Source: Leucothrix arctica
Lineage (GTDB): Bacteria > Pseudomonadota > Gammaproteobacteria > Thiotrichales > Thiotrichaceae
DNA: 64,000 bases
Reading direction: 5' to 3'
Assembly: GCF_003172895.1 (NCBI RefSeq)
Contig: NZ_QGKL01000004.1
Location: forward strand, 62,001-126,000
In this document: positions 1 through 64,000 of the stretch, piece by piece
Layout: each line of letters begins with the position of its first letter
Position numbering within the stretch: position 1 is the first letter of the stretch
Notes under the pieces: generated by a model
Databases searched by the model: none
Seen by the model: only the letters and a program-made list of their open reading frames with translations
Told to the model about the DNA's origin: nothing
Program-made: the position numbers and the translations under genes

Positions 1-140
1 GTATTATGACTAACATCTAACTTGCAATACAAGTTCCATTATTTTCAAAAATGTAGCAGCGAAATTATGGGTCAGTTGACGACTAGGTCCCACCTAAATG
101 AATTTTGCACACGACCCTATATACCAGTAAGGAATAAGCG

Positions 141-1556
141 ATGATTGACTATAACTCTGATCAAATAGACACAGCGGTCGATGCTGCAGCAACTGCCTTT
201 AAGCAGTGGTCAACGACTGATGGCATAACCCGAGCACGTTTCATTAATGCTTTGGCTGACGCGCTAGAAGCAAACAGCGAAACGCTTGTGCCACTTGCTG
301 ACAAAGAAACGCACCTAGGCTCAGCACGTTTGACGGGTGAGCTGGCGCGAACCACTTTTCAGCTGCGCAAGTTTGCACAATTAGCGTCTGACGGTGTGCC
401 TTTTAGCTCGATCAATGAATCAGCCATTGCTGAAGCACCACCTGTTGGTCGTCCCAGTATGGCTCTCGTAAAACTGCCGCTTGGCCCTATTGCCATGTTT
501 AGTTCGAGTAACTTTCCGTTTGCCTTTTCGGTGCTTGGTGGCGATACCGCTTCTGCGCTAGCGGCTGGCTGTACGGTGATTGTGAAAGCACATGCGGGTC
601 ACCCAGAACTGTCTCGTGCTGTGTTCGATCTCATCACTCAAACACTGTTAGCGCAAAACTTACCCGCTAACGTGGTGACCTTTATTGAAGGCGCTGGTAA
701 TGACGTTGGTGCGTATTTGATTCAACACCCGAAGGTTGCAGCCGGTGCATTTACAGGCTCAACGCGTGGTGGTGTTGCGCTACAAAAGCTTATTAACGAA
801 CGCCCAAGACCTATTCCATTTTATGGTGAGTTAGGTGCAGTGAACCCAGTCATAGCGTTACCACATGCATTAGCAGATGGTGGCAAAGCATTAGCGCAAA
901 CCTTAGCAGGCTCGATCGCGATGGGTGCAGGACAGTTTTGTACAAATCCTGGCACCTTAGTCACGCTAAACGCGCCAGAGACCGATACTTTTATTGCTCA
1001 GTTGGCTGAGTCGCTAGCCGTACAAACACCACATGCCATGTTAACGGCAGGTATGCGCACAGCTTATGATAATAATTTAGTTGAAGTGGCTTCAAAAGGT
1101 GCCGAAGTACTAGTGAATGCGCCTCAAGATGCAGCACCATCACCATTTTTAGCACAGGTAACAGCAGCACAATACATTGCCACAGCTGAGCTTCGTGAAG
1201 AGATCTTCGGCCCTTCTTGCTTAATCATTCGTTGCGACTCTCAAGCAGAAGTATTATCTGTTTTAGAAGTCGTTGAAGGCTCTTTGACGGTAACAATCTG
1301 GGGTGCAGAAAAAGCCGATGACTCCACACAAACATTGGTTCGTAGCGCGATGGATATTGCAGGTCGTGTGTTATTTAAAGGCGTACCGACTGGTGTTGCT
1401 GTGACAGCCTCACAACATCATGGCGGGCCTTTCCCATCCTCTACAGCACCAATGACAACCTCTGTCGGTGATGCCGCACTAGCGCGTTTTTTACGTCCCG
1501 TTTGCCTTCAAGATGCGCCTAGCTGGTTGACCGCACTACAAGGTAAACCTTGTTAA
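141..1556 (+). CDS. Aldehyde dehydrogenase (NADP+), ketoglutarate-semialdehyde dehydrogenase-like
   Basis: A 471-residue soluble NAD(P)+-dependent aldehyde dehydrogenase. The ALDH active-site set is visible: Asn124 in SSSNFPF, Lys149 in VIVKAH, the general-base Glu230 in GELGAVNP, the nucleophile Cys267 in GQFCTNPG, and an EIFGP motif further on. The GELGAVNP/GQFCTNPG signature and the slightly short length are typical of the alpha-ketoglutarate-semialdehyde (2,5-dioxovalerate) dehydrogenase group, which feeds sugar-acid or hydroxyproline breakdown into the TCA cycle; the exact substrate is inferred. The ATG is preceded by a purine-rich AAGGAATAAG ribosome site. No sugar-acid or proline pathway genes lie beside it in this window, so the neighbours do not settle the substrate. 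The next gene, a permease, is on the same strand 84 bp away. Confidence 0.88.
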   Translation: MIDYNSDQIDTAVDAAATAFKQWSTTDGITRARFINALADALEANSETLVPLADKETHLGSARLTGELARTTFQLRKFAQLASDGVPFSSINESAIAEAPPVGRPSMALVKLPLGPIAMFSSSNFPFAFSVLGGDTASALAAGCTVIVKAHAGHPELSRAVFDLITQTLLAQNLPANVVTFIEGAGNDVGAYLIQHPKVAAGAFTGSTRGGVALQKLINERPRPIPFYGELGAVNPVIALPHALADGGKALAQTLAGSIAMGAGQFCTNPGTLVTLNAPETDTFIAQLAESLAVQTPHAMLTAGMRTAYDNNLVEVASKGAEVLVNAPQDAAPSPFLAQVTAAQYIATAELREEIFGPSCLIIRCDSQAEVLSVLEVVEGSLTVTIWGAEKADDSTQTLVRSAMDIAGRVLFKGVPTGVAVTASQHHGGPFPSSTAPMTTSVGDAALARFLRPVCLQDAPSWLTALQGKPC

Positions 1557-1570
1557 ATAGATTTAAAAAA

Positions 1571-1611
1571 GTCACAACAAATGACTAGCTAATACAGTCC
1601 TTCTTTGTGAC
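1571..1611. other. Stem-loop between the dehydrogenase and permease genes
   Basis: GTCACAA at 1571-1577 pairs with TTGTGAC at 1605-1611, and an inner GACT/AGTC pair (from 1583) can stack inside. No run of T follows on the plus strand, so it is not a classical intrinsic terminator; it may be an mRNA-stability hairpin or a protein-binding site. Function is not known. Confidence 0.35.
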
Positions 1612-1640
1612 ACTTCATCCTTTGTTCAGAGTGCAGTCCC

Positions 1641-2534
1641 GTGTCTAATGCGTTGAAAGGTGATGTCTTAATCATCATCTCTACCCTACTCGCTTGCTTA
1701 GGTTGGTTCTTCTCCAAAGAAGTACTCAGTAGCATGTCGCCACTTCAGTTTATTAGCCTGAGATTTACCTGTGCAGGATTAATTTTGCTTTTGTTTTGCT
1801 GGCGCGCTTTCTCTGTCATTAAGCGACAAGACATTGTGCCCATCCTCACCTCAAGCCTATTTTTTACGACAGGTGTCACTATTTGGGTATTTGGGATGAC
1901 CTATGTCACCAATATGTCTGTTGGTGCATTTATTCTGAATATCAGCTTTTTACTAGTGCCCGTAATTGCCGTATTTTTTGGTGAACGTCCATCCAAACTA
2001 CTCTGGGTATCATTACCTATTGTACTGCTTGGGCTTGGCTGTTTGTTCTTAGAAAACGAATTCAAAATTGGCTTCGGCGAGTTTCTATTTATGATTGCAG
2101 CCGTCGTCTTTGCGCTGTTTTTCATATTAAATGGTCGGCTATCAAAACAGTATGCAACGTCAGTGCTGGTAACCAGTCAAATGCTGATTACCGGTTTTTG
2201 CGCACTCGTTGCATCCCTATTCATAGAAACATGGAGCTTTGACCACGCACCATCAATCTGGAGCATAGTGGTGGCAAGCATATTGATAACAAGCTGCTTG
2301 CGCTTCTCAATTCAAACATGGGGACAGAGCTTTGCCAGTGCTGGACACGCCTCTGTACTGATGACATTAGAACCTGTCTGGGTAGCCATATTTTCACTGT
2401 TATTCTTTAGTCAGAGTATGTCGCCACTACAAACTATCGGCTGTGCCTTGCTGTTTTTTGCGGTAGTACTCAGTCGCTCAGAGCCACTTTGGAAGAAACT
2501 GCGTCGATCAAAAGTGGTCGTTCAAACTAGCTAG
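1641..2534 (+). CDS. EamA/DMT-family permease
   Basis: A 297-residue inner-membrane protein with about ten hydrophobic segments in two internally similar halves, the arrangement of drug/metabolite transporters of the EamA (RhaT/YdcZ-like) type. The N-terminal half carries the usual sequence around LGWFFSKEVLSSMSPLQF, followed by many Leu/Ile/Phe-rich helices; the second half ends with a Lys/Arg-rich cytoplasmic tail. Such proteins export amino acids or other small metabolites, but the substrate cannot be told from sequence. Translation starts at a GTG; no stronger in-frame ATG matches the family start, and the ribosome site is weak. It ends 14 bp before the convergent NIF3-like gene. Confidence 0.85.
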   Translation: MSNALKGDVLIIISTLLACLGWFFSKEVLSSMSPLQFISLRFTCAGLILLLFCWRAFSVIKRQDIVPILTSSLFFTTGVTIWVFGMTYVTNMSVGAFILNISFLLVPVIAVFFGERPSKLLWVSLPIVLLGLGCLFLENEFKIGFGEFLFMIAAVVFALFFILNGRLSKQYATSVLVTSQMLITGFCALVASLFIETWSFDHAPSIWSIVVASILITSCLRFSIQTWGQSFASAGHASVLMTLEPVWVAIFSLLFFSQSMSPLQTIGCALLFFAVVLSRSEPLWKKLRRSKVVVQTS

Positions 2535-2548
2535 TAAAGCTAGATCAC

Positions 2549-2875
2549 TTAGTCCTCCAAACTCCACACATCATAAGCCACCTCTTCATAGGGGTGAGCT
2601 TGTTTCATTGCGACTAATACTTCTGGTAGTAGGCTGCGTAAACAGATGGTCTCGATGCGCTCTTCTGCAACTTCTTCTAGCGCACCAACCGTGCCGATAT
2701 GTGGGTTTGCACCGTCTTCTGGGAGGAAGCGGCCGATGCCTTTGGTTGAGAATGTGCAATGACTGTAGTTACTATCTTCTCGTTTTCCTGCGCCTGCGTT
2801 ACAGAGTGCTAGGCGGACTGCTTCGGCGTTTTCTTCTGGGACGAAGACGGCTATTTTTACGTATTTTGTTGGCAT
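2549..2875 (-). CDS. NIF3/YqfO C-terminal-like small protein
   Basis: A protein of about 108 residues matching the PII-like insert domain of NIF3/YqfO family proteins, found alone in many gammaproteobacteria. Hallmarks are the KIAVFVPEENAEAVR start, a GIGRF.P..GANPHIG segment, a Glu-rich EEVAEERIE stretch and the C-terminal HPYEEVAYDV motif. The biochemical role is not established. The reading frame is open for a further 40 codons upstream, but the protein family starts at the ATG at 2875 (MPTKYVKIAVF), and the upstream part looks like untranslated sequence. The gene is divergent from the DUF4143 ATPase; the space between them contains a phased repeat array. Confidence 0.75.
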   Translation of the reverse strand: MPTKYVKIAVFVPEENAEAVRLALCNAGAGKREDSNYSHCTFSTKGIGRFLPEDGANPHIGTVGALEEVAEERIETICLRSLLPEVLVAMKQAHPYEEVAYDVWSLED

Positions 2876-2948
2876 GGAAGCTCTCTTAGTGGTGTTTAAG
2901 TAATTTTTGCATAACCTCTCTGTAGTTGTACTTGAATAACTAAATCTA

Positions 2949-3036
2949 CAATTAGCCAGCTTGTTATTTTCAATTAGACGAAACAAAACTTTCAATTAGA
3001 CGAAACTATATTTACAATTAGACGAAGTTTTCTATC
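2949..3036 (+). repeat. Four 22-bp-phased direct repeats (CAATTAGACGAA core)
   Basis: CAATTAG begins at 2949, 2971, 2993 and 3015, exactly 22 bp apart. Units 2-4 share CAATTAGACGAA; unit 1 is degenerate (CAATTAGCCAG). The rest of each unit varies, so this is a phased array of conserved boxes rather than a perfect tandem repeat. A 22-bp step is close to two helical turns, so all boxes face the same side of DNA, as in iterons or cooperative operators. The array ends 16 bp before the start codon of the DUF4143 ATPase and about 75 bp from the start of the NIF3-like gene. It is probably a binding site for a regulator, possibly the ATPase itself; that is inference. Confidence 0.8.
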
Positions 3037-3052
3037 CGTTTGGTGACGATCA

Positions 3053-4309
3053 ATGACAACACAAGCAAAGCACTACCCTCGCTTCTCTAAATCTATCCTG
3101 CAAGATGCGATAGAAGACAGCCCTGTCATTCTCATTCACGGAACGCGCCAATGTGGCAAGACAACCTTAGCACTACAGCTTGGTGAAGCCCTTGGCTACC
3201 ACTACATTTCATTTGACGATGACCTACAGCGACAGGCCGCGTTGGCCGATCCTATCGGCTTCATACTAAGCTTGCCTGAGTACGTTATTTTGGATGAGGT
3301 ACAGCGTATCCCTGAGTTGTTTACCAGCATCAAAGCGTCTGTTGATAAAAACCGTAAAGCGGGTCGCTTTATCCTAACGGGTTCTGCCAATATTTTATTG
3401 CTGCCAAAGCTTGCTGACTCACTCGCAGGACGCATGGAGATCATTCACTTACGCCCTTTATCATGCGTGGAAACGAGTAACCAAAAGCCTAATTTTTTGA
3501 GCCAGTTGTTTGCATCGGATTTTGGTACGGCAACCAATAACAGCCAATACCGTCGCTTGGGCGAGTCACTTGCAGAGACGATCGTTAAAGGTGGATACCC
3601 TGCGGCACTAGCCAGACCTACTGAAAAACGACGCGCTAATTGGTACAGGGATTACATCACGACCATTGTTCAGCGTGATGTACAAGACTTAACACGCATT
3701 CAAAAACTTGAGATGCTACCTCGCTTATTAAGTATGGCTGCTGGGCAAACTTCTCGTTTATTCAATGCGTCTAACCTTGGTGCACCCTTTGCACTCAGTG
3801 CGCCAACGATTCGAGAGTATTTAACACTATTACAGCAAGTCTTTTTGATTGAGCAGCTACAACCTTGGCACAGTAACCGACTCAGTCGATTAATCAAAAC
3901 ACCCAAGTTACACCTTGCAGATACTGGGCTTGCTTGTGCATTGCTTGGCGTCACTAGCGACATGCTCTGGCAAGACAGAGCACTCCTTGGTCAATTACTG
4001 GAAACCTTTATTTATCAAGAACTGCGAAAGTACGCAGACTGGCACGAGCAACAACTGAGCTTTTATCACTTCCGCAATAAAGACAAAGTGGAAGTCGATA
4101 TTGTGATTGAGCAAGGGCTCAAGGTAGCAGGTATTGAAATCAAAGCGGCTGCCACTGTGACCAAAAGCGACTTCAAAGGCCTGAGCAAACTAAGAGACGC
4201 GATTGGCGAACAGTTTGCAGCAGGCGTGGTATTTTATGATGGCGAGAGTATTGTGCCGTTTGGGGACAAGTTATTTGCTGTGCCTGTTAGTGTGCTAGTT
4301 CCATTATGA
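3053..4309 (+). CDS. AAA ATPase with C-terminal DUF4143 (COG1373 type)
   Basis: A 418-residue P-loop ATPase of the COG1373 family. Walker A is residues 30-37 (GTRQCGKT), Walker B is VILDEVQ at 78-84 with Asp81-Glu82, and a sensor TGSAN follows near residue 103. The middle carries a winged-helix-like segment (APTIREYLTLLQQVFLIEQL), and the C-terminal DUF4143 contains the nuclease-like FRNKDKVEVDIVIE...GIEIKAA pattern, resembling PD-(D/E)XK folds (Asp, then E-x-K). These proteins are common accessory genes in mobile or defence contexts; their cellular role is not settled. The gene stands alone on the plus strand, preceded by a phased repeat array and followed by the convergent TIR-NACHT gene. 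It is full length for the family. Confidence 0.85.
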   Translation: MTTQAKHYPRFSKSILQDAIEDSPVILIHGTRQCGKTTLALQLGEALGYHYISFDDDLQRQAALADPIGFILSLPEYVILDEVQRIPELFTSIKASVDKNRKAGRFILTGSANILLLPKLADSLAGRMEIIHLRPLSCVETSNQKPNFLSQLFASDFGTATNNSQYRRLGESLAETIVKGGYPAALARPTEKRRANWYRDYITTIVQRDVQDLTRIQKLEMLPRLLSMAAGQTSRLFNASNLGAPFALSAPTIREYLTLLQQVFLIEQLQPWHSNRLSRLIKTPKLHLADTGLACALLGVTSDMLWQDRALLGQLLETFIYQELRKYADWHEQQLSFYHFRNKDKVEVDIVIEQGLKVAGIEIKAAATVTKSDFKGLSKLRDAIGEQFAAGVVFYDGESIVPFGDKLFAVPVSVLVPL

Positions 4310-4431
4310 AACAGCCCTCAATACCGAGTGCAAAATCAAAACACTTATACACAACCACAGCTATTTTACCGGATGACCCGATCCCGAAGGGCTTTTAAAG
4401 AATATCAGAAGACAGCAATATTTGGGGTACG

Positions 4432-4455
4432 AAAATCATCCGCCGCTGCGCGGCG
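4432..4455 (-). terminator. Possible weak terminator after the TIR-NACHT-FGE gene
   Basis: CGCCGC at 4441-4446 and GCGGCG at 4450-4455 form a six-pair GC-rich stem with a three-base loop. Read on the minus strand, downstream of the stop at 4481, the stem is followed by GATGATTTT, a poor U-tract. It may serve as a terminator. Confidence 0.3.
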
Positions 4456-4480
4456 AAACAGTGGGACGGTGCTCAGTAGA

Positions 4481-7279
4481 TCAGTGATCAGAAACGGGAG
4501 GAAAACAACACACTAAACGAAAACCCAGATGGTAGTACCGATGCTGTGGAAGCTTGAAGGAGCGACAAGTAGCACGACAGTCCTGTGAATCGAAGCCCCA
4601 AGAGCTGCCGCGAACAACACGACTATCATCGGATAGGTCGGGGGTAACCATTGCAGTTTCGCTCTGCTTATTGAGACACCACTCCCAAACATTGCCACTC
4701 ATATCCATCACTTCAAAAGGAGACTTGGCAAGCGGGTAGACACCAATCGCACATGTCTCATCTATGTTGAATTCACCAACTTTCTTATGATTCCAAGTTT
4801 CATTAATATTAGCATAACCTGAAATATACTCATCTCCCCAGGGGTATTCTTTACCTTGAGTCCCTCTAGCTGCCTTTTCCCACTGCTGTTCAGTTGGCAG
4901 TCGAATGTCCTTACCAGTTTCAACAGACAACCAGCGGCAAAATGCTATTGCTTCATAAAAATCAACATTCTCAACTGGGCGATTACTCTCTTTCCATCGA
5001 TGTTTAGGTAGTTCATCTTCTTTTTGTAAACCTTCCCACCACTGCTCATTCTCATAACCACCGGCATCGACAAATGCATGAAACTGCCGATTAGTCACCG
5101 GAAACCGACTGACCTCAAAAGCATCTAAACTAAGTGCTTGCTGCTCTTCTTTCTCACCATAGATAAATTCACCGGCTGATACTTCCAACCAATGAATATC
5201 AGGTAAGCCCAATTCATTTAGACCAATACCAGAGCGCTCATCCCAATCCAACCATGCAAGTGTTGTACTAATAGCATGACGCTCATGAGGATGAGGATAG
5301 TTACGAACGTCGGTAATAGCCGCTTGCCATACTGCCTTATAACTGGAAAACAATGCTTCTTTCTGATCTAGTAGATTTTGGTCACGTGCGATTTCAAAGG
5401 CGAGTTTGGGGTTGCCTTCAGCTAACCATATTAAGAAGATTAAAGGGTTCGATTCATAATCTGCTGCAAGTTTTGCGGCCTCTTCCCAGCCATTCGGTTC
5501 CCACCAATTCTTTGGCAACCAAAGATCAGACGCTTTTAGTCCATTTTTAATACGCTCCCCGAAGCTTTGTGCGGTGAAAAACTCTTGAAGTAATTGATGA
5601 GAAAAACGCACATTATCTTTGGTCAAATCCAGCAAACTTGCCGCTTCTGAAAACTCAAGGCTCGCTAATGGCATGATGTCCTCAGCAATCTCACGCGATA
5701 ATATAGTTCTAACCCCCTTCATTGAGTCGGTCAAACATTGCAACTGCCAAGCTAATTCTTCTAAATCATTTTGTAGCGTATCTCGATCGGCTTTTGAGTA
5801 ATGGTTTTCTGGACGAGCCTCCGTTTCGCGATAGATCAGATCCTCAACAAACTCGCCAAATAACTCAATACGACTTTCAGGTAACTGTTGATGCTTATAG
5901 TATATTTCCACCATCAGATAGAGAAGGTAGGGATTACCAGCCAGTTTAATCATACTACGAGGATCATCTAAGCAGGCTCTTCTGGCGCTACCCTCTAATA
6001 GAATTTCACCTTTCCATTCCTCTGGTATTTCTTTTAGCGTCCAAAAGTCTTCCCAATGCTCCTGATAACCTTCTGATTTCCACTTTTCCCAAATCTTTCG
6101 TATGCCGTCACCACCCGCTAACTGCCAAAACAACTTGTCTGCCATATCAGACTCAGCAGCATCACCACCAAAGTAGTTATGAAGAAAGTCATAAACCCGC
6201 TGCGGATCAAGTGGTTCAATCGTCAGTCGGTCAAGTTCTTGCTCTAACGGTCCACGATAATCACGCTTGCGGCAGGTCAGTAACACCTCTTCGCAAGGGT
6301 AGTTTTTCAACCATTCACGCACCTGTGGCAGCTTTGCTTCACGCTGGTCAAAGGGAATTTCATTCAGGGCATCAAACAGCGGCAATATGCGCTTTGCTTG
6401 GTATAGCGTATCGAACGATTCAGCCAAACCATCCAGTTGCGATAACACAAAGTCGTGCAATAACAGCGCTGGATCATCCCAACGGTTTAACGGAATCACA
6501 ACGGGAATCGCTTGCTCGCCATCGCTCAAAGCCAATTGCGCTTGTTCTGCGGCAATACGCCATAGGGAAAAGGTCTTACCAGCACCCGGCTCACCTAATA
6601 TGACGAGGCGTTTATGTTGTCTAAACGCAGCGATAATATCGTCATGTTCGGTACATTCACCCTGTGGGTCTAAGGGTTCGTCATAGCGCGTTTGTTTAAG
6701 GTGGCGTAAGCGTGGTGACATCGCAGCAACGGCAACTCGTTTTCGCTCTTTGCGGTATTCACCGGCTAATGGTGCGTAGACTTTACTGGCAAATGCTAAA
6801 GCACGGTCGTCGTTGTCTTGTAACAGTTTATTGAGATAGTCCGTTTCTGCTTGGCGTTGTTTTTCTGGTGAGGTGTCAGGGAGCGTACTTCTTATTTCAT
6901 CCAGAAGACTTAGCCAATTAGACTCTTTAGCCTCACCAAACAATGCTAGACCTTGAAGGTCACAGATTTGGAAAGGCAAATCCCCTTCGCTGGCCAGTAC
7001 GGGAATAATCAAAGCCTCTACTCTGGAAGCCATGATGTATTCTTTTTCCACCCAAGGCCGATCATGAGAAGCTGGAGAAACCACGGAAATCATTATCTTA
7101 CAGTGCTCAACACCGTCTGATAGACGCCTTATCCAACGCTGACCTAGTCGGATACGATGCTCATCCAAAAATGCGGGAATGTTCTCATCTTTCAAGCGCT
7201 GATAGAGCTCACGAGCAAGCGCTTGACCACTGGCTGCATCACGAGCATAACTAATAAAAACTGGTGGAATTTCTGACAT
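4481..7279 (-). CDS. TIR-NACHT (STAND) NTPase with C-terminal FGE-sulfatase-like domain
   Basis: A 932-residue three-part protein. Residues 1-130 are a TIR domain (VFISYARDAASG start); Glu80 in WVEKE sits where the catalytic NADase glutamate lies in SARM1-type TIRs. Residues about 215-380 are a NACHT-type STAND NTPase: Walker A 229-236 (GEPGAGKT), Walker B ILPLFDALNE with Asp303 and Glu307, and sensor LLTCR at 333-337. A helical region follows. Residues 695-925 are a formylglycine-generating-enzyme-like (C-type-lectin fold) domain ending in HLGFRLV; the catalytic Cys pair of true FGEs is not evident, so it probably binds rather than modifies. The build (NADase effector, NTP switch, variable-type sensor) is that of bacterial NLR-like immune proteins; anti-phage function is inferred. 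The Fic gene lies 35 bp upstream on the same strand. There is no clear Shine-Dalgarno, and a TATAAT at 7285-7290 could give a nearly leaderless mRNA. Confidence 0.87.
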   Translation of the reverse strand: MSEIPPVFISYARDAASGQALARELYQRLKDENIPAFLDEHRIRLGQRWIRRLSDGVEHCKIMISVVSPASHDRPWVEKEYIMASRVEALIIPVLASEGDLPFQICDLQGLALFGEAKESNWLSLLDEIRSTLPDTSPEKQRQAETDYLNKLLQDNDDRALAFASKVYAPLAGEYRKERKRVAVAAMSPRLRHLKQTRYDEPLDPQGECTEHDDIIAAFRQHKRLVILGEPGAGKTFSLWRIAAEQAQLALSDGEQAIPVVIPLNRWDDPALLLHDFVLSQLDGLAESFDTLYQAKRILPLFDALNEIPFDQREAKLPQVREWLKNYPCEEVLLTCRKRDYRGPLEQELDRLTIEPLDPQRVYDFLHNYFGGDAAESDMADKLFWQLAGGDGIRKIWEKWKSEGYQEHWEDFWTLKEIPEEWKGEILLEGSARRACLDDPRSMIKLAGNPYLLYLMVEIYYKHQQLPESRIELFGEFVEDLIYRETEARPENHYSKADRDTLQNDLEELAWQLQCLTDSMKGVRTILSREIAEDIMPLASLEFSEAASLLDLTKDNVRFSHQLLQEFFTAQSFGERIKNGLKASDLWLPKNWWEPNGWEEAAKLAADYESNPLIFLIWLAEGNPKLAFEIARDQNLLDQKEALFSSYKAVWQAAITDVRNYPHPHERHAISTTLAWLDWDERSGIGLNELGLPDIHWLEVSAGEFIYGEKEEQQALSLDAFEVSRFPVTNRQFHAFVDAGGYENEQWWEGLQKEDELPKHRWKESNRPVENVDFYEAIAFCRWLSVETGKDIRLPTEQQWEKAARGTQGKEYPWGDEYISGYANINETWNHKKVGEFNIDETCAIGVYPLAKSPFEVMDMSGNVWEWCLNKQSETAMVTPDLSDDSRVVRGSSWGFDSQDCRATCRSFKLPQHRYYHLGFRLVCCFPPVSDH

Positions 7280-7314
7280 ACTGGATTATATGCAGATTTG
7301 CTTACGAGGGGAAA

Positions 7315-7974
7315 TTAAGCTTTTGCTTCTAGCTCTCCAACAATCATCAACTGCGTATCTAACATAGACTCCGCAATAAACTGCAAAAACGGCACTATAT
7401 TACCCGTATCTGCTGCTGACAAGGCCTGCAAATAAACACGCCTTTTAGCATTACGCACGATCACTGGCGTATAGGCTTGCATCAACAGCACAAGATTCAT
7501 CAATATACGCGCACCACGCCCATTACCATCGTCAAACGGATGAATCCGCACCATATTATAATGCGCGATCCCTGCAATAATGACAGGGTGATGTTTGTCT
7601 TTGGACTCATTGACCCACTCACAAAGTTGCTGCATTTCCAGCGGCACTTGTAGTGGTTCTACATAATGATGAATCGAGCCGTCTTGCTGAAGTACATGGT
7701 TGGGCTGTGACTTATACTGCCCCGGTGTTGCTGGCTTTTGTACTCGCTGTCCATTGGTATCTAACGCAGGTGTAGACTTAACACCTACCAGTAACAGCGC
7801 GTTGATTTCTTTTATCAGACTTTCACTGATGTCACGCTTCTGAGCCACCACATCAAACAACAGATCGATAGCTTCGGCATGGTTACGTGCATCCAAAAAG
7901 TCTTTGAGTGGCTTCCCTTCTACTGTCAGACCTTTCTGTAAGAAGAAGATTGCTTCACCAAGCGTCAATTTCAC
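7315..7974 (-). CDS. Fic-family protein, N-terminally short
   Basis: A 219-residue Fic-fold protein. The complete catalytic loop HPFDDGNGR is at 145-153, with the expected preceding helix (IIAGIAHYNMVRI); such proteins transfer AMP or other nucleotides to target proteins. The start is abnormal: the family normally has about 50-100 residues before this point, ending in an inhibitory (S/T)xxxE(G/N) helix just before the L-T-L-x-E segment. Here translation would begin at a GTG giving MKLTLGEAIFF, directly after an in-frame TAA, without a Shine-Dalgarno. It therefore lacks the auto-inhibitory helix, or the gene has been broken by a small deletion. A short out-of-frame reading frame just upstream resembles a missing N-terminus. 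It is the first gene of a pair with the TIR-NACHT-FGE gene. Confidence 0.75.
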   Translation of the reverse strand: MKLTLGEAIFFLQKGLTVEGKPLKDFLDARNHAEAIDLLFDVVAQKRDISESLIKEINALLLVGVKSTPALDTNGQRVQKPATPGQYKSQPNHVLQQDGSIHHYVEPLQVPLEMQQLCEWVNESKDKHHPVIIAGIAHYNMVRIHPFDDGNGRGARILMNLVLLMQAYTPVIVRNAKRRVYLQALSAADTGNIVPFLQFIAESMLDTQLMIVGELEAKA

Positions 7975-8029
7975 TTAAAGTGCTAGTAAGACTTTCTGGA
8001 GCTTGAAAAAGATAAGACGATGAATTCAT
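7955..8029 (-). pseudogene. Possible remnant of the Fic N-terminus in another frame
   Basis: An ATG at 8029 opens 24 codons (MNSSSYLFQAPESLTSTLSE...) that stop at 7955, overlapping the Fic GTG by 20 bases in a different frame. The LTSTLSEIDAW end resembles the helix that opens full-length Fic proteins. This would fit an internal deletion plus frameshift. It is too short to be certain and could be chance. Confidence 0.3.
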
Positions 8030-8100
8030 GAAGTTTCAATGAGTTAAGATTGATAACTGATTGTAGCGCGACGCATGCTGAGGCGCTATGTGCATAAATA

Positions 8101-8123
8101 AAAAAGGGAGGCCGCAGCCTCCC
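8101..8123 (-). terminator. Intrinsic terminator of the RND operon
   Basis: GGGAGGC at 8106-8112 pairs with GCCTCCC at 8117-8123 around a four-base loop. On the minus strand the stem is followed by TTTTT (8105-8101) and a further T-rich stretch, 20 bp after the RND pump stop codon. Confidence 0.88.
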
Positions 8124-8142
8124 GAACCTTCAACACTAAACT

Positions 8143-11100
8143 TTAAGCCTCACACTCCGAGCTTTTAACCCCAAAAAAGATCGTATAAAGCACCGGCACT
8201 ATCACCAACGTCAACACCGTCGCAAAGCTCAAACCACACATAATCACAATCGATAAGCTCCTAAAAAACGGGTCAGGTAATAACGGCGCAACACCCAGTA
8301 CAGTGGTCACCATACCCAACACCACAGGCCGCACACGACTCACCGCCGAGTCTAAAACCGCATTCATACGCGCCTTTCCAGCGGCAATTTGGCTATCCGT
8401 TTCATCCACCAGTACGATCGCATTTTTGACCATCATGCCCGTTAAACTCAGCGCCGCAAGTATGCCCATGAAGTCCAAAGGACTTTGGAAAGTAGCCAGT
8501 CCATACGACACACCAACGATCGATAATGGTACGGTCAGCCAAATAACTAAGGGCTGACGATAAGCATTAAACAGCAGGATCACCACCAATATCATCGCGC
8601 CAAACCCTAAGGGCATAATCGACCCTAGCCCCTTTTGCGCACGCGCACTGTCTCCCGCTTCACCTAGCCACTCTAAGTGGTAACCGGTGGGTAGCACCAT
8701 AGCCTCAAGCTTTGGCTGTATTCGTTCATAAAGCGTGTAGGAGTTCACCCCATCAGCAGGATCAGCCTGTGCGATTATAGCTAGCTTTCGGTCTACACGG
8801 CGGACTTTATAGTCGTCAAACACCACATCAAAGCGATCAACCACTTGGTTAATGGGTATAGATTCGCCTAGCGAGTTGCTAAAGACTCTGACGGAACTGA
8901 GTGCTTCTGGTGATGTTCTAAACGCTTCGGCAGGACGGAATAAGATTTTCCGAAGCTCCTCACCTTCACGCAAAACACCAATCTGAGTGCCGCTAAAATG
9001 CCCTTGCAATGCCTTGGAAATATCTTCAGCACTTAAGCCAACTTGGCGCGCTGCAACTTCATTAATAACGGGCTGAATCGTTTTTATTTGCTCCCGCCAA
9101 TCATCCCTAATCGCAATCGCACCTTCCTCATGAAAGACCTCTTTAGCTTGCTTGGCTAGCTCCCGTAATACTGCTGGTTCTGGTCCACTAAAGCGCGCTT
9201 GAATCTTACTACCACTAGCTGGCCCGAGCACAAACTTCCAAACTTTATAATTACTCTCAGGTAAGGTTTCAGATAAATGATTTCGTACTGGAGTCAGCAA
9301 ACTATCAATCACTGCTAGATTCTCGACATCAATCAATATCTGCCCATAAGAGGCTTCGCTACTCTCACCGATATAAGGCAGCATAAAGCGTAAATGCCCA
9401 CCTCCAACCGCAGTGGTTGTACCTGTCACACCCTCTTGTTCGCGCAGCCATTCAGAGACTTGCTGTAAGTCTTTAGCTGTTTTGCGAACATCTGTTCCAG
9501 GTGGTAAATAATAGTCGACGACAAACTGAGGACGCGTTGAGGCAGGGAAAAAACCTTTGGGAACAGCCGCAAAGCTGTATACCGCAGAAGCAAACAACAG
9601 CACAACTAATGCCACTGCCACCCAACGCACTTTTATTGCGGCCACTAAGAAGCGGCGATAAGCGCCTAATATCACCCCCTCTTTCGCGTCTACTTGAACG
9701 TTGTTCTTCGCAACTGATTTACCAAAGGTCAGCGTACAAAAATATGGTGTTAACCAAACAGCCACCAGCCAGCTAAACATTAGAGATATCAATATCGTCC
9801 AGAACAAAGACCCAGCGTATTCACCGGTATTATCAGGTGAAAATCCGATAGGGGAAAACGCTAATATACCAACCACCGTTCCGCCCAGCAGCGGCCACTT
9901 GGTTTGATTCACAATAGCAATGGACGCACTCGCGGCATCCTCACCTTTTTGAACTCGAACCAAGGTCCCTTCAACTACGACTATGGCATTATCAACCAGC
10001 ATCCCCAGCGCGATAATCAATGCACCTAGCGAGATCCGCTGCATTTGCAAGCCACCGACGTACATACCGATGAGAGTACCCGCGACAGTAACCAGCAAGA
10101 TTCCACCCATCAATATGCCTGAACGCAGGCCCATAAAAACCAGCAAAGTACCGACCACAATCACCAGTGCAATAACCACGTTCATGACGAAATCATCGAC
10201 AGATACTTTGACTGTCGCGCCTTGATCGGAGATGGCTTTTAGCTCAATACCCTGAGGGCGCCGCTGTTCTAGCTCGGCAATACGCGCTCGAATAGCGGTA
10301 CCCATATCAACCACGTTACCGCCCAATACATTAGAAATACCTAGTGTAATCGCAGGCTTACCATTGGAAAATATGCTTTTAGCAGGGGGGTCGATATCCT
10401 TTTGCACAACCGTTGCAATATCACCTAGTCGATAGCTGACACCACTTTGTGAGTCAGTGATTCTAAGCGCTTCAATATTAGCCACCGAGTCGATCACCGA
10501 GTTAGGTTTTATGCGAATACGCGTCGTACCCAGCTCAACCTCACCCGCCGAAGTCACAAGGTTTTGCCCTCCTAATACCTGCGCAATTTGTCCAGATGAG
10601 ATACCTAGCTGCGCGACTCTAGAGGGTGTGTATTCCACATAAATCGCCTGAGTCGGCATCCCTTGTAGTACCGCTTTGGACACGCCGGGCACCAGTACCA
10701 GTTCTTTTTGTAGCGTTTTAGCGTACTCATGCACTTCGTTTAGCGTGTAACCATCCCCCGTTATGGCGTAGTACAAGGCGTATACATCACCAAAGTCATC
10801 AAACACCATCGAAGGGCTAACATTGGGTGGTAGACGAGACTGAGTGTCACTAATTTTTGCCCGCAGCTGAGTGAAACGTTGGTTGAGTTGATCACGTGTT
10901 TTACTGGCCGCAATCTCAAACTCAATCGTTATTTCAGACTTACCCGGTGTCGAAATCGACTTGATCTCTTTGACACCTTGTAATTGTTGTAAGGCATTTT
11001 CTAAAGGATCTGTCACCTCTTCCGCCACTTCAATCGAGCTTGCACCTTGATAAGGTGTTACTACCTGAGCCTGACGAATAATGAACTCAGGGTCTTCAAA

Positions 11101-11202
11101 GCGCGGTAATAAATTATAGGCGGTGTAGCCACCTACCAAGATCAAAAAGGTTGCGAGTCCACTAATGACTCGCTTAGTGATTGCAAACTTAGCTAAATCC
11201 AT
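8143..11202 (-). CDS. RND efflux pump, inner-membrane permease (HAE-1 type)
   Basis: A proton-driven exporter of about 1,019 residues with the two-fold RND build: a membrane helix at 10-30, a large periplasmic loop, six helices around 335-540, a second periplasmic loop and a final helix bundle. The TM4 relay reads GMLVDNAIVVVEG, with one Asp kept and the second replaced by Asn, a common variant outside the AcrB group. The TM10 lysine is present in MMVKNAIVLVDE. The start is taken at ATG 11202, seven bases after GGAG; a GTG one codon earlier overlaps the TAG stop of the adaptor gene. It is the last of four co-transcribed genes and is translationally coupled to the adaptor. Substrate unknown; multidrug or solvent export is likely from the family. 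Confidence 0.93.
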   Translation of the reverse strand: MDLAKFAITKRVISGLATFLILVGGYTAYNLLPRFEDPEFIIRQAQVVTPYQGASSIEVAEEVTDPLENALQQLQGVKEIKSISTPGKSEITIEFEIAASKTRDQLNQRFTQLRAKISDTQSRLPPNVSPSMVFDDFGDVYALYYAITGDGYTLNEVHEYAKTLQKELVLVPGVSKAVLQGMPTQAIYVEYTPSRVAQLGISSGQIAQVLGGQNLVTSAGEVELGTTRIRIKPNSVIDSVANIEALRITDSQSGVSYRLGDIATVVQKDIDPPAKSIFSNGKPAITLGISNVLGGNVVDMGTAIRARIAELEQRRPQGIELKAISDQGATVKVSVDDFVMNVVIALVIVVGTLLVFMGLRSGILMGGILLVTVAGTLIGMYVGGLQMQRISLGALIIALGMLVDNAIVVVEGTLVRVQKGEDAASASIAIVNQTKWPLLGGTVVGILAFSPIGFSPDNTGEYAGSLFWTILISLMFSWLVAVWLTPYFCTLTFGKSVAKNNVQVDAKEGVILGAYRRFLVAAIKVRWVAVALVVLLFASAVYSFAAVPKGFFPASTRPQFVVDYYLPPGTDVRKTAKDLQQVSEWLREQEGVTGTTTAVGGGHLRFMLPYIGESSEASYGQILIDVENLAVIDSLLTPVRNHLSETLPESNYKVWKFVLGPASGSKIQARFSGPEPAVLRELAKQAKEVFHEEGAIAIRDDWREQIKTIQPVINEVAARQVGLSAEDISKALQGHFSGTQIGVLREGEELRKILFRPAEAFRTSPEALSSVRVFSNSLGESIPINQVVDRFDVVFDDYKVRRVDRKLAIIAQADPADGVNSYTLYERIQPKLEAMVLPTGYHLEWLGEAGDSARAQKGLGSIMPLGFGAMILVVILLFNAYRQPLVIWLTVPLSIVGVSYGLATFQSPLDFMGILAALSLTGMMVKNAIVLVDETDSQIAAGKARMNAVLDSAVSRVRPVVLGMVTTVLGVAPLLPDPFFRSLSIVIMCGLSFATVLTLVIVPVLYTIFFGVKSSECEA

Positions 11203-11204
11203 CA

Positions 11205-12464
11205 CTAGTCTCCAATCTTGTTAACGGGACGCACTTCTAGCCCCGTAATCATGGATGAAACACCCGCACTCACCACCAATTCGCCAACCTCGATACCTGA
11301 CAACACTCTAATGGAGTTAGCACTGGCTTCACTGACCTCGACATGGCGTAGTTCGACTTTGTTGTCAGCTTTCACAATCCAAACGATTGGCTTGCCATCA
11401 CTATCTGCTACTAATGCGCTTTCAGGAATGCTAAGTGATGATGCTGAACCAATATTTGAGGTATCAATGACCATCACCTTCCCGACCATGCCGGGTAAAA
11501 TCATAAAATCATTGGGGCGATCAATAGATACACGCGCTTCAAATGTTCGTGTGCGTTCATCAGCCTGAGTCGTGAACTCAACCATTTCTGCGTCAAAGCT
11601 TCTTTCGGGAATGGCATCTAACGAAGCTTTAAACTTTATTTTCTCTCGGTGCGTGCCAAAATGTGCCACATCAGGCCCCGGCAAGTTAAACCTCAACTCA
11701 AGGTTTTGTAAGTCCTGTATTACCGCAATTGTTTGATTAGCTTTGACGTTGGCAAAGTTATCGACCAAACGCTCTGCAACAATACCGTCAAAAGGCGCGC
11801 GTAAAGTTGCATCATCTTCAACATCTTTAGCGTTTTTTAACTGCGTTTGCAGACTACGAATCATCGCGCTCTGCGCTGAAACGTCTTCTTTTCTTGAGCC
11901 TGTTTGTCCCTTACTCAAGGCTTGCTGGTCAGCCGCCAACCTTGCCTGAGCGGTTTTAACAGATGCTAGTGCACTGTCCATTTGCTCTTTGGGTATTAAA
12001 CCTTTTCGATACTTTGTCAGTGTTCTTTCTGCATTAGAGCGAGCAGATACTACACCCGCCTCAGAAGCCGCAATCGCCGCACGCATGGACGCAATATCTT
12101 CACTACGAGAGCCACTGGTCATAGCTTTCAAACGCGCCTGCTCAGCTGTGATTTTTGCCCTTACCTGATTGACATTTGAGGTGTAATTACGCGGATCAAG
12201 CTTAGCAATTAGATCACCTTTTTTTACTTGGCTTCGGGCATGTACTGGCAACTCAAACACCTGCCCACCCACACGAAAAGACAGCTCTGCTTTTTGCCCA
12301 GATAACACAACGGCTGGATAGCTATATTCCTTGCCGATTAGTGACTCAACCACTTTAAATACTTTCACTGGCCGAGGCGGCGGTGCTTCGATAGCCCCTT
12401 CTTCCGCAGGCTGGCAACCCACTAATAATGCGCTCAGTAATAAACCGTACTTGTAGTTCATCAT
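11205..12464 (-). CDS. RND periplasmic adaptor, lipoprotein (MFP/HlyD type)
   Basis: About 419 residues. The N-terminus MMNYKYGLLLSALLVGC is a lipoprotein signal with the acylated Cys at position 17, anchoring the protein in the inner membrane. Then come the biotinyl-lipoyl half (GQVFELPVHARSQVKKGDLIAKLD), a helical hairpin (around residues 95-210, containing two GSRxED repeats), the closing lipoyl half (LRAPFDGIVAERLV) and beta-barrel domains. The family links the RND pump to the TolC-like channel. The start at 12464 is chosen because GGAGG lies six bases upstream and because it gives the signal peptide; the ATG overlaps the stop of the preceding gene (ATGATGA), so translation is coupled. 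Confidence 0.92.
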   Translation of the reverse strand: MMNYKYGLLLSALLVGCQPAEEGAIEAPPPRPVKVFKVVESLIGKEYSYPAVVLSGQKAELSFRVGGQVFELPVHARSQVKKGDLIAKLDPRNYTSNVNQVRAKITAEQARLKAMTSGSRSEDIASMRAAIAASEAGVVSARSNAERTLTKYRKGLIPKEQMDSALASVKTAQARLAADQQALSKGQTGSRKEDVSAQSAMIRSLQTQLKNAKDVEDDATLRAPFDGIVAERLVDNFANVKANQTIAVIQDLQNLELRFNLPGPDVAHFGTHREKIKFKASLDAIPERSFDAEMVEFTTQADERTRTFEARVSIDRPNDFMILPGMVGKVMVIDTSNIGSASSLSIPESALVADSDGKPIVWIVKADNKVELRHVEVSEASANSIRVLSGIEVGELVVSAGVSSMITGLEVRPVNKIGD

Positions 12465-13921
12465 TTGGCACCTCCTCTTGGAATCCACACCGACACACTC
12501 TCACCGTCACGCAATAACTTCTGGCCTTGCGTGGTACGGATTGTCACAAGGAAGTTACGCAAGTCCGTGTTTAGTACTGGGCTAATTGAATGTATACGGC
12601 CACGGATTTGATAAGACCCAAGCGCTTTATTTGGCCCTGCTGTTTGGTTTGGTAGACGCTCTTCTAAGGACGCATTCATCTTAGTAATGTCTAGATATGC
12701 TTCAGCGCCAACACGCACAGCATCATATTGGTCAGCGTGTAAGTTTAGTGACACCTCAAAACGCGTTGGATCGATCAAAATAATCGGAGCAGTATTAAAC
12801 ACCTGCTGCTCTGATTGCGTTTGTAGATATTGTGGTGAGTAGTAATGCCCTTGCTCGATATTAATTCTTGCGACCACACCATCAATCGGCGCAACCAAAT
12901 ACGACTCTTTCTTGGTCACTTGCGCAGTTCCTAGCCCTGCTTTGGCACTATTAATACCAGCCTTGGCGTTGTTAACATTGGCCTTTGCGGTTGCGATACC
13001 CGTTTTAGCAACACTCACGCCAGCACCAGCCGCCTTCACTTGCCCGATGGCTCTGCGAACAGCCGCTTGTGCTGCCGCTAGCTTGGCTTGTGCTTGGTCA
13101 TACTCTTGCTGTGATGCTGACTTTTGTTTGAGCAATATGCTGTAGCGGTTAAAGGTTCGCTTTGCTAACAACAGATTTGCATTGGCTTCATCACGGCTTG
13201 CCTCGGCAACGGTCACTTGTGTTTGTGCACGAACTAACTGGGCATTGGCATCAGTTACATGAGACTGAGCGCTGGTCAGCTGAGTGTTTGCCTTCACCAC
13301 TTGAGCATTGGCATTAGCCAACGATGAGGCTGGGCGACTTTGCTCCTGATACGCTAACACCTGTCCTTTGCGTACGCGGTCACCCTCTTTCAGTTTTGGG
13401 TCTAAATACGCAATCCGACCTGCACTTTCAAAAGTCATGTATTCACGTCGAATTGCGCGTGCAATACCTTCGGTATATAACCACTTAGCCTGAGGTACTG
13501 ACTCATCAAAGCTACTATTTAAATAGCCAGTAGTTGAGCTTGCAGCTTGAACATTGCTAGTGCCTGTCAATATAGAGTCATTGCTGACTTCTGCTTGGCC
13601 TAACGACGGTATCGACAATTGCATACCCGGTTGAACCGCTAGCGGATTACCTTTTAGTAGTTCTGCATTCGCATTAAAAATTGCGCCCCATAAGTCAGCA
13701 CGGCCATACAAATACTTGGCTATTTTCGATAACGAATCACCACGAGAAACCGTGTAAGTAGTGCTTTCTGTCATCACCTTTGCTAGTTGATCAAGGTTTG
13801 AGTCATTACTCAGACTAATTTGTGCCTGACATAGAGTCATAAGAAAGGTAGACAAACACAGGACTTGCCCTAGCTGTTGGCATCGTTTCATTAACGGATA
13901 CTCTTGAATATTAGTGTTCAT
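12461..13921 (-). CDS. Second periplasmic adaptor, with an N-terminal LysM domain
   Basis: 486 residues: a signal peptide (about 11-33), a LysM domain at about 56-105 (YTVSRGDSLSKIAKYLYG...NPLAVQPGMQLSIP), a linker, then a membrane-fusion-protein core. The core has lipoyl halves at IAYLDPKLKEGDRVRKGQVLAYQ and YLVAPIDGVVARI flanking a long Ala-rich coiled-coil hairpin (repeated AKAGINSAKAG-like units), and a C-terminal barrel. LysM binds peptidoglycan, and this fusion is unusual for an RND adaptor: it suggests that the adaptor is tethered to the cell wall. With the lipoprotein adaptor next to it, the operon encodes two adaptors, as in TriABC systems. The ATG lies close behind the channel gene stop with AGGA upstream; an alternative ATG is at 13891. 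Confidence 0.88.
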   Translation of the reverse strand: MNTNIQEYPLMKRCQQLGQVLCLSTFLMTLCQAQISLSNDSNLDQLAKVMTESTTYTVSRGDSLSKIAKYLYGRADLWGAIFNANAELLKGNPLAVQPGMQLSIPSLGQAEVSNDSILTGTSNVQAASSTTGYLNSSFDESVPQAKWLYTEGIARAIRREYMTFESAGRIAYLDPKLKEGDRVRKGQVLAYQEQSRPASSLANANAQVVKANTQLTSAQSHVTDANAQLVRAQTQVTVAEASRDEANANLLLAKRTFNRYSILLKQKSASQQEYDQAQAKLAAAQAAVRRAIGQVKAAGAGVSVAKTGIATAKANVNNAKAGINSAKAGLGTAQVTKKESYLVAPIDGVVARINIEQGHYYSPQYLQTQSEQQVFNTAPIILIDPTRFEVSLNLHADQYDAVRVGAEAYLDITKMNASLEERLPNQTAGPNKALGSYQIRGRIHSISPVLNTDLRNFLVTIRTTQGQKLLRDGESVSVWIPRGGAK

Positions 13922-13923
13922 GT

Positions 13924-15426
13924 TTATTTTTCCTGACTCGTTTTAGGCGGTGCTTGGTGTTTCTTTACCAGGCTTTTACTAGCTAGCGCTGATTCCACCC
14001 GTTCATCAAAACCGCCACCCAAAGCCAGCTGTAGATCGATGTAATTGATAAGCGCGTCGTACCTAGCTGAAATACAAGAACTGGATGCACTCAAGGCACG
14101 TTGCTGGCTCTCCAGTACCGTCAAGAATGGCTCAAGCCCTTGTTTGTATCGGTTCATAGACACGCGCTCGGCATTTTTTGAGGCATCAGCAGCACTGCAT
14201 AGTGCTTGTTGACGACGATTGATAAGTGACCTAGCGGCGAGTGATGACTCGACTTCAGTAAAGGCAGTTAGCGCGGTTTGTGCGTAGATATTTGCGGCTG
14301 CTTGTTGTGCTGCTTCGTTTAAACGAATATTGGCTCGCAGTTTTCCACCTTGAAAGATCGGCTGTACCAAGGTGCCTGCCAGCGACCAGAAAGAGAAATC
14401 ACCATCTAGCAAATTACTGAGCTGGCTACTTGTTGTTCCAATGGCCGTTGGTATCGTGCTTGTTGATAGGCTAAAAGATGGTAGTAATGACTTTTTTGCC
14501 GACTCCACATTAAATCCCGAAGCGCGTAACTGCTTTTCAGCGGCAATCACATCAGGTCGTCTAGTAAGCAAACTCGCAGGCACACCCAGCTTTGGTAAAG
14601 CTGGAAGACTTGCAAGGTTTTCTGCGGTTTGAATATTGCCATTAGGGTAGTCAGTCAGCATGCGCTGAAGTTGTCTTGATCCTCTAGCAAGCCCCTCTTC
14701 TTTTCCTGCAAGACCTGCTGTTGCTGACTGCATATTGGCAATGGATAGGTGTTTATCCGTTGGCAAAGCAATACCAACATCCGCACGGTTACCAATCTGT
14801 CGTGCGGTTTCTTTAAATACCTGTAGTGTTTTCTTTGACAGTGCAACCTGTTGTTTTGACTGAACGACTGTAAAGTAAGCTTTAGCGGTATTTGCCGCGA
14901 CACTTTGTCTTACTGCACGTAGCGATTCATGACTAGCAAGATAGCTTTCTCTAGCAGCAAGTGACTGTGATTTAAGGCGATTCCATAGGTCGATTTCCCA
15001 GGAAATACCTAAGCCCAAGGTATATGACTCTGCTGTAGAGGAGCCCACTTTGTAACCTGAGGTACTCAGCGCTAATGATGGTAATCTATTGGCACCTGCA
15101 ATCACTGCCTGTGCTCTAGCTTGAGCTACTTGGGCTTGGGTTTTCCAAACTTGGTAATTTTTACCGACTGCTTGGTTAATGATGCTAGTCAGTTGTGGAT
15201 CTTTAAACTCATTCCACCAGTTACCATTAACTACCTCACCTTCGCTTAACAAGCTGCCTGATACTCCGTCCCACTTTTTTATATCAGTACCGAGTAAGTC
15301 ACTTTGAGTCTCTTTAATAATACCGCTGGAAGTATCATTTATCAGGGTGCTAGCACAGCCTGAACTAAGCAATACCAGCCCGGTAACCATTGCCCATTTT
15401 AGGGTTGGTTGCTTTGATCGTTTCAT
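13924..15426 (-). CDS. TolC/OprM-like outer-membrane efflux lipoprotein (NodT family)
   Basis: 500 residues. The N-terminal signal MKRSKQPTLKWAMVTGLVLLSSGC ends in a lipobox with acylated Cys. Two OEP (outer-membrane efflux protein) repeats follow, each with long helices (ALAARESYLASHESLRAVRQSVAANTAKAYF... and NIYAQTALTAFTEVESSLAAR) and beta segments (LPSLALSTSG, LLPSFSLSTS). The family forms a trimeric exit duct crossing the outer membrane. It is the first gene of the export operon, divergent from the TetR gene, and is followed within three bases by the LysM adaptor. Confidence 0.93.
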   Translation of the reverse strand: MKRSKQPTLKWAMVTGLVLLSSGCASTLINDTSSGIIKETQSDLLGTDIKKWDGVSGSLLSEGEVVNGNWWNEFKDPQLTSIINQAVGKNYQVWKTQAQVAQARAQAVIAGANRLPSLALSTSGYKVGSSTAESYTLGLGISWEIDLWNRLKSQSLAARESYLASHESLRAVRQSVAANTAKAYFTVVQSKQQVALSKKTLQVFKETARQIGNRADVGIALPTDKHLSIANMQSATAGLAGKEEGLARGSRQLQRMLTDYPNGNIQTAENLASLPALPKLGVPASLLTRRPDVIAAEKQLRASGFNVESAKKSLLPSFSLSTSTIPTAIGTTSSQLSNLLDGDFSFWSLAGTLVQPIFQGGKLRANIRLNEAAQQAAANIYAQTALTAFTEVESSLAARSLINRRQQALCSAADASKNAERVSMNRYKQGLEPFLTVLESQQRALSASSSCISARYDALINYIDLQLALGGGFDERVESALASKSLVKKHQAPPKTSQEK

Positions 15427-15494
15427 AAACTATTGTTTTTTCACTGCTAATTAATAGACAGTGTCTTTTTAGATGATATGATAGAAATGGTCAA

Positions 15495-15510
15495 TTAGCA
15501 CAAATGCTAA
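15495..15510. promoter_or_regulatory. Palindromic operator between the TetR gene and the efflux operon
   Basis: TTAGCA-CAAA-TGCTAA is a perfect 16-bp inverted repeat; with one extra T the symmetry extends to TCAA on the left and TTGA on the right (15491-15515). It sits 24 bp before the tetR start and about 70 bp before the divergent operon, where a TetR dimer would repress both. Binding is inferred from position and symmetry. Confidence 0.7.
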
Positions 15511-15533
15511 TTTGACAAATACATAACAAAGTA

Positions 15534-16142
15534 ATGAGTTTGTCTATGAAAAAGAGTACCGATTTAAGAGCTGTGCGAACGCGACGTTGGTTACAAGACG
15601 CTTTGCGTAAACTGCTTAAAACCAAGCCATACCAAAAAATTAATATAGGTGAAATAGTCTTCAAAGCTGAAGTTGCAAGACCCACTTTCTACTTGCACTT
15701 CTCTTCCAAAGACGAACTTTTGATGAGTATTTTTGATGATCTATTTATAGACTTTAGAGCAGCGCTGGCAGAAGAGGTCAAGAAAACCGAACTCGACTAT
15801 CCTCTCATTGGAAAGTTAATGTTTAGCTGTGCCAGAAGAAATGCCGAAGGCTTACGCGTCTTACTAAATGCAGGACTAGACTCATTAGTAGAGCAACGAT
15901 TTAGGATCATTATCAGTGAAACGGGGGAATCTATTCGAGCGGCACACCCGATTGCTGATGAGGCTAAGGTGCTAACCCCCTACTTAGATGACTTTATGTC
16001 CAATGGTATTTTCGCGCTATTAGAACGGTGGATACAGGAAGACATGCCAATTCCAGATGAAATCATGGGATTGATCATCGCCAATATGACAAAGGGCGTT
16101 AGAGAAATGCTAACTGATGATAATTTTAAACTTACTAGGTAA
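15534..16142 (+). CDS. TetR/AcrR-family regulator of the adjacent efflux operon
   Basis: 202 residues. The N-terminal helix-turn-helix is at about 15-65 (ALRKLLKTKPYQKINIGEIVFKAEVARPTFYLHFSSKDEL), the pattern of TetR DNA-binding domains; the rest is a helical ligand-binding and dimer domain. TetR proteins usually repress a divergent transport operon until a small ligand binds. The target here should be the four-gene RND operon starting 107 bp away, through the palindrome at 15495-15510. The ATG at 15546 is a possible second start. Confidence 0.9.
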   Translation: MSLSMKKSTDLRAVRTRRWLQDALRKLLKTKPYQKINIGEIVFKAEVARPTFYLHFSSKDELLMSIFDDLFIDFRAALAEEVKKTELDYPLIGKLMFSCARRNAEGLRVLLNAGLDSLVEQRFRIIISETGESIRAAHPIADEAKVLTPYLDDFMSNGIFALLERWIQEDMPIPDEIMGLIIANMTKGVREMLTDDNFKLTR

Positions 16143-16153
16143 AACCAGCTAGG

Positions 16154-18574
16154 TTAACCCTCTACGACAGTTTTCTGCTCTATTAAAAGTTGCTCAAAAC
16201 TTTTTGCATTAACAGGCTTTGAGTATAGATACCCTTGACCAAAATCAGCATTCGCTTGCTTCAAAAGTGAGCTCTGAGAACTACTTTCAACACCTTCTGC
16301 GATGACTTTCATATTGTATATATGTGCTATATCAATGATTTTATTACATAAGGACATGCTCCTTTTTCCTTCAGCAATATCCTTCACAAAGGAGTAATCA
16401 ATTTTTAGATAATCACTTTGAATATCTTTTAAGTAAGAAAGAGAGGAGTACCCTGTTCCAAAGTCATCTAGGGCAATTTTCATACCGCTATTACGAAAGG
16501 TATCTAATCGACTAGTGATGGATGGACTAGACTCTAGTACCAGACTTTCGGTTATTTCAATAACGATAGCAGAGTGATCTAGACCTTTTGCTCTAATGAA
16601 TTCAACCCATTTATCAGCATCTATACCACCATCACGATATTGAGCAGGTGAGGTATTAATACCAATGGCTAGATTGGGCTGTATTTTTGTTCGCCATATC
16701 GCTAATTGCTCAACCGTTTGATGAAACACCCAGTCGCCAATTTCAATAATCATTCCCGTGTCTTCAGCAATTTCAATAATCCCTGCAGGACTTACTAACC
16801 CCTTTTCCGGATGATTCCACCTTAATAGCGCTTCTGCTTTAACAATTAAACCCGTTTTAAAATCGATAATTGGCTGGTAAAAAACTTCATACTGTTGCTC
16901 AGATAGTGCATCCCTCATTTCGCTGATAGTCTGCATCCTATTGAGTGCACTGGTACGCATTTGTTTTGAGAAATAACTATAACGATTACGACCCTTGTCC
17001 TTAGAAAGGTACATTGCTTGATCAGCATTCATCGTTAAAGTTTCCGCATCAGTGGCGTCCTCTGGATAACGTGTAATACCGATACTCGCAGAGATATAAA
17101 ATACATTAGAAAGTATCTTAAATGGCTTACTTAAACAGACCAGTATTTCATGAGCAACACGATCTAGTGTTGGCTTATCGTTAACGCCCGACAAAATAAC
17201 GGTAAACTCATCACCACCAATTCGTGAAGCAAAATATTTATCTCCAACAACCGTTGTTAAACGTTTCGATGCTTCAACTAATAGTGCATCACCAGCTTTA
17301 TGACCGTAAGTATCATTAATGTGCTTAAAACCATCCAAATCAATAAAGAATAGCGCTACAGGACCTAAATTCTCATCAGCATTGGTGATTAATTTATCGA
17401 GCTGCTTATTATACATACGCCGATTAGGCAGGTTAGTCAGTGGGTCAATATTGGACTGAGACCAGATTAGCTCTTCATTTTCTTTTTGCGCTGAAATGTC
17501 AGTATGAGTGCCAACTACACGCAAGGACTCACCACTCTCAGCTCTTGTTATAACAACCCCTCTAGATAGAATCCAAATCCACTTTCCTTGTTTATTCAAC
17601 ACTCGGTTCTCAATGGAAAAGTCGGATGTATCAAGCCTAAGGTGAGCGTCTAATGCATCGATAGATTTTTGTCTATCTTCAAAATGAATCAACCTTTGCC
17701 AAGCTTTCATGGTTTTGAGGTGGCTTTTTTTGTACCCCATCATGTTCAAGGTCTGTGGCGAGAAAAAAACCTCATCGGACAAGGTGTCCCAATCCCATAT
17801 GCCATCACCAGAGCCCTCTATTGCAAACTTCCAACGCACATCACTTGATAACTTAGCCTTATTTAGCTCTGACTGATAATTATCAATATCACATAAGAGA
17901 TTATTAAACTCCCCCATCAAATCTGCAATTTCATCTTTTTTATTAACTTTCAACAAATACTGAGTTGGGTTATTGGGGTCCACCTTAGCCCTCATCATTT
18001 GTTTTTTGAGCTTTTTAATAGGCGCTATAACAATTTGACTGATTGCCAATATCGTTGCAATAACAACAAAAAGTGAAATAATAGCAATTAATCCAACAGT
18101 CTCTCTCACTCGACTAAAAACATTATCCTGCATGAGTGCAGTATCAATTCGTAAATTGACCCAGCCTAAAGAACCATAACGGGTTGTGAAAGGACGCATA
18201 ACTTCGAAACGCGTTTTATCATCTGAAAACACAGACTGCGCTCTAATTTTTTGTACATCGAGTGCTGAAAAACTTTCACCATGGGTAATGGGACATAGAG
18301 TTAACTCACATATTTCATAGCCAACAATTACATGGCCGCCTGATAATGTTTCAACATCATTGACTTGATTCTGTTTAATGAAAGTTGCAATCATTTGACT
18401 AATCAGTAACTCAGCTTGTACCTCCACTTCTTTAGTTTGGCTCACCCCGACTGACTTAGTTGTTGGGAAAATGATGATTGAGGTAATAAGCAAAATACTC
18501 GCTAACACCACCGCAACCAACTTTTGGCTCAAGCCAGCTGAGATAGCATTACGAATAATAGTCTGCATAAGCAT
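16154..18574 (-). CDS. Membrane sensor with PAS, GGDEF and EAL domains
   Basis: 806 residues: a TM helix at about 18-37, a periplasmic region to about 155 with a Cys pair in EICELTLCP, a second TM helix at about 160-183, a HAMP linker, a PAS domain at about 250-375 (GDGIWDWDTLSDEVFFSPQ), GGDEF at about 385-545 and EAL at about 560-800. The GGDEF signature RIGGDEF is intact, so it may make cyclic di-GMP. The EAL motifs AEALLRW, EITES, DDFGTGYSS and EGVES are also intact, so it may degrade it. Which activity dominates cannot be read from sequence. It is convergent with tetR (11 bp apart) and looks like a single-gene unit. Confidence 0.92.
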   Translation of the reverse strand: MLMQTIIRNAISAGLSQKLVAVVLASILLITSIIIFPTTKSVGVSQTKEVEVQAELLISQMIATFIKQNQVNDVETLSGGHVIVGYEICELTLCPITHGESFSALDVQKIRAQSVFSDDKTRFEVMRPFTTRYGSLGWVNLRIDTALMQDNVFSRVRETVGLIAIISLFVVIATILAISQIVIAPIKKLKKQMMRAKVDPNNPTQYLLKVNKKDEIADLMGEFNNLLCDIDNYQSELNKAKLSSDVRWKFAIEGSGDGIWDWDTLSDEVFFSPQTLNMMGYKKSHLKTMKAWQRLIHFEDRQKSIDALDAHLRLDTSDFSIENRVLNKQGKWIWILSRGVVITRAESGESLRVVGTHTDISAQKENEELIWSQSNIDPLTNLPNRRMYNKQLDKLITNADENLGPVALFFIDLDGFKHINDTYGHKAGDALLVEASKRLTTVVGDKYFASRIGGDEFTVILSGVNDKPTLDRVAHEILVCLSKPFKILSNVFYISASIGITRYPEDATDAETLTMNADQAMYLSKDKGRNRYSYFSKQMRTSALNRMQTISEMRDALSEQQYEVFYQPIIDFKTGLIVKAEALLRWNHPEKGLVSPAGIIEIAEDTGMIIEIGDWVFHQTVEQLAIWRTKIQPNLAIGINTSPAQYRDGGIDADKWVEFIRAKGLDHSAIVIEITESLVLESSPSITSRLDTFRNSGMKIALDDFGTGYSSLSYLKDIQSDYLKIDYSFVKDIAEGKRSMSLCNKIIDIAHIYNMKVIAEGVESSSQSSLLKQANADFGQGYLYSKPVNAKSFEQLLIEQKTVVEG

Positions 18575-18646
18575 TTGAAATAGGATAAAATTAATATAAC
18601 TATATAAGGCTATTTCCGGCTACAGACTGAATAAATATTCGCAAAT

Positions 18647-18670
18647 AAAAAAGGGAAGCAAAAGCTTCCC
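18647..18670 (-). terminator. Intrinsic terminator of ahpCF
   Basis: GGGAAGC at 18653-18659 pairs with GCTTCCC at 18664-18670 around AAAA. On the minus strand TTTTTT follows the stem, just after the ahpF stop codon. Confidence 0.88.
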
Positions 18671-18693
18671 AAAGTCTTCATCACACTAAACGA

Positions 18694-20283
18694 TTAAGCA
18701 GCGTCACTCACCTCTTCTGCTGGTGCTGAGCTACGAATCATATAGTCAAACGCTCCCAATGCCGCTGTTGATCCTGCACCCATCGCAATGATGATCTGTT
18801 TGAATGGAACGGTCGTCGCATCACCTGCCGCAAATACGCCCGGTACATTAGTCGCACCACGGTTATCAATAATGATTTCACCGTGCTGGCTAAGCTCTAT
18901 ATCATCTTTCAAGAACTCTGTATTTGGTATTAGACCAATCTGTACAAAGATGCCTTCCAACTCAACTGTCTTACTCTCATCATTTGTACGATCTGTATAG
19001 TGAATCGCATTTACCTTGTCACCGTCACCCGTGATTTCAGTCGTTGCAGCATTTTTGATGATCGTGATATTCGGCAAAGACTCAGCCTTACGTACCAATA
19101 CTGCATCTGCTCGTAATGTGTCACCAAACTCAAGAACTGTTACGTGACCGACTAAACCTGCTAGGTCAATCGCCGCTTCGATACCGGAGTTACCACCACC
19201 AACAACCGCAACACGCTTGCCTTTAAACAAAGGACCATCGCAATGCGGGCAGTAAGCAACACCTTTACCAAGGTACTCTTTCTCACCCGGTACGTTGATT
19301 TCTCTCCAACGTGCGCCCGTTGACAAGACTATAGAGCGACTCTTAAGTACTGCGCCATTTTCAAGCTCAACTGATATCAAACCACCAACCTGCTCTGCTG
19401 CAACTATCTTGCTAGCCATTTGGTCTCTCATCACATCAACAGCGTAGTCCTTAACGTGCTCTTCTAAGTGAGCAACCAGCTTAGGACCTTCTGTTTTCTT
19501 AACCGAGATAAAGTTCTCAATACCCACCGTATCAAGAACCTGACCACCGAACTTAGCCGTCACGATTCCGGTACGGATGCCTTTACGTGCTGAGTAAATC
19601 GCTGCTGATGCACCTGCAGGGCCACCACCAACAACAAGCATTTCGTAAGGCTCTTTTTCATTCAAACTTTCGGCTTGGCGCGCTGATGCGCCACTGTCAA
19701 TTTTATTCACAATTTCTGCGAAACTGGTGCGACCTTGGGTGAACACCTCACCATTCAAGAACACGGTTGGTACTGCCATGACTTTGCGGGAGTCGGCTTC
19801 CTCTGGGAAGACACTGCCGTCAATCATGACGTGTGAAATATTTGGGTTAATCACTGCCATCATATTTAGTGCCTGAACCACGTCAGGACAGTTTTGGCAG
19901 GTTAACGAAATGAAGGTTTCAAATTTAAACTCACCTTTTATGGTGCGTACTTGCTCAATCAGCTCAGGCTCAACCTTCATCGGGTGACCACCGCTGTGCA
20001 ATACCGCCAATATAAGTGAGGTAAACTCGTGCCCCATTGGTACACCTGAAAAACGAATGCTGCTGTCAGCATTTTCCGCTTTTACTTGTAGCGTCGGTCT
20101 ACGCTCGTCTGCGTCGGTGCCTTCTGAGAAGCTAACTAATGGCGATAGCTCAGCCATATCTTTAGCAAGTGCTAAAAGCTCTTTTGACTTAGTGTCATCA
20201 CCTGCAAAAACCACTAGTTCTACACCGCTTTTAAGGTTGCTAAATGTTGGTTTAAGCTGTTCTTTTATATTCGCATCTAACAT
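18694..20283 (-). CDS. ahpF: Alkyl hydroperoxide reductase subunit F
   Basis: 529 residues, full length. The N-terminal thioredoxin-like half has the redox pair Cys129/Cys132 (CQNC). The FAD site [14 protein letters not shown], the second redox pair CPHC (about residue 348), the NAD(P)H-binding [10 protein letters not shown] and a late FAD segment GVFAAGDAT follow in order. AhpF passes electrons from NADH to AhpC, which then reduces hydrogen peroxide and organic hydroperoxides in the cytoplasm. It lies downstream of ahpC, separated by about 100 bp containing a hairpin, and ends in a good terminator. Confidence 0.97.
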
Positions 20284-20334
20284 AATTAATCACCTATTGA
20301 AGAGGTATTCTTAACGATTACTTTGGCTATCAGC

Positions 20335-20364
20335 GCCGCCCTGCACGAACTCGGACAGGACGGC
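20335..20364 (-). other. Stem-loop in the ahpC-ahpF intergenic space
   Basis: GCCGCCCTG at 20335-20343 pairs with CAGGACGGC at 20356-20364 (nine pairs, one G-U in the minus-strand RNA) around a 12-base loop. There is no T-run, so it is more likely an mRNA-processing or stability element, which would let ahpC be expressed above ahpF, than a full terminator. Confidence 0.5.
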
Positions 20365-20385
20365 TATTTCAAAAATCTAAATAGC

Positions 20386-20949
20386 TTAGATCTTACCAAC
20401 TAGGTCTAACGAAGGTGCTAGTGTGTCAGCACCTGGTGTCCATGCAGCTGGGCAAACTTCGCCTGGGTTAGCTGCGATGTGCTGTGCCGCTTGTACTTTT
20501 CGTACTAGCTCAACCGCAGAACGACCGATACCTAGATCATGAATCTCAGCAACTTTGATCTCGCCTTCAGGATTGATCACGAACGTACCACGTAGTGCTA
20601 AACCTTCTTCTTCAATCATCACGTCAAAGTTACGTGTAATTGCGCCAGTTGGGTCACCGATCATTGGGTAAGTGATCTTGCCGATAGTCTCAGAAGTATC
20701 GTGCCAAGCTTTGTGAGTGAAGTGAGTGTCAGTAGAAACTGAGTAAACTTCAACGCCCATCTCTTGTAGCTGTGCGTAATGGTCAGCAAGGTCGCCTAGC
20801 TCTGTAGGGCAAACGAATGTGAAGTCAGCAGGGTAGAAAAATACGATTGACCACTTTCCAAGTAGGTCAGCTTCACTTACTTCAACCGTCTCGCCGTTCT
20901 GGTAAGCAGTCGCGTTGAAAGGTAGTACTTTAGTGTTGATGATTGACAT
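20386..20949 (-). CDS. ahpC: Alkyl hydroperoxide reductase subunit C (peroxiredoxin)
   Basis: 187 residues, full length for a typical 2-Cys peroxiredoxin. The peroxidatic Cys47 is in FTFVCPTE and the resolving Cys166 is in GEVCPAAW, with the GxP-type region [12 protein letters not shown] between. It reduces hydrogen peroxide and alkyl peroxides and is recharged by AhpF, the next gene on the same strand. oxyR is divergent 138 bp away, the classical peroxide-response arrangement. Confidence 0.97.
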
Positions 20950-21022
20950 AATTATTCCGTTATTTATTTATGTAAAAAAGGGTGTTCTGTATTTCTGTGG
21001 TTATAGTAAGCAAAATTAAGCA

Positions 21023-21068
21023 ATAGATAAAATCATTTGCAACTATCTTTGCGATTGTTATTATCTAT
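21023..21068. promoter_or_regulatory. Candidate OxyR site between ahpC and oxyR
   Basis: ATAGATAA at 21023-21030 and its inverse TTATCTAT at 21061-21068 form an inverted repeat, with a further CTAT at 21043-21046. ATAG/CTAT half-sites are what OxyR recognises, but the spacing is not the textbook one. A TATAAC -10-like box for ahpC lies at about 21000-21005 on the minus strand, without a good -35, as in activator-dependent promoters. Assignment is by position and half-site only. Confidence 0.45.
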
Positions 21069-21087
21069 CGATAATTAAGGAGACACC

Positions 21088-21993
21088 ATGATCAAACTTC
21101 GCGACTTAGAGTACTTAGATGCTATCGAACGACATAAACATTTTGGTAAAGCAGCGGATGCCTGTAATGTCAGTCAACCCACCCTAAGTGCCCAAATTCG
21201 TAAACTAGAAGAGCACTTAGGTTTGACGCTAGTGGAGCGACACCCTAGAAATGTCATGCTGACTACCGCTGGCAATGCGCTCTGTACTCAAGCACGTGTC
21301 GTCCTGAATAGCGCAAAAGAGTTTGAAGCAACGGCTAAAACCCTAGCTGACCCATTAGCTGGCGCGTTACACATCGGTTTAATTCCGACGTTAGCGCCCT
21401 ATTTACTACCTCACATTATGCCTGCACTGTCGCAAGCTATGCCCAATGTGAAGCTCTACTTATATGAGAAGCAAACAAAAACACTGTTACAAGATCTTGA
21501 TAATGGCGACATGGATGTCCTGATACTGCCTTGGATAGATGATGAGATGAAGCGGTTTGAGCGCTATAAATTAATGGATGAACCGCTTGTGCTTGCCACA
21601 CCACCCAAGCACCGACTAAGCCAGAAGGAGACCTTAAAGTTATCTGATTTGAAAAATGACACGATCTTGACGCTTGAAGATGGTCATTGCTTACGCGACC
21701 AAGCAATGGGGTACTGCTTTACCGCAGGCGCTGAGGAAGACACTCGTTTTAAGGCAACGAGTTTAGAGACATTACGTTATATGGTAGCGAGCGGCTCTGG
21801 TATTACGCTCTTACCTAAACTATCCATCGTTAATCAACCTAACTCTCCTATGATTAGCTATACCACTTTCTCTGAGCCTCAACCCATTAGAGAAATAGTG
21901 GCTGTGATCAGAAGTAATTATCCGAGAATGGAAGCTGTCCGAAAACTAGTGAGTACTATTCGCCAAACAGTTGAAAAGATTGATATCTCATAA
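21088..21993 (+). CDS. oxyR: Peroxide-sensing LysR-type regulator OxyR
   Basis: 301 residues: an N-terminal LysR helix-turn-helix (FGKAADACNVSQPTLSAQIRKLEEHLG, about 19-45) and a C-terminal sensor. The diagnostic redox pair is present: Cys201 in EDGHCLRDQ and Cys210 in GYC, equivalent to Cys199/Cys208 of E. coli. Peroxide oxidises these to a disulfide and turns on the regulon. It is divergent from ahpC, its likely target. An AAGGAG ribosome site precedes the ATG. Confidence 0.95.
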   Translation: MIKLRDLEYLDAIERHKHFGKAADACNVSQPTLSAQIRKLEEHLGLTLVERHPRNVMLTTAGNALCTQARVVLNSAKEFEATAKTLADPLAGALHIGLIPTLAPYLLPHIMPALSQAMPNVKLYLYEKQTKTLLQDLDNGDMDVLILPWIDDEMKRFERYKLMDEPLVLATPPKHRLSQKETLKLSDLKNDTILTLEDGHCLRDQAMGYCFTAGAEEDTRFKATSLETLRYMVASGSGITLLPKLSIVNQPNSPMISYTTFSEPQPIREIVAVIRSNYPRMEAVRKLVSTIRQTVEKIDIS

Positions 21994-22108
21994 CATAGAC
22001 AACACATAAAAAGCGATACCGTTGGTCCAGTAAAATTTACACAACTAGCATTCGGCTGTACGATTATTACACGATTGAATATAAAAATAATCATCTAGGG
22101 GATGCTAA

Positions 22109-23221
22109 ATGAATACGTTTGCAACGCGCTTTGCTGGCGCAGCTTTATTCGGACTTGTCGCTTTTTCACCTGTTATTGTTTCAGCCGACACCACTTCTAC
22201 TAATACGACAATCCAACAATCTGCTTCTATTGAGCAGCTGTTCCAAAATGGTACAGCTCTCATTAAGCAGAATAAACTCGGGCAAGGTATTAACCTTCTT
22301 CGACAAGCAGCGAATCAAGGCCACCCAATGGCGGCTTTTGAACTCGCGTCACTGCATGAAATGGGCGTTGGTGTTAAAAAAGACTATCAACAAGCAAAAA
22401 CTTACTACGAAATTGCGACTAAAAACGGTCACAGAAATGCTCACTTTAACCTTGCGCTTCTGCTAACGAATGAGTCTGCGCCTTTCGCAAACTTGCCAGA
22501 AGCTCGCAAAGTTATGCAAGTGATCGCACAGCGTGGCGATGTTGAAGCGCAGTATGTATTAGCGACGTTGTATAAAAGCACTCTTAATGGTGTAGCATCT
22601 CAACCGACAGAAGCGATTCGCTGGTTGCAAGCAGCATCGAAGAGTAATCATGGTAAAGCACAGTTTCTATTGGGCATACACCACCTGCGTGGAGACAATA
22701 CACCACGTAACCCTAAGTTAGCTTTTGAGTTATTAAACAAGGCTGCAAGACAAGGCGTTGATGGTGCACAGTTCAACCTTGCACTTATGTATGAGCGTGG
22801 CGATGGTATTGCAGTTGATAATGCTTCAGCGATTCGTTGGTACCAATCAGCAGCTAACAGCGGCAATGCTAATGCACAACAAAACCTGGGTATAAAGTAC
22901 TTACTCGGTGAGCAAGTAGCGGCTGACTCTAGTAAAGCACTCAACTTAATTACTAGCGCAGCTAGCTCAGGTTTGAAAAATGCTCAGTTCTTATTGGGTC
23001 AGCTTTACCAAACAGGCTTCGAAGGTCGTATTCCTACTAATCTGAGTCAAGCTGAACTTTGGTATTCCCATGCTGCAAAGCAAGGACAAACAGAGGCTCA
23101 GTATCAGTTAGCACTCATCTTAAAACAGAAGAAAAACGGCAGTAACGACGCTAATTTCTGGATTCAGCAAGCAGCAGCAGCTGGGCATAATGAGGCAAAA
23201 AGAATTCAATCTGGTCTATAA
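22109..23221 (+). CDS. Secreted Sel1-repeat (SLR/TPR-like) protein
   Basis: 370 residues. A signal peptide of about 26 residues ends at VSADT. The rest is a solenoid of about eight Sel1-like repeats, seen as recurring A..ELA.L.E.G.GV..D...A..YY..A...G...A motifs (for example MAAFELASLHEMGVGVKKDY and GAQFNLALMYERGDGIAVDN). Sel1 repeats are protein-protein interaction scaffolds; the partner and role are unknown. It probably acts in the periplasm. A strong GGGGATG ribosome site precedes the ATG. It is a single-gene unit followed by a stem-loop. Confidence 0.88.
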   Translation: MNTFATRFAGAALFGLVAFSPVIVSADTTSTNTTIQQSASIEQLFQNGTALIKQNKLGQGINLLRQAANQGHPMAAFELASLHEMGVGVKKDYQQAKTYYEIATKNGHRNAHFNLALLLTNESAPFANLPEARKVMQVIAQRGDVEAQYVLATLYKSTLNGVASQPTEAIRWLQAASKSNHGKAQFLLGIHHLRGDNTPRNPKLAFELLNKAARQGVDGAQFNLALMYERGDGIAVDNASAIRWYQSAANSGNANAQQNLGIKYLLGEQVAADSSKALNLITSAASSGLKNAQFLLGQLYQTGFEGRIPTNLSQAELWYSHAAKQGQTEAQYQLALILKQKKNGSNDANFWIQQAAAAGHNEAKRIQSGL

Positions 23222-23232
23222 GGTATTATTTT

Positions 23233-23264
23233 GTAGCAACAAGACTGCTAGTTCTTGTTGCTAC
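23233..23264 (+). terminator. Stem-loop after the Sel1-repeat gene
   Basis: A perfect 12-pair stem: GTAGCAACAAGA at 23233-23244 with TCTTGTTGCTAC at 23253-23264 and an eight-base loop, 11 bp after the stop codon. No U-tract follows, so it may protect the 3' end or work with Rho rather than terminate on its own. Confidence 0.5.
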
Positions 23265-23445
23265 TGACTGACCTTTGTCTATTCTAAAAGAACATACTGG
23301 TACAATTAGACACTCTTTGTCTCAAAGCCACTAGTCTGATAAAAATACCCTTCTACTATAGTATCCTTATAATATGAAGTAACTCTACAACACATATCAT
23401 TTCCCCCAATCTGGTATGCCCCCGAATAACAAAAGAGTGTCACAT

Positions 23446-23805
23446 ATGAAAAATAAAAAATTAATGACCTATGCATTCTTAGCAGCTGTGATATTTGGCC
23501 AAACGGCTTTAGCACAAAGCGGTATTAAAGCGCCAGAAGTTAGCGAAAACTTGCTTAACGATATCACTGCGGAACTATCACTAGAAATTTCGAAAGAACT
23601 CTCTAAGGAACAGGTTGCGTCATCAGCTCAAGGCTATCAAGCTGAAGACTTCGAACGTGCGCAACCTAGACGTTCAGCACTATTCCTTCATATCTTAGAT
23701 AGTGTAGTGAAAGGCTCAACACTTGCAGAAGCCGAGAGCGAAAAATCGACTATTCACAACAACCAGCTGTCAGGCCTATTTAAGGTAGACGGCACACTGT
23801 TGTAA
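23446..23805 (+). CDS. Small secreted protein of unknown function
   Basis: About 119 residues from the ATG at 23446 (MKNKKLMTYAFLAAVIFGQTALA), which gives a clean signal peptide cleaved after ALA. The frame is open ten codons further upstream, but that part adds nothing signal-like. The mature part has a Glu/Leu-rich helix (LNDITAELSLEISKELSKEQ) and no motif I recognise. It has its own terminator and no obvious partner. Function unknown. Confidence 0.65.
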   Translation: MKNKKLMTYAFLAAVIFGQTALAQSGIKAPEVSENLLNDITAELSLEISKELSKEQVASSAQGYQAEDFERAQPRRSALFLHILDSVVKGSTLAEAESEKSTIHNNQLSGLFKVDGTLL

Positions 23806-23836
23806 TTAACAATGTTAAACACTCATGTTAATAAAT

Positions 23837-23872
23837 GGCGCTGAAGTTTCCCCTAGCTTCTGCGCCGTTTTT
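23837..23872 (+). terminator. Intrinsic terminator of the small secreted-protein gene
   Basis: GGCGCTGAAG at 23837-23846 pairs with CTTCTGCGCC at 23857-23866 (one T-T mismatch), followed by GTTTTT at 23867-23872. Confidence 0.8.
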
Positions 23873-23914
23873 AATTTCTAAACGGTTATGAGTCAGATCT
23901 GACGACGTATACTG

Positions 23915-24358
23915 CTAACCGCCCTTATCAGGCTTATTAAGATTTTTAGGCATGCCCAATAACGGTATTAACACCAATATTAAGTAAGCCGTATTAAATA
24001 CAACATTTGATGGTACTCCCGCAGCAATTGACCCAGCACTATCAATCACATACCACACAATAAATGCCTGCAAGGTCGTCTTAGCAATTTCAACATCGCC
24101 TCTTTTTAACGCTGGCGCTACAATCCCCCAAAGAAAGACAGAAACAGCACCCAATAAACTAGCCCCAATTGCCGATAACCATTTAGTATTTTGATCTAAT
24201 GCCACGGCCATATTATCGATAGGCCAATCAAGTACATCGAGCAAAAATCTTGAGGGTAGATTGATTGCTGTATAAGGCGCAAGACCCCAAATAACTGTAT
24301 ACAGTGCAAAAATGACTGCAATGATGCGCATCAACTTAAAGCGTAGATCTAGGGACAT
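23915..24358 (-). CDS. Small integral membrane protein of unknown function
   Basis: 147 residues with four predicted membrane helices (about 11-30, 60-85, 95-112 and 118-135) and a short basic C-terminal tail. I do not recognise the family. It is divergent from an XRE/MmyB-type regulator with several TTACC/GGTAA half-sites between them, so it may be that regulator's target. The ATG at 24358 is the first codon and lies 95 bp from the regulator start. Confidence 0.7.
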   Translation of the reverse strand: MSLDLRFKLMRIIAVIFALYTVIWGLAPYTAINLPSRFLLDVLDWPIDNMAVALDQNTKWLSAIGASLLGAVSVFLWGIVAPALKRGDVEIAKTTLQAFIVWYVIDSAGSIAAGVPSNVVFNTAYLILVLIPLLGMPKNLNKPDKGG

Positions 24359-24413
24359 GGCTATTTACCGTTTAAATAAATACCATCATAGTGTTGAGCC
24401 TAGCGGTAAAACA

Positions 24414-24430
24414 ATTACCTCAAAGGTAAT
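24414..24430. promoter_or_regulatory. Palindromic operator between the membrane protein and MmyB-type regulator
   Basis: ATTACCT-CAA-AGGTAAT is a perfect 17-bp inverted repeat, 24 bp before the regulator start. Additional half-sites (TTTACC near 24364, GGTAA at 24405-24409) lie in the same space. Regulator binding is inferred from symmetry and location. Confidence 0.6.
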
Positions 24431-24453
24431 ACCTAAACTCACTAGGAACAAAC

Positions 24454-25242
24454 ATGAAAAATGATAATGAATGTGGTGCAATCTTACGTGAGTGGCGCAA
24501 GAAACGCCGTTATAGCCAGCTGCAACTTGCGGTAGATGCTGACGTCTCTTCAAAGCACTTAAGCTTTATTGAAACCGGCCGAGCAACACCTAGTAGAAAC
24601 ATGATATTGCATTTACAGCTGTTTCTGGAGCTACCTCGGCTAGAATTAAATCGTGCCTTGCGGCTTGCAGGCCATACGCCTATCTACCAGCAGTTATCAG
24701 AGCAACACGAAGAACTTAAACCCATCTATCAGGCGATAGATCGAATCATTGAAAAACAAATGCCTTACCCTGCGTTTGTTCTCGACCATCAATGGAATGT
24801 TGTACGTGGCAACGCGGCTATGATCAACTTATTAACCAAAGTTGGCCTTCTAGGCAGTAGCAGTATTGTTGATGCACTGGTGAGTCCTAATTTTGATCGG
24901 CGCTTTATCAATAATTATTATGAGGTTATTAATCTGTTAGCGCATCGCATTAAAAGTGAAAATTCACATAATGGCGGTGACCCAAAACTGACTGAGCTTG
25001 AACACAAATTATTAGCCGTTCTTCAAGATCAATCCATCGCTCCAGCGGATAACGGTATCATCTTAAACATGAAGTTTAATATTGATGGTCAGGCCCTCAG
25101 TGTATTTTCTACGATTACGGAGCTTGGCGCTGTTCAAGACTTGGCGATTGGTTGTTTTAAAATAGAACTTATGTTCCCTTTAGATGATGTTACAGAGCGT
25201 TATTTTGCAAAAGAAAACCAAATTACTAATCAAAATAAATAA
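24454..25242 (+). CDS. XRE-family regulator with MmyB-like ligand-binding domain
   Basis: 262 residues. The N-terminal helix-turn-helix (about 8-65: LREWRKKRRYSQLQLAVDADVSSKHLSFIETGRATPS) is the XRE type with the typical S.KHLSF.E.GR.. signature of MmyB-like regulators. The C-terminal part, with PAFVLDHQWNVVRGNAA, is the MmyB-like PAS-related domain, known to bind fatty acids in some members. It probably autoregulates and controls the divergent membrane-protein gene through the palindrome in between. Ligand unknown. Confidence 0.88.
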   Translation: MKNDNECGAILREWRKKRRYSQLQLAVDADVSSKHLSFIETGRATPSRNMILHLQLFLELPRLELNRALRLAGHTPIYQQLSEQHEELKPIYQAIDRIIEKQMPYPAFVLDHQWNVVRGNAAMINLLTKVGLLGSSSIVDALVSPNFDRRFINNYYEVINLLAHRIKSENSHNGGDPKLTELEHKLLAVLQDQSIAPADNGIILNMKFNIDGQALSVFSTITELGAVQDLAIGCFKIELMFPLDDVTERYFAKENQITNQNK

Positions 25243-25263
25243 AACGCATCCTTTCTCTATTTT

Positions 25264-25272
25264 TGTTATAAT
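25264..25272 (+). promoter_or_regulatory. Extended -10 promoter for der
   Basis: TGTTATAAT is a perfect extended -10 element (TGnTATAAT), 34 bp before the der start codon. No convincing -35 is seen, which extended -10 promoters tolerate. Confidence 0.5.
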
Positions 25273-25305
25273 CCGCCTTTATTCAGAACATCGCAATCTG
25301 CACCT

Positions 25306-26721
25306 ATGAGACCTGTAATCGCCCTCGTCGGCCGTCCAAATGTCGGCAAATCCACCCTATTCAACCGTGTCACTAAATCTCGTGATGCATTGGTAGCAGA
25401 CTTCCCTGGCCTAACGCGTGACCGTAAATACGGTACGGGTGTTATTGGCGAGAGAGACTATCTCATTATCGACACCGGCGGACTAAGCGGTGACGATGCT
25501 GGTATTGATGAGTACATGGCTAAGCAAACATGGCTAGCCGTTGATGAAGCGAGCATTGTTCTGTTTCTAGTAGATGGTAAGCAAGGTTTAACAGGCGCAG
25601 ATGAGCTTGTTGCTGAGCGCCTACGTCGTCAAGGTAAAATCGTTTATCTAGCGGTCAATAAAACTGATGCTGTTGATCCTGATCAAGCACTGACTGAGTT
25701 TTACGGTCTTGGTTTTGACGGTATGTTTGCTATTGCTGCGACTCAGGGTCGTGGTGTTACGCAAATGATGAATCAGATTCTGGAAGAAGCGCCAGAAGGT
25801 GAAGCAGAAGAGCAGCCAGATGAGAATGATGACAGTATTCGTATTGCATTCATCGGTCGTCCAAATGTTGGTAAATCAACGCTAATCAACCGCATCATGG
25901 GTGAAGAGCGTGTTATTGCTTTTGACAAGCCGGGTACAACTCGCGACAGTATTTTCATTCCTTTTGAACGTGATGAACAACGCTATACGCTGATTGATAC
26001 AGCGGGTATTCGTCGTCGCGGAAAGATTAATGAAGCGGTTGAAAAATTCAGTATCGTAAAGACGCTACAAGCAATCGAAGTGGCTCATGTTGTCATTATG
26101 CTACTAGATGCTCACGAAACAATTACTGATCAAGACGCTCACCTACTCGGCATGATTTTAGAATCAGGCCGTGCATTAGTGGTTGCGATCAATAAGTGGG
26201 ATGGTCTTGACACTTACGAGCGTGAACAGATCGTTGATAAACTAGACTTGAAGCTGCCTTTCATTAGTTTCGCAGAAAAGCACTTTATCTCAGCACTTCA
26301 CGGTACAGGCGTCGGTAATCTTTACAAGTCAGTCCATGAAGCGCACGAATCTTCAATGATTAAGGTGTCAACGCCACGTCTAACACGTATGTTAGAAACA
26401 GCACTGAAAGAACACCAACCACCACTTATCAATGGCTTCCGTATCAAACTACGTTATGCCCACCAAGGTGGTAATAATCCGTTTGTAGTGATAATCCACG
26501 GTAATCAAACCAACAAAATTCCTAATAGCTACAAGCGCTATTTGATGAACTACTTCCGTATTACCCTCAATCTAAAGGGTACTCAGGTTCGTGTAGAATT
26601 TAGAACGTCTGAAAATCCATTCCAAGATAAGGGCAAAAAGCGCGCGAAGTTGTCGCCTAGTCAGCTTTATCGATTGGATAAGAACGGCCCTGATTACAGA
26701 AAAAATCTAAAGGGTAAGTAA
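25306..26721 (+). CDS. der: Ribosome-assembly GTPase Der (EngA)
   Basis: 471 residues with two tandem GTPase domains, unique to Der. The first P-loop, GRPNVGKST, is at about 8-16 with DTGG and NKTD; the second GRPNVGKST is at about 183-191 with DTAGI and NKWD. A C-terminal KH-like domain follows (INGFRIKLRYAHQGGNNPF). Der is needed for 50S subunit maturation. The start has no clear Shine-Dalgarno. It is followed 66 bp later by a secreted glycosidase-like gene. Confidence 0.97.
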   Translation: MRPVIALVGRPNVGKSTLFNRVTKSRDALVADFPGLTRDRKYGTGVIGERDYLIIDTGGLSGDDAGIDEYMAKQTWLAVDEASIVLFLVDGKQGLTGADELVAERLRRQGKIVYLAVNKTDAVDPDQALTEFYGLGFDGMFAIAATQGRGVTQMMNQILEEAPEGEAEEQPDENDDSIRIAFIGRPNVGKSTLINRIMGEERVIAFDKPGTTRDSIFIPFERDEQRYTLIDTAGIRRRGKINEAVEKFSIVKTLQAIEVAHVVIMLLDAHETITDQDAHLLGMILESGRALVVAINKWDGLDTYEREQIVDKLDLKLPFISFAEKHFISALHGTGVGNLYKSVHEAHESSMIKVSTPRLTRMLETALKEHQPPLINGFRIKLRYAHQGGNNPFVVIIHGNQTNKIPNSYKRYLMNYFRITLNLKGTQVRVEFRTSENPFQDKGKKRAKLSPSQLYRLDKNGPDYRKNLKGK

Positions 26722-26787
26722 CACCGCTCTTTGTGATTAATAACTATAACTATAAATATCATTACCCTAAGGCACAAGGACGTAACT

Positions 26788-28383
26788 ATGGCTAATTATC
26801 GTAAATTATTAACACTTATCGTGGGCAGTGCTTTATTAGCACTGTCCAGCGTTCAAGCTCACGCGAAGATGCCTTTGGGTATCAATACCAATGAAGTGAC
26901 GGAGCAAGACGCTAGCGCACCGTTTGTTGATCTGATGAAGATGTCAAAACCTTTCGATGAGTCAAACAGACTCACGAAAGGCTATATCGAATATGATAAA
27001 AATGGCTGGCCTAGCAATCTTAAAGGTGGTGTAGCAGGCTCTAACGTCATTCACTGGGTGCCTGCCGGCACACTGCCTGATGGCAACTACACCGTGCTAT
27101 ATGACGGTGAAGGCCAGCTAACTTATGGTGCTGATGCTCGTGTTGTTCACAGTGCTCCAGGGAAAGATATCGTTCAAGTACGTGCTGGGAAAGATCAGTG
27201 GTTGCAAGTCACTATGCTGATCAAGCGAAGCAATCCAAAAAACTATGTTCGTAATATCCGCTTCTTACTACCTGGCGGTATCTGTGCAAACAACCCTTTC
27301 AAGCGCGTAAATAGTGCCAAGCAATGCTCTGGTAACTTTCAGTCTTTTGAGAAATACCACAAACATATTCTGTTTAATCCTGACTACTTAAATTTCATGC
27401 GTAGCTTTAAAGTGATTCGCATGATGAATATTTCAGGGATTACGCGTAATCATGTATCTGACTGGAATGCACTACCGACTATGGAACAGGCTACATGGGC
27501 TGGTTCAGAAGGAAGACGTGGTGTACCACTAGAGGTAATGGTTAAGTTAGCAAATAAGCTGAACGCGACGCCTTGGTTTAACATTCCGCAAGAAGCTGAT
27601 AACAACTTAATCCGTAACTATGCTTTGTATGTAAAGAAGCACTTACGCCCTCACCTGAAGCCTTATCTTGAGTACACTAACGAAGCTTGGAACAGTGCCT
27701 TTTCAAGTGCTAGCTACACCAAAGCAATGGGCTTGAAGCAAAAACTAGATGTGGACCGCGCTCAGGCAGGACATAAGTTTTACGTTAAGCGTTCATTGGA
27801 AATATTCAATATTTGGACGCAGGTTTATGGCTCTTCAAGACCATTTACTAGAGTACTGGGCGGTTGGTCTGCTAACCCTCGTCTGACCCCTATTCTGCTT
27901 AATTACATGAGTGCTTATAAGTCAGTGGATGCTTTTGCGATTGCACCCTACTTCTTTGTACATCAGCGTAACTTGCATGAAGTACACACGGTGCCAGATG
28001 TTTTCCGCTTACTTAAAGACCCTAAGAACCCATACTCAATGGATAACGTTTACAAGATGTTAGAGCGTCAGAAAGTCCAAGCAGACAAATTTAAAGTGAA
28101 GCTAATTGCTTATGAAGGTGGTCAACACCTTGTGGCACAAGGCACTCGCTCAACTAAAGACAAACCAAACCCGCAGCTAATCGGTGCTAACCGCGCCAAC
28201 CCAATGGAAGGCTTGTATGTTGAATTTCTCAACAACTGGAAGCGCATTACAGGTGACCAGTTATTTGTTGTGTTCTCAGCTCCTCGACCACCACAGTTTT
28301 TTGGTAGCTGGGGAATCAAAGAATACTTAAACCAACCTGACTCAAAAGCGCCTAAGTACCGTGGTATTAAGCGTTTTTTCTAA
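26788..28383 (+). CDS. Secreted glycoside-hydrolase-like protein (TIM-barrel)
   Basis: 531 residues with a signal peptide cleaved after about residue 26 (SVQAHA). An N-terminal beta region (residues 30-150) precedes a TIM-barrel-like part. Glu299 in YLEYTNEAWN is in the pattern of a clan GH-A acid/base (Asn-Glu), and Glu443 in LIAYEGGQHL fits the nucleophile. This suggests a polysaccharide-active enzyme; I cannot name the GH family or substrate, and the Glu assignments are inferred from motif context. It lies between der and the yffB-dapE pair, ten bases before yffB, so it may be co-transcribed with housekeeping genes. AAGGACG precedes the ATG. Confidence 0.7.
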   Translation: MANYRKLLTLIVGSALLALSSVQAHAKMPLGINTNEVTEQDASAPFVDLMKMSKPFDESNRLTKGYIEYDKNGWPSNLKGGVAGSNVIHWVPAGTLPDGNYTVLYDGEGQLTYGADARVVHSAPGKDIVQVRAGKDQWLQVTMLIKRSNPKNYVRNIRFLLPGGICANNPFKRVNSAKQCSGNFQSFEKYHKHILFNPDYLNFMRSFKVIRMMNISGITRNHVSDWNALPTMEQATWAGSEGRRGVPLEVMVKLANKLNATPWFNIPQEADNNLIRNYALYVKKHLRPHLKPYLEYTNEAWNSAFSSASYTKAMGLKQKLDVDRAQAGHKFYVKRSLEIFNIWTQVYGSSRPFTRVLGGWSANPRLTPILLNYMSAYKSVDAFAIAPYFFVHQRNLHEVHTVPDVFRLLKDPKNPYSMDNVYKMLERQKVQADKFKVKLIAYEGGQHLVAQGTRSTKDKPNPQLIGANRANPMEGLYVEFLNNWKRITGDQLFVVFSAPRPPQFFGSWGIKEYLNQPDSKAPKYRGIKRFF

Positions 28384-28393
28384 AGGACTTTAA

Positions 28394-28741
28394 ATGACTG
28401 TTATTTTATACGGCATCAAAAACTGCGACACCGTCAAAAAGGCGCGCAAATATTTAGATGCTAAGAATGTTGAGTACACGTTTCATGACTTCCGTGAAGA
28501 TGGCCTCAACCCTGTCCAACTGGCGGCATGGTGTCGTGAGTTAGGCTGGGAAAAGCTACTCAACAAGCGCAGTACAACGTGGCGTCAGTTACCTGACGAA
28601 ACTAAAGAAAATATCAATGAAGTATTGGCGACAATGGTTATGGAAGATCAGCCTACTTTGATTAAACGTCCTGTGATGGAACATCCTGATGGCGTTCTCG
28701 TTGGCTTTAGTGAAAAAGCTTACGACCAATTATTTGACTGA
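28394..28741 (+). CDS. yffB: ArsC/Spx-family reductase (YffB type)
   Basis: 115 residues, thioredoxin-like ArsC fold. Cys11 in YGIKNCDTVKKARKYL is the active-site Cys, and the C-terminal region has IKRPVMEHPDG, the conserved arginine-proline motif of the family. It is probably a glutathione-dependent thiol reductase rather than a true arsenate reductase. It is directly before dapE, the same pairing as yffB-dapE in E. coli, which supports the name. Confidence 0.9.
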   Translation: MTVILYGIKNCDTVKKARKYLDAKNVEYTFHDFREDGLNPVQLAAWCRELGWEKLLNKRSTTWRQLPDETKENINEVLATMVMEDQPTLIKRPVMEHPDGVLVGFSEKAYDQLFD

Positions 28742-28760
28742 TCACTTGCCTAATCATTGA

Positions 28761-29912
<1,152 letters not shown>

Positions 29913-30008
29913 AACTGAGCTTCATTAATTTACGCGTTGCGTATGACTTAATTACGCCTAAATTATAAATCGGATTTTGCGCAGCGTTTAAAAACTCGCT
30001 CAAAAATA

Positions 30009-30056
30009 GAAAAGGCCCGCGCTACTCAATCATATTGAACAGTGCGGGCCTTTTTT
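30009..30056. terminator. Bidirectional terminator between dapE and truA
   Basis: GGCCCGC at 30014-30020 pairs with GCGGGCC at 30044-30050; an inner TCAAT/ATTGA pair stacks inside. The stem is flanked by AAAA on the left and TTTTTT on the right, so it works on both strands. Confidence 0.9.
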
Positions 30057-30069
30057 ATAACGCCAAATA

Positions 30070-30852
30070 TCACACGTTAAACCAAGGCAATTGATACTCA
30101 GTCGGTAACGCAAACTCTTCAGGGTAATCAACATGCACAAAGTACAGTCCACCCGGAGGTGCTGTCGCACCGGCTTCGCGTCGATTAAGCTTAGCCATTA
30201 ACTCTGGCACCCACTCAACAGGCTGTAAACCTTCCCCTACGACAAACAATGTTCCCGCAATATTGCGAACCATATGATACAAAAATGCGTTGGCTTTTAC
30301 ATCAAGGTAAATAAAGTCACCAGAACGAGTCACTTGGATATCGTGAATAGTTCGTACCGCATGTTTCGCCTGACAACCTGCCGCACGTAAGCTCGTGAAG
30401 TCTTGCTCACCCAGTAAGTGCTGTGCAGCTTGATTCATTAATTCAGCGTTGAGTGGCTTGCGGTAGTTTGCAACCCGATTGCTAAGAATAGCCGGACGTG
30501 TTTCGCGATTAAGAATGATATAACGATAGCGGCGAGCACCCGCAGAGAAACGCGCATGAAAGCTATCATCCACAGGCTTAATCCAACGTACGACAACAGT
30601 CTCAGCTAAATTACTATTTGTGCCCAACTGCCATGACGCTAATGTCCGCTCAGCATCACTTTCAAAGTGAATAATCTGACCGATGCCATGTACACCTGTA
30701 TCGGTACGCCCCGCACAGACTATTTTAATAGGGTGATTAGCAACTCTGGACAAAGCGGCTTCAACGTCGCCCTGCACTGACGGCGCGTGATCTTGATACT
30801 GCCAACCAGAGTAGGCACTACCATCATATTCAATGCATGCTGCGTATTTCAT
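30070..30852 (-). CDS. truA: tRNA pseudouridine(38-40) synthase
   Basis: 260 residues. The catalytic Asp51 is in CAGRTDTGVHG, and the family pattern FLYHMVRNIAGTL is present near residue 200. TruA modifies uridines 38-40 in the anticodon arm. It lies downstream of fimV on the same strand with that gene's terminator between them, the same order as in Pseudomonas. Confidence 0.97.
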   Translation of the reverse strand: MKYAACIEYDGSAYSGWQYQDHAPSVQGDVEAALSRVANHPIKIVCAGRTDTGVHGIGQIIHFESDAERTLASWQLGTNSNLAETVVVRWIKPVDDSFHARFSAGARRYRYIILNRETRPAILSNRVANYRKPLNAELMNQAAQHLLGEQDFTSLRAAGCQAKHAVRTIHDIQVTRSGDFIYLDVKANAFLYHMVRNIAGTLFVVGEGLQPVEWVPELMAKLNRREAGATAPPGGLYFVHVDYPEEFALPTEYQLPWFNV

Positions 30853-30898
30853 GAGCGTTACAGATTTTTTTCAAAAAAGTATTCTAACAGGCTAAAAC

Positions 30899-30924
30899 AA
30901 AAAAGGCCGAGCAAATGCTCGGCC
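30899..30924 (-). terminator. Terminator of fimV
   Basis: GGCCGAGC at 30905-30912 and GCTCGGCC at 30917-30924 form an eight-pair stem with AAAT loop; on the minus strand it is followed by a TTTTTT run (30904-30899). Confidence 0.88.
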
Positions 30925-30944
30925 TTTCTGATCTAAGTGAGATA

Positions 30945-33900
30945 TTAACCCGCTTTATGCAATAACTCTTCAGCCTCTTTACGCTGAGCATCATTACCTT
31001 CCATCAACACCTCTTCCAAGGTACCGCGTGCACCGTCAACATCACCCATGTCGATATAGGCTCTTGCTAGATCTAGTTTTGTACCAACCTGACCTTCTAC
31101 TGCATCTAAGTCAGCATCATCACCCAGGTCTAGAAATGATAAGTCATCATCAAGATCACCTAGTGCATCTGAACTAGCGGCCGCTTTAACGTCGCCTGAC
31201 ATCTTGTAGCCACTGCTTTCTGGTAGGATCTTACCGACACCTTCGCTGCTTCCATCTAATGCTAGATTAAGATTAGCAACACCTAGGTCGTTATCATCAA
31301 GACTACTTAACAAGTCATCTTCAGAGCCACCTAGATCAAGATCTAAGTCACTAAAGTCATCAACATCAAGGCCTTCAACTAGCTCTGGTACTTCCATACC
31401 GGCTTCGGTTGCTGCATCTTTAGCATCGTCTAGCTCAAAGTCACTAAAGTCGAAGTCTAGATCATCACTTTCAATCGCATTATCGACAATCTCTGGCTTT
31501 ACGATATCTGCCGACGGTAACTCAACATCATTAGACAACATGCTATCTAAATCCATCTCGTCAAAGTCTAAAGAGTCGCCTAAGTCAGGAAGGTCTCCGG
31601 CTAAATCAGCTACCGGCGTATCATCAAGACTTGACATATCGATACCAAAGTCATCTACAGCGCCTGTGACTGCGTCTTTAGCACCCGACAACTTATCTCC
31701 AGTTGTATCTGCGATCGCTTTACCAGCCGATACCGCGATACCACCAACAGCTGCTGCACCTGCCGCTAAGCCAAGCTTACTACCAAGACCTGAGCCTGCT
31801 TTTGAAGCAGTATCTTGAATGGCTGCTGCAACACCAGGACCTGCAAATAACGGACTAGCAGGTAACAATGTACGACCCCAGCCTGACACTTTATCCCAAA
31901 GCGGGCCTTTAGTAGCGCCATCCATTTGAGCAAACTCTGTCGCTGCCACTTCAAATGCTTCTTTGTTATCTGATGCGTTATAGTTTTCTAGAAGCTTAGC
32001 TCTATATTCTAAATTCTTAGGCTCTTTTTCAATTGCCTTTTTAAGCTCTACTTCTGCTTGCTCATGAAGACCATAAACAATGTAAACGTCCGCTTCTTGA
32101 AGAATATCATCACCGTCATCATCTAGATCATCAGGCTCTGTGATTGCCGAAGGAGCTGCTGCCGCTACCAGTGATGGCTCTGATAACAATTCATCTGCTG
32201 GATCAACATTGAAGTCATTATTCAGTTCAACTTTCTTAGCGTCTTCACCTAAACCTGCAAACGGGTCATCACTTGCTGATATCGCATCATTTGATGTTGG
32301 AGTAATGTTATCGCTTTCGAAATCAGTCGCACCGGGCGCTAGTGTTGGATCATCAAAGTCGATTGGGCTGTAATCATCATACTCATCTTTTGCGTTACGA
32401 CGCCGTAAGAACAAGAAGCCAAGAAGTAATGCTGCCAAACTACCCGCACCAAGGCCTAAGACCATTGGCGAGCTAATTATGTCAAGAATACCCTTCTCTT
32501 TTTCTACGAAAGCAGATGGCGGTGATAAGACATCATCAAGATCTTCTGTCTCAATCGGTGTTTCAAACACTTCAGGCTGCGTATCGTTCATAATCGCTTG
32601 CTGAGGATCTTGATTTCGAACGATTGTGCCGTTCTCTTCTTCACCTTGAATCACGTTACCAATCGCTTCGCCCTGCGCTTTGATTGGATCAGCGATTTGA
32701 GCCATTTGCTCATCACCACCATCAGTCATTGCCGTTGGCGGCTGACCCATGCTGACTTGTAGTTCAGCTAACTGCTCATTCTTAAGCGTGATTAAACGAT
32801 TTTTCTTACGAAGCAATGACTCTAGTTCAGAAACACGTGACTTCAACTCATCGTTTTCACGATTACGCGCTGACAGTGACTCACTCGCCAATGTTAGCTG
32901 TCGGTTCAAGTTATTAACTTTAGACTGACCCGACAAGTTACCGCTATTAGCTGAGTTGTTACTATCTGTAGAACCTAGTACTTCAACTAACTTATTATTA
33001 GTTCGAGGTGCATTAGCTTGAGTTTCTGCAGGTCTGGTATCTCTGCTCAAAGGTGCCTTATTTGAACTAGCTACCTGTGTCTTACGCTGAGACTTCCATT
33101 CACTGCTCTGACTACGTATTTGCTGACGTGCCTGAGATAAGCTGATGCGCTTAGCTTCATTAATTGATGGACGACGTAAATCAACGCCAGCTTTCAAGTT
33201 ATTAATATTACGCTTACGGAACGCTGTAGGGTTCGCTTCGAACAGCGCCATCATCATCTGCTCAGTACGAACACCTTGATAACCTGTTCTCGCTGCAACT
33301 TTGTAAAGCGTATCACCGCTACGAACACGATATGTGCGACTGCCATTAGTATTACGCGTAGTCGTTGCTGCTGCAGATCGTTGCGCTATTGGCTTACCTG
33401 GGCGGCGTAAACCATCTGAATTTTGTTGCGGTGCTGCTTGAGAAGCCTGCGCTCTCTGACGCTGCTGCTGGAGTGCTTGTTGACGACGCTGTGCATTTGC
33501 ATCACGTTGACGTTGCTCAGCGATAACACGCTGACGTTGCATCTGAGCTCTTGTCGCTTGCTGTGCAGCGGAACCAGTAGAGGCTGCTTGTCGTGGCTGC
33601 TGTACAGCACGTGCAGGCTCTGCTCGAACACCTGCCGTATTACTTGCCGCAACCGACGTACCGGGTTGCATCAACACAGGCGGATCAAGTAGTACCGTAT
33701 ATTCTTTAAGTAACTGCCCCTTAGGCCAGCTAACTTCTAGCAAGAAGTTTATAAATGGCTCTTGAACAGGCTGGCTAGAACTCACCACAATAACCGGCTT
33801 GCCGTTCTCCATGACTGAGCGGAAACGCAATCCATTCAAATAAGCAGGACGATCAATACCGACACGACGGAATATAGAGGGTGATGCAACCTTAACATTA

Positions 33901-34064
33901 AGATTACGTATATCCGCACCATTGATAGATAGTAGATCGATTTTCGCTTTGAAAGGCTGGTTCAGACTCGAAGCAGACTCTATCTCTCCTAATCCCAATC
34001 CCCATGAAATGCCTGGGTAGGAAAGAGCCATATATACAGCTAAGCTTAAGGCCTTTTTATTCAC
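30945..34064 (-). CDS. fimV: FimV-like polar hub protein
   Basis: 1,039 residues. A signal peptide ends near WGLGLG; the conserved FimV N-terminal domain spans about 20-135 (LNQPFKAKIDLLSINGADI). A Gln/Arg-rich low-complexity stretch lies at about 150-235, and a LysM domain at about 244-300. A coiled coil is around 385-440, a single TM helix around 530-555, then a long acidic, Asp-rich cytoplasmic region, with a TPR-like FimV C-terminal segment at the very end (LDLARAYIDMGDVDGARGTLEEVL). FimV anchors to peptidoglycan and organises type IV pili, cAMP signalling and polar proteins. It follows asd, as in Pseudomonas. Confidence 0.93.
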   Translation of the reverse strand: MNKKALSLAVYMALSYPGISWGLGLGEIESASSLNQPFKAKIDLLSINGADIRNLNVKVASPSIFRRVGIDRPAYLNGLRFRSVMENGKPVIVVSSSQPVQEPFINFLLEVSWPKGQLLKEYTVLLDPPVLMQPGTSVAASNTAGVRAEPARAVQQPRQAASTGSAAQQATRAQMQRQRVIAEQRQRDANAQRRQQALQQQRQRAQASQAAPQQNSDGLRRPGKPIAQRSAAATTTRNTNGSRTYRVRSGDTLYKVAARTGYQGVRTEQMMMALFEANPTAFRKRNINNLKAGVDLRRPSINEAKRISLSQARQQIRSQSSEWKSQRKTQVASSNKAPLSRDTRPAETQANAPRTNNKLVEVLGSTDSNNSANSGNLSGQSKVNNLNRQLTLASESLSARNRENDELKSRVSELESLLRKKNRLITLKNEQLAELQVSMGQPPTAMTDGGDEQMAQIADPIKAQGEAIGNVIQGEEENGTIVRNQDPQQAIMNDTQPEVFETPIETEDLDDVLSPPSAFVEKEKGILDIISSPMVLGLGAGSLAALLLGFLFLRRRNAKDEYDDYSPIDFDDPTLAPGATDFESDNITPTSNDAISASDDPFAGLGEDAKKVELNNDFNVDPADELLSEPSLVAAAAPSAITEPDDLDDDGDDILQEADVYIVYGLHEQAEVELKKAIEKEPKNLEYRAKLLENYNASDNKEAFEVAATEFAQMDGATKGPLWDKVSGWGRTLLPASPLFAGPGVAAAIQDTASKAGSGLGSKLGLAAGAAAVGGIAVSAGKAIADTTGDKLSGAKDAVTGAVDDFGIDMSSLDDTPVADLAGDLPDLGDSLDFDEMDLDSMLSNDVELPSADIVKPEIVDNAIESDDLDFDFSDFELDDAKDAATEAGMEVPELVEGLDVDDFSDLDLDLGGSEDDLLSSLDDNDLGVANLNLALDGSSEGVGKILPESSGYKMSGDVKAAASSDALGDLDDDLSFLDLGDDADLDAVEGQVGTKLDLARAYIDMGDVDGARGTLEEVLMEGNDAQRKEAEELLHKAG

Positions 34065-34376
34065 TTGTTAATCCCCTTAGTAGCAATGATGCTCTATCCA
34101 TTCCGTGTATCCGACAAGATGTTATATCCTTTATGACGGTGAATTGAATCATGAACGTGCTCTATTGTTATTGTATTTATTATTCAAGAGTTATTTGTAT
34201 TAAACCCAAAATGACACTCAATCTGGATTGGTCGAAAAAACAATCTTCTCAACATGATGCTATTAATACCAAGTAACCTCTGAATCGAACCTTAATAATC
34301 TTTTTTCACTGTCACTAACTGACGAGCGAGTGTCATAATGTGACAATTCGCTGTCAGTTTTCAAGTATAACTGGGA
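34065..34376. other. 312-bp space between fimV and asd, with a long stem-loop
   Basis: No gene is seen here. CTGAC-G-AGCGA (34319-34329) can pair with TCGCT-GTCAG (34348-34357), with GTCA/TGAC stacked inside; it lies just after the asd stop. It is not followed by a good T-run on the minus strand. The remainder presumably carries the fimV promoter, which I could not place. Confidence 0.5.
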
Positions 34377-35399
34377 CTAAAGGTAATCGTTGATCAAAAT
34401 TTCTGCGATCTGAATAGCATTTAGCGCTGCACCCTTACGCACATTATCAGCTACTACCCACAGATTCAAACCATTGGCATGTGACAAGTCCGAGCGAATA
34501 CGACCAACAAACACGTCATCTTTGCCCGTTGCCTCGCTAACCGGTGTTGGGTAACCACCATTTTCACGCTCATCAAGAAGTGACACACCAGGTGCAGCTG
34601 CGAGCAACTCTCGTGCCACCTGTGCAGAAATCGGTTCACGCGTCTCTATATGTACCGCTTCAGAGTGACCAAAGAACACCGGCACTCGAACAGCCGTGGG
34701 GTTTACCAAAATTTCGTCATCTTCAAAGATCTTCTGCGTCTCACGCACCATCTTCATTTCTTCTTTGGTATAGCCATTTTCTTCAAACTCATCAATATGC
34801 GGTAACACATTGAATGCTATTTGCTTGGAAAACAGATCAGACTTAGCTTCCAAACCATTGAGTAACTTAGCTGTTTGACCTGCTAACTCCTTAATACCTT
34901 TCTTACCAGCACCCGATACCGCTTGGTAAGTCGCCACGTTTATACGGGTGATCTTAACCATGTCGTGAATAGGCTTTAGTGCAACCAACATCTGAATCGT
35001 TGAGCAATTAGGGTTAGAAATAATGCCACGTGTGCTGTACTCAGCAACTGCATGTGGGTTTACTTCAGGAATCACTAATGGCACATCTGGGTCATTACGG
35101 AACGCTGAAGTATTATCAATAACGACACAGCCATTCATTGCTGCTTTCGGGGCATACTCCTCTGACACTGCTGAACCAGCAGAGAAAAAGGCAATCTGTA
35201 CCTGACTAAAATCAAAATCTTCGATGCGGCTTACTTGATAGTAAGTACCTTCGTACTCAATACGAGTACCTGCAGTATTTTCGCCCGCAATTAAGAAAAG
35301 CTTACCTACTGGGAAATTACGCTCAGCCAAAATAGACAGCATAGTCTCACCAACCATACCGGTAGCGCCGACGATCGCAATATCATAAGTGTTGCTCAT
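34377..35399 (-). CDS. asd: Aspartate-semialdehyde dehydrogenase
   Basis: 340 residues. The NADP site GATGMVGETML is at 11-21; the catalytic Cys132 is in SNPNCSTIQM; the late His region reads RVPVFFGHSEAVHIE. The enzyme makes aspartate semialdehyde for lysine, threonine, methionine and diaminopimelate. It lies after leuD with a terminator between, so it is probably transcribed separately. In Pseudomonas leuB stands between leuD and asd, but here it is missing. Confidence 0.96.
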   Translation of the reverse strand: MSNTYDIAIVGATGMVGETMLSILAERNFPVGKLFLIAGENTAGTRIEYEGTYYQVSRIEDFDFSQVQIAFFSAGSAVSEEYAPKAAMNGCVVIDNTSAFRNDPDVPLVIPEVNPHAVAEYSTRGIISNPNCSTIQMLVALKPIHDMVKITRINVATYQAVSGAGKKGIKELAGQTAKLLNGLEAKSDLFSKQIAFNVLPHIDEFEENGYTKEEMKMVRETQKIFEDDEILVNPTAVRVPVFFGHSEAVHIETREPISAQVARELLAAAPGVSLLDERENGGYPTPVSEATGKDDVFVGRIRSDLSHANGLNLWVVADNVRKGAALNAIQIAEILINDYL

Positions 35400-35455
35400 T
35401 CTATATTCCTTCTTTCATTTGAGATTAATCAGATAATAATCTGATTTTTATCGAT

Positions 35456-35481
35456 AAAACAGGCAGCTCAGAAGCTGCCTG
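35456..35481 (-). terminator. Terminator of leuCD
   Basis: CAGGCAGCT and AGCTGCCTG form a nine-pair stem (35460-35481) with a TCTG loop in the minus-strand RNA, followed by GTTTTATC. It separates leuD from asd. Confidence 0.8.
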
Positions 35482-35498
35482 AATAACTCACTAATCGC

Positions 35499-36137
35499 TT
35501 AGTTAAACAACCATGGAGAGGTCGCTTTACGCTTCTCTTCATACGCTGCTATTTCATCACTGTGCTTTAAAGTCAGTGCAATATCATCCAAACCATTCAG
35601 TAAGCAGTACTTACGGAAGTCATCGATTTCAAAAGCAAAGCTTTCACCTGAAGGCGTTACAACAACTTGGTCTTCAAGGTTTACGGTTAACTCATAACCT
35701 TCAGTCGCTTCAACTTCCTCAAACAACTTAGACACGATTTCTTCAGATAAAACAATCGGTAAGAAACCATTCTTAAAGCTATTATTAAAGAAAATATCAG
35801 CAAAACTAGGAGCGATGACTGCTCTAAATCCGTCATCATCCAACGCCCAAACAGCGTGCTCACGTGAAGAACCGCAACCGAAGTTACGACGTGCTAGTAG
35901 CACTGACGCGTCTTTATAACGAGGCTTGTTCAATACGAAGTCAGGATTAACTTCACGCTTTGAGTGATCCATTCCTGGCTCGCCCGGCTCATTGTAACGC
36001 CAGTCATCAAATAGCGTTGGGCCAAAACCACTGCGCTTAATCGACTTTAGGTATTGCTTTGGAATAATCGCATCTGTATCCACGTTTGAACGATCTAGCG
36101 GTGCAACCACACCTTTATGAATAGTAAACTTTTCCAT
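35499..36137 (-). CDS. leuD: 3-isopropylmalate dehydratase small subunit
   Basis: 212 residues, the swivelling small subunit of isopropylmalate isomerase. Typical motifs: [13 protein letters not shown] and [13 protein letters not shown]. With LeuC it isomerises 2- to 3-isopropylmalate in leucine synthesis. The start overlaps the leuC stop (TAATG), so the two are translationally coupled. A terminator follows. Confidence 0.97.
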
Positions 36138-37555
36138 TACAAACTCCTTACATCAGTAAAGTGACCCGATACTGCCGCTGCTGCTGCCATCGCTGGACTG
36201 ACTAGGTGAGTACGTCCACCCTGTCCTTGACGACTTTCAAAGTTACGGTTTGAGGTTGACGCACAACGCTCACCCGGCTCAAGGCGGTCAGCATTCATCG
36301 CTAAGCACATAGAGCAGCCCGGCTCACGCCACTCGAAACCAGCATCTTTAAAGATGACATCTAGACCTTCATCTTCCGCTTGCTTCTTAACCAAGCCAGA
36401 ACCAGCAACAACCATTGCTAACATCACGTTAGAAGCTACTTTACGGCCTTTAGCAACAACAGCTGCAGCACGTAAGTCTTCGATACGTGAGTTTGTGCAA
36501 GAACCGATAAATACTTTGTCTATTTGAATTTCATTAATTGGCTGACCTGCAGTCAATCCCATGTAATCCAACGCTGACTGAATACCACTACTCTTAACCG
36601 AGTCTGCTTCGTCAGCAGGGTTAGGCACGTTTCCAGTCACCGGCAATACCATCTCTGGTGAAGTACCCCAAGTCACCTGTGGCAAAATGTCTTTACCTTC
36701 AAGCTCAACAACAATGTCAAACTCAGCATCATCATCTGACTTAAGATCAGACCATGCAGCCTTTGCCGCTTCCCACTGCTCGCCAGTGGGTGCAAATGGG
36801 CGACCTTCTACATAATCAATCGTCTTTTGGTCTACCGCGATCATGCCAGCACGCGCACCACCTTCAATAGCCATGTTACAAACCGTCATACGGCCTTCCA
36901 TGCTCAAGTCGCTAATTGCTTCACCAGCAAACTCAATCGCACAACCATTACCACCGGCTGTTCCAATCTTGCCGATAATGGCTAGAACGATGTCTTTAGA
37001 GGTAACACCTTCACTAGCTTTACCATTAACTCTAACCAGCATGTTCTTCATTTTCTTCTGAATTAAGCACTGCGTCGCCATGACGTGCTCTACTTCAGAT
37101 GTTCCGATACCGTGGGCTAAAGCACCAAATGCACCGTGCGTTGATGTGTGAGAATCACCACAAACAACGGTCATACCCGGCAAGGTTGCACCCTGTTCAG
37201 GCCCAATCACATGCACAATACCTTGACGAATATCATCCATTGAAAACGCATTAACCTTGAACGATTTACAGTTACTGTTCAGCGTTTCAATTTGAATTTT
37301 TGAAATCGGGTCACTAATGCCCGCTGTACCATTACCACGATCAGCTGTCGTTGTTGGTACATTATGATCTGGCACCGCCAAAATCGAGCTCGCACGCCAC
37401 AAAGGACGGTTCGCTATACGCAGGCCTTCAAACGCCTGTGGTGATGTCACTTCATGTACTAAGTGTCGGTCGATGTACAGTAACGCAGTACCGTCATCAT
37501 CTTGGCGTACCACATGGGCATCCCAAAGCTTGTCGTATAAAGTCTTTCCAGCCAT
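36137..37555 (-). CDS. leuC: 3-isopropylmalate dehydratase large subunit
   Basis: 472 residues, aconitase-family [4Fe-4S] subunit. The cluster cysteines are seen in [14 protein letters not shown] and further on in GCSMCLAMN; the substrate region has [26 protein letters not shown]. It is the first gene of the leuCD operon and divergent from a LysR gene 97 bp away. Confidence 0.97.
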
Positions 37556-37652
37556 TTGCCTTTCTCCTAAGCAGTTTCCCGAACTATGTTATGCTCAGGC
37601 TCACGATAACTCAAATTCATAATTTTCATTTATTCAAGTCGCATGAGGAATA

Positions 37653-38531
37653 ATGGACACACGTAACTATTTAGCCTTTCTTAGTGTCGCCAAGCTTGGA
37701 TCATTTTCCAAAGCGGCCAATACACTCTTTATTACCCAACCAGCTGTTAGCAAACGCATTGCCGCATTAGAACAATGGATAGGTCATCCTTTGTTTGATC
37801 GTGCAGGTCATACCATTTTACTTAATGAATCTGGTCGCGCCCTGCTACCTCATGCGCAGCGCATTATACGTGATATTGAGGAATCAAAGCAGATTATCGC
37901 TAACTTAAGTGGTTCTATTAGTGGCCAGCTATCACTCGTCACTTCTCACCATATTGGGCTCAGACGTCTGCCCGACACGCTACAGCAATTTAACCGAGAA
38001 TATGCGGACGTTAAACTAGATCTAGCATTCATGGACTCAGAGGATGCCTGTCAACGCATAGAAAAAGGTGAGTTTGAAATGGGTGTTGTGACACTGCCTA
38101 TTAAGGCTTCAAACCAACTAAAGCTCACGCCTATTTGGCAAGATGAGTTATGTATTGCGGTTGCTAACAGTCATCCGCTACTAAAACTTAACGAAGTCTC
38201 ATTAAAAGATCTCTCAGCACATCGCGCCATTTTACCTTCCCGAGGTACCTACACGCGTTCTATTATTGAAGGACAATTAATTCAACAACAACGCTTACTC
38301 GACGTCGTATTGGAAACAAACTATCTAGAAACCATTCGAATGATGGTATCTGTCGGTCTTGGCTGGAGCGCCCTACCTCGCACCATGCTTGGCGACGACC
38401 TTTGTGAAATAAAAATCGAAGAGTTAAATATGTTTCGAACACTTGGTTTAGTGCAGCACGCACAACGTAGTGTGTCTGGAGCAAGTGCTGCTTTTATAAG
38501 GTTGTTAGAGGAACGTTCAACTTTAAAATAA
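37653..38531 (+). CDS. LysR-type regulator beside leuCD
   Basis: 292 residues. The N-terminal HTH FSKAANTLFITQPAVSKRIAALEQWIG (about 18-44) is the LysR signature, and the C-terminal effector domain begins near residue 90. The position, divergent from leuC, matches the LysR gene next to leuC in Pseudomonas, and control of leuCD is likely but not shown. GAGGAATA precedes the ATG. Confidence 0.88.
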   Translation: MDTRNYLAFLSVAKLGSFSKAANTLFITQPAVSKRIAALEQWIGHPLFDRAGHTILLNESGRALLPHAQRIIRDIEESKQIIANLSGSISGQLSLVTSHHIGLRRLPDTLQQFNREYADVKLDLAFMDSEDACQRIEKGEFEMGVVTLPIKASNQLKLTPIWQDELCIAVANSHPLLKLNEVSLKDLSAHRAILPSRGTYTRSIIEGQLIQQQRLLDVVLETNYLETIRMMVSVGLGWSALPRTMLGDDLCEIKIEELNMFRTLGLVQHAQRSVSGASAAFIRLLEERSTLK

Positions 38532-38624
38532 ATTTAACCCCTATTTATCCTGCATTCAGGATGAATTCATAGCGACTGTGTAGACTGAACTTATAATAAA
38601 AAATAATCTAAATCAGGCTGCACA

Positions 38625-39143
38625 ATGAATAATAACTACAGAATGGACGTTAAGTACTTTGCAATTTGGATTTTCATCGTCGTTGCACTTAGCGCTATAA
38701 GTTCAAAAGTGATGGCCGCTGAAGAGCAAATCAAAGTTTGGTCAACGGCTGAGTCATCAGTAACAACAGAAAAAGACGGCAAGAAAGTAGAAAAGAAAAT
38801 AGCCGTTAAAAAACTCCTTCCGGGAAAAACAGTCTATTACAGCACCTATTTCAAGAATACCAGCAAGAAGTCTGTTGATGGCGTAAGCATCATCAACCCT
38901 ATCCCTAAGACCACGAAATTTATTAAAGGGTCAGCATGGGGTGAAAACAGCACTGTCCTGTTTTCAGCTGATGGCGGAAAGACTTGGGGAAAAAGTGGTG
39001 AGCTAAAGAAAAAGAACAAAGAAGGCAAAATGGTCACCGCACAAACGACAGAGTTCACCCATATTCGCTGGAAACATAAGGGCGAATTAAAGTCAGGCGT
39101 CACACGTAAAACAGGCTTTCAAGTAACACTACTAAAGCCGTAA
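38625..39143 (+). CDS. Small secreted DUF11-like protein
   Basis: 172 residues. The signal or membrane helix is at about 10-31 (FAIWIFIVVALSAISSKVMAA). The mature part follows the pattern of DUF11/conserved-repeat domains: LLPGKTVYYSTYFKNTSKKSVDGVSIINPIPKTT, then VLFSADGGKTWG. Such Ig-like domains occur in surface proteins. It is Lys-rich, which gives the mature protein a basic charge. Function unknown. It ends three bases before the convergent lytic transglycosylase gene. Confidence 0.7.
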   Translation: MNNNYRMDVKYFAIWIFIVVALSAISSKVMAAEEQIKVWSTAESSVTTEKDGKKVEKKIAVKKLLPGKTVYYSTYFKNTSKKSVDGVSIINPIPKTTKFIKGSAWGENSTVLFSADGGKTWGKSGELKKKNKEGKMVTAQTTEFTHIRWKHKGELKSGVTRKTGFQVTLLKP

Positions 39144-39146
39144 ACA

Positions 39147-39869
39147 TTATTGCTTAAATAAATGTGGGGCTTGCTCTTTCATATAAGCAAGTCCCTGTCG
39201 ACCAGGTTTTGCTGTTAACGCTTTAGGTTTAGGCGGAGCCACGACTCTCTTATAAGTACTACCCACTACTTTCACTGTACGGCCTTTAGCTTTAGGCAGC
39301 GGCGCGTAAGGAAAGTATACTGAGCCGTTAGCAATAGTATTACTTCTATAGGTGGACTTACCCGGCGCAAGACGATTGTAGATAGCCAAGACATTGACCA
39401 CATACTTTTGAGTTTCACGGTACGGCGGCACACCACCATACTGATCTACCCGCCCTTCACCTGCATTATATCCTGCCAATGCATGCCGTAAGTTTCCGTT
39501 AAATCGCTTAGTCAGCCACTGCAAGTAACGTGTACCCGCATAGATATTCTGTTTTGCATTAAAACTATCAGACACACCAAAACGATCTGCTGTATCTGGC
39601 ATTAGTTGCATAAAACCTTGAGCACCCGCTGGGGATACGGCTCGCTGCTGAAAGCAAGATTCCACCGCGATAACTGCTTGGATCAACGCCTTATCAACAC
39701 CGTAGACCTTTGATGCTTGTACAATCGTACTAGCAATTGATGCAGATTTTCGCTCTATCGATACAGGACTAGCACTCAAACAACTTGCCACAGCACTCGG
39801 CGCTACGCTTAAACTAGCGAGCGTTATTGCTCCTACAAGGAATAATTTTTGGTGTGTGTGCTTTATCAT
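39147..39869 (-). CDS. Lytic transglycosylase (SLT domain)
   Basis: 240 residues. A signal peptide ends around residue 29 (APSAVAS). The SLT domain runs from about 48 to 165: the catalytic Glu70 in AVIAVESCF, SPAGAQGFMQLMPDTADRFGV, and NAGEGRVDQYGGVPPYRETQKYV. It cuts peptidoglycan glycan strands to form anhydro-muropeptides. It is the last gene of a minus-strand cluster, 34 bp after truD. Confidence 0.92.
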   Translation of the reverse strand: MIKHTHQKLFLVGAITLASLSVAPSAVASCLSASPVSIERKSASIASTIVQASKVYGVDKALIQAVIAVESCFQQRAVSPAGAQGFMQLMPDTADRFGVSDSFNAKQNIYAGTRYLQWLTKRFNGNLRHALAGYNAGEGRVDQYGGVPPYRETQKYVVNVLAIYNRLAPGKSTYRSNTIANGSVYFPYAPLPKAKGRTVKVVGSTYKRVVAPPKPKALTAKPGRQGLAYMKEQAPHLFKQ

Positions 39870-39903
39870 TTGAGTTAATTTCTCAGCATTTTTGACTAAT
39901 AAT

Positions 39904-40947
39904 TTAGTCTCTAGCCAACCTATTAAGTTCCGTCACATCTTTGAACTCACCTAGCTCTTGTAAGACGCTCGTTGCGTAACTTCCAGGAGGCAGTGTAAAC
40001 GTCAACTGCAAGACATCACCTTCCAACCAACTATGCTCTAGCTCACCGACCATTAAACGTAAAGAACGACGTTCTTGTTTAAGGCCATGCTTCTCTAAAC
40101 CTTTACTCAATATTGAAAACTTTTCACCAACAGCGAGCTCTTGAGACTTCACATCATCGCCAGTAATTAACTCACCCTCACCCCACATCGGACCCGTTGG
40201 GTGTAAATCAATTTCGGACACACGCTGCTGTAGAACGTCAGTGAGTGGCTCAGAGAAACAACTCTTGGTGCCATGCAACTGAAACGCCTCACCATCGACA
40301 GCTTTATTCCACGTCCCGTCGGCGACACGTCGAGACAAGTTATCATTGAATATCAACGATCGTGCTGCTGACAAATACATACTCTTTTGCTTTCGCGCCT
40401 TAGGTCTACTTAACCCTTCAAACCACGACGTTGCTCGTTCGATATTAGCATTACCGTGACCAAAACGCTGCACGCCAAAGTAGTTAGGTACACCCTGCTC
40501 TTTAATCGCAGCGATACATTGCTCAAGCTGTTCTTTGTCACCTTGAATGTTACGCATCACCAACTTGAAGCGATTACCCTTCAATGTCCCAATACGTACT
40601 TTTCGGTTATGTCTAACCTCTTCGAGTACTTGTATGGATTCTGGTAAATGCTCAGACCATTTAGGTGCTTCTTTGCCTGGCAACCAAACACTAAACCACT
40701 GCGTTGTAATGGCGTGACGATCTTTTAAGCCTGCGTAAGACACATCACGACGAACAATACCTGCGATATCTGCAAGCTGCTTACCCGTCCACTCAGTATT
40801 TTGACCATCTTTTAAAATCTTTAGGCAAACATGCTCACCTTCACCACTCGGCTCAAAGTCAGGTATTTCATCTACCTGAAAGTCTGCATGGGTCGTACGT
40901 ATATCACCTGTTAAAGAAGCTGCATTTGTTGTGCGATTAACATCCAT
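39904..40947 (-). CDS. truD: tRNA pseudouridine(13) synthase
   Basis: 347 residues, full length. The nucleophile Asp76 is in YAGLKDRHAITTQWFSV; FGVQRFG and NRFKLVMRN, further family marks, are also present. TruD modifies U13 in tRNA. It starts immediately after the tsaB stop codon with no gap, so the two are probably co-transcribed. Confidence 0.96.
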   Translation of the reverse strand: MDVNRTTNAASLTGDIRTTHADFQVDEIPDFEPSGEGEHVCLKILKDGQNTEWTGKQLADIAGIVRRDVSYAGLKDRHAITTQWFSVWLPGKEAPKWSEHLPESIQVLEEVRHNRKVRIGTLKGNRFKLVMRNIQGDKEQLEQCIAAIKEQGVPNYFGVQRFGHGNANIERATSWFEGLSRPKARKQKSMYLSAARSLIFNDNLSRRVADGTWNKAVDGEAFQLHGTKSCFSEPLTDVLQQRVSEIDLHPTGPMWGEGELITGDDVKSQELAVGEKFSILSKGLEKHGLKQERRSLRLMVGELEHSWLEGDVLQLTFTLPPGSYATSVLQELGEFKDVTELNRLARD

Positions 40948-41646
40948 TTAGTTTTTACTACCTTGGTCAGCTTTTTTCTTGGCTACGTTGTTTCGTAAGT
41001 AAGTTGGTTCTGCGTCAGCCGCATCAATCAACTCTCCACGCTGCCAAGCATAGCTTGCCAGCGTTGCAATATGTTCTGCGCTTGGGAATACATCATTTGT
41101 CGAGCCTGCAACCCAATCAGCTGGCTGCGCTAAAAACTCAGCATGATAGGCTTCCCAACCACTACCAAAGATCAATGATGGCACCTGTTGCTGAAGTAGT
41201 AACTCAGGAATCGACACTTGCTCCTCACTCGTCAGCACGGCTTCACCTTCTCTGTTTGCGTAATGCCCCCAGTAAACTTCACTCATTCGAGCATCAATAG
41301 CAGGGATCATTTGAGTGTTTGTCACGTTTTGAGTCTCAAGAATCTGTTGAGCCATAGCCGCTAAGGTCGATATAGCGATTAGTGGCTTATCTAATGACAG
41401 TGCCAAACCTTGCGCAATACCGACAGCAATTCTTAAACCCGTAAAAGCACCGGGACCACGCCCAAATGCAATCGCATCTAACTCGCTTTTAGAAACGTCA
41501 GACTCATTCAAGACTTCATCCAACATTGGAAGAATAAGCTGGGTGTGCTTTCTAGGTGCTAACTCATAACGATGGGTGACTTCACCATCATTATACAAAG
41601 CTGCTGAACACGCTTCCGTGGCCGTTTCAATTGCTAAAATTTTCAT
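40948..41646 (-). CDS. tsaB: t6A biosynthesis protein TsaB
   Basis: 232 residues, ASKHA-fold partner of TsaD. It begins MKILAIETATEACSAALY and contains AIAFGRGPGAFTGLRIAVGIAQGLAL, the TsaB hallmark. With TsaC, D and E it makes threonylcarbamoyl-adenosine at tRNA position 37. The start overlaps the helicase stop by four bases (ATGA). Confidence 0.96.
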   Translation of the reverse strand: MKILAIETATEACSAALYNDGEVTHRYELAPRKHTQLILPMLDEVLNESDVSKSELDAIAFGRGPGAFTGLRIAVGIAQGLALSLDKPLIAISTLAAMAQQILETQNVTNTQMIPAIDARMSEVYWGHYANREGEAVLTSEEQVSIPELLLQQQVPSLIFGSGWEAYHAEFLAQPADWVAGSTNDVFPSAEHIATLASYAWQRGELIDAADAEPTYLRNNVAKKKADQGSKN

Positions 41647-43562
41647 ATTTTTCGCGTCGTAAAGAAACGCTCTACAACTTCTCGCTTAGTCGTTTTAGGC
41701 ACTTTTGGTAAACTATCTAAAAAAGTACGCCCGTAAGGTTTAGTTCTTAATCGCGGGTCACAAATCATCAATACACCTTGATCTTGCTCATCACGAATCA
41801 ATCGACCGACACCCTGCTTCATGGCGATAACCGCTTGAGGAAGCTGATAATCCATAAAAGGGTTACCGCCAGATTCACGAATAGATTTTATACGCGCTTC
41901 AAGGACTGGGTCACCCGGTGATGCAAAAGGAAACTTATCGATAATCACGCAACTCAACGCTTCACCACGGACATCAACACCTTCCCAGAAGGTGCTAGTG
42001 CCTAACAATACTGCATTACCCAACTTTTTAAATTGGCTAATCATTTCAGCTTGCGAAGTATCACCCTGAACGAGTATCGGGTATTCAATCTCTGACTTTA
42101 GTAACTCAGCTGCCTGATTTAGTGCACGATAGCTGGTAAATAGCATAAAGGTACGACCTTTAGCCGCATTAATCACCGGTATCGCTTCTTCCACTAAGCG
42201 TGGGACAAAATCGTGTTGCTGTGGCTCTGGCATATTGGAAGGTGCATATAACAATGCGTTATTCCAATAGTCAAAAGGGCTATCAAGCAGCAAGGTTTTT
42301 GGATTATCTAAGCCAATTCGTTGTGTGAAATGATCAAATGATTGACCAACAGCCAATGTCGCAGAGGTTAATACCCATGCACAAGGGTATGCGTCTAACT
42401 GCTTACGAAACGGCTCAGCTATTTCCAAAGGCGTTGAGACTAATGAAAATGAGCGAGTATATGTTTCAAACCACTGCACCGTTTCTGGTTTAGGGTCTTT
42501 GAAGTTTGCTAGGCGCTGTGTTTGTACGAATAAACGCTCATAACACGTCTGTAAACCTTTACTTCGCTCAGAAGCCACCTGCAACTGAGCAAGCACTTGC
42601 TCCATAACGTCAGTTAAGTTTTGTAGCTCACGCTGAATAGGTTCTTTATCTCGAATTTTGTACCAAGGCTCGCGCTGGCCCGGCTTATCCATCGCTAAAC
42701 GGAAATCCATGACGACTTTATCTAGCTTAGCTAATAACTCACGTAACTCACCCATGTCAGACGCAGACTCAAGGCACTCTGCCAAGGTGTCACGACTAAA
42801 CTCTAGTAATTGACGACTACTTAAGTTGTCACTAAAGAAGGTAGATGCTATTTCAGGTAGCTGATGAGCCTCATCCAAAATAACCGCATTAGCACTAGGT
42901 AGTAATTCACCAAACCCTTCTTCTTTCAAGGCTAAGTCAGCAAAGAATAAGTGATGGTTAACGACCACAATATCTGCTTCTTGCGCATTACGACGAGCTT
43001 GCACAACATGGCATTCTTGGTAATCACCACACTCAGCACCTAGGCAGTTATCTGTTGTAGATGTGACGCTTGGCCACACTTCAGAATCTTTTGGTACAGC
43101 AGACAACTCAGACACATCACCCGTTTTAGTAACAAATGCCCAGTCATCGACTTTGCGCAGGTGGGAAATCGACTTTTTATCTTTAAACCGAGCTTCCATT
43201 TGTACCAAGCGCATACGGTGCTTACAAAGGTAATTGGCACGACCTTTTAATAGAGCAGTTTGAGCGTTTGATTTGAGAGCTTTCTTCACCAGAGGAAGAT
43301 CTTTTAAGTAAAGCTGATCTTGCAGCGTTTTACTTCCCGTGGAAACAATCACCTTGCCGCCACTTAAAAAAGCAGGCAACAAATAAGCGAAGGTTTTCCC
43401 GACACCTGTACCCGCTTCAATAACTACCGAACTATTTGTCTCAAGTGCTTCAGACACGGCTTCAAGCATAGCTTGCTGCTGTGGTCGAACCTGAAAACCT
43501 TCAATAACTTCCGCTATCGGGCCATCAGTTGCTAGCAGTGTCTGCCAATCGTACTTTGCCAT
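41643..43562 (-). CDS. yoaA: ATP-dependent DNA helicase of the YoaA/DinG type
   Basis: 639 residues, XPD-like iron-sulfur superfamily 2 helicase. Walker A is at 50-57 (AGTGVGKT), the DEAH box in AVILDEAHQL, and the four iron-sulfur cysteines are at ANYLCKHRM and DNCLGAECGDYQECH. Late helicase motifs include GTSTFWEGVDVRGEAL and QGVGRLIR. YoaA acts in DNA repair with the polymerase clamp-loader chi in E. coli. The start overlaps the lipoprotein gene stop (TAATG). Confidence 0.93.
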   Translation of the reverse strand: MAKYDWQTLLATDGPIAEVIEGFQVRPQQQAMLEAVSEALETNSSVVIEAGTGVGKTFAYLLPAFLSGGKVIVSTGSKTLQDQLYLKDLPLVKKALKSNAQTALLKGRANYLCKHRMRLVQMEARFKDKKSISHLRKVDDWAFVTKTGDVSELSAVPKDSEVWPSVTSTTDNCLGAECGDYQECHVVQARRNAQEADIVVVNHHLFFADLALKEEGFGELLPSANAVILDEAHQLPEIASTFFSDNLSSRQLLEFSRDTLAECLESASDMGELRELLAKLDKVVMDFRLAMDKPGQREPWYKIRDKEPIQRELQNLTDVMEQVLAQLQVASERSKGLQTCYERLFVQTQRLANFKDPKPETVQWFETYTRSFSLVSTPLEIAEPFRKQLDAYPCAWVLTSATLAVGQSFDHFTQRIGLDNPKTLLLDSPFDYWNNALLYAPSNMPEPQQHDFVPRLVEEAIPVINAAKGRTFMLFTSYRALNQAAELLKSEIEYPILVQGDTSQAEMISQFKKLGNAVLLGTSTFWEGVDVRGEALSCVIIDKFPFASPGDPVLEARIKSIRESGGNPFMDYQLPQAVIAMKQGVGRLIRDEQDQGVLMICDPRLRTKPYGRTFLDSLPKVPKTTKREVVERFFTTRKI

Positions 43563-44401
43563 TATGGATTCATTTTCTTGTAATCTAAGACTTCTCTGAA
43601 GACTTTAGTATTACCTGTTTTAGTAGCAGCCTTACTTATCAAAGCCAAGTTTTGAGAGACAAGGCCTCGATTGCCAGTAGACATGCGCAAGGACTTTCTA
43701 GAAAGGCTAATTGCTTGGTCATAGCGACCTTTACCATAGTTAAAGTTACCTAATTGATACCATAACAATGGACTATTTGGCTCTATACGCAACGCACGCT
43801 CAACCTTATTAATTGCCGAGTCATAACGTCCAACAGCAGCTTCCGCTTTTGCGCCTAACAACAACGCATTTGCAGCGACTGATAACGAACGGTTAGCCGT
43901 CCGTGGCGCAGGCTTTGCAACACTGTTATTACTGGTAACTGCAGCGGTTTCACGCTCTGGTATGTCTGCAAATGGGTCAATATCTAATTCGTTTTTACTT
44001 TGATCTTCTACAACTGGTTTTACAGGCTCCGGAACCGGCATTTCCACTTTAAGTGGTGGTGGAGACAAGCGTTCAACAACCGCTGGCTGCGATTGTTCTA
44101 GTGGTGTTGTAAATGTGTCATAAGACTGGTCTGGTACATAACTCTGGTAGGTATCTTCAGGTCTAGAGTAAGGTCCTGTCGCCTGCGGCTTGTACTCTTC
44201 AAAAGCAGGAGCAGAATACACACCACGGTTTTGCAGAGCAGTCGTACTTTGCTGTACTGGAGCCGTTCGCTGAGGAGTAGGAACGGTTGGCAGTGTCTCA
44301 CGCACAGGCGATGAACGACGCGGCTCAGTACTAGAGCACGCTGTACTAATTATTGCCACACACCCTAGCAAACAGTAACGAACCACAGATTTTTTAAACA
44401 T
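43562..44401 (-). CDS. TPR lipoprotein, probable PBP1b activator (LpoP-like)
   Basis: 279 residues. A lipoprotein signal ends in the lipobox IISTAC; a Pro/Thr-rich flexible linker runs to about residue 160; a C-terminal TPR part follows (LLLGAKAEAAVGRYDSAINKVERALRIEPNSPLLWYQLGNFNYGKGRYDQAI in pieces). In Pseudomonas aeruginosa the TPR lipoprotein LpoP, encoded beside ponB/mrcB, activates PBP1b; this gene has the same architecture and lies 56 bp after mrcB. The function is therefore inferred from context and architecture. Confidence 0.8.
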   Translation of the reverse strand: MFKKSVVRYCLLGCVAIISTACSSTEPRRSSPVRETLPTVPTPQRTAPVQQSTTALQNRGVYSAPAFEEYKPQATGPYSRPEDTYQSYVPDQSYDTFTTPLEQSQPAVVERLSPPPLKVEMPVPEPVKPVVEDQSKNELDIDPFADIPERETAAVTSNNSVAKPAPRTANRSLSVAANALLLGAKAEAAVGRYDSAINKVERALRIEPNSPLLWYQLGNFNYGKGRYDQAISLSRKSLRMSTGNRGLVSQNLALISKAATKTGNTKVFREVLDYKKMNP

Positions 44402-44457
44402 GACCTTTCCAGAAATTATTTACAGAGCAACGACTGATCTAACAACACACTACTGAC

Positions 44458-46749
44458 TTAAGGAGTCCCTGCATCAACCGCAGGCTCCATCACCACACAA
44501 ACACGATACTTACGGGGTTGAGTCCCACGAACAAATGGCATCGTTACAGGCTTACCGCAGTTCTTATTGTATAATAGCCCAGTGTCCTTATCGACTTTAA
44601 CAAAGCGTACTTGACCCGGTCTAACTGGCTTCAATGGACGTGTCGGCATCACTTTAAACAAGTCTGCCCATACTTTAATAGCCCCCGTACCACCGGTTAG
44701 CCCAGTCTCTTTATTGTCATCACGACCAACCCATACTGAAGCAACATGCTGCCCTGTAAAACCTGCATACCAGCTATCACGTTTATTGTTGGTCGTACCC
44801 GTTTTACCTGCTGAGTTTTTCCAAGCAGGTAAGTTACGAGATAAATAAGATGCTGTTCCGCGCTTCGTGACTTGATTCATCGCATAAGTCAGAAGGTAGT
44901 TAGCTTCAGGTGTAGCCACTTGCTTAATACTCAATGGGTAACGACGCAAGGTGCGACCGAAAGAATCCATTACACTACGGATAGACTTAAGAGGCGTGTA
45001 ACTACCACCAGATGCAATCGTTTGATACATCTGTTGTACTTCCATAGGAGATAGCTCCAAAGCACCTAGCAACACTGAAGGGTAAGGCGGAATCTCAGAC
45101 ATAATCCCAAGATCATGCAGTTTATTCACTATGTTGTTCATGCCCATCGTCACACCAATACGCACTGTCGGTGTATTACGAGACTTAACCAGTGCCTCTT
45201 CTAGAGTTACTTGACCTAAATCTTTATGATCATAGTTACCAGGCTCCCACACATCGCCGTTCGACAAGCGTACTTTCACTGGACCATCGTTAATTAGCGA
45301 AGACAAAGTGTACTCATCAGGAGACTCAAGTGCAGTCAAAAATACCGCTGGCTTAACTAATGATCCGATCTGACGCTTAGCATCCAGTGCGCGATTATAA
45401 CCTGCATAACGAACATCACGTCCGCCAACGACAGCTTGTACTTCACCATCCTGAACGTTACTTACAACCATCGCGCCGTTAAGTTTGCCTTTTTCGATAC
45501 CCTGTTGACGCTCCAGTATATCTACACGTCTACTCAATACTCTTTCAGCGGTTAACTGAACAATCGGATCCATAGCCGTAAAGATCAGAAGACCTTCACT
45601 ACGCAAATCCTCTTCTTGATAATCACGTTGCAACTGAGACTTCACCAACTCTAAATAAGCGGGGAACGGACTAACACTTGGTGGCGCATTAGCCGTGATA
45701 TGCAATGGTCTAGCTTTGAAAATCTTTGCGTCAGCTGTCGTAATAACATCCTCACGCGCCATGATATCTAATACTAGGTTACGACGTTCAGTCGCTCTTT
45801 CTGGAAAACGACGAGGGTCATAATAAGACGCACCTTTGGCCATACCAATCAGCAGTGCTACTTGATCTGTGTCTAACTCACGAATAGGTCGACTAAAGTA
45901 AAACTGTGAAGCCAAACCGAAGCCGTGTATTGCACGCTTCTTGTTTTGACCTAAGTAAATTTCATTCAGGTAAGTTTCTAAGATCTTCTCTTTAGAATAG
46001 TGAAGCTCTAGTAGCAACGACATCGTCGCTTCATTTACCTTACGCTTTAAGCTTCGCTCATTGGTTAGGTAAAAGTTCTTAACTAATTGCTGAGTTAAAG
46101 TACTACCACCCTGAACTGTTTGACCTGCTTTAGCATTCGCTAACATCGCTCGAACAATAGACTTAGGGTTAACTCCTACATGGTCATAGTAGTTTTTATC
46201 TTCAACAGCTATCAAACCCTTGATAAGCATTGGTGAAATTTCATCAAGCTGTACAAGTACTCGATCTTCATTATGACTTGGGTAGAAATTACCAATCAAG
46301 ATCGGCTCTAGGCGCATTAGGTTCAATGGCCCTGTATCATTCAGGTGCTTAAGTGACGACACCTGCCCCTTAGCAATCTTTAATACTAACGCTCGGTCAG
46401 CTTCGGTGTCTTCCGCAAAACGGAAACCACGCGTATGAATTTCGAAGGTATTACCTTTACGATTATATTGTCCCGTCGATTCAGGTGCAGTAGATTGATT
46501 GTAGTTGAGCAGTTTTAGCTCTTTTTCCAAGTCATCCGCTTGTAAAGTCTGTCCTTCGTATAACTCTAATGGACGCGCAAATACCCGAGCTGGCAAAGCC
46601 CAAAGCTTACCCGCAAATTGTGTTTTAACTTGATCATCAAGCTTAAGCACATAAGCGGCAGCAACCAACGCCCCCAAAACGATAGATACAAGTAGGGCAA
46701 TGCGTAAAACACGCCAAATAATTTTAATAGATGACCAGATAAAGCTCAT
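44458..46749 (-). CDS. mrcB: Penicillin-binding protein 1b
   Basis: 763 residues, bifunctional class A PBP. A TM helix is at about 12-34; the UB2H domain follows (RPLELYEGQTLQADDLEKEL). The GT51 glycosyltransferase has the catalytic Glu in AVEDKNYYDHVGVNPKSIVRA and QGGSTLTQQLVKN. The transpeptidase has the serine motif GSLVKPAVF, the SxN motif in KSRNTPTVR and KTGTTNN. It polymerises and cross-links peptidoglycan. It is the first gene of a minus-strand cluster leading to the LpoP-like gene, yoaA, tsaB and truD. Confidence 0.97.
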   Translation of the reverse strand: MSFIWSSIKIIWRVLRIALLVSIVLGALVAAAYVLKLDDQVKTQFAGKLWALPARVFARPLELYEGQTLQADDLEKELKLLNYNQSTAPESTGQYNRKGNTFEIHTRGFRFAEDTEADRALVLKIAKGQVSSLKHLNDTGPLNLMRLEPILIGNFYPSHNEDRVLVQLDEISPMLIKGLIAVEDKNYYDHVGVNPKSIVRAMLANAKAGQTVQGGSTLTQQLVKNFYLTNERSLKRKVNEATMSLLLELHYSKEKILETYLNEIYLGQNKKRAIHGFGLASQFYFSRPIRELDTDQVALLIGMAKGASYYDPRRFPERATERRNLVLDIMAREDVITTADAKIFKARPLHITANAPPSVSPFPAYLELVKSQLQRDYQEEDLRSEGLLIFTAMDPIVQLTAERVLSRRVDILERQQGIEKGKLNGAMVVSNVQDGEVQAVVGGRDVRYAGYNRALDAKRQIGSLVKPAVFLTALESPDEYTLSSLINDGPVKVRLSNGDVWEPGNYDHKDLGQVTLEEALVKSRNTPTVRIGVTMGMNNIVNKLHDLGIMSEIPPYPSVLLGALELSPMEVQQMYQTIASGGSYTPLKSIRSVMDSFGRTLRRYPLSIKQVATPEANYLLTYAMNQVTKRGTASYLSRNLPAWKNSAGKTGTTNNKRDSWYAGFTGQHVASVWVGRDDNKETGLTGGTGAIKVWADLFKVMPTRPLKPVRPGQVRFVKVDKDTGLLYNKNCGKPVTMPFVRGTQPRKYRVCVVMEPAVDAGTP

Positions 46750-46878
46750 GCCTTAATTCCCTTACATCGCTTTTTTTTTAGATTTTCACAAATTTGTGAC
46801 AAAGTATTTACCGTATGCATGAGCTTATTATTTTTACTTGATAAAAAACCATAATCAAGCATTTGAAGAATACAGGAG

Positions 46879-46918
46879 ATTCTATCTGATTTTTTGAAAA
46901 ATTAGTATCGGATAGAAT
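46879..46918. other. Inverted repeat upstream of mrcB
   Basis: ATTCTATCTGAT at 46879-46890 is the inverse of ATCGGATAGAAT at 46907-46918 with one mismatch (or wobble), and TTTTTGAAAAA inside can also pair, giving a long AT-rich stem-loop. It lies between the divergent mrcB and NlpC/P60 genes (46750-47016 holds no gene). Function is unknown; an operator or a stem-loop in the leader RNA is possible. Confidence 0.55.
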
Positions 46919-47016
46919 GCCTTCAATCAGTGATTTAAGCCATTTTATGACCCGTAGTGTCAAACCCGAGACATACATAGCTCCCAATAAACAACGATTA
47001 AAATAACAATAATATT

Positions 47017-47724
47017 ATGTTGAAGACCTATATAACAACTCTATCTATAGTCGCGCTTCTTAGCTTAAGCGTTCAGGCAAATGCACAATTTGCTCAAACC
47101 GTTGTGGATGAGTATAACCAAGTGCTGCCTATCTTTTTTAATGAACCTCAAAGGCAGATGCCTGCCCCTGTTGTAATACCCTCACCTTCGATGGCTGGAG
47201 GGCAACGATATTCGCAGCAACGACCACTAACGATACAAAATCGACAGCCACCTGCTCCCGTTCAACACGCTAGAACAGTTGCACGCCCTCAGGCTTTACA
47301 AAATAAACCTTCTGGTGATCCATTAAGAGGTCCTTACTTTCTAAGTCCTGAGCGCCATCGAATTATGGATGCAGCCTATTCCGCGCTTGGTATTCCTTAT
47401 ATCTATGGTGGAAACAATGCATCACGCGGTTTGGACTGCAGCAGCCTCATGCAATTTATCCATAAAAAAGCACTGGGTAAAACGTTACCACGTACCGCTG
47501 CTGTTCAACGTGACAAAAGTAAAACGATTGCCTATAACTCGTTACAGCCAGGTGATATGTTATTTTTCAAAATTAATAGCCGCACCAATCACGTTGGCAT
47601 CTATATTGGAAACGGTAAGTTCATCCATGCCTCGTCAGGTAAGCGACGCGCCATTATTGACTCAATGGAAAAATCCTATTGGAAGAAACGTTTCGTCAAA
47701 TTTGGTAGTTACCTAAACAGTTGA
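47017..47724 (+). CDS. Secreted NlpC/P60 peptidoglycan endopeptidase
   Basis: 235 residues. A signal peptide ends near residue 23 (VQANA); a Pro/Gln-rich linker fills about 45-105; the NlpC/P60 domain follows. The catalytic triad is in place: Cys141 in LDCSSL, His192 in NHVGIYIG, and the polar third residue His204 in KFIHAS. It cuts peptide stems of peptidoglycan. No Shine-Dalgarno is obvious. It precedes the BON-LysM gene by about 95 bp. Confidence 0.92.
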   Translation: MLKTYITTLSIVALLSLSVQANAQFAQTVVDEYNQVLPIFFNEPQRQMPAPVVIPSPSMAGGQRYSQQRPLTIQNRQPPAPVQHARTVARPQALQNKPSGDPLRGPYFLSPERHRIMDAAYSALGIPYIYGGNNASRGLDCSSLMQFIHKKALGKTLPRTAAVQRDKSKTIAYNSLQPGDMLFFKINSRTNHVGIYIGNGKFIHASSGKRRAIIDSMEKSYWKKRFVKFGSYLNS

Positions 47725-47819
47725 TGATTAAAATCACTATTCTTCTTGATTAGTCTCATAAAACCCCTATTATTATTTAGGTTAAAACTAAATAATTTAA
47801 AAACTCTAGGAGTGAACAC

Positions 47820-48257
47820 ATGGGACTTTTTGACTTTGCCCGCAACATCGGCAAGAAAATTTTCGGTAGTGATGACGATGACGCTTCAGAAAAATTACAA
47901 GCTCATATCGCTGAAGACAACCCAGGTGTTGATGACCTACAAGTTGTTGTAAAAGATGGCGTTGCAACCATCAAAGGAAAGGCAAAATCCGCCTCAGCCT
48001 ATGAAAAAGCAATACTCATGGCAGGAAATGCATTGGGTGTTGAAGAAGTACGCGCAGACGAATTAGAAGCTCCAGAACAGACAATTGAAGTCACTTACTA
48101 CGTCATCGAAAAAGGCGATAGCCTGTGGAAAATTGCTGAGCGTTTCTATGGAAACGGTAGCAAATACACTGGTATCTTTGAAGAGAACCGTGAAGTGATT
48201 ACTGACCCAGATCTAATCTTCCCTGGTCAGAAGATTCGCATTCCAGCGGCATCTTAA
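47820..48257 (+). CDS. kbp: BON-LysM protein (Kbp/YgaU type)
   Basis: 145 residues. An N-terminal GLFDFARNIGKKIF amphipathic start, a BON domain at about 22-85, and a LysM domain at about 95-143 (YYVIEKGDSLWKIAERFYG...FPGQKIRIP). This is the same size and order as E. coli Kbp (YgaU), a cytoplasmic potassium-binding protein. No signal peptide. AGGAGTG precedes the ATG. A terminator follows. Confidence 0.92.
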   Translation: MGLFDFARNIGKKIFGSDDDDASEKLQAHIAEDNPGVDDLQVVVKDGVATIKGKAKSASAYEKAILMAGNALGVEEVRADELEAPEQTIEVTYYVIEKGDSLWKIAERFYGNGSKYTGIFEENREVITDPDLIFPGQKIRIPAAS

Positions 48258-48295
48258 AAACACGTTCACTCACTTGAAAGAATGAGTCAAATACA

Positions 48296-48322
48296 AAAAA
48301 CCACCTCTAAGGTGGTTTTTTT
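48296..48322. terminator. Bidirectional terminator between kbp and the response regulator
   Basis: CCACCT at 48301-48306 pairs with AGGTGG at 48310-48315 around CTA, with A5 before and T7 after the stem, so it can end transcripts from both sides. Confidence 0.88.
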
Positions 48323-48336
48323 ATGCCCGTAGCATG

Positions 48337-49029
48337 TTACTCAATCTTATAACCCACACCATAGATCGAATGAATTAACTCTTCGCTTCCTGTCACAGCA
48401 CTCACTTTTTTGCGTAAGTTTTTAACATGACTATCCACTGTTCGGTCACTGACCACTCGCCCATCTGAATAGCTAAACTGTATCAACACATCTCGCGAAA
48501 ACACGCGACCGGGTGATGCCATAAGCGTTTGCAACAAACGAAACTCAACAGGCGTTAACTCTACACGCTGATTTGAAATCAAACACACATAACGATCACA
48601 CTGTAGAGTAATTGAGCGATAACTCAACTGTTGCCCTATCGAATCATTAGTATTCTGAGTACTTTGCACACGACGTAAAATCGTTTTAACGCGAGCAACC
48701 ACTTCACGTGGCAAAAATGGCTTACACACATAATCATCTGCACCAAGCTCCAGACCAATCAAACGATCTACCTCATCAACTTTAGCCGTCAACATCATTA
48801 TCGGTACATTAGAAAACTGGCGCACCTCTCGACAAATACTTACCCCGTCTTTTTCTGGCAACATTAAGTCTAAAATAACAAGATCGGGCTCGGTCGTTTT
48901 GACCGTTTCAACAGCATCTAAACCAGTATTTAATACCTGAGTTTCAAAGCCATCGTTTTTTAAATAGTCCACTAAGATCTGAGCAATCTTATCTTCATCT
49001 TCAACAATCAATATGAGCGACACGTTCAT
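48337..49029 (-). CDS. OmpR-family response regulator (BaeR-like)
   Basis: 230 residues: receiver domain with Asp54 (VILDLMLP) as the phosphoacceptor, acidic pair Asp11-Glu12 and Lys at VCKPF; a C-terminal winged helix (VELTPVEFRLLQTLMASPGRVFSRDVLI...VDSHVKNLRKKV). It overlaps the sensor kinase by four bases (ATGA) and is downstream of it. Envelope-stress or efflux control is the likely theme by similarity to BaeR, not proven. Confidence 0.92.
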   Translation of the reverse strand: MNVSLILIVEDEDKIAQILVDYLKNDGFETQVLNTGLDAVETVKTTEPDLVILDLMLPEKDGVSICREVRQFSNVPIMMLTAKVDEVDRLIGLELGADDYVCKPFLPREVVARVKTILRRVQSTQNTNDSIGQQLSYRSITLQCDRYVCLISNQRVELTPVEFRLLQTLMASPGRVFSRDVLIQFSYSDGRVVSDRTVDSHVKNLRKKVSAVTGSEELIHSIYGVGYKIE

Positions 49030-50546
49030 GACTTCCCTTTTCCTTTTAGTAAAGGAAGCTCAAGCGTCATCAGTACACCACCTAATGGTGACGGTGCAGC
49101 ATTGATTTCCCCACGATGGGCTTCAACAATATTACGGCAAATAGACAAACCAAGTCCTGCACCAGAACTCCGGCTATTTCGAGATTCATCCTTACGATAC
49201 AACGGCTCAAACAATAGGCTACAGTCCGCCAAATCAATACCCGGTGGGGTATCGTGAATCGCCAAAATAGCGTGATAGTCATCCGTTTTTAAAGTAATTT
49301 CAACACGACCTGAAGTATTAGTGTAAGCCAGTGAATTACGCATTAAGTTACTCAGCAACTGATTAATACGCTTCTCATCCGCGCTAATTAGCACACTGGC
49401 ATCTTTATCAAACGTAACCGTAATGCCTTTTTCCTCAGCCGCTAACCGATGTGACTTGATAGTTTGTTTAATACTTTGGGTCAGGTCAACAAGAGCAAAC
49501 TCATAACGTAAACCACCAATATCTGATAACGATAATTCATACAAGTCATCGACTAAATAACGTAGGCGCTTAGTTTCTTGATCCAACGAGACCAACTGCT
49601 CAGGGCCAAAGGGGCGAATGCCATCTTTGAGCGCTTCAATCTCACCCGTCAATATCGCTAATGGCGTACGCAACTCATGAGAAATATTTGCTAACCAACG
49701 ACTTCGCGCACTGCGGTTCTTTTCCAACGTTTTTGACAGGTAATTAATGTCTTCGACTAACAGGCCAAACTCATCATTATAAGTACTTACTAGCGGCTGG
49801 GAGTAGTCACCCTTTGACAGCCTATTAACACCTTGTATCATTCGATGAACTGGCGATACAAGCAACCGAGTCAATCCAAAAGCCACTAAACCTGCCAATA
49901 AAAGTGAAGCGATACCAATAAATACGCTCGTCATCCACTGTTGCCGAGAGAAAGCGGTTTCAATAGAGGAGCTGACTTGGCGCACAGGCGCACTTTTTAA
50001 GATCGCAACGACCTCAGTATCCACAACCACAGGAAAGTCTATTATTTCTACAGAAGGGTCATTGAGAACATGACCAAAAATTTTCGCCCCTTGAAGATCA
50101 TAAAGAGCTGTCGGTGGATAACTAGGCCCACCTCTGCGAGGTCTTCTGCCACCCGGCCCGCCTGGCGGTCTAGCACTACCCTCAAAATCTTTAGGTGGTG
50201 GAAAGTCGTATGATTCAAATGGAGGCGGTCGTCGCCCTTTTGGAGGCAAAAGGAAATCTACTTCAAGAGGTCGCCCTGCTTTAGCGACAGTGTCTGGTCG
50301 AGGAAGCATGCTTAAACTAATCTGCAATGTTTCTTCTTCAACATTAGACCATTGCCTATCGTGCTCGACATAAAGTCGGCCGAGATTCTCACCAATAAGC
50401 GTAAGGCGTGTTTGCTCAAGTGCATTTACGTAGTCTAAAAAACCACGCTCAAAACTCCAACGGGCTAAACCTAAAGTGGCCACTAGTACCATCAAGGTCA
50501 GCCCAAGGAACGAGAGCATTAACTTATGCGATATAGATAAGCGCAT
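49026..50546 (-). CDS. BaeS-like sensor histidine kinase with Pro/Arg-rich sensor loop
   Basis: 506 residues: TM helix at about 9-28, a periplasmic loop to about 203, TM2 at about 205-228, HAMP, HisKA with His290 in NISHELRTPLAILTGEIEALKDG (a BaeS-like stretch), and a HATPase domain with G1/G2 boxes (GAGLGLSICRNIV). The periplasmic loop is odd: about residues 81-145 are rich in Pro, Arg and Gly (PPKGRRPPPF, RPPGGPGGRRPRRGGP), unlike an ordinary folded sensor. The loop's ligand is unknown. It is upstream of the response regulator, with which it overlaps. Confidence 0.9.
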   Translation of the reverse strand: MRLSISHKLMLSFLGLTLMVLVATLGLARWSFERGFLDYVNALEQTRLTLIGENLGRLYVEHDRQWSNVEEETLQISLSMLPRPDTVAKAGRPLEVDFLLPPKGRRPPPFESYDFPPPKDFEGSARPPGGPGGRRPRRGGPSYPPTALYDLQGAKIFGHVLNDPSVEIIDFPVVVDTEVVAILKSAPVRQVSSSIETAFSRQQWMTSVFIGIASLLLAGLVAFGLTRLLVSPVHRMIQGVNRLSKGDYSQPLVSTYNDEFGLLVEDINYLSKTLEKNRSARSRWLANISHELRTPLAILTGEIEALKDGIRPFGPEQLVSLDQETKRLRYLVDDLYELSLSDIGGLRYEFALVDLTQSIKQTIKSHRLAAEEKGITVTFDKDASVLISADEKRINQLLSNLMRNSLAYTNTSGRVEITLKTDDYHAILAIHDTPPGIDLADCSLLFEPLYRKDESRNSRSSGAGLGLSICRNIVEAHRGEINAAPSPLGGVLMTLELPLLKGKGKS

Positions 50547-50748
50547 TACTGTCTAAAAAATTTAAGTTGTGACAATGAGATACCATCCACCGTACATGAT
50601 TAATAAAATACCCCATTATACTGACCTCAGGTTAATTAACGCTGAAAGCCAGATACTGACTGTATTTAAGCAGGTAATTGTGGAGAAATTATGGTGTTAA
50701 GGTGAAAGCATCATGAATACTCACTCTCACCTCAACACCCTTCATTCA

Positions 50749-52935
50749 TTAAGCAGACGCTTTGTCTTTACGGGCCTGATGAAGCTTTTTGTAGCTTTCA
50801 ATCAATCGTAAATGTCGATCTAAACCTTCCAGCTTCATACTCGTCTTAGTTAAGCCAAAGAATGTGATTTCACTGTTAATAGAGCCAACCACATTGCCCA
50901 TTGTCTCTTTACCAAACATTCTATTGAAGTTACCAATAAAGTTTTCAAGCTCAAGCTCTTCATCTAGCGCCACTTCAAGTACCGAGTGCACAGCTTGGTA
51001 GAATAAACCACGCTCAACCGTATTATCGTTGTACTGCAAGAACTCTTCTACGCAGTCTCGTGCCTCTTCCAAACCACCTAGTGCAAGATAGATAAGAATC
51101 TTAAGCTCAAGAATCGTTAACTGACCCCAAACTGTATTCTCATCAAACTCAATACCAATCAGTGTTTTGATATCCGTGTAGTTATCTAGCTGGCTGTCTT
51201 CTAAACGCTCCAACAGATCCACTAATTCATCTTCATCTAGCGAGTGGATATTCAAAATATCTTCACGGAAGATCAGTGACTTATTAGTGTTATCCCAAAC
51301 CAAGTCATCAACTGGGTAAACTTCAGAGTAGTCAGGTACCAAGATGCGGCAAGCCGTTGCACCTAGCTCATCAAACACAGCGATGTAACACTCTTTATCA
51401 ATATCCTTCAAGATACCAAACAAGCGATCACTCTCTTCCTGAGTAGTCCCTGAGAAATCCCACTCAGCAAACTCATAGTCATGCTTATCACTAAAGAAGC
51501 GCCAAGAAATCACGCCCGTTGAATCAATAAAGTGTTCAACAAAATTCTCTGGCTCAGTGACAGCCATACTGTTGAATGTTGGACGAGGAACGTCATTCAA
51601 ACCTTCAAAACTGCGACCTTGTAGCAACTCAGTCAGGCTTCGTTCTAGCGCAACTTCAAAGCTTGGATGTCCACCGAAAGATGCGAACACACCACCCGTT
51701 TTAGGATTCATCAGCGTCACACACATAACTGGGAACTGCCCCCCTAACGACGCATCTTTAACAACAACAGGAAAACCTTGTGCTTCCAACGCTTCAATAC
51801 CTTCTAGGATGCTTGGATACTTAGCCAACACTTCTTTAGGCACATCCGGCAGCACAATTTCTTCTTCAATAATTTGACGCTTAACTGCACGCTCAAATAT
51901 CTCAGACAAACATTGAACTTGCGCTTCAGGTAAGTTATTGCCAGCGCTCATACCGTTGCTTAAGAACAAGTTTTCAATCAGGTTTGACGGGAAATAAACC
52001 GTCTCACCGTCGGAGTAACGTGTGTACGGTATAGAGCAAATGCCGCGCTCAACTAAACCAGAGTTAGTATCAATCAGATTAGAGCCGACTAGCTCCTGTC
52101 TTGGATCATAAATTTCTAAACAATATTGGTCTAAGATTCCTTCAGGTAACTCATCGTTTTCGTTAGGCTTAAACCACTTCTCATTGGGGTAATGAACGAA
52201 GTCACTGTTTGCAATTTCTTGACCGAAGTATTGATCATTGTAGAAAAAGTTACAGTTTAGACGCTCAATGAACTCACCCAATGCCGAGCACAGTGCACTC
52301 TCTTTGGTTGCGCCTTTACCGTTTGTGAAACACATTGGAGAAGCCGCATCACGAATATGTAACGACCATACGTTTGGTACAATGTTACGCCACGATGCAA
52401 TCTCAATTTTCATACCTAGGTCAGATAAAAGACCCGTCATGTTTGCAATGGTTTGTTCTAGCGGCAGATCTTTACCCAAAATAAAGGTACTTTCCCCGCC
52501 TTCTGGTTGCCCCATTAACATGGCTTGCGCGTCTTCTTCTAAGCTTTCAACCGTCTCTATTTTGAACTCAGGCCCAGATTGAACCACCTTTTTTACGGTA
52601 CAACGGTCAATAGAACGCAAAATACCTTCACGGTCTTTCTCAGAAATACTCTCTGGAAGCTCTACCTGAATCTGGAAAATCTGGTTATAACGATCTTCAG
52701 GATCAACAATATTGTTCTGCGACAAACGAATATTTTCAGTCGGAATATCACGCGACAAGCAGTACACACGTACAAAGTACGCAGCACAAAGTGCTGATGA
52801 CGCTAGGAAGTAATCAAATGGACTAGGCGCAGAGCCATCACCTTTATAACGAATCGGCTGATCAGTAACGACCGTAAAGTCGTCAAATTTAGCTTCAAGG
52901 CGAAGATTTTCGAGAAAGTTTACTTTGATTTCCAT
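50749..52935 (-). CDS. OsmC-YcaO fusion protein
   Basis: 728 residues. Residues 1-130 are an OsmC-like domain (SPFDYFLASSALCAAYFVRVYC, with two Cys as in peroxidase members). Residues about 150-560 are a YcaO domain (ATKESALCSALGEFIERLNCNFF), a fold that uses ATP to activate amide bonds. The last 150 residues are helical and TPR-like (LGGLEEARDCVEEFLQYNDNTVERGLF). E. coli YcaO supports RimO-dependent methylthiolation of ribosomal protein S12; whether the OsmC fusion does the same is inferred. No peptide precursor or azoline partner is seen next to it. Confidence 0.9.
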   Translation of the reverse strand: MEIKVNFLENLRLEAKFDDFTVVTDQPIRYKGDGSAPSPFDYFLASSALCAAYFVRVYCLSRDIPTENIRLSQNNIVDPEDRYNQIFQIQVELPESISEKDREGILRSIDRCTVKKVVQSGPEFKIETVESLEEDAQAMLMGQPEGGESTFILGKDLPLEQTIANMTGLLSDLGMKIEIASWRNIVPNVWSLHIRDAASPMCFTNGKGATKESALCSALGEFIERLNCNFFYNDQYFGQEIANSDFVHYPNEKWFKPNENDELPEGILDQYCLEIYDPRQELVGSNLIDTNSGLVERGICSIPYTRYSDGETVYFPSNLIENLFLSNGMSAGNNLPEAQVQCLSEIFERAVKRQIIEEEIVLPDVPKEVLAKYPSILEGIEALEAQGFPVVVKDASLGGQFPVMCVTLMNPKTGGVFASFGGHPSFEVALERSLTELLQGRSFEGLNDVPRPTFNSMAVTEPENFVEHFIDSTGVISWRFFSDKHDYEFAEWDFSGTTQEESDRLFGILKDIDKECYIAVFDELGATACRILVPDYSEVYPVDDLVWDNTNKSLIFREDILNIHSLDEDELVDLLERLEDSQLDNYTDIKTLIGIEFDENTVWGQLTILELKILIYLALGGLEEARDCVEEFLQYNDNTVERGLFYQAVHSVLEVALDEELELENFIGNFNRMFGKETMGNVVGSINSEITFFGLTKTSMKLEGLDRHLRLIESYKKLHQARKDKASA

Positions 52936-53293
52936 TGGAATGTTCCGTGTTTATCGCTGCGATCAATTAGCGAGGGCTAATCATCGGTGTTGATCTTAAA
53001 TGGCGGCAATTATCTGTTTTTTGAAGCAAATAGTCTCTGCCAAAGTGAAATTATTTTTGTGTTTATAAAGAAGGCAACATTCCTTGATATAGCTGACTCA
53101 TAACAAATCTTGAAGTTCTGCACTATTCCCTCACTTTCTTTACGTGATTTTACATGCCCTTAAGCAATTTCATGAATCGCATGTGCAATAATTCCAAAAA
53201 GGCTAAGTAACTAGCAATACATAATTTTACAAGCCAAAAAATCTCTCCGAAGTTACTCGATCTAATAACAATAGATGCACTAAAGGATACAAC
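52936..53293. other. 358-bp space before the DUF6152 gene
   Basis: No gene, terminator or clear repeat is seen. It should hold the divergent promoters of the OsmC-YcaO and DUF6152 genes; I could not place them with confidence. Confidence 0.5.
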
Positions 53294-54403
53294 ATGAAAA
53301 ATCAGATGACTTTTAGCACCTTGGCGATGATGGGCGCACTTGCTCTATCCGCTAATACAGCCTATGCACATCATGGTAGCAGTGGCCAATTTGACATGAC
53401 AAAGTCACTCGAAGTATCAGGCACAGTGACCAGAGTTAGACTTGTAAACCCTCATTCTTATGTGTACTTCGACGTTGCAAATAGCGCTGGCGGAACAGAT
53501 AACTGGCGTTGTGAATTAAGATCAGGCAACTTGCTTAAGCGAAGCGGTTGGTCAAAAGACATGTTCGCAAAAGGAACAAAGCTGACGATCACTGGCACAC
53601 CAGCACGTAACGAAGACAATGCGTGTTACACCAAAACGATCACCTTTGAAGACGGCACAACCATTGCCCGAAATGCAAAGCTGGATGAAGATGGTAAAGT
53701 CGTTGAAGCACCAAGGAAATTAACGCTAGACGATGGGAAAACACCAAACATCAATGGTACTTGGGCAGCAGAGCAGCGCAAACGAGGCCCGAGACCAACG
53801 GGTGGCGCAAAGCCAGCTGAAGGTGAAGCGCGTAGAGGCCCACCTCCAGGCGAAGGCCGTGGTGGACCAGCACGTATCGAACGAACAGCCGCTGGTGCAG
53901 CAGCTGTTGAGGGTTTTGTTCGTGAAGACAACCCACGTTTTGCCTGCAAGTCGACTAACATCTTTATCGATTGGTGGTTTGATCAAATGGTCAATAAAAT
54001 CGAACAAACTGAAGATGACATCACGCTAACTTATGGCTTCATGGATATTGTTCGTACTATTCACTTAGATATGGATAAGCACCCAGAAGACATCACAGCA
54101 AGCAAAGCTGGCCACTCTATTGGTCAGTGGGAAAACGGCGTTTTAGTGGTTGATACGGTTGGATTCACAGAAGGCTACCTAAACATAACCCCTCGTGTTG
54201 ACGATGTTGCAAAGAACAGTACAGAGCTACGTGTAGTTGAGAAATTTACACTTAGCGAAGACGGTAAAACACTAACACGTGAATATACTGCGACTGACCC
54301 GTTATACATGGTTGGTACGTTCACAGGGAAAGACGTTGTGAAGTTAACTAACGCTGACTATGAGTCATACAGCTGTGAAGATCTTACGGGTGATACTTTC
54401 TAA
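53294..54403 (+). CDS. Secreted DUF6152 protein with Gly/Pro/Arg-rich linker
   Basis: 369 residues. A signal peptide (about 1-26) ends at AYAHHG. The N-terminal part, about 27-120, matches DUF6152 (HHGSSGQFDMTKSLEVSG, VRLVNPHSYVYFDV). A low-complexity stretch at about 155-195 is rich in Gly, Pro, Arg and Ala. The rest is beta-rich with GHSIGQWENGVLVVDTVGFTEG. Function unknown; it is likely periplasmic. AAAGGAT precedes the ATG. The same Gly/Pro/Arg bias is seen in the sensor kinase loop about 3 kb away. Confidence 0.82.
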   Translation: MKNQMTFSTLAMMGALALSANTAYAHHGSSGQFDMTKSLEVSGTVTRVRLVNPHSYVYFDVANSAGGTDNWRCELRSGNLLKRSGWSKDMFAKGTKLTITGTPARNEDNACYTKTITFEDGTTIARNAKLDEDGKVVEAPRKLTLDDGKTPNINGTWAAEQRKRGPRPTGGAKPAEGEARRGPPPGEGRGGPARIERTAAGAAAVEGFVREDNPRFACKSTNIFIDWWFDQMVNKIEQTEDDITLTYGFMDIVRTIHLDMDKHPEDITASKAGHSIGQWENGVLVVDTVGFTEGYLNITPRVDDVAKNSTELRVVEKFTLSEDGKTLTREYTATDPLYMVGTFTGKDVVKLTNADYESYSCEDLTGDTF

Positions 54404-54427
54404 AAAATAAGTACTCGAAGCAAGTAA

Positions 54428-54470
54428 TACAAGAGGTCTACTTTACAAGTAAGCCTCTTGTATTTCTATT
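54428..54470 (+). terminator. Terminator after the DUF6152 gene
   Basis: TACAAGAGG at 54428-54436 pairs with CCTCTTGTA at 54454-54462, with a further CTACTT/AAGTA pair inside, then a TTTCTATT tail. The U-tract is imperfect; it may also serve the convergent DedA gene. Confidence 0.7.
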
Positions 54471-54490
54471 CTGCACCACTATACAAATAG

Positions 54491-55096
54491 CTAAACCAAC
54501 TGCCTCTTAAATGCTTTCCAAGAAACCGCTAACTTATAACCAAAGCCTAGCGTAAACAGCCCTGCTAACGTCACCAACATCACACTGCGCATCAGGTCTG
54601 ATATCTCAGGTACATTACCCGCAAAGCTATAACCAAGCATGATGTAAACAGACGACCAAATACTTGAACCTGCTAACGCCGTAACGCTGTACTGCGCACG
54701 GTTCATACCCCATACGCCACACAAGTAAGCAATATAAGGTCCACAAGGGCTAAGCACTGTTCGCGTTAACAAAATAGCAAACACACCATACTTACGATAA
54801 ACCTTTTCGCTTTTATCAAGCACTGGCGACATACGCCGATGACTAGATAGCTTTTCAATAAGGTTGGGGCCTGCAATTTTCCCTAATTGATAGGCTGCTT
54901 GGTCACCTAAGATATATGCCGACAAGGTGAACAAAAAAAGCTCAATCAGCAAAATATCGCCCGTTGATGCTAAACCGCCAGAGGTTAGCACTAGTATTGA
55001 AGCGGGTAATGGCACACCTAATGCGGCAATGAATACAACAAAAAAGACAACATACAAACCGTAGTCCGTTGCAAAGGCGAGGAGTGTCTCAGTCAA
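54491..55096 (-). CDS. DedA/SNARE-associated family membrane protein
   Basis: 201 residues with about five membrane segments. The DedA pattern is visible: GVPLPASILVLTSGGLA, the GDQAAYQLGK helix, and RTVLSPCGPYIAYLCGVWGM, the conserved re-entrant segment. DedA proteins support membrane lipid flipping or proton balance. It starts at a TTG overlapping the end of the preceding small gene by eight bases, with GGGAG seven bases upstream of it. Confidence 0.88.
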   Translation of the reverse strand: MTETLLAFATDYGLYVVFFVVFIAALGVPLPASILVLTSGGLASTGDILLIELFLFTLSAYILGDQAAYQLGKIAGPNLIEKLSSHRRMSPVLDKSEKVYRKYGVFAILLTRTVLSPCGPYIAYLCGVWGMNRAQYSVTALAGSSIWSSVYIMLGYSFAGNVPEISDLMRSVMLVTLAGLFTLGFGYKLAVSWKAFKRQLV

Positions 55097-55463
55097 GTCC
55101 CTGCTCCCGGTAAGTCAGTGCTGCAATGCGAACAATATTGGTTAATTCATCCAAAGAAACACCAATTCTAGTAGCAATATGATCGAGACGACGTGACGAC
55201 TCAACATTTTCATCAATATCAAAAATTTCAATAATTGCAGTACGAGGCAAACCATAAGACATGGCAACATAGCGAGGAGTCATCCATGACTCTAACGTGA
55301 CATCTTTATGATCAGGGTCATCGAAGTAAATTGCATCCGCGAGCATAGTGCTAGACAACACAATAACTGCAATCGCAGACGTCACAAAACCAAGCACAGT
55401 GAACTTGTAAGAACATGCAAACTTATACAATGTTGAATTGCGGTATTGTTTGAGAACTTGCAT
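55089..55463 (-). CDS. Small membrane-anchored protein of unknown function, DedA partner
   Basis: About 124 residues from the ATG at 55463 (a TTG precedes it). One N-terminal TM helix lies at about 20-43; the rest is soluble, extracytoplasmic, with MSYGLPRTAIIEIFDIDENVES. It overlaps the DedA gene start, which suggests co-translation and possibly a complex. I do not recognise the family. Confidence 0.7.
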   Translation of the reverse strand: MQVLKQYRNSTLYKFACSYKFTVLGFVTSAIAVIVLSSTMLADAIYFDDPDHKDVTLESWMTPRYVAMSYGLPRTAIIEIFDIDENVESSRRLDHIATRIGVSLDELTNIVRIAALTYREQGLD

Positions 55464-55567
55464 CAAGTTAATCGCTTCATGGTGTTAAGGAAGGTAATAC
55501 TAAACCGTATAATGACGAGTTTTATTATTTAATACCTTTATGTCAAGTATTTACGCCCAGCAGACAA

Positions 55568-55873
55568 CTACGAAAGTTTCTCATGCATCGAAATCACCGT
55601 TTTGCTTTTCACAGAATTTGTAAAATGACGCTGCTGAACGGCTTTATATTCATCACTTGAAAAGAACGCTTCCATCACCGCTTGGCTTGGAAAGTCGATA
55701 GTAAACACACGATTGATGTCATCTTCAGTTTTTGAAAGCAGCACTTTAGACACCTCGAAGTCAAAACCAAAAGCACCACCATACGCTTTCAAAATTGGCA
55801 TCATGCCTTCACGGTAGCGCTGATACTCTTCTTGATCGCTAACGTATATTCCCATAATTCTTTCAAATGCCAT
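55568..55873 (-). CDS. DUF1330-family protein
   Basis: 101 residues. The family pattern is seen in VFTIDFPSQAVMEAFFSSDEYKAV and RMGIY-like start (ERIMGIYVSDQEEYQRYREGM). These ferredoxin-like-fold proteins have unknown function. It is 31 bp after the flavin-reductase-like gene on the same strand and may share its transcript. Confidence 0.85.
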   Translation of the reverse strand: MAFERIMGIYVSDQEEYQRYREGMMPILKAYGGAFGFDFEVSKVLLSKTEDDINRVFTIDFPSQAVMEAFFSSDEYKAVQQRHFTNSVKSKTVISMHEKLS

Positions 55874-55904
55874 GTGGCGCTCCTGTTCAACGATTGTCTG
55901 TCAA

Positions 55905-56516
55905 CTACGGCTTTCTTTCTAAGGTATAAGACTCACTCAGCCCTGAGTAATCATTACCCCCTAGTCGTGCTAAAGGATCTAACTTTCCTGCATCAATTGA
56001 TAGTCGATCTTCACCCTGCTGCGCAATTTCATCATTAATATAAGCATGCTTAATCTCTAGAAACAGCAGTGACATCGGCGCGTCACCTATCACTTTCATT
56101 TCGTAAAACTCACACGCATAAGCAACCGGTGCAGCCTTAAGACGTGGTAACGCTGAACCTTCAAACTCAACTGTCGTTAGCCCTAATAATTCAATCTCTG
56201 ACTCGTCATAACCCAACGACTGCGCACTGGCGTTCATTGGCTCAACCAAGCTTTGATCAGCGATATGAACCACGCACTGCTTTTTTTCGATGATATTTCT
56301 AGCGGTGTCTTTCTTATCATTCTCGGACTTGTTACCGACAGAAATCATCAATATCGGTGGCGAACTTGAGACTGGTGCGAAAAAAGAAAACGGCGCTAAA
56401 TTATGACTACCATTATCATTCTCCGTTAATACCCACGCGATTGGACGCGGAATAACCGTTTGAATAATCGTGTGGTAAGTCTGAGTTGGTGAGAGCTTGG
56501 AAAAATCTATATACAT
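55905..56516 (-). CDS. Flavin reductase-like (FMN-binding split barrel) protein
   Basis: About 203 residues from the ATG at 56516; a TTG one codon before is also possible. The family marks VIPRPIAWVLTENDNGSHNLAPFSFF and PPILMISVGNKSENDKKDTARNI are present, the FMN-binding fold of flavoprotein oxygenases/reductases. Substrate unknown. It is followed by the DUF1330 gene. Confidence 0.88.
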   Translation of the reverse strand: MYIDFSKLSPTQTYHTIIQTVIPRPIAWVLTENDNGSHNLAPFSFFAPVSSSPPILMISVGNKSENDKKDTARNIIEKKQCVVHIADQSLVEPMNASAQSLGYDESEIELLGLTTVEFEGSALPRLKAAPVAYACEFYEMKVIGDAPMSLLFLEIKHAYINDEIAQQGEDRLSIDAGKLDPLARLGGNDYSGLSESYTLERKP

Positions 56517-56593
56517 CAAAAAAACCTATTTTTGGGAGAGTACGCTGCTGAACTTGAGGACACGTAAAGCAGCCTCAAAACATTGAAACACCT

Positions 56594-57277
56594 TTAGAAC
56601 AAGTAACCCAACGTTACACCATACACCGTATATGAGTCATCCAACGAGTCGTTTTGGCTGTTACCAAAAGCTTGCAAATCAGCATTCAGGTTCGCAAGAT
56701 CACTAGTGTTATCCGAGCTTAATTTAAGGCTTGGTGAAAGACCGAAGATCCGGCCTGCTTCAGCCTGCACAAACCAGCCTTTATCCCGCCTAAACTGGTA
56801 GCGATAGCCTAAACCAACATATGGCACAACACTATTTGTTTCGACTGTACCCGATATTGTCCCAATTTGGGTACCTGTATAAAAACTATTATTTAGCGGT
56901 AAGACCGGGATAGCATCTGCCTCAAATGACAACTGAGCAGGATCTCCAAGATGCGCTGCACCAGCACTTACAAAGAAACCATTACGTCGTGACCAAGGAA
57001 ACCAATCAACAGTCAAACGTACATTATTTTGGTCAAATTTTTCAAAAAAACTCACTGGCCCGATCCCTTTATGATTGTCAAAGTCGATAGAAGCGTAACC
57101 TAAACGAAAACGAATCTTTTGATTGGCGTAGTAACCGACATCGATAACATAGCCTGTCCCAATATCTTTAATGTCGCCACCGCCTCCAGAAATTTCAAAA
57201 CCTTTAACCACATCATCAGCGATACCTAGACTAGGCAACATCATTGCTGCAAATACAGCACTTATTACTTTTTTCAT
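56594..57277 (-). CDS. Outer-membrane beta-barrel protein
   Basis: About 227 residues from the ATG at 57277 (MKKVISAVFAAMMLPSLGIAD), which gives a signal peptide with cleavage after IAD or nearby; the frame is open 41 codons further upstream without a signal. Alternating beta strands (GYVIDVGYYANQKIRFRLGYASIDF, NVRLTVDWFPW, FFVSAGAAHLG, VPYVGLGYRYQF) and the C-terminal ending YTVYGVTLGYLF, with a terminal Phe, are those of small outer-membrane barrels of the OmpA/OmpW type. Function unknown. Confidence 0.85.
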   Translation of the reverse strand: MKKVISAVFAAMMLPSLGIADDVVKGFEISGGGGDIKDIGTGYVIDVGYYANQKIRFRLGYASIDFDNHKGIGPVSFFEKFDQNNVRLTVDWFPWSRRNGFFVSAGAAHLGDPAQLSFEADAIPVLPLNNSFYTGTQIGTISGTVETNSVVPYVGLGYRYQFRRDKGWFVQAEAGRIFGLSPSLKLSSDNTSDLANLNADLQAFGNSQNDSLDDSYTVYGVTLGYLF

Positions 57278-57423
57278 ATTAATATCTCTATAAGTTACCG
57301 GGAGGTACATCTCAGTGCGCACATTTAAGATGTACCCACCCAAATAAACTACCCCGCCCGAAGACATTTTCTCAACACTATAGGTCGCATAGTGTTTCAA
57401 AGTAGCTATATAAGGTACCCCCC

Positions 57424-57463
57424 AAAAAAAAAGCCAGTATGACTTAAAAAGACATACTGGCTT
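57424..57463 (-). terminator. Terminator of aroA
   Basis: AAGCCAGTATG at 57431-57441 pairs with CATACTGGCTT at 57453-57463. On the minus strand the stem is followed by a run of T (57430-57424), downstream of aroA. Confidence 0.85.
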
Positions 57464-57549
57464 CCCTTATTGTTATAACAAATAAAAGCAACTAAAAATC
57501 TACTGATATAGCCATTGTAATTATTGTCATAACAAGTTTCCCACGATCC

Positions 57550-58836
57550 TTAACGAGTAACTAGCGCCAACTTATCAAAGTAATCTGGGAACGTTTTTGA
57601 GGTGCACTTAGGATCATTAATGGTCACTGGCGTACCACTTAGCGCAACCAATGAAAAACACATCGCGATACGGTGATCGTCATACGTATCAATCTCAGCA
57701 TGAATAATCTTTTCAGGTGCAGTCACTTCAATGAAGTCATGCCCTTCAACAACCGTCGCACCGACTTTACGTAACTCAGTCGCCATCGCAAACAAACGAT
57801 CTGTTTCTTTTACACGCCAATTGTAAACGTTAGTAATCTTTGTCGTGCCTGTCGCAAATAACGCCGCCACTGCAATAGTCATCGCCGCATCAGGAATATG
57901 GTTCATGTCCATATCCACCGCTTTCAGCTCGCCTTTACTGGCTTTAATGTAGTCATCGCCCCACTCGATCTTTGCACCCATTGCTTCCAATACCGTTGCA
58001 AACTGCGTGTCGCCCTGCACTGACTTTTTACCAATACCCGTTACTTTCACACTACCACCAGCAATCGCACCCGCTGCTAGGAAGTAAGACGCTGATGACG
58101 CATCACCTTCAACAAGGTATTGCTCAACCGCTGTATACGTCTGACCACCTTTAACCACAAAACTCTGATAGTCTTCAGTTACAACATCAACACCAAAGTC
58201 CTTCATGATTTGAAGCGTAATTTTGATGTATGGCTTAGATACTAACTCACCAACAATCTCAATGGTGGTGTCTTCTTGGGACATCGGTGCAGCCATCAAA
58301 AATGCCGTTAAGAACTGACTAGAAACACTACCGTCAATTTTAATCGTGCCGCCTTTCAGGCCTGTGCCTTTAATATTTAGCGGTGGGTAGTCTTCGTTAC
58401 CAAGGTAAGAAATATCCGCACCGGCTTGTTGAAGCGAGTCTACCAAAGAACCAATAGGACGCTCAAACATACGTGGCTCACCCGTTAGCACATAGTCGCC
58501 CTGACCTAAGCAAAGTGCCGCACACAGTGGACGCATCGCTGTACCAGCATTTCCTAAGAATAACTCAATCTGGCCTTGGTCTTTTGTATCAAACGCATGG
58601 CCTAAGCCTTCAACAACACACTGTTTTTTATCATCAGAAAGCTGATAGCTAACACCCAGCTGCTTGAGTGCCGTTAGCATGTGACGAATATCATCGCTGT
58701 CTAGCAAATTCGTCAGCGTCGTTGTTCCTTTTGCTAAGGCTGCTAACAAAAGCGCTCGGTTTGATAAGCTTTTTGAGCCAGGAAGGTTGATTTCACCATC
58801 CACTTTAGCAATCGGGTTTAACAACAGTTGTTCCAT
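57550..58836 (-). CDS. aroA: 3-phosphoshikimate 1-carboxyvinyltransferase (EPSP synthase)
   Basis: 428 residues, class I. Active-site pieces: [17 protein letters not shown] near the start, [24 protein letters not shown], and [16 protein letters not shown] near the end. The enzyme joins phosphoenolpyruvate to shikimate-3-phosphate in aromatic amino-acid synthesis. It stands alone with its own terminator. Confidence 0.97.
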
Positions 58837-58992
58837 AATATTCTCTCTTTGCTCTGATTAAGCGCGTCATTTGTAGTGCGTATTTTGACCCACTATCTTA
58901 TGACGTTTTGAATGAAACTATAACCAGAAATTTGCCTAATCACGCCCACCAATCAAATAATGAAGCAGATCAACCGAACTGCACGGCTAAAC

Positions 58993-60561
58993 TTACAACG
59001 ACTCTAAGTTTTCAATACACCAATTTGCACGTTCGATTACCGCGGTTTGAGCTGAATCTTCTTGCTTATCCCACTGTCGATACACCATACCAATGCGCGG
59101 GTTCTTTTCAAAACGCTCACGGTGTCGAACCATGAATCCCCAGTACAAGCTATTAAACGGACAGGCCGACTCCCCTGTTTTTTCCTTAATTTTGTAATGA
59201 CAATATTTGCAGTAATCACTCATTTTATTAATGTAGTTACCACCTGCGCTGTAAGCCTTAGTCGCGACGATGCCACCATCCGCAAACTGACTCATGCCAC
59301 GTGTATTTGGCATTTCAACCCACTCCAGCGCATCGATATAAATACCGAGATACCATTCATCAACCTCATCAGGGTTAATCCCGGTCAGTAAACAAAAGTT
59401 ACCCGTCACCATCAATCGTTGAATGTGATGCGCGTAAGCGTAATCCAATGACTGCTTGATTGACTGCTTCATACAGTTCATTTTGGTATCGGCCGTCCAA
59501 AAATATGACGGGAGTGACTGCTGCGCATCTAAACTATTTTTGTCACGGTACTCAGGCATATTCGCCCAATACACACCACGGATATACTCGCGCCAGCCTA
59601 ATATTTGTCGTACAAAACCTTCGATTTGAGACAGACTAATCTTGCCTTCAGAGCGTTCGAAGTGGCTAATTGCTTCGTTAATCACTTGCAAGGGGTGCAG
59701 CATTTTTGAATTAATCGAGAACGACAAGCGCGAGTGATAAAGACTCCATTGGTGCTCACTATTACCCGTCATTGCATCTTGAAAGCGACCAAAGTTTGGC
59801 AAGCAGTGTTCACAAAAGAAGCTCAGTAACTCTAAAGACTCGCGTCGCGTCGTAGGCCAGAGCAAGTGCTCCGTCATCTCACCCATTGAAGGAATATTAT
59901 GTTTTTCGAGACGTTGACGAATAGCCGTTACATCTCGCTCAAACAATAACGGTGCTGGCACTTCAACAATATCTTGCGGCTTTAGCTTGTTGCGATTGTC
60001 ACCATCAAAATTCCACTGCTCACCGACAGGCTTATCGCCTTCCATAAGCACATCAAAACGCTTGCGCATCTTGCGGTAGAAGAACTCCATTTTGTGGTGT
60101 TTGTCTTTGGTAAAGTAGTCATCTATCTCGTCAAAGCCCACTAAGAAATGCTCAGTATCCACCTCTGTCACTGTTAGCGACGAAGTATCTTTACTGTTTA
60201 AAGACATACCCCGCATTTGCGCTAGGAGTCGGTATTCATCTGGTCGCTGATACTCTACCGACGCTACATCATGCTGCAAACACAGGTGTTGGATTAACTC
60301 AGGAAAGTCCGCAAAGTCAGCCGTGTCATCAAGCGTAAGATGAGTAACCTCATGCCCTGACTTATTTAACGCGCCAGCAAACTGCTCCATCGCGCTAAAG
60401 AACGCACACAACTTTTGAATGTGGTGCTTGGTGTACGTTGCTTCTTGTTTCAGCTCAGCAATGACATACAGCACAGACGGATCTTTTTGCTGATACCAAT
60501 GATGATTAGCATTCAGTTGGTCACCTAAAATTAGGCGCAACGTTTGATAATGTGAACTCAA
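58993..60561 (-). CDS. Iron-sulfur photolyase (FeS-BCP, prokaryotic 6-4 type)
   Basis: 522 residues. The start LRLILGDQLN is typical of FeS-BCP/PhrB proteins. The iron-sulfur ligands match PhrB: a Cys in TKMNCMKQS, the pair in YCKYC, and Cys13 residues later in ACPFN. The FAD-binding C-terminal half has WREYIRGVYW. This class repairs 6-4 photoproducts in light using FAD and a ribolumazine antenna. It starts at a TTG overlapping the TIGR03643 gene stop by four bases. Confidence 0.9.
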   Translation of the reverse strand: MSSHYQTLRLILGDQLNANHHWYQQKDPSVLYVIAELKQEATYTKHHIQKLCAFFSAMEQFAGALNKSGHEVTHLTLDDTADFADFPELIQHLCLQHDVASVEYQRPDEYRLLAQMRGMSLNSKDTSSLTVTEVDTEHFLVGFDEIDDYFTKDKHHKMEFFYRKMRKRFDVLMEGDKPVGEQWNFDGDNRNKLKPQDIVEVPAPLLFERDVTAIRQRLEKHNIPSMGEMTEHLLWPTTRRESLELLSFFCEHCLPNFGRFQDAMTGNSEHQWSLYHSRLSFSINSKMLHPLQVINEAISHFERSEGKISLSQIEGFVRQILGWREYIRGVYWANMPEYRDKNSLDAQQSLPSYFWTADTKMNCMKQSIKQSLDYAYAHHIQRLMVTGNFCLLTGINPDEVDEWYLGIYIDALEWVEMPNTRGMSQFADGGIVATKAYSAGGNYINKMSDYCKYCHYKIKEKTGESACPFNSLYWGFMVRHRERFEKNPRIGMVYRQWDKQEDSAQTAVIERANWCIENLESL

Positions 60562-60836
60562 GAACGTTTATACTGTGTTGGACAGTGGCTTCGAGTGATG
60601 TCTGTAGAGCGAGTCGCCATGTGCTTTGTCTTGCGGCCACTGACGCGCGCACGCCATAGTCGGAATGAGCTTGGCTTGAGCTGGTAACGCATCAGTTGAA
60701 TGACTGCGGATTCGTTAACCGCGTAAAGCTTTTCAATCGCCTCAAACGGTGTTCTGTCCTCCCATGCCATCTCGATAATTCGGGAAACATCTGCGACGGG
60801 GAGTTTCTTGCTTAAAGCTTTTGCGGGATTAGCCAT
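60558..60836 (-). CDS. TIGR03643/DUF2805 family protein
   Basis: 92 residues from the ATG at 60836; AGGA precedes it. The family core VADVSRIIEMAWEDRTPFEAI...YQLKPSSFRLWRARVSGRKTKH is present. Function unknown, but this family is regularly encoded beside photolyase genes. It overlaps the FeS photolyase start, so the two are coupled. Confidence 0.85.
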   Translation of the reverse strand: MANPAKALSKKLPVADVSRIIEMAWEDRTPFEAIEKLYAVNESAVIQLMRYQLKPSSFRLWRARVSGRKTKHMATRSTDITRSHCPTQYKRS

Positions 60837-60986
60837 GTTGGTTTCCTGATTTGACGAGATCTGTAAAAAGAAGTTTAAAAGACCCAACGTGAAAGTAATG
60901 TAGATTCAGATGTTTAATGTCAGGCAAATTAACAATCAAAAAAATAGAACACAAATAACACTACTTTTAACACCCTTTGCTTACCT

Positions 60987-61136
60987 TTAAGGCTGTTTCT
61001 TCTTATGCCCTCGCTTACAACGCTCCGAACAAAACTTCACATTATCCCAATCTCTCGCCCACTTTTTACGCCAAGCAAATGACAGCCCACATTCCACACA
61101 GATCTTTGTTGGTAAATTAAGTTTATGATGCGCCAT
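60987..61136 (-). CDS. DUF2256 zinc-ribbon small protein
   Basis: 49 residues from the ATG at 61136 (MAHHKLNLP). Four cysteines, CVEC and CSERC, make a zinc-ribbon-like unit, followed by a basic tail (KRGHKKKQP). Family DUF2256; function unknown, often next to cryptochrome/photolyase genes. It overlaps the end of the preceding photolyase gene, and GAGGTGAG precedes the start. Confidence 0.88.
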   Translation of the reverse strand: MAHHKLNLPTKICVECGLSFAWRKKWARDWDNVKFCSERCKRGHKKKQP

Positions 61137-61138
61137 GC

Positions 61139-62611
61139 TCACCTCACGTGCCGTTGAAGAATACGTCTTGATTCGCGCCTGACTTCTGGACGATCTCGCC
61201 ACGCCCACAGCAAGTCACTTGCTTGCTTATAAGTTACCGCAACATCAACAATCGGCGCGGGATAATTCTCACCAATTGTCATCCCATACATAAGCTGTTC
61301 CATCGGCGTTAATGTATGTGGACAAGTAATCAACTCATTCGGTAACTCCCTCAACTCTGGACACCACTGACGAATAAAACGTCCTTTAGGGTCATGTTCA
61401 ACCGCTTGTTTAATCGGGTTATAAATGCGAATGGTGTTGATGCCCGTGACGCCCGCTTGCATCTGAAACTGCGGGTAATGAATACCCGGTTCAAAGTCCA
61501 GAAATACCCGTGCCAGGTGCTGTACACCGTGTCGCCAGTCAATCTGCAAATGATGGCACAAAAAACTCACCAACATTGCTCGCATCCGAAAATTAATATA
61601 ACCGGTCGCAATCAAACAACGCATACACGAATCAACCAAGGGGTAGCCTGTTTGCCCCTGCTCCCAAGCGGTTAAATCAGCCTGAGAATCTAACTCAGAT
61701 CGATAAGGCAGCTCACGATAGCCACTATTGATATGTCTAAACTCCATACTGCATTCGCTTTCAAACTTTTGCATAAAGTGACAATGCCAATGAAACCGCG
61801 ACGACAGCGCAATCAACGCCCTACGCCAGCCTTTACGTTGCCAGTGACCCAACAGTATTTGGTAGGCTTGCCGCAAACTGATATTCCCCCAAGCCAAATA
61901 CGGAGACAACCGTGAGCAGCTTTCTCTACTCAGCTCAGGCTTAGAAATTTGCACATTATATAGCTGACCTCGACCGTCGAAAAAATCATCCAGCACTGCT
62001 CTTGCTTCAAGTTCACCCCCTATTTGCATCTGTGGATCAGGTATTTTCCACTCAGCAGGCAGTTTTGAAGTATCAAACACCGCTTTCACCAGTGTGAGTT
62101 GCTTGGGATGATTATCAACCAGCGAGGCTTTCATCACTTTTTTCCAATTACCATCCCAATCACTTCGATCAACGGCACCCCGCATAACGCCGCCCAAGAC
62201 CGCTTCTTGCCAAGCAATATGACGCTCACTAAACCAACGCTGTAATTGTTTATCGCGTTTAAACGTATTATCGAGGCCAATTTCGTGATGCGAAAAAACG
62301 TGTTGAATATCAAACTGCTCGTTCAATTGTTCAAAAACGGCTAAAGCTTCATCATGTGCAACCACAACACGCCCGTTGAGTTGCTGGTTCATCTGTATTA
62401 ACGACTCAGTCACAAACCGCCAGTGTCTTTCTGAGAAGTGAGGGTCACTGAGCAGCATCGGTTCAAAGATAAATAGCAGCAACGTAGGATGCGGTGAATC
62501 CTCTGCCCATTTAAGCGGTTGATGATCATGTAATCGCAAGTCCCTTTTAAACCAAACGATATTAATGGCAGGCTTATCGGAGCTTATTACAGGAAAAACA
62601 GCACTTGCCAT
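61139..62611 (-). CDS. Photolyase/cryptochrome family protein (FAD type, CPD-like)
   Basis: 490 residues. N-terminal photolyase domain ([18 protein letters not shown]); C-terminal FAD domain with [50 protein letters not shown] and [12 protein letters not shown]. These are the marks of cryptochrome/photolyase proteins of the bacterial FAD-dependent type; whether it repairs CPD or senses light is not decided here. It starts in a TAATG overlap with the cryptochrome DASH gene. Confidence 0.9.
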
Positions 62612-63912
62612 TAGGCACTATCTCTTCGTACTAACCACTTATTGGTATAAGTGAATTTTGGGTCAAATTGCATCGCTTGTTTTTCAAGGTTAAAGTGCTT
62701 TTTAGCGACACTAGCAGGGCCCGCTCCAGCAATGTATTGCCAGTTGCCCCAGTTAGTCGCCAAGTCAAAATCAATAAGCACCTGCTCAAAGTAAGCCGCA
62801 CCAAACCGCCAGTCTTGCTCCAACTCATTTACCAAACAACTCGCAACGATTTGTCGTCCTCGGTTGGATAAGAAGCCCGTTAAGCGCAACTCCGTCATAC
62901 AGGCATTAACCAGCGGGAATGCCGTTTCTCCCATTATCCATTGTTGAATGCGATTGGGATTGTGCCGATGAGTTAACAACTTATCGGCCTGACCACCTTG
63001 GCTATACAGCTTTGTACCATGACGATGCCCGTACCATTGAAAATACTCGCGCCAAAGTAACTCGACGTAAATCCAGTAAGTAGAGTCATTAGCGCCATGC
63101 TCTGCTTCATAGGCTTTGAGATCAGCAACGACTGTTCGTACCGACAAACAACCCAAGGCTAACCACGAAGAAAACTTGCAAGACGTTTGCCAACCATCCA
63201 ATGCGTTACGTGTTTGTTTGTAACTTGAAGCGCATCCTGACTCTAAATAAGACGTTAAGTGAGCTAAACCAACACTCTCACCGCCAGAGAACTCATCTTC
63301 ATGAGTGCTGATAGTTGATGCACTTTTTAAAGCAACCTCTAAACCCGCCACGCTAAATAGCGTAGCTATACTGACAGGCAAAGGCGGTAGCTGTATCACT
63401 CTCTCGATAGGCTGATGAGCCTTAGGCTTTTCTAGCTTACGACGAACGCCATTAAAGCCCGTTGGCATCTCGGAAATAGTAAACGGTAAATTGTCTTGAT
63501 CGAACAGCGTATGCGTCGCAATGGTATGCAACTGCAACTGCGGAAACTGCGTTTGTAAGCGCTGCCAGCACTGGTTTTCATACCAACCAACATGCTCGCT
63601 ACGAAATACATCTGTCACCGCTTGCGTTTTAACTAGCTCAACCAGTACATTTAAACAGTTACGTTTACTGACCCAGAGCTTTTGGTTGAGCATCGCTAAC
63701 TGAGATGCCAAGTCCGCCAACGCTTCTTCAAGAAAACGCCTTCTTTGCTCACCAAAGTCATCACTCATGTCGCCATTTGCTTGGCTCCATACGCTACCCA
63801 TATCGCTATAACACACGAGCTCATCCACGACTTTTGACGCATGAAACAAGGCAGGCTGATCATGCAGCCGTAAATCGTTGGTAAACCAGTAAAGACCCAC
63901 GCGTTTAGTCAT
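62611..63912 (-). CDS. Cryptochrome DASH
   Basis: 433 residues. The start [17 protein letters not shown] is the CRY-DASH type; the FAD domain has [42 protein letters not shown] and [30 protein letters not shown], a DASH hallmark. DASH proteins repair CPD in single-stranded DNA and may signal. It is the first gene of the light-repair cluster. Confidence 0.92.
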
Positions 63913-64000
63913 TGTGTATTCAACATTATTTTCATCATTGGCCGACGATGCATGATGAACAATAAGAACTCAATTAACGGTAGTTGGAATAAGGCTAAAT

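What the first reader, a model, noticed from the sequence alone, without database searches (positions are those of the whole stretch)
2949..3052. Phased 22-bp repeat array ahead of the DUF4143 ATPase
Three boxes with CAATTAGACGAA and one degenerate box (CAATTAGCCAG) are spaced by exactly 22 bp, placing them on the same face of DNA and ending 16 bp before the start codon. Such phasing looks like iterons or a multi-copy operator and is not explained by the annotated genes. COG1373 ATPases carry winged-helix-like segments, so autoregulation is plausible.
Basis: seen in the sequence. Interest (0 to 1): 0.6.

Follow-up and report, generated by a model that had tools for sequence, protein, structure and literature searches.

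The report
Phased operator array of DUF4143 ATPase
A row of evenly spaced DNA boxes sits on the start signal of a common but uncharacterised ATPase gene, and relatives of that gene in many bacterial phyla carry such boxes, which suggests that this suspected anti-virus protein switches its own gene off.

Summary
The array is real: four direct repeats at exactly 22 bp, with the last box 26 bp before the ATG of a 418-aa AAA_14-DUF4143 ATPase (PADLOC candidate defence family PDC-S01). It is not local. Nearly all close homologues with readable upstream DNA carry a phased CAWTYRGMCGA array there, across several phyla. The spacing is 22 bp in one protein clade and 23 bp in the others, splitting exactly along the protein tree. 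Conversely, a blind search of about 670 Proteobacterial genomes for the paired box returned mostly this gene. No neighbour gene is co-inherited, so the ATPase is the only candidate trans-factor. The array overlaps a putative promoter: in the 22-bp clade the last box carries a TACA[CA]T -10-like element, 17 bp after TTTCAA in the box before. More distant DUF4143 subfamilies carry different boxes at 32-33 or 22 bp (15 of 89, against 0 of 329 control genes). Best reading: a negative-autoregulatory operator bound head-to-tail by the ATPase. Binding, the start site and repression are inferred, not shown. I found no description of these arrays in the searched literature.

The parts
2949..2960 (+). 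box 1, degenerate (CAATTAGCCAGC)
   Evidence: exactly 22 bp upstream of box 2
2971..2982 (+). box 2 CAATTAGACGAA
2993..3004 (+). box 3 CAATTAGACGAA; overlaps the putative -35 element and the spacer
3015..3026 (+). box 4 (last) CAATTAGACGAA; overlaps the putative -10 element and the putative transcription start
2990..2995 (+). putative -35 element TTTCAA (3 of 6 to consensus; weak)
   Evidence: position conserved in the 22-bp clade; not found by the generic promoter scan
3013..3018 (+). putative -10 element TACAAT, 17 bp after the -35; transcription start expected near 3025
   Evidence: TA at positions 1-2 in 23 of 29 last boxes against 12 of 73 other boxes of the 22-bp clade
3053..4309 (+). 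AAA_14 + DUF4143 ATPase, 418 aa, PDC-S01 (PDLC04790)
   Evidence: Pfam 8.1e-49 (DUF4143) and 2.4e-29 (AAA_14); PADLOC 2.7e-163; AlphaFold2 pLDDT 90
3140..3166 (+). Walker A region GTRQCGKTT (residues 30-38)
   Evidence: alignment A1: G30, R32, G35, K36, T38 invariant
3707..3859 (+). winged-helix segment (residues 219-269), candidate DNA-binding part
   Evidence: helices 219-231, 239-246, 250-262 and strand 266-269 in the model; followed by a conserved basic stretch R279, K282, K285
3977..4144 (+). PD-(D/E)XK-like nuclease core (D349, E362, K364 invariant)
   Evidence: alignment A1; ATPase + PD-(D/E)XK architecture stated for PDC-S01 in PMC12988326

Best explanation
The array is a helically phased autoregulatory operator of a STAND-type ATPase-nuclease (AAA_14-DUF4143, PDC-S01). 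Several ATPase monomers would bind head-to-tail on one face of the DNA, one per box, each two helical turns from the next. This would cover the -35 and -10 of the gene's own promoter and hold expression low. Shown: the array, its phasing, its association with the gene in both directions, its match to the protein clade and not the host, its placement on a conserved promoter-like pair, and the lack of any co-inherited partner. Inferred: that the protein binds the boxes (perhaps through its winged helix), that binding represses, and that the ATP state or infection relieves repression.
For: (1) Upstream DNA of 52 homologues: autocorrelation peaks at 22 (z 21.7) and 23 bp (z 16.8) and at their doubles 44 (15.3) and 46 (8.1); all other periods stay within about |z| 6. 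(2) The 22- and 23-bp periods split on the protein tree with one change, 100% SH-aLRT, 0 of 500 shuffles as low. The own-genome paralogue L063 (23 bp) groups with L049 from another genome; L066 groups with L051 and both boxes read CTCG..TTA.G. (3) Converse search: 3 of 369 class genomes have the paired pattern, all at this gene, with 0 hits for the reversed control; in 299 phylum genomes most properly spaced intergenic arrays precede the gene or a decayed copy. (4) Apart from the ATPase itself and antisense or overlapping frames of it, no neighbour recurs in more than 4 of 52 loci. (5) The last box differs from the others just where a -10 element needs TA (23 of 29 against 12 of 73, p 4e-9), 17 bp after TTTCAA. 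In most 23-bp-clade members the start codon lies 6-8 nt after the same place. (6) Non-orthologous DUF4143 subfamilies: 13 of 72 and 2 of 17 in a fresh set have arrays at 22, 23, 32 or 33 bp; 0 of 329 control genes do.
Against: No binding, footprint or expression data. The putative -35 matches consensus at 3 of 6 positions and the generic scan does not call the promoter. In the 23-bp clade the TA signature is weak (6 of 14 last boxes, p 0.05). In STAND proteins the winged helix is often a regulatory, not a DNA-binding, domain (own knowledge). Most distant DUF4143 genes show no phased array by this test (74 of 89). Two intergenic two-box arrays have no gene behind them (L207, L212). The set of periods in the 13-of-72 test was chosen after seeing part of those data; any-period enrichment is p 6e-5, and the fresh set is small.
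Confidence: 0.66

Rival explanations
1. The array is an operator, but for another regulator encoded elsewhere in the host.
For: In some STAND proteins the winged helix does not touch DNA (own knowledge); binding by this protein is unproven.
Against: The same box follows the gene into Planctomycetota, Binatia, Dehalococcoidia and others, no second gene is co-inherited, and paralogues within one genome each have a different box.
Confidence: 0.1
2. Positive autoregulation: the array recruits RNA polymerase or activates the promoter.
For: The -35-like element is weak; MalT, a STAND activator bound to repeats (own knowledge), is among the fold matches (8bob_C).
Against: Relative to a start near 3025 two boxes are centred at about -26 and -4, inside the polymerase footprint, where bound protein normally blocks.
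Confidence: 0.1
3. Iteron, mobility or nuclease-target site: the array is where the ATPase-nuclease acts on DNA (replication, transposition, self-marking), and its place at the promoter is secondary.
For: The protein carries a PD-(D/E)XK-like core; the gene is patchily distributed and occurs on plasmids; 22-bp direct repeats resemble plasmid iterons (own knowledge).
Against: No boxes enriched downstream of the gene (4 found, 2 expected); no replication gene recurs nearby; the last box is tuned to a -10 element.
Confidence: 0.11
4. Chance or a neutral tandem duplication.
For: A single 22-bp duplication is cheap.
Against: Conserved sequence and phase over widely different bacteria.
Confidence: 0.01

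Closest known systems
RptR repressor of a phage-defence island (PMC12255303)
   Same: represses its own defence promoter by binding three direct repeats, two of which overlap the -10 box
   Different: RptR is a dedicated homodimeric repressor with 9-bp repeats containing a 6-bp palindrome; here the boxes are asymmetric, two turns apart, and the only co-inherited protein is the ATPase-nuclease itself
PDC-S01 / AAA_14-DUF4143 (COG1373) family
   Same: the gene is a clear member; ATPase plus PD-(D/E)XK, described as the fourth most common putative defence of prokaryotes, validation pending for most such candidates (PMC12988326)
   Different: I found no report of upstream arrays or of any regulation of the family
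STAND / MNS-clade ATPases (2qen, 2fna, NLR and CED-4, AVAST5 filaments, MalT)
   Same: nucleotide-binding domain plus winged helix in the same order (2qen Z 15.2, 4.3 A over 255 residues)
   Different: adds the DUF4143 nuclease-like domain; no sensor repeats
Plasmid iterons (for example the 22-bp repeats of R6K; own knowledge)
   Same: phased direct repeats bound by a winged-helix protein that can also control its own gene
   Different: no initiator or origin here; the array overlaps a promoter

Membership tests
PDC-S01 / AAA_14-DUF4143 | AAA_14 and DUF4143 domains above gathering score | tested here: met
   102.4 (cut-off 27) and 165.9 bits (cut-off 28.1); PADLOC PDLC04790 541.6 bits
PDC-S01 / AAA_14-DUF4143 | intact ATPase and nuclease motifs | tested here: met
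   GxRxxGKxT, DE (81-82) and D349, E362, K364 invariant in 44 sequences
PDC-S01 as an anti-phage system | protection against phage | not testable with these tools
   validation described as pending for most such candidates (PMC12988326)
STAND / MNS ATPase | nucleotide-binding domain followed by winged helix with the STAND fold | tested here: met
   AlphaFold2 model, VIA-align Z 15.2 to 2qen, 14.3 to 2fna, about 12-13 to plant NLRs and CED-4
Direct-repeat autoregulatory operator (RptR-like mode) | repeats overlap the gene's own promoter | tested here: inconclusive
   conserved TTTCAA-17-TACA[CA]T within the last two boxes of the 22-bp clade, but the promoter is predicted, not mapped, and the generic scan misses it
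Direct-repeat autoregulatory operator (RptR-like mode) | the gene product binds the repeats and represses | not testable with these tools
   needs EMSA and a reporter
Iteron origin | co-inherited replication initiator | tested here: not met
   no neighbour in more than 4 of 52 loci apart from frames of the ATPase itself
CRISPR or other known structured RNA | match to an Rfam family | tested here: not met
   no hit in 2500-4600

The most novel reading that the evidence does not exclude
The arrays are a family-wide device: DUF4143 subfamilies keep their own boxes, spaced two (22-23 bp) or three (32-33 bp) helical turns apart, on which the STAND ATPase polymerises head-to-tail. The promoter-bound filament would be the silent, poised form of a nuclease effector, so that loss of the filament both derepresses the gene and arms the protein.
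Probability: 0.2. Interest if true: 0.85.

Novelty: new variant of a known kind. Interest (0 to 1): 0.62.

Why it matters
PDC-S01 is reported as one of the commonest putative defence genes in bacteria and archaea (about 39,000 detected systems, PMC12988326), and its function is untested as far as I could find. A conserved, sequence-defined DNA site on its own promoter gives a ready biochemical handle: a specific DNA ligand, an assay for DNA binding, a way to test ATP-dependent assembly, and a reporter for what triggers it. It also suggests that subfamilies can be sorted by box sequence and spacing.

Tried and rejected
Regulon idea: the 10-mer is not enriched elsewhere in the host genome, and paired arrays there occur only at DUF4143 genes. 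Phage decoy arrays: eight viral contigs hold two-box patterns without the gene. The complemented-pattern control for the CAATTRGMCGA pattern gives the same count (5 and 5); three of the eight look coding by eye, and L193's pair overlaps the end of a ribonucleotide-reductase-like reading frame. Dropped as chance. Transposon ends: no boxes enriched downstream of the gene. Structured RNA: no Rfam hit. Conserved partner gene: none; type I restriction-like genes neighbour 3-4 loci only. Literature: the only DUF4143 hit is a paper with a single mention; COG1373, AAA_14, PF13635 and PDC-S01 searches gave no report of these arrays; the library lacks most subscription journals and bioRxiv.

Full report
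Observation. Four direct repeats at window 2949, 2971, 2993 and 3015 are spaced exactly 22 bp. The last three are identical over 12 bp; the first is degenerate. It is the only tandem array in the window. The last box ends 26 bp before the ATG at 3053. The gene encodes a 418-aa protein with AAA_14 and DUF4143 domains, the PADLOC candidate defence family PDC-S01.

Related genes. A scan of one genome per species returned 57 loci with relatives of the protein. Upstream of nearly every full-length close relative with readable upstream DNA stand three to nine boxes of the form CAWTYRGMCGA in the same orientation; one close relative, L039, lacks a recognisable array. Autocorrelation of 160 bp around the start in 52 homologues peaks at 22 and 23 bp and their doubles, against control stretches from the same loci. 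On a protein tree the 22- and 23-bp groups separate by one fully supported change. Record titles of the hosts include Gammaproteobacteria, Planctomycetota, Rhodothermales, Lentisphaeria, Binatia, Dehalococcoidia and Bryobacterales. Homologues on plasmids of Mesorhizobium, Tateyamaria, Marinobacter and Rhizobium also carry box-like repeats there (by eye).

Converse test. A blind pattern search for two boxes found 3 of 369 class genomes, each directly upstream of a DUF4143 gene, and none with the reversed pattern. A looser search of 299 phylum genomes found 11 genomes with a match; the reversed control matched in three genomes, once each. Of the intergenic arrays with the right spacing, seven precede the gene (two of them in the window's genome), one precedes a decayed copy (L204), one is cut by a contig end (L206), and two have no gene behind them (L207, L212). 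Two 21-bp-spaced matches (L202, L203) look coincidental.

Promoter overlap. In the 22-bp clade the last box reads TTTACA[CA]TT where the others read TTTCAATT. The change creates TA at the first two positions of a -10-like hexamer, and TTTCAA of the box before lies 17 bp upstream. In the window this gives TTTCAA 2990-2995 and TACAAT 3013-3018, with a start near 3025. The -35 is weak and the generic scan does not call it. In the 23-bp clade, start codons often lie 6-8 nt after the corresponding hexamer, which would make those messages leaderless; the TA signature there is weaker. The start sites are predictions.

What could bind. Apart from frames of the ATPase itself, no neighbour recurs in more than 4 of 52 loci, so the protein itself is the only candidate that travels with the array. 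Its AlphaFold2 model (pLDDT 90) is a STAND-type ATPase with a winged helix and an invariant D...ExK nuclease-like core. The boxes are asymmetric and all point one way, which suits a head-to-tail assembly better than a symmetric dimer; this is inference.

Other subfamilies. The window's genome has 13 DUF4143 matches. L063 has a 23-bp array of a related box and groups with L049 from another genome; L066 has a 22-bp array of a different box and groups with L051, whose box shares CTCG..TTA.G. L069, L070 and L245 (another genome) have related boxes (AAAACACCC, AAGACACCC, AAAACACCC) at 33 bp. In 72 non-orthologous genes 13 had a strong repeat at 22, 23, 32 or 33 bp, against 0 of 329 control genes. 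That period set was chosen after seeing part of the data; the any-period test gives p 6e-5. A fresh set gave 2 of 17. So arrays are enriched in the family but far from universal by this test.

Mechanism. Best supported is negative autoregulation: ATPase bound to the boxes covers its own promoter. Boxes centred at about -26 and -4 relative to the predicted start are in repressing positions. RptR, which represses its own defence island through three direct repeats over the -10 (PMC12255303), is the closest described regulatory analogue.

Novelty. The protein family and the idea of direct-repeat operators are known; the pairing, the two-turn or three-turn phasing and the wide conservation were not found described, within a library that lacks many journals.

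Noticed in passing
window 4481-7279 (-) and 7315-7974 (-): A TIR-NACHT-FGE-sulfatase protein of 932 aa and a Fic protein lie next to the ATPase, so the stretch looks like a small defence cluster.
   Followed up: no
L064, about 45 bp up to the start codon: Another DUF4143 paralogue of the same genome has a perfect palindrome GTGTAAAATCGTCCA-GTTGG-TGGACGATTTTACAC at its start, whose arms resemble the box.
   Followed up: no
L065 and L128 upstream regions: Arrays at 32 bp whose boxes contain inverted halves (TTCCAAA...TTTGGAA in L065; GGAATAAATTCC in L128).
   Followed up: no
L207 and L212, position 1501: Two-box intergenic arrays with no DUF4143 gene behind them; remnants or solo sites.
   Followed up: partly
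L193 6596-6631 (-): A viral contig has two full-consensus boxes at 22 bp at the end of a ribonucleotide-reductase-like reading frame; probably chance, since the control pattern is as frequent.
   Followed up: partly
L037 upstream of 5001: Nine boxes at exactly 23 bp, most of them identical 23-bp units, in a Binatia genome.
   Followed up: no
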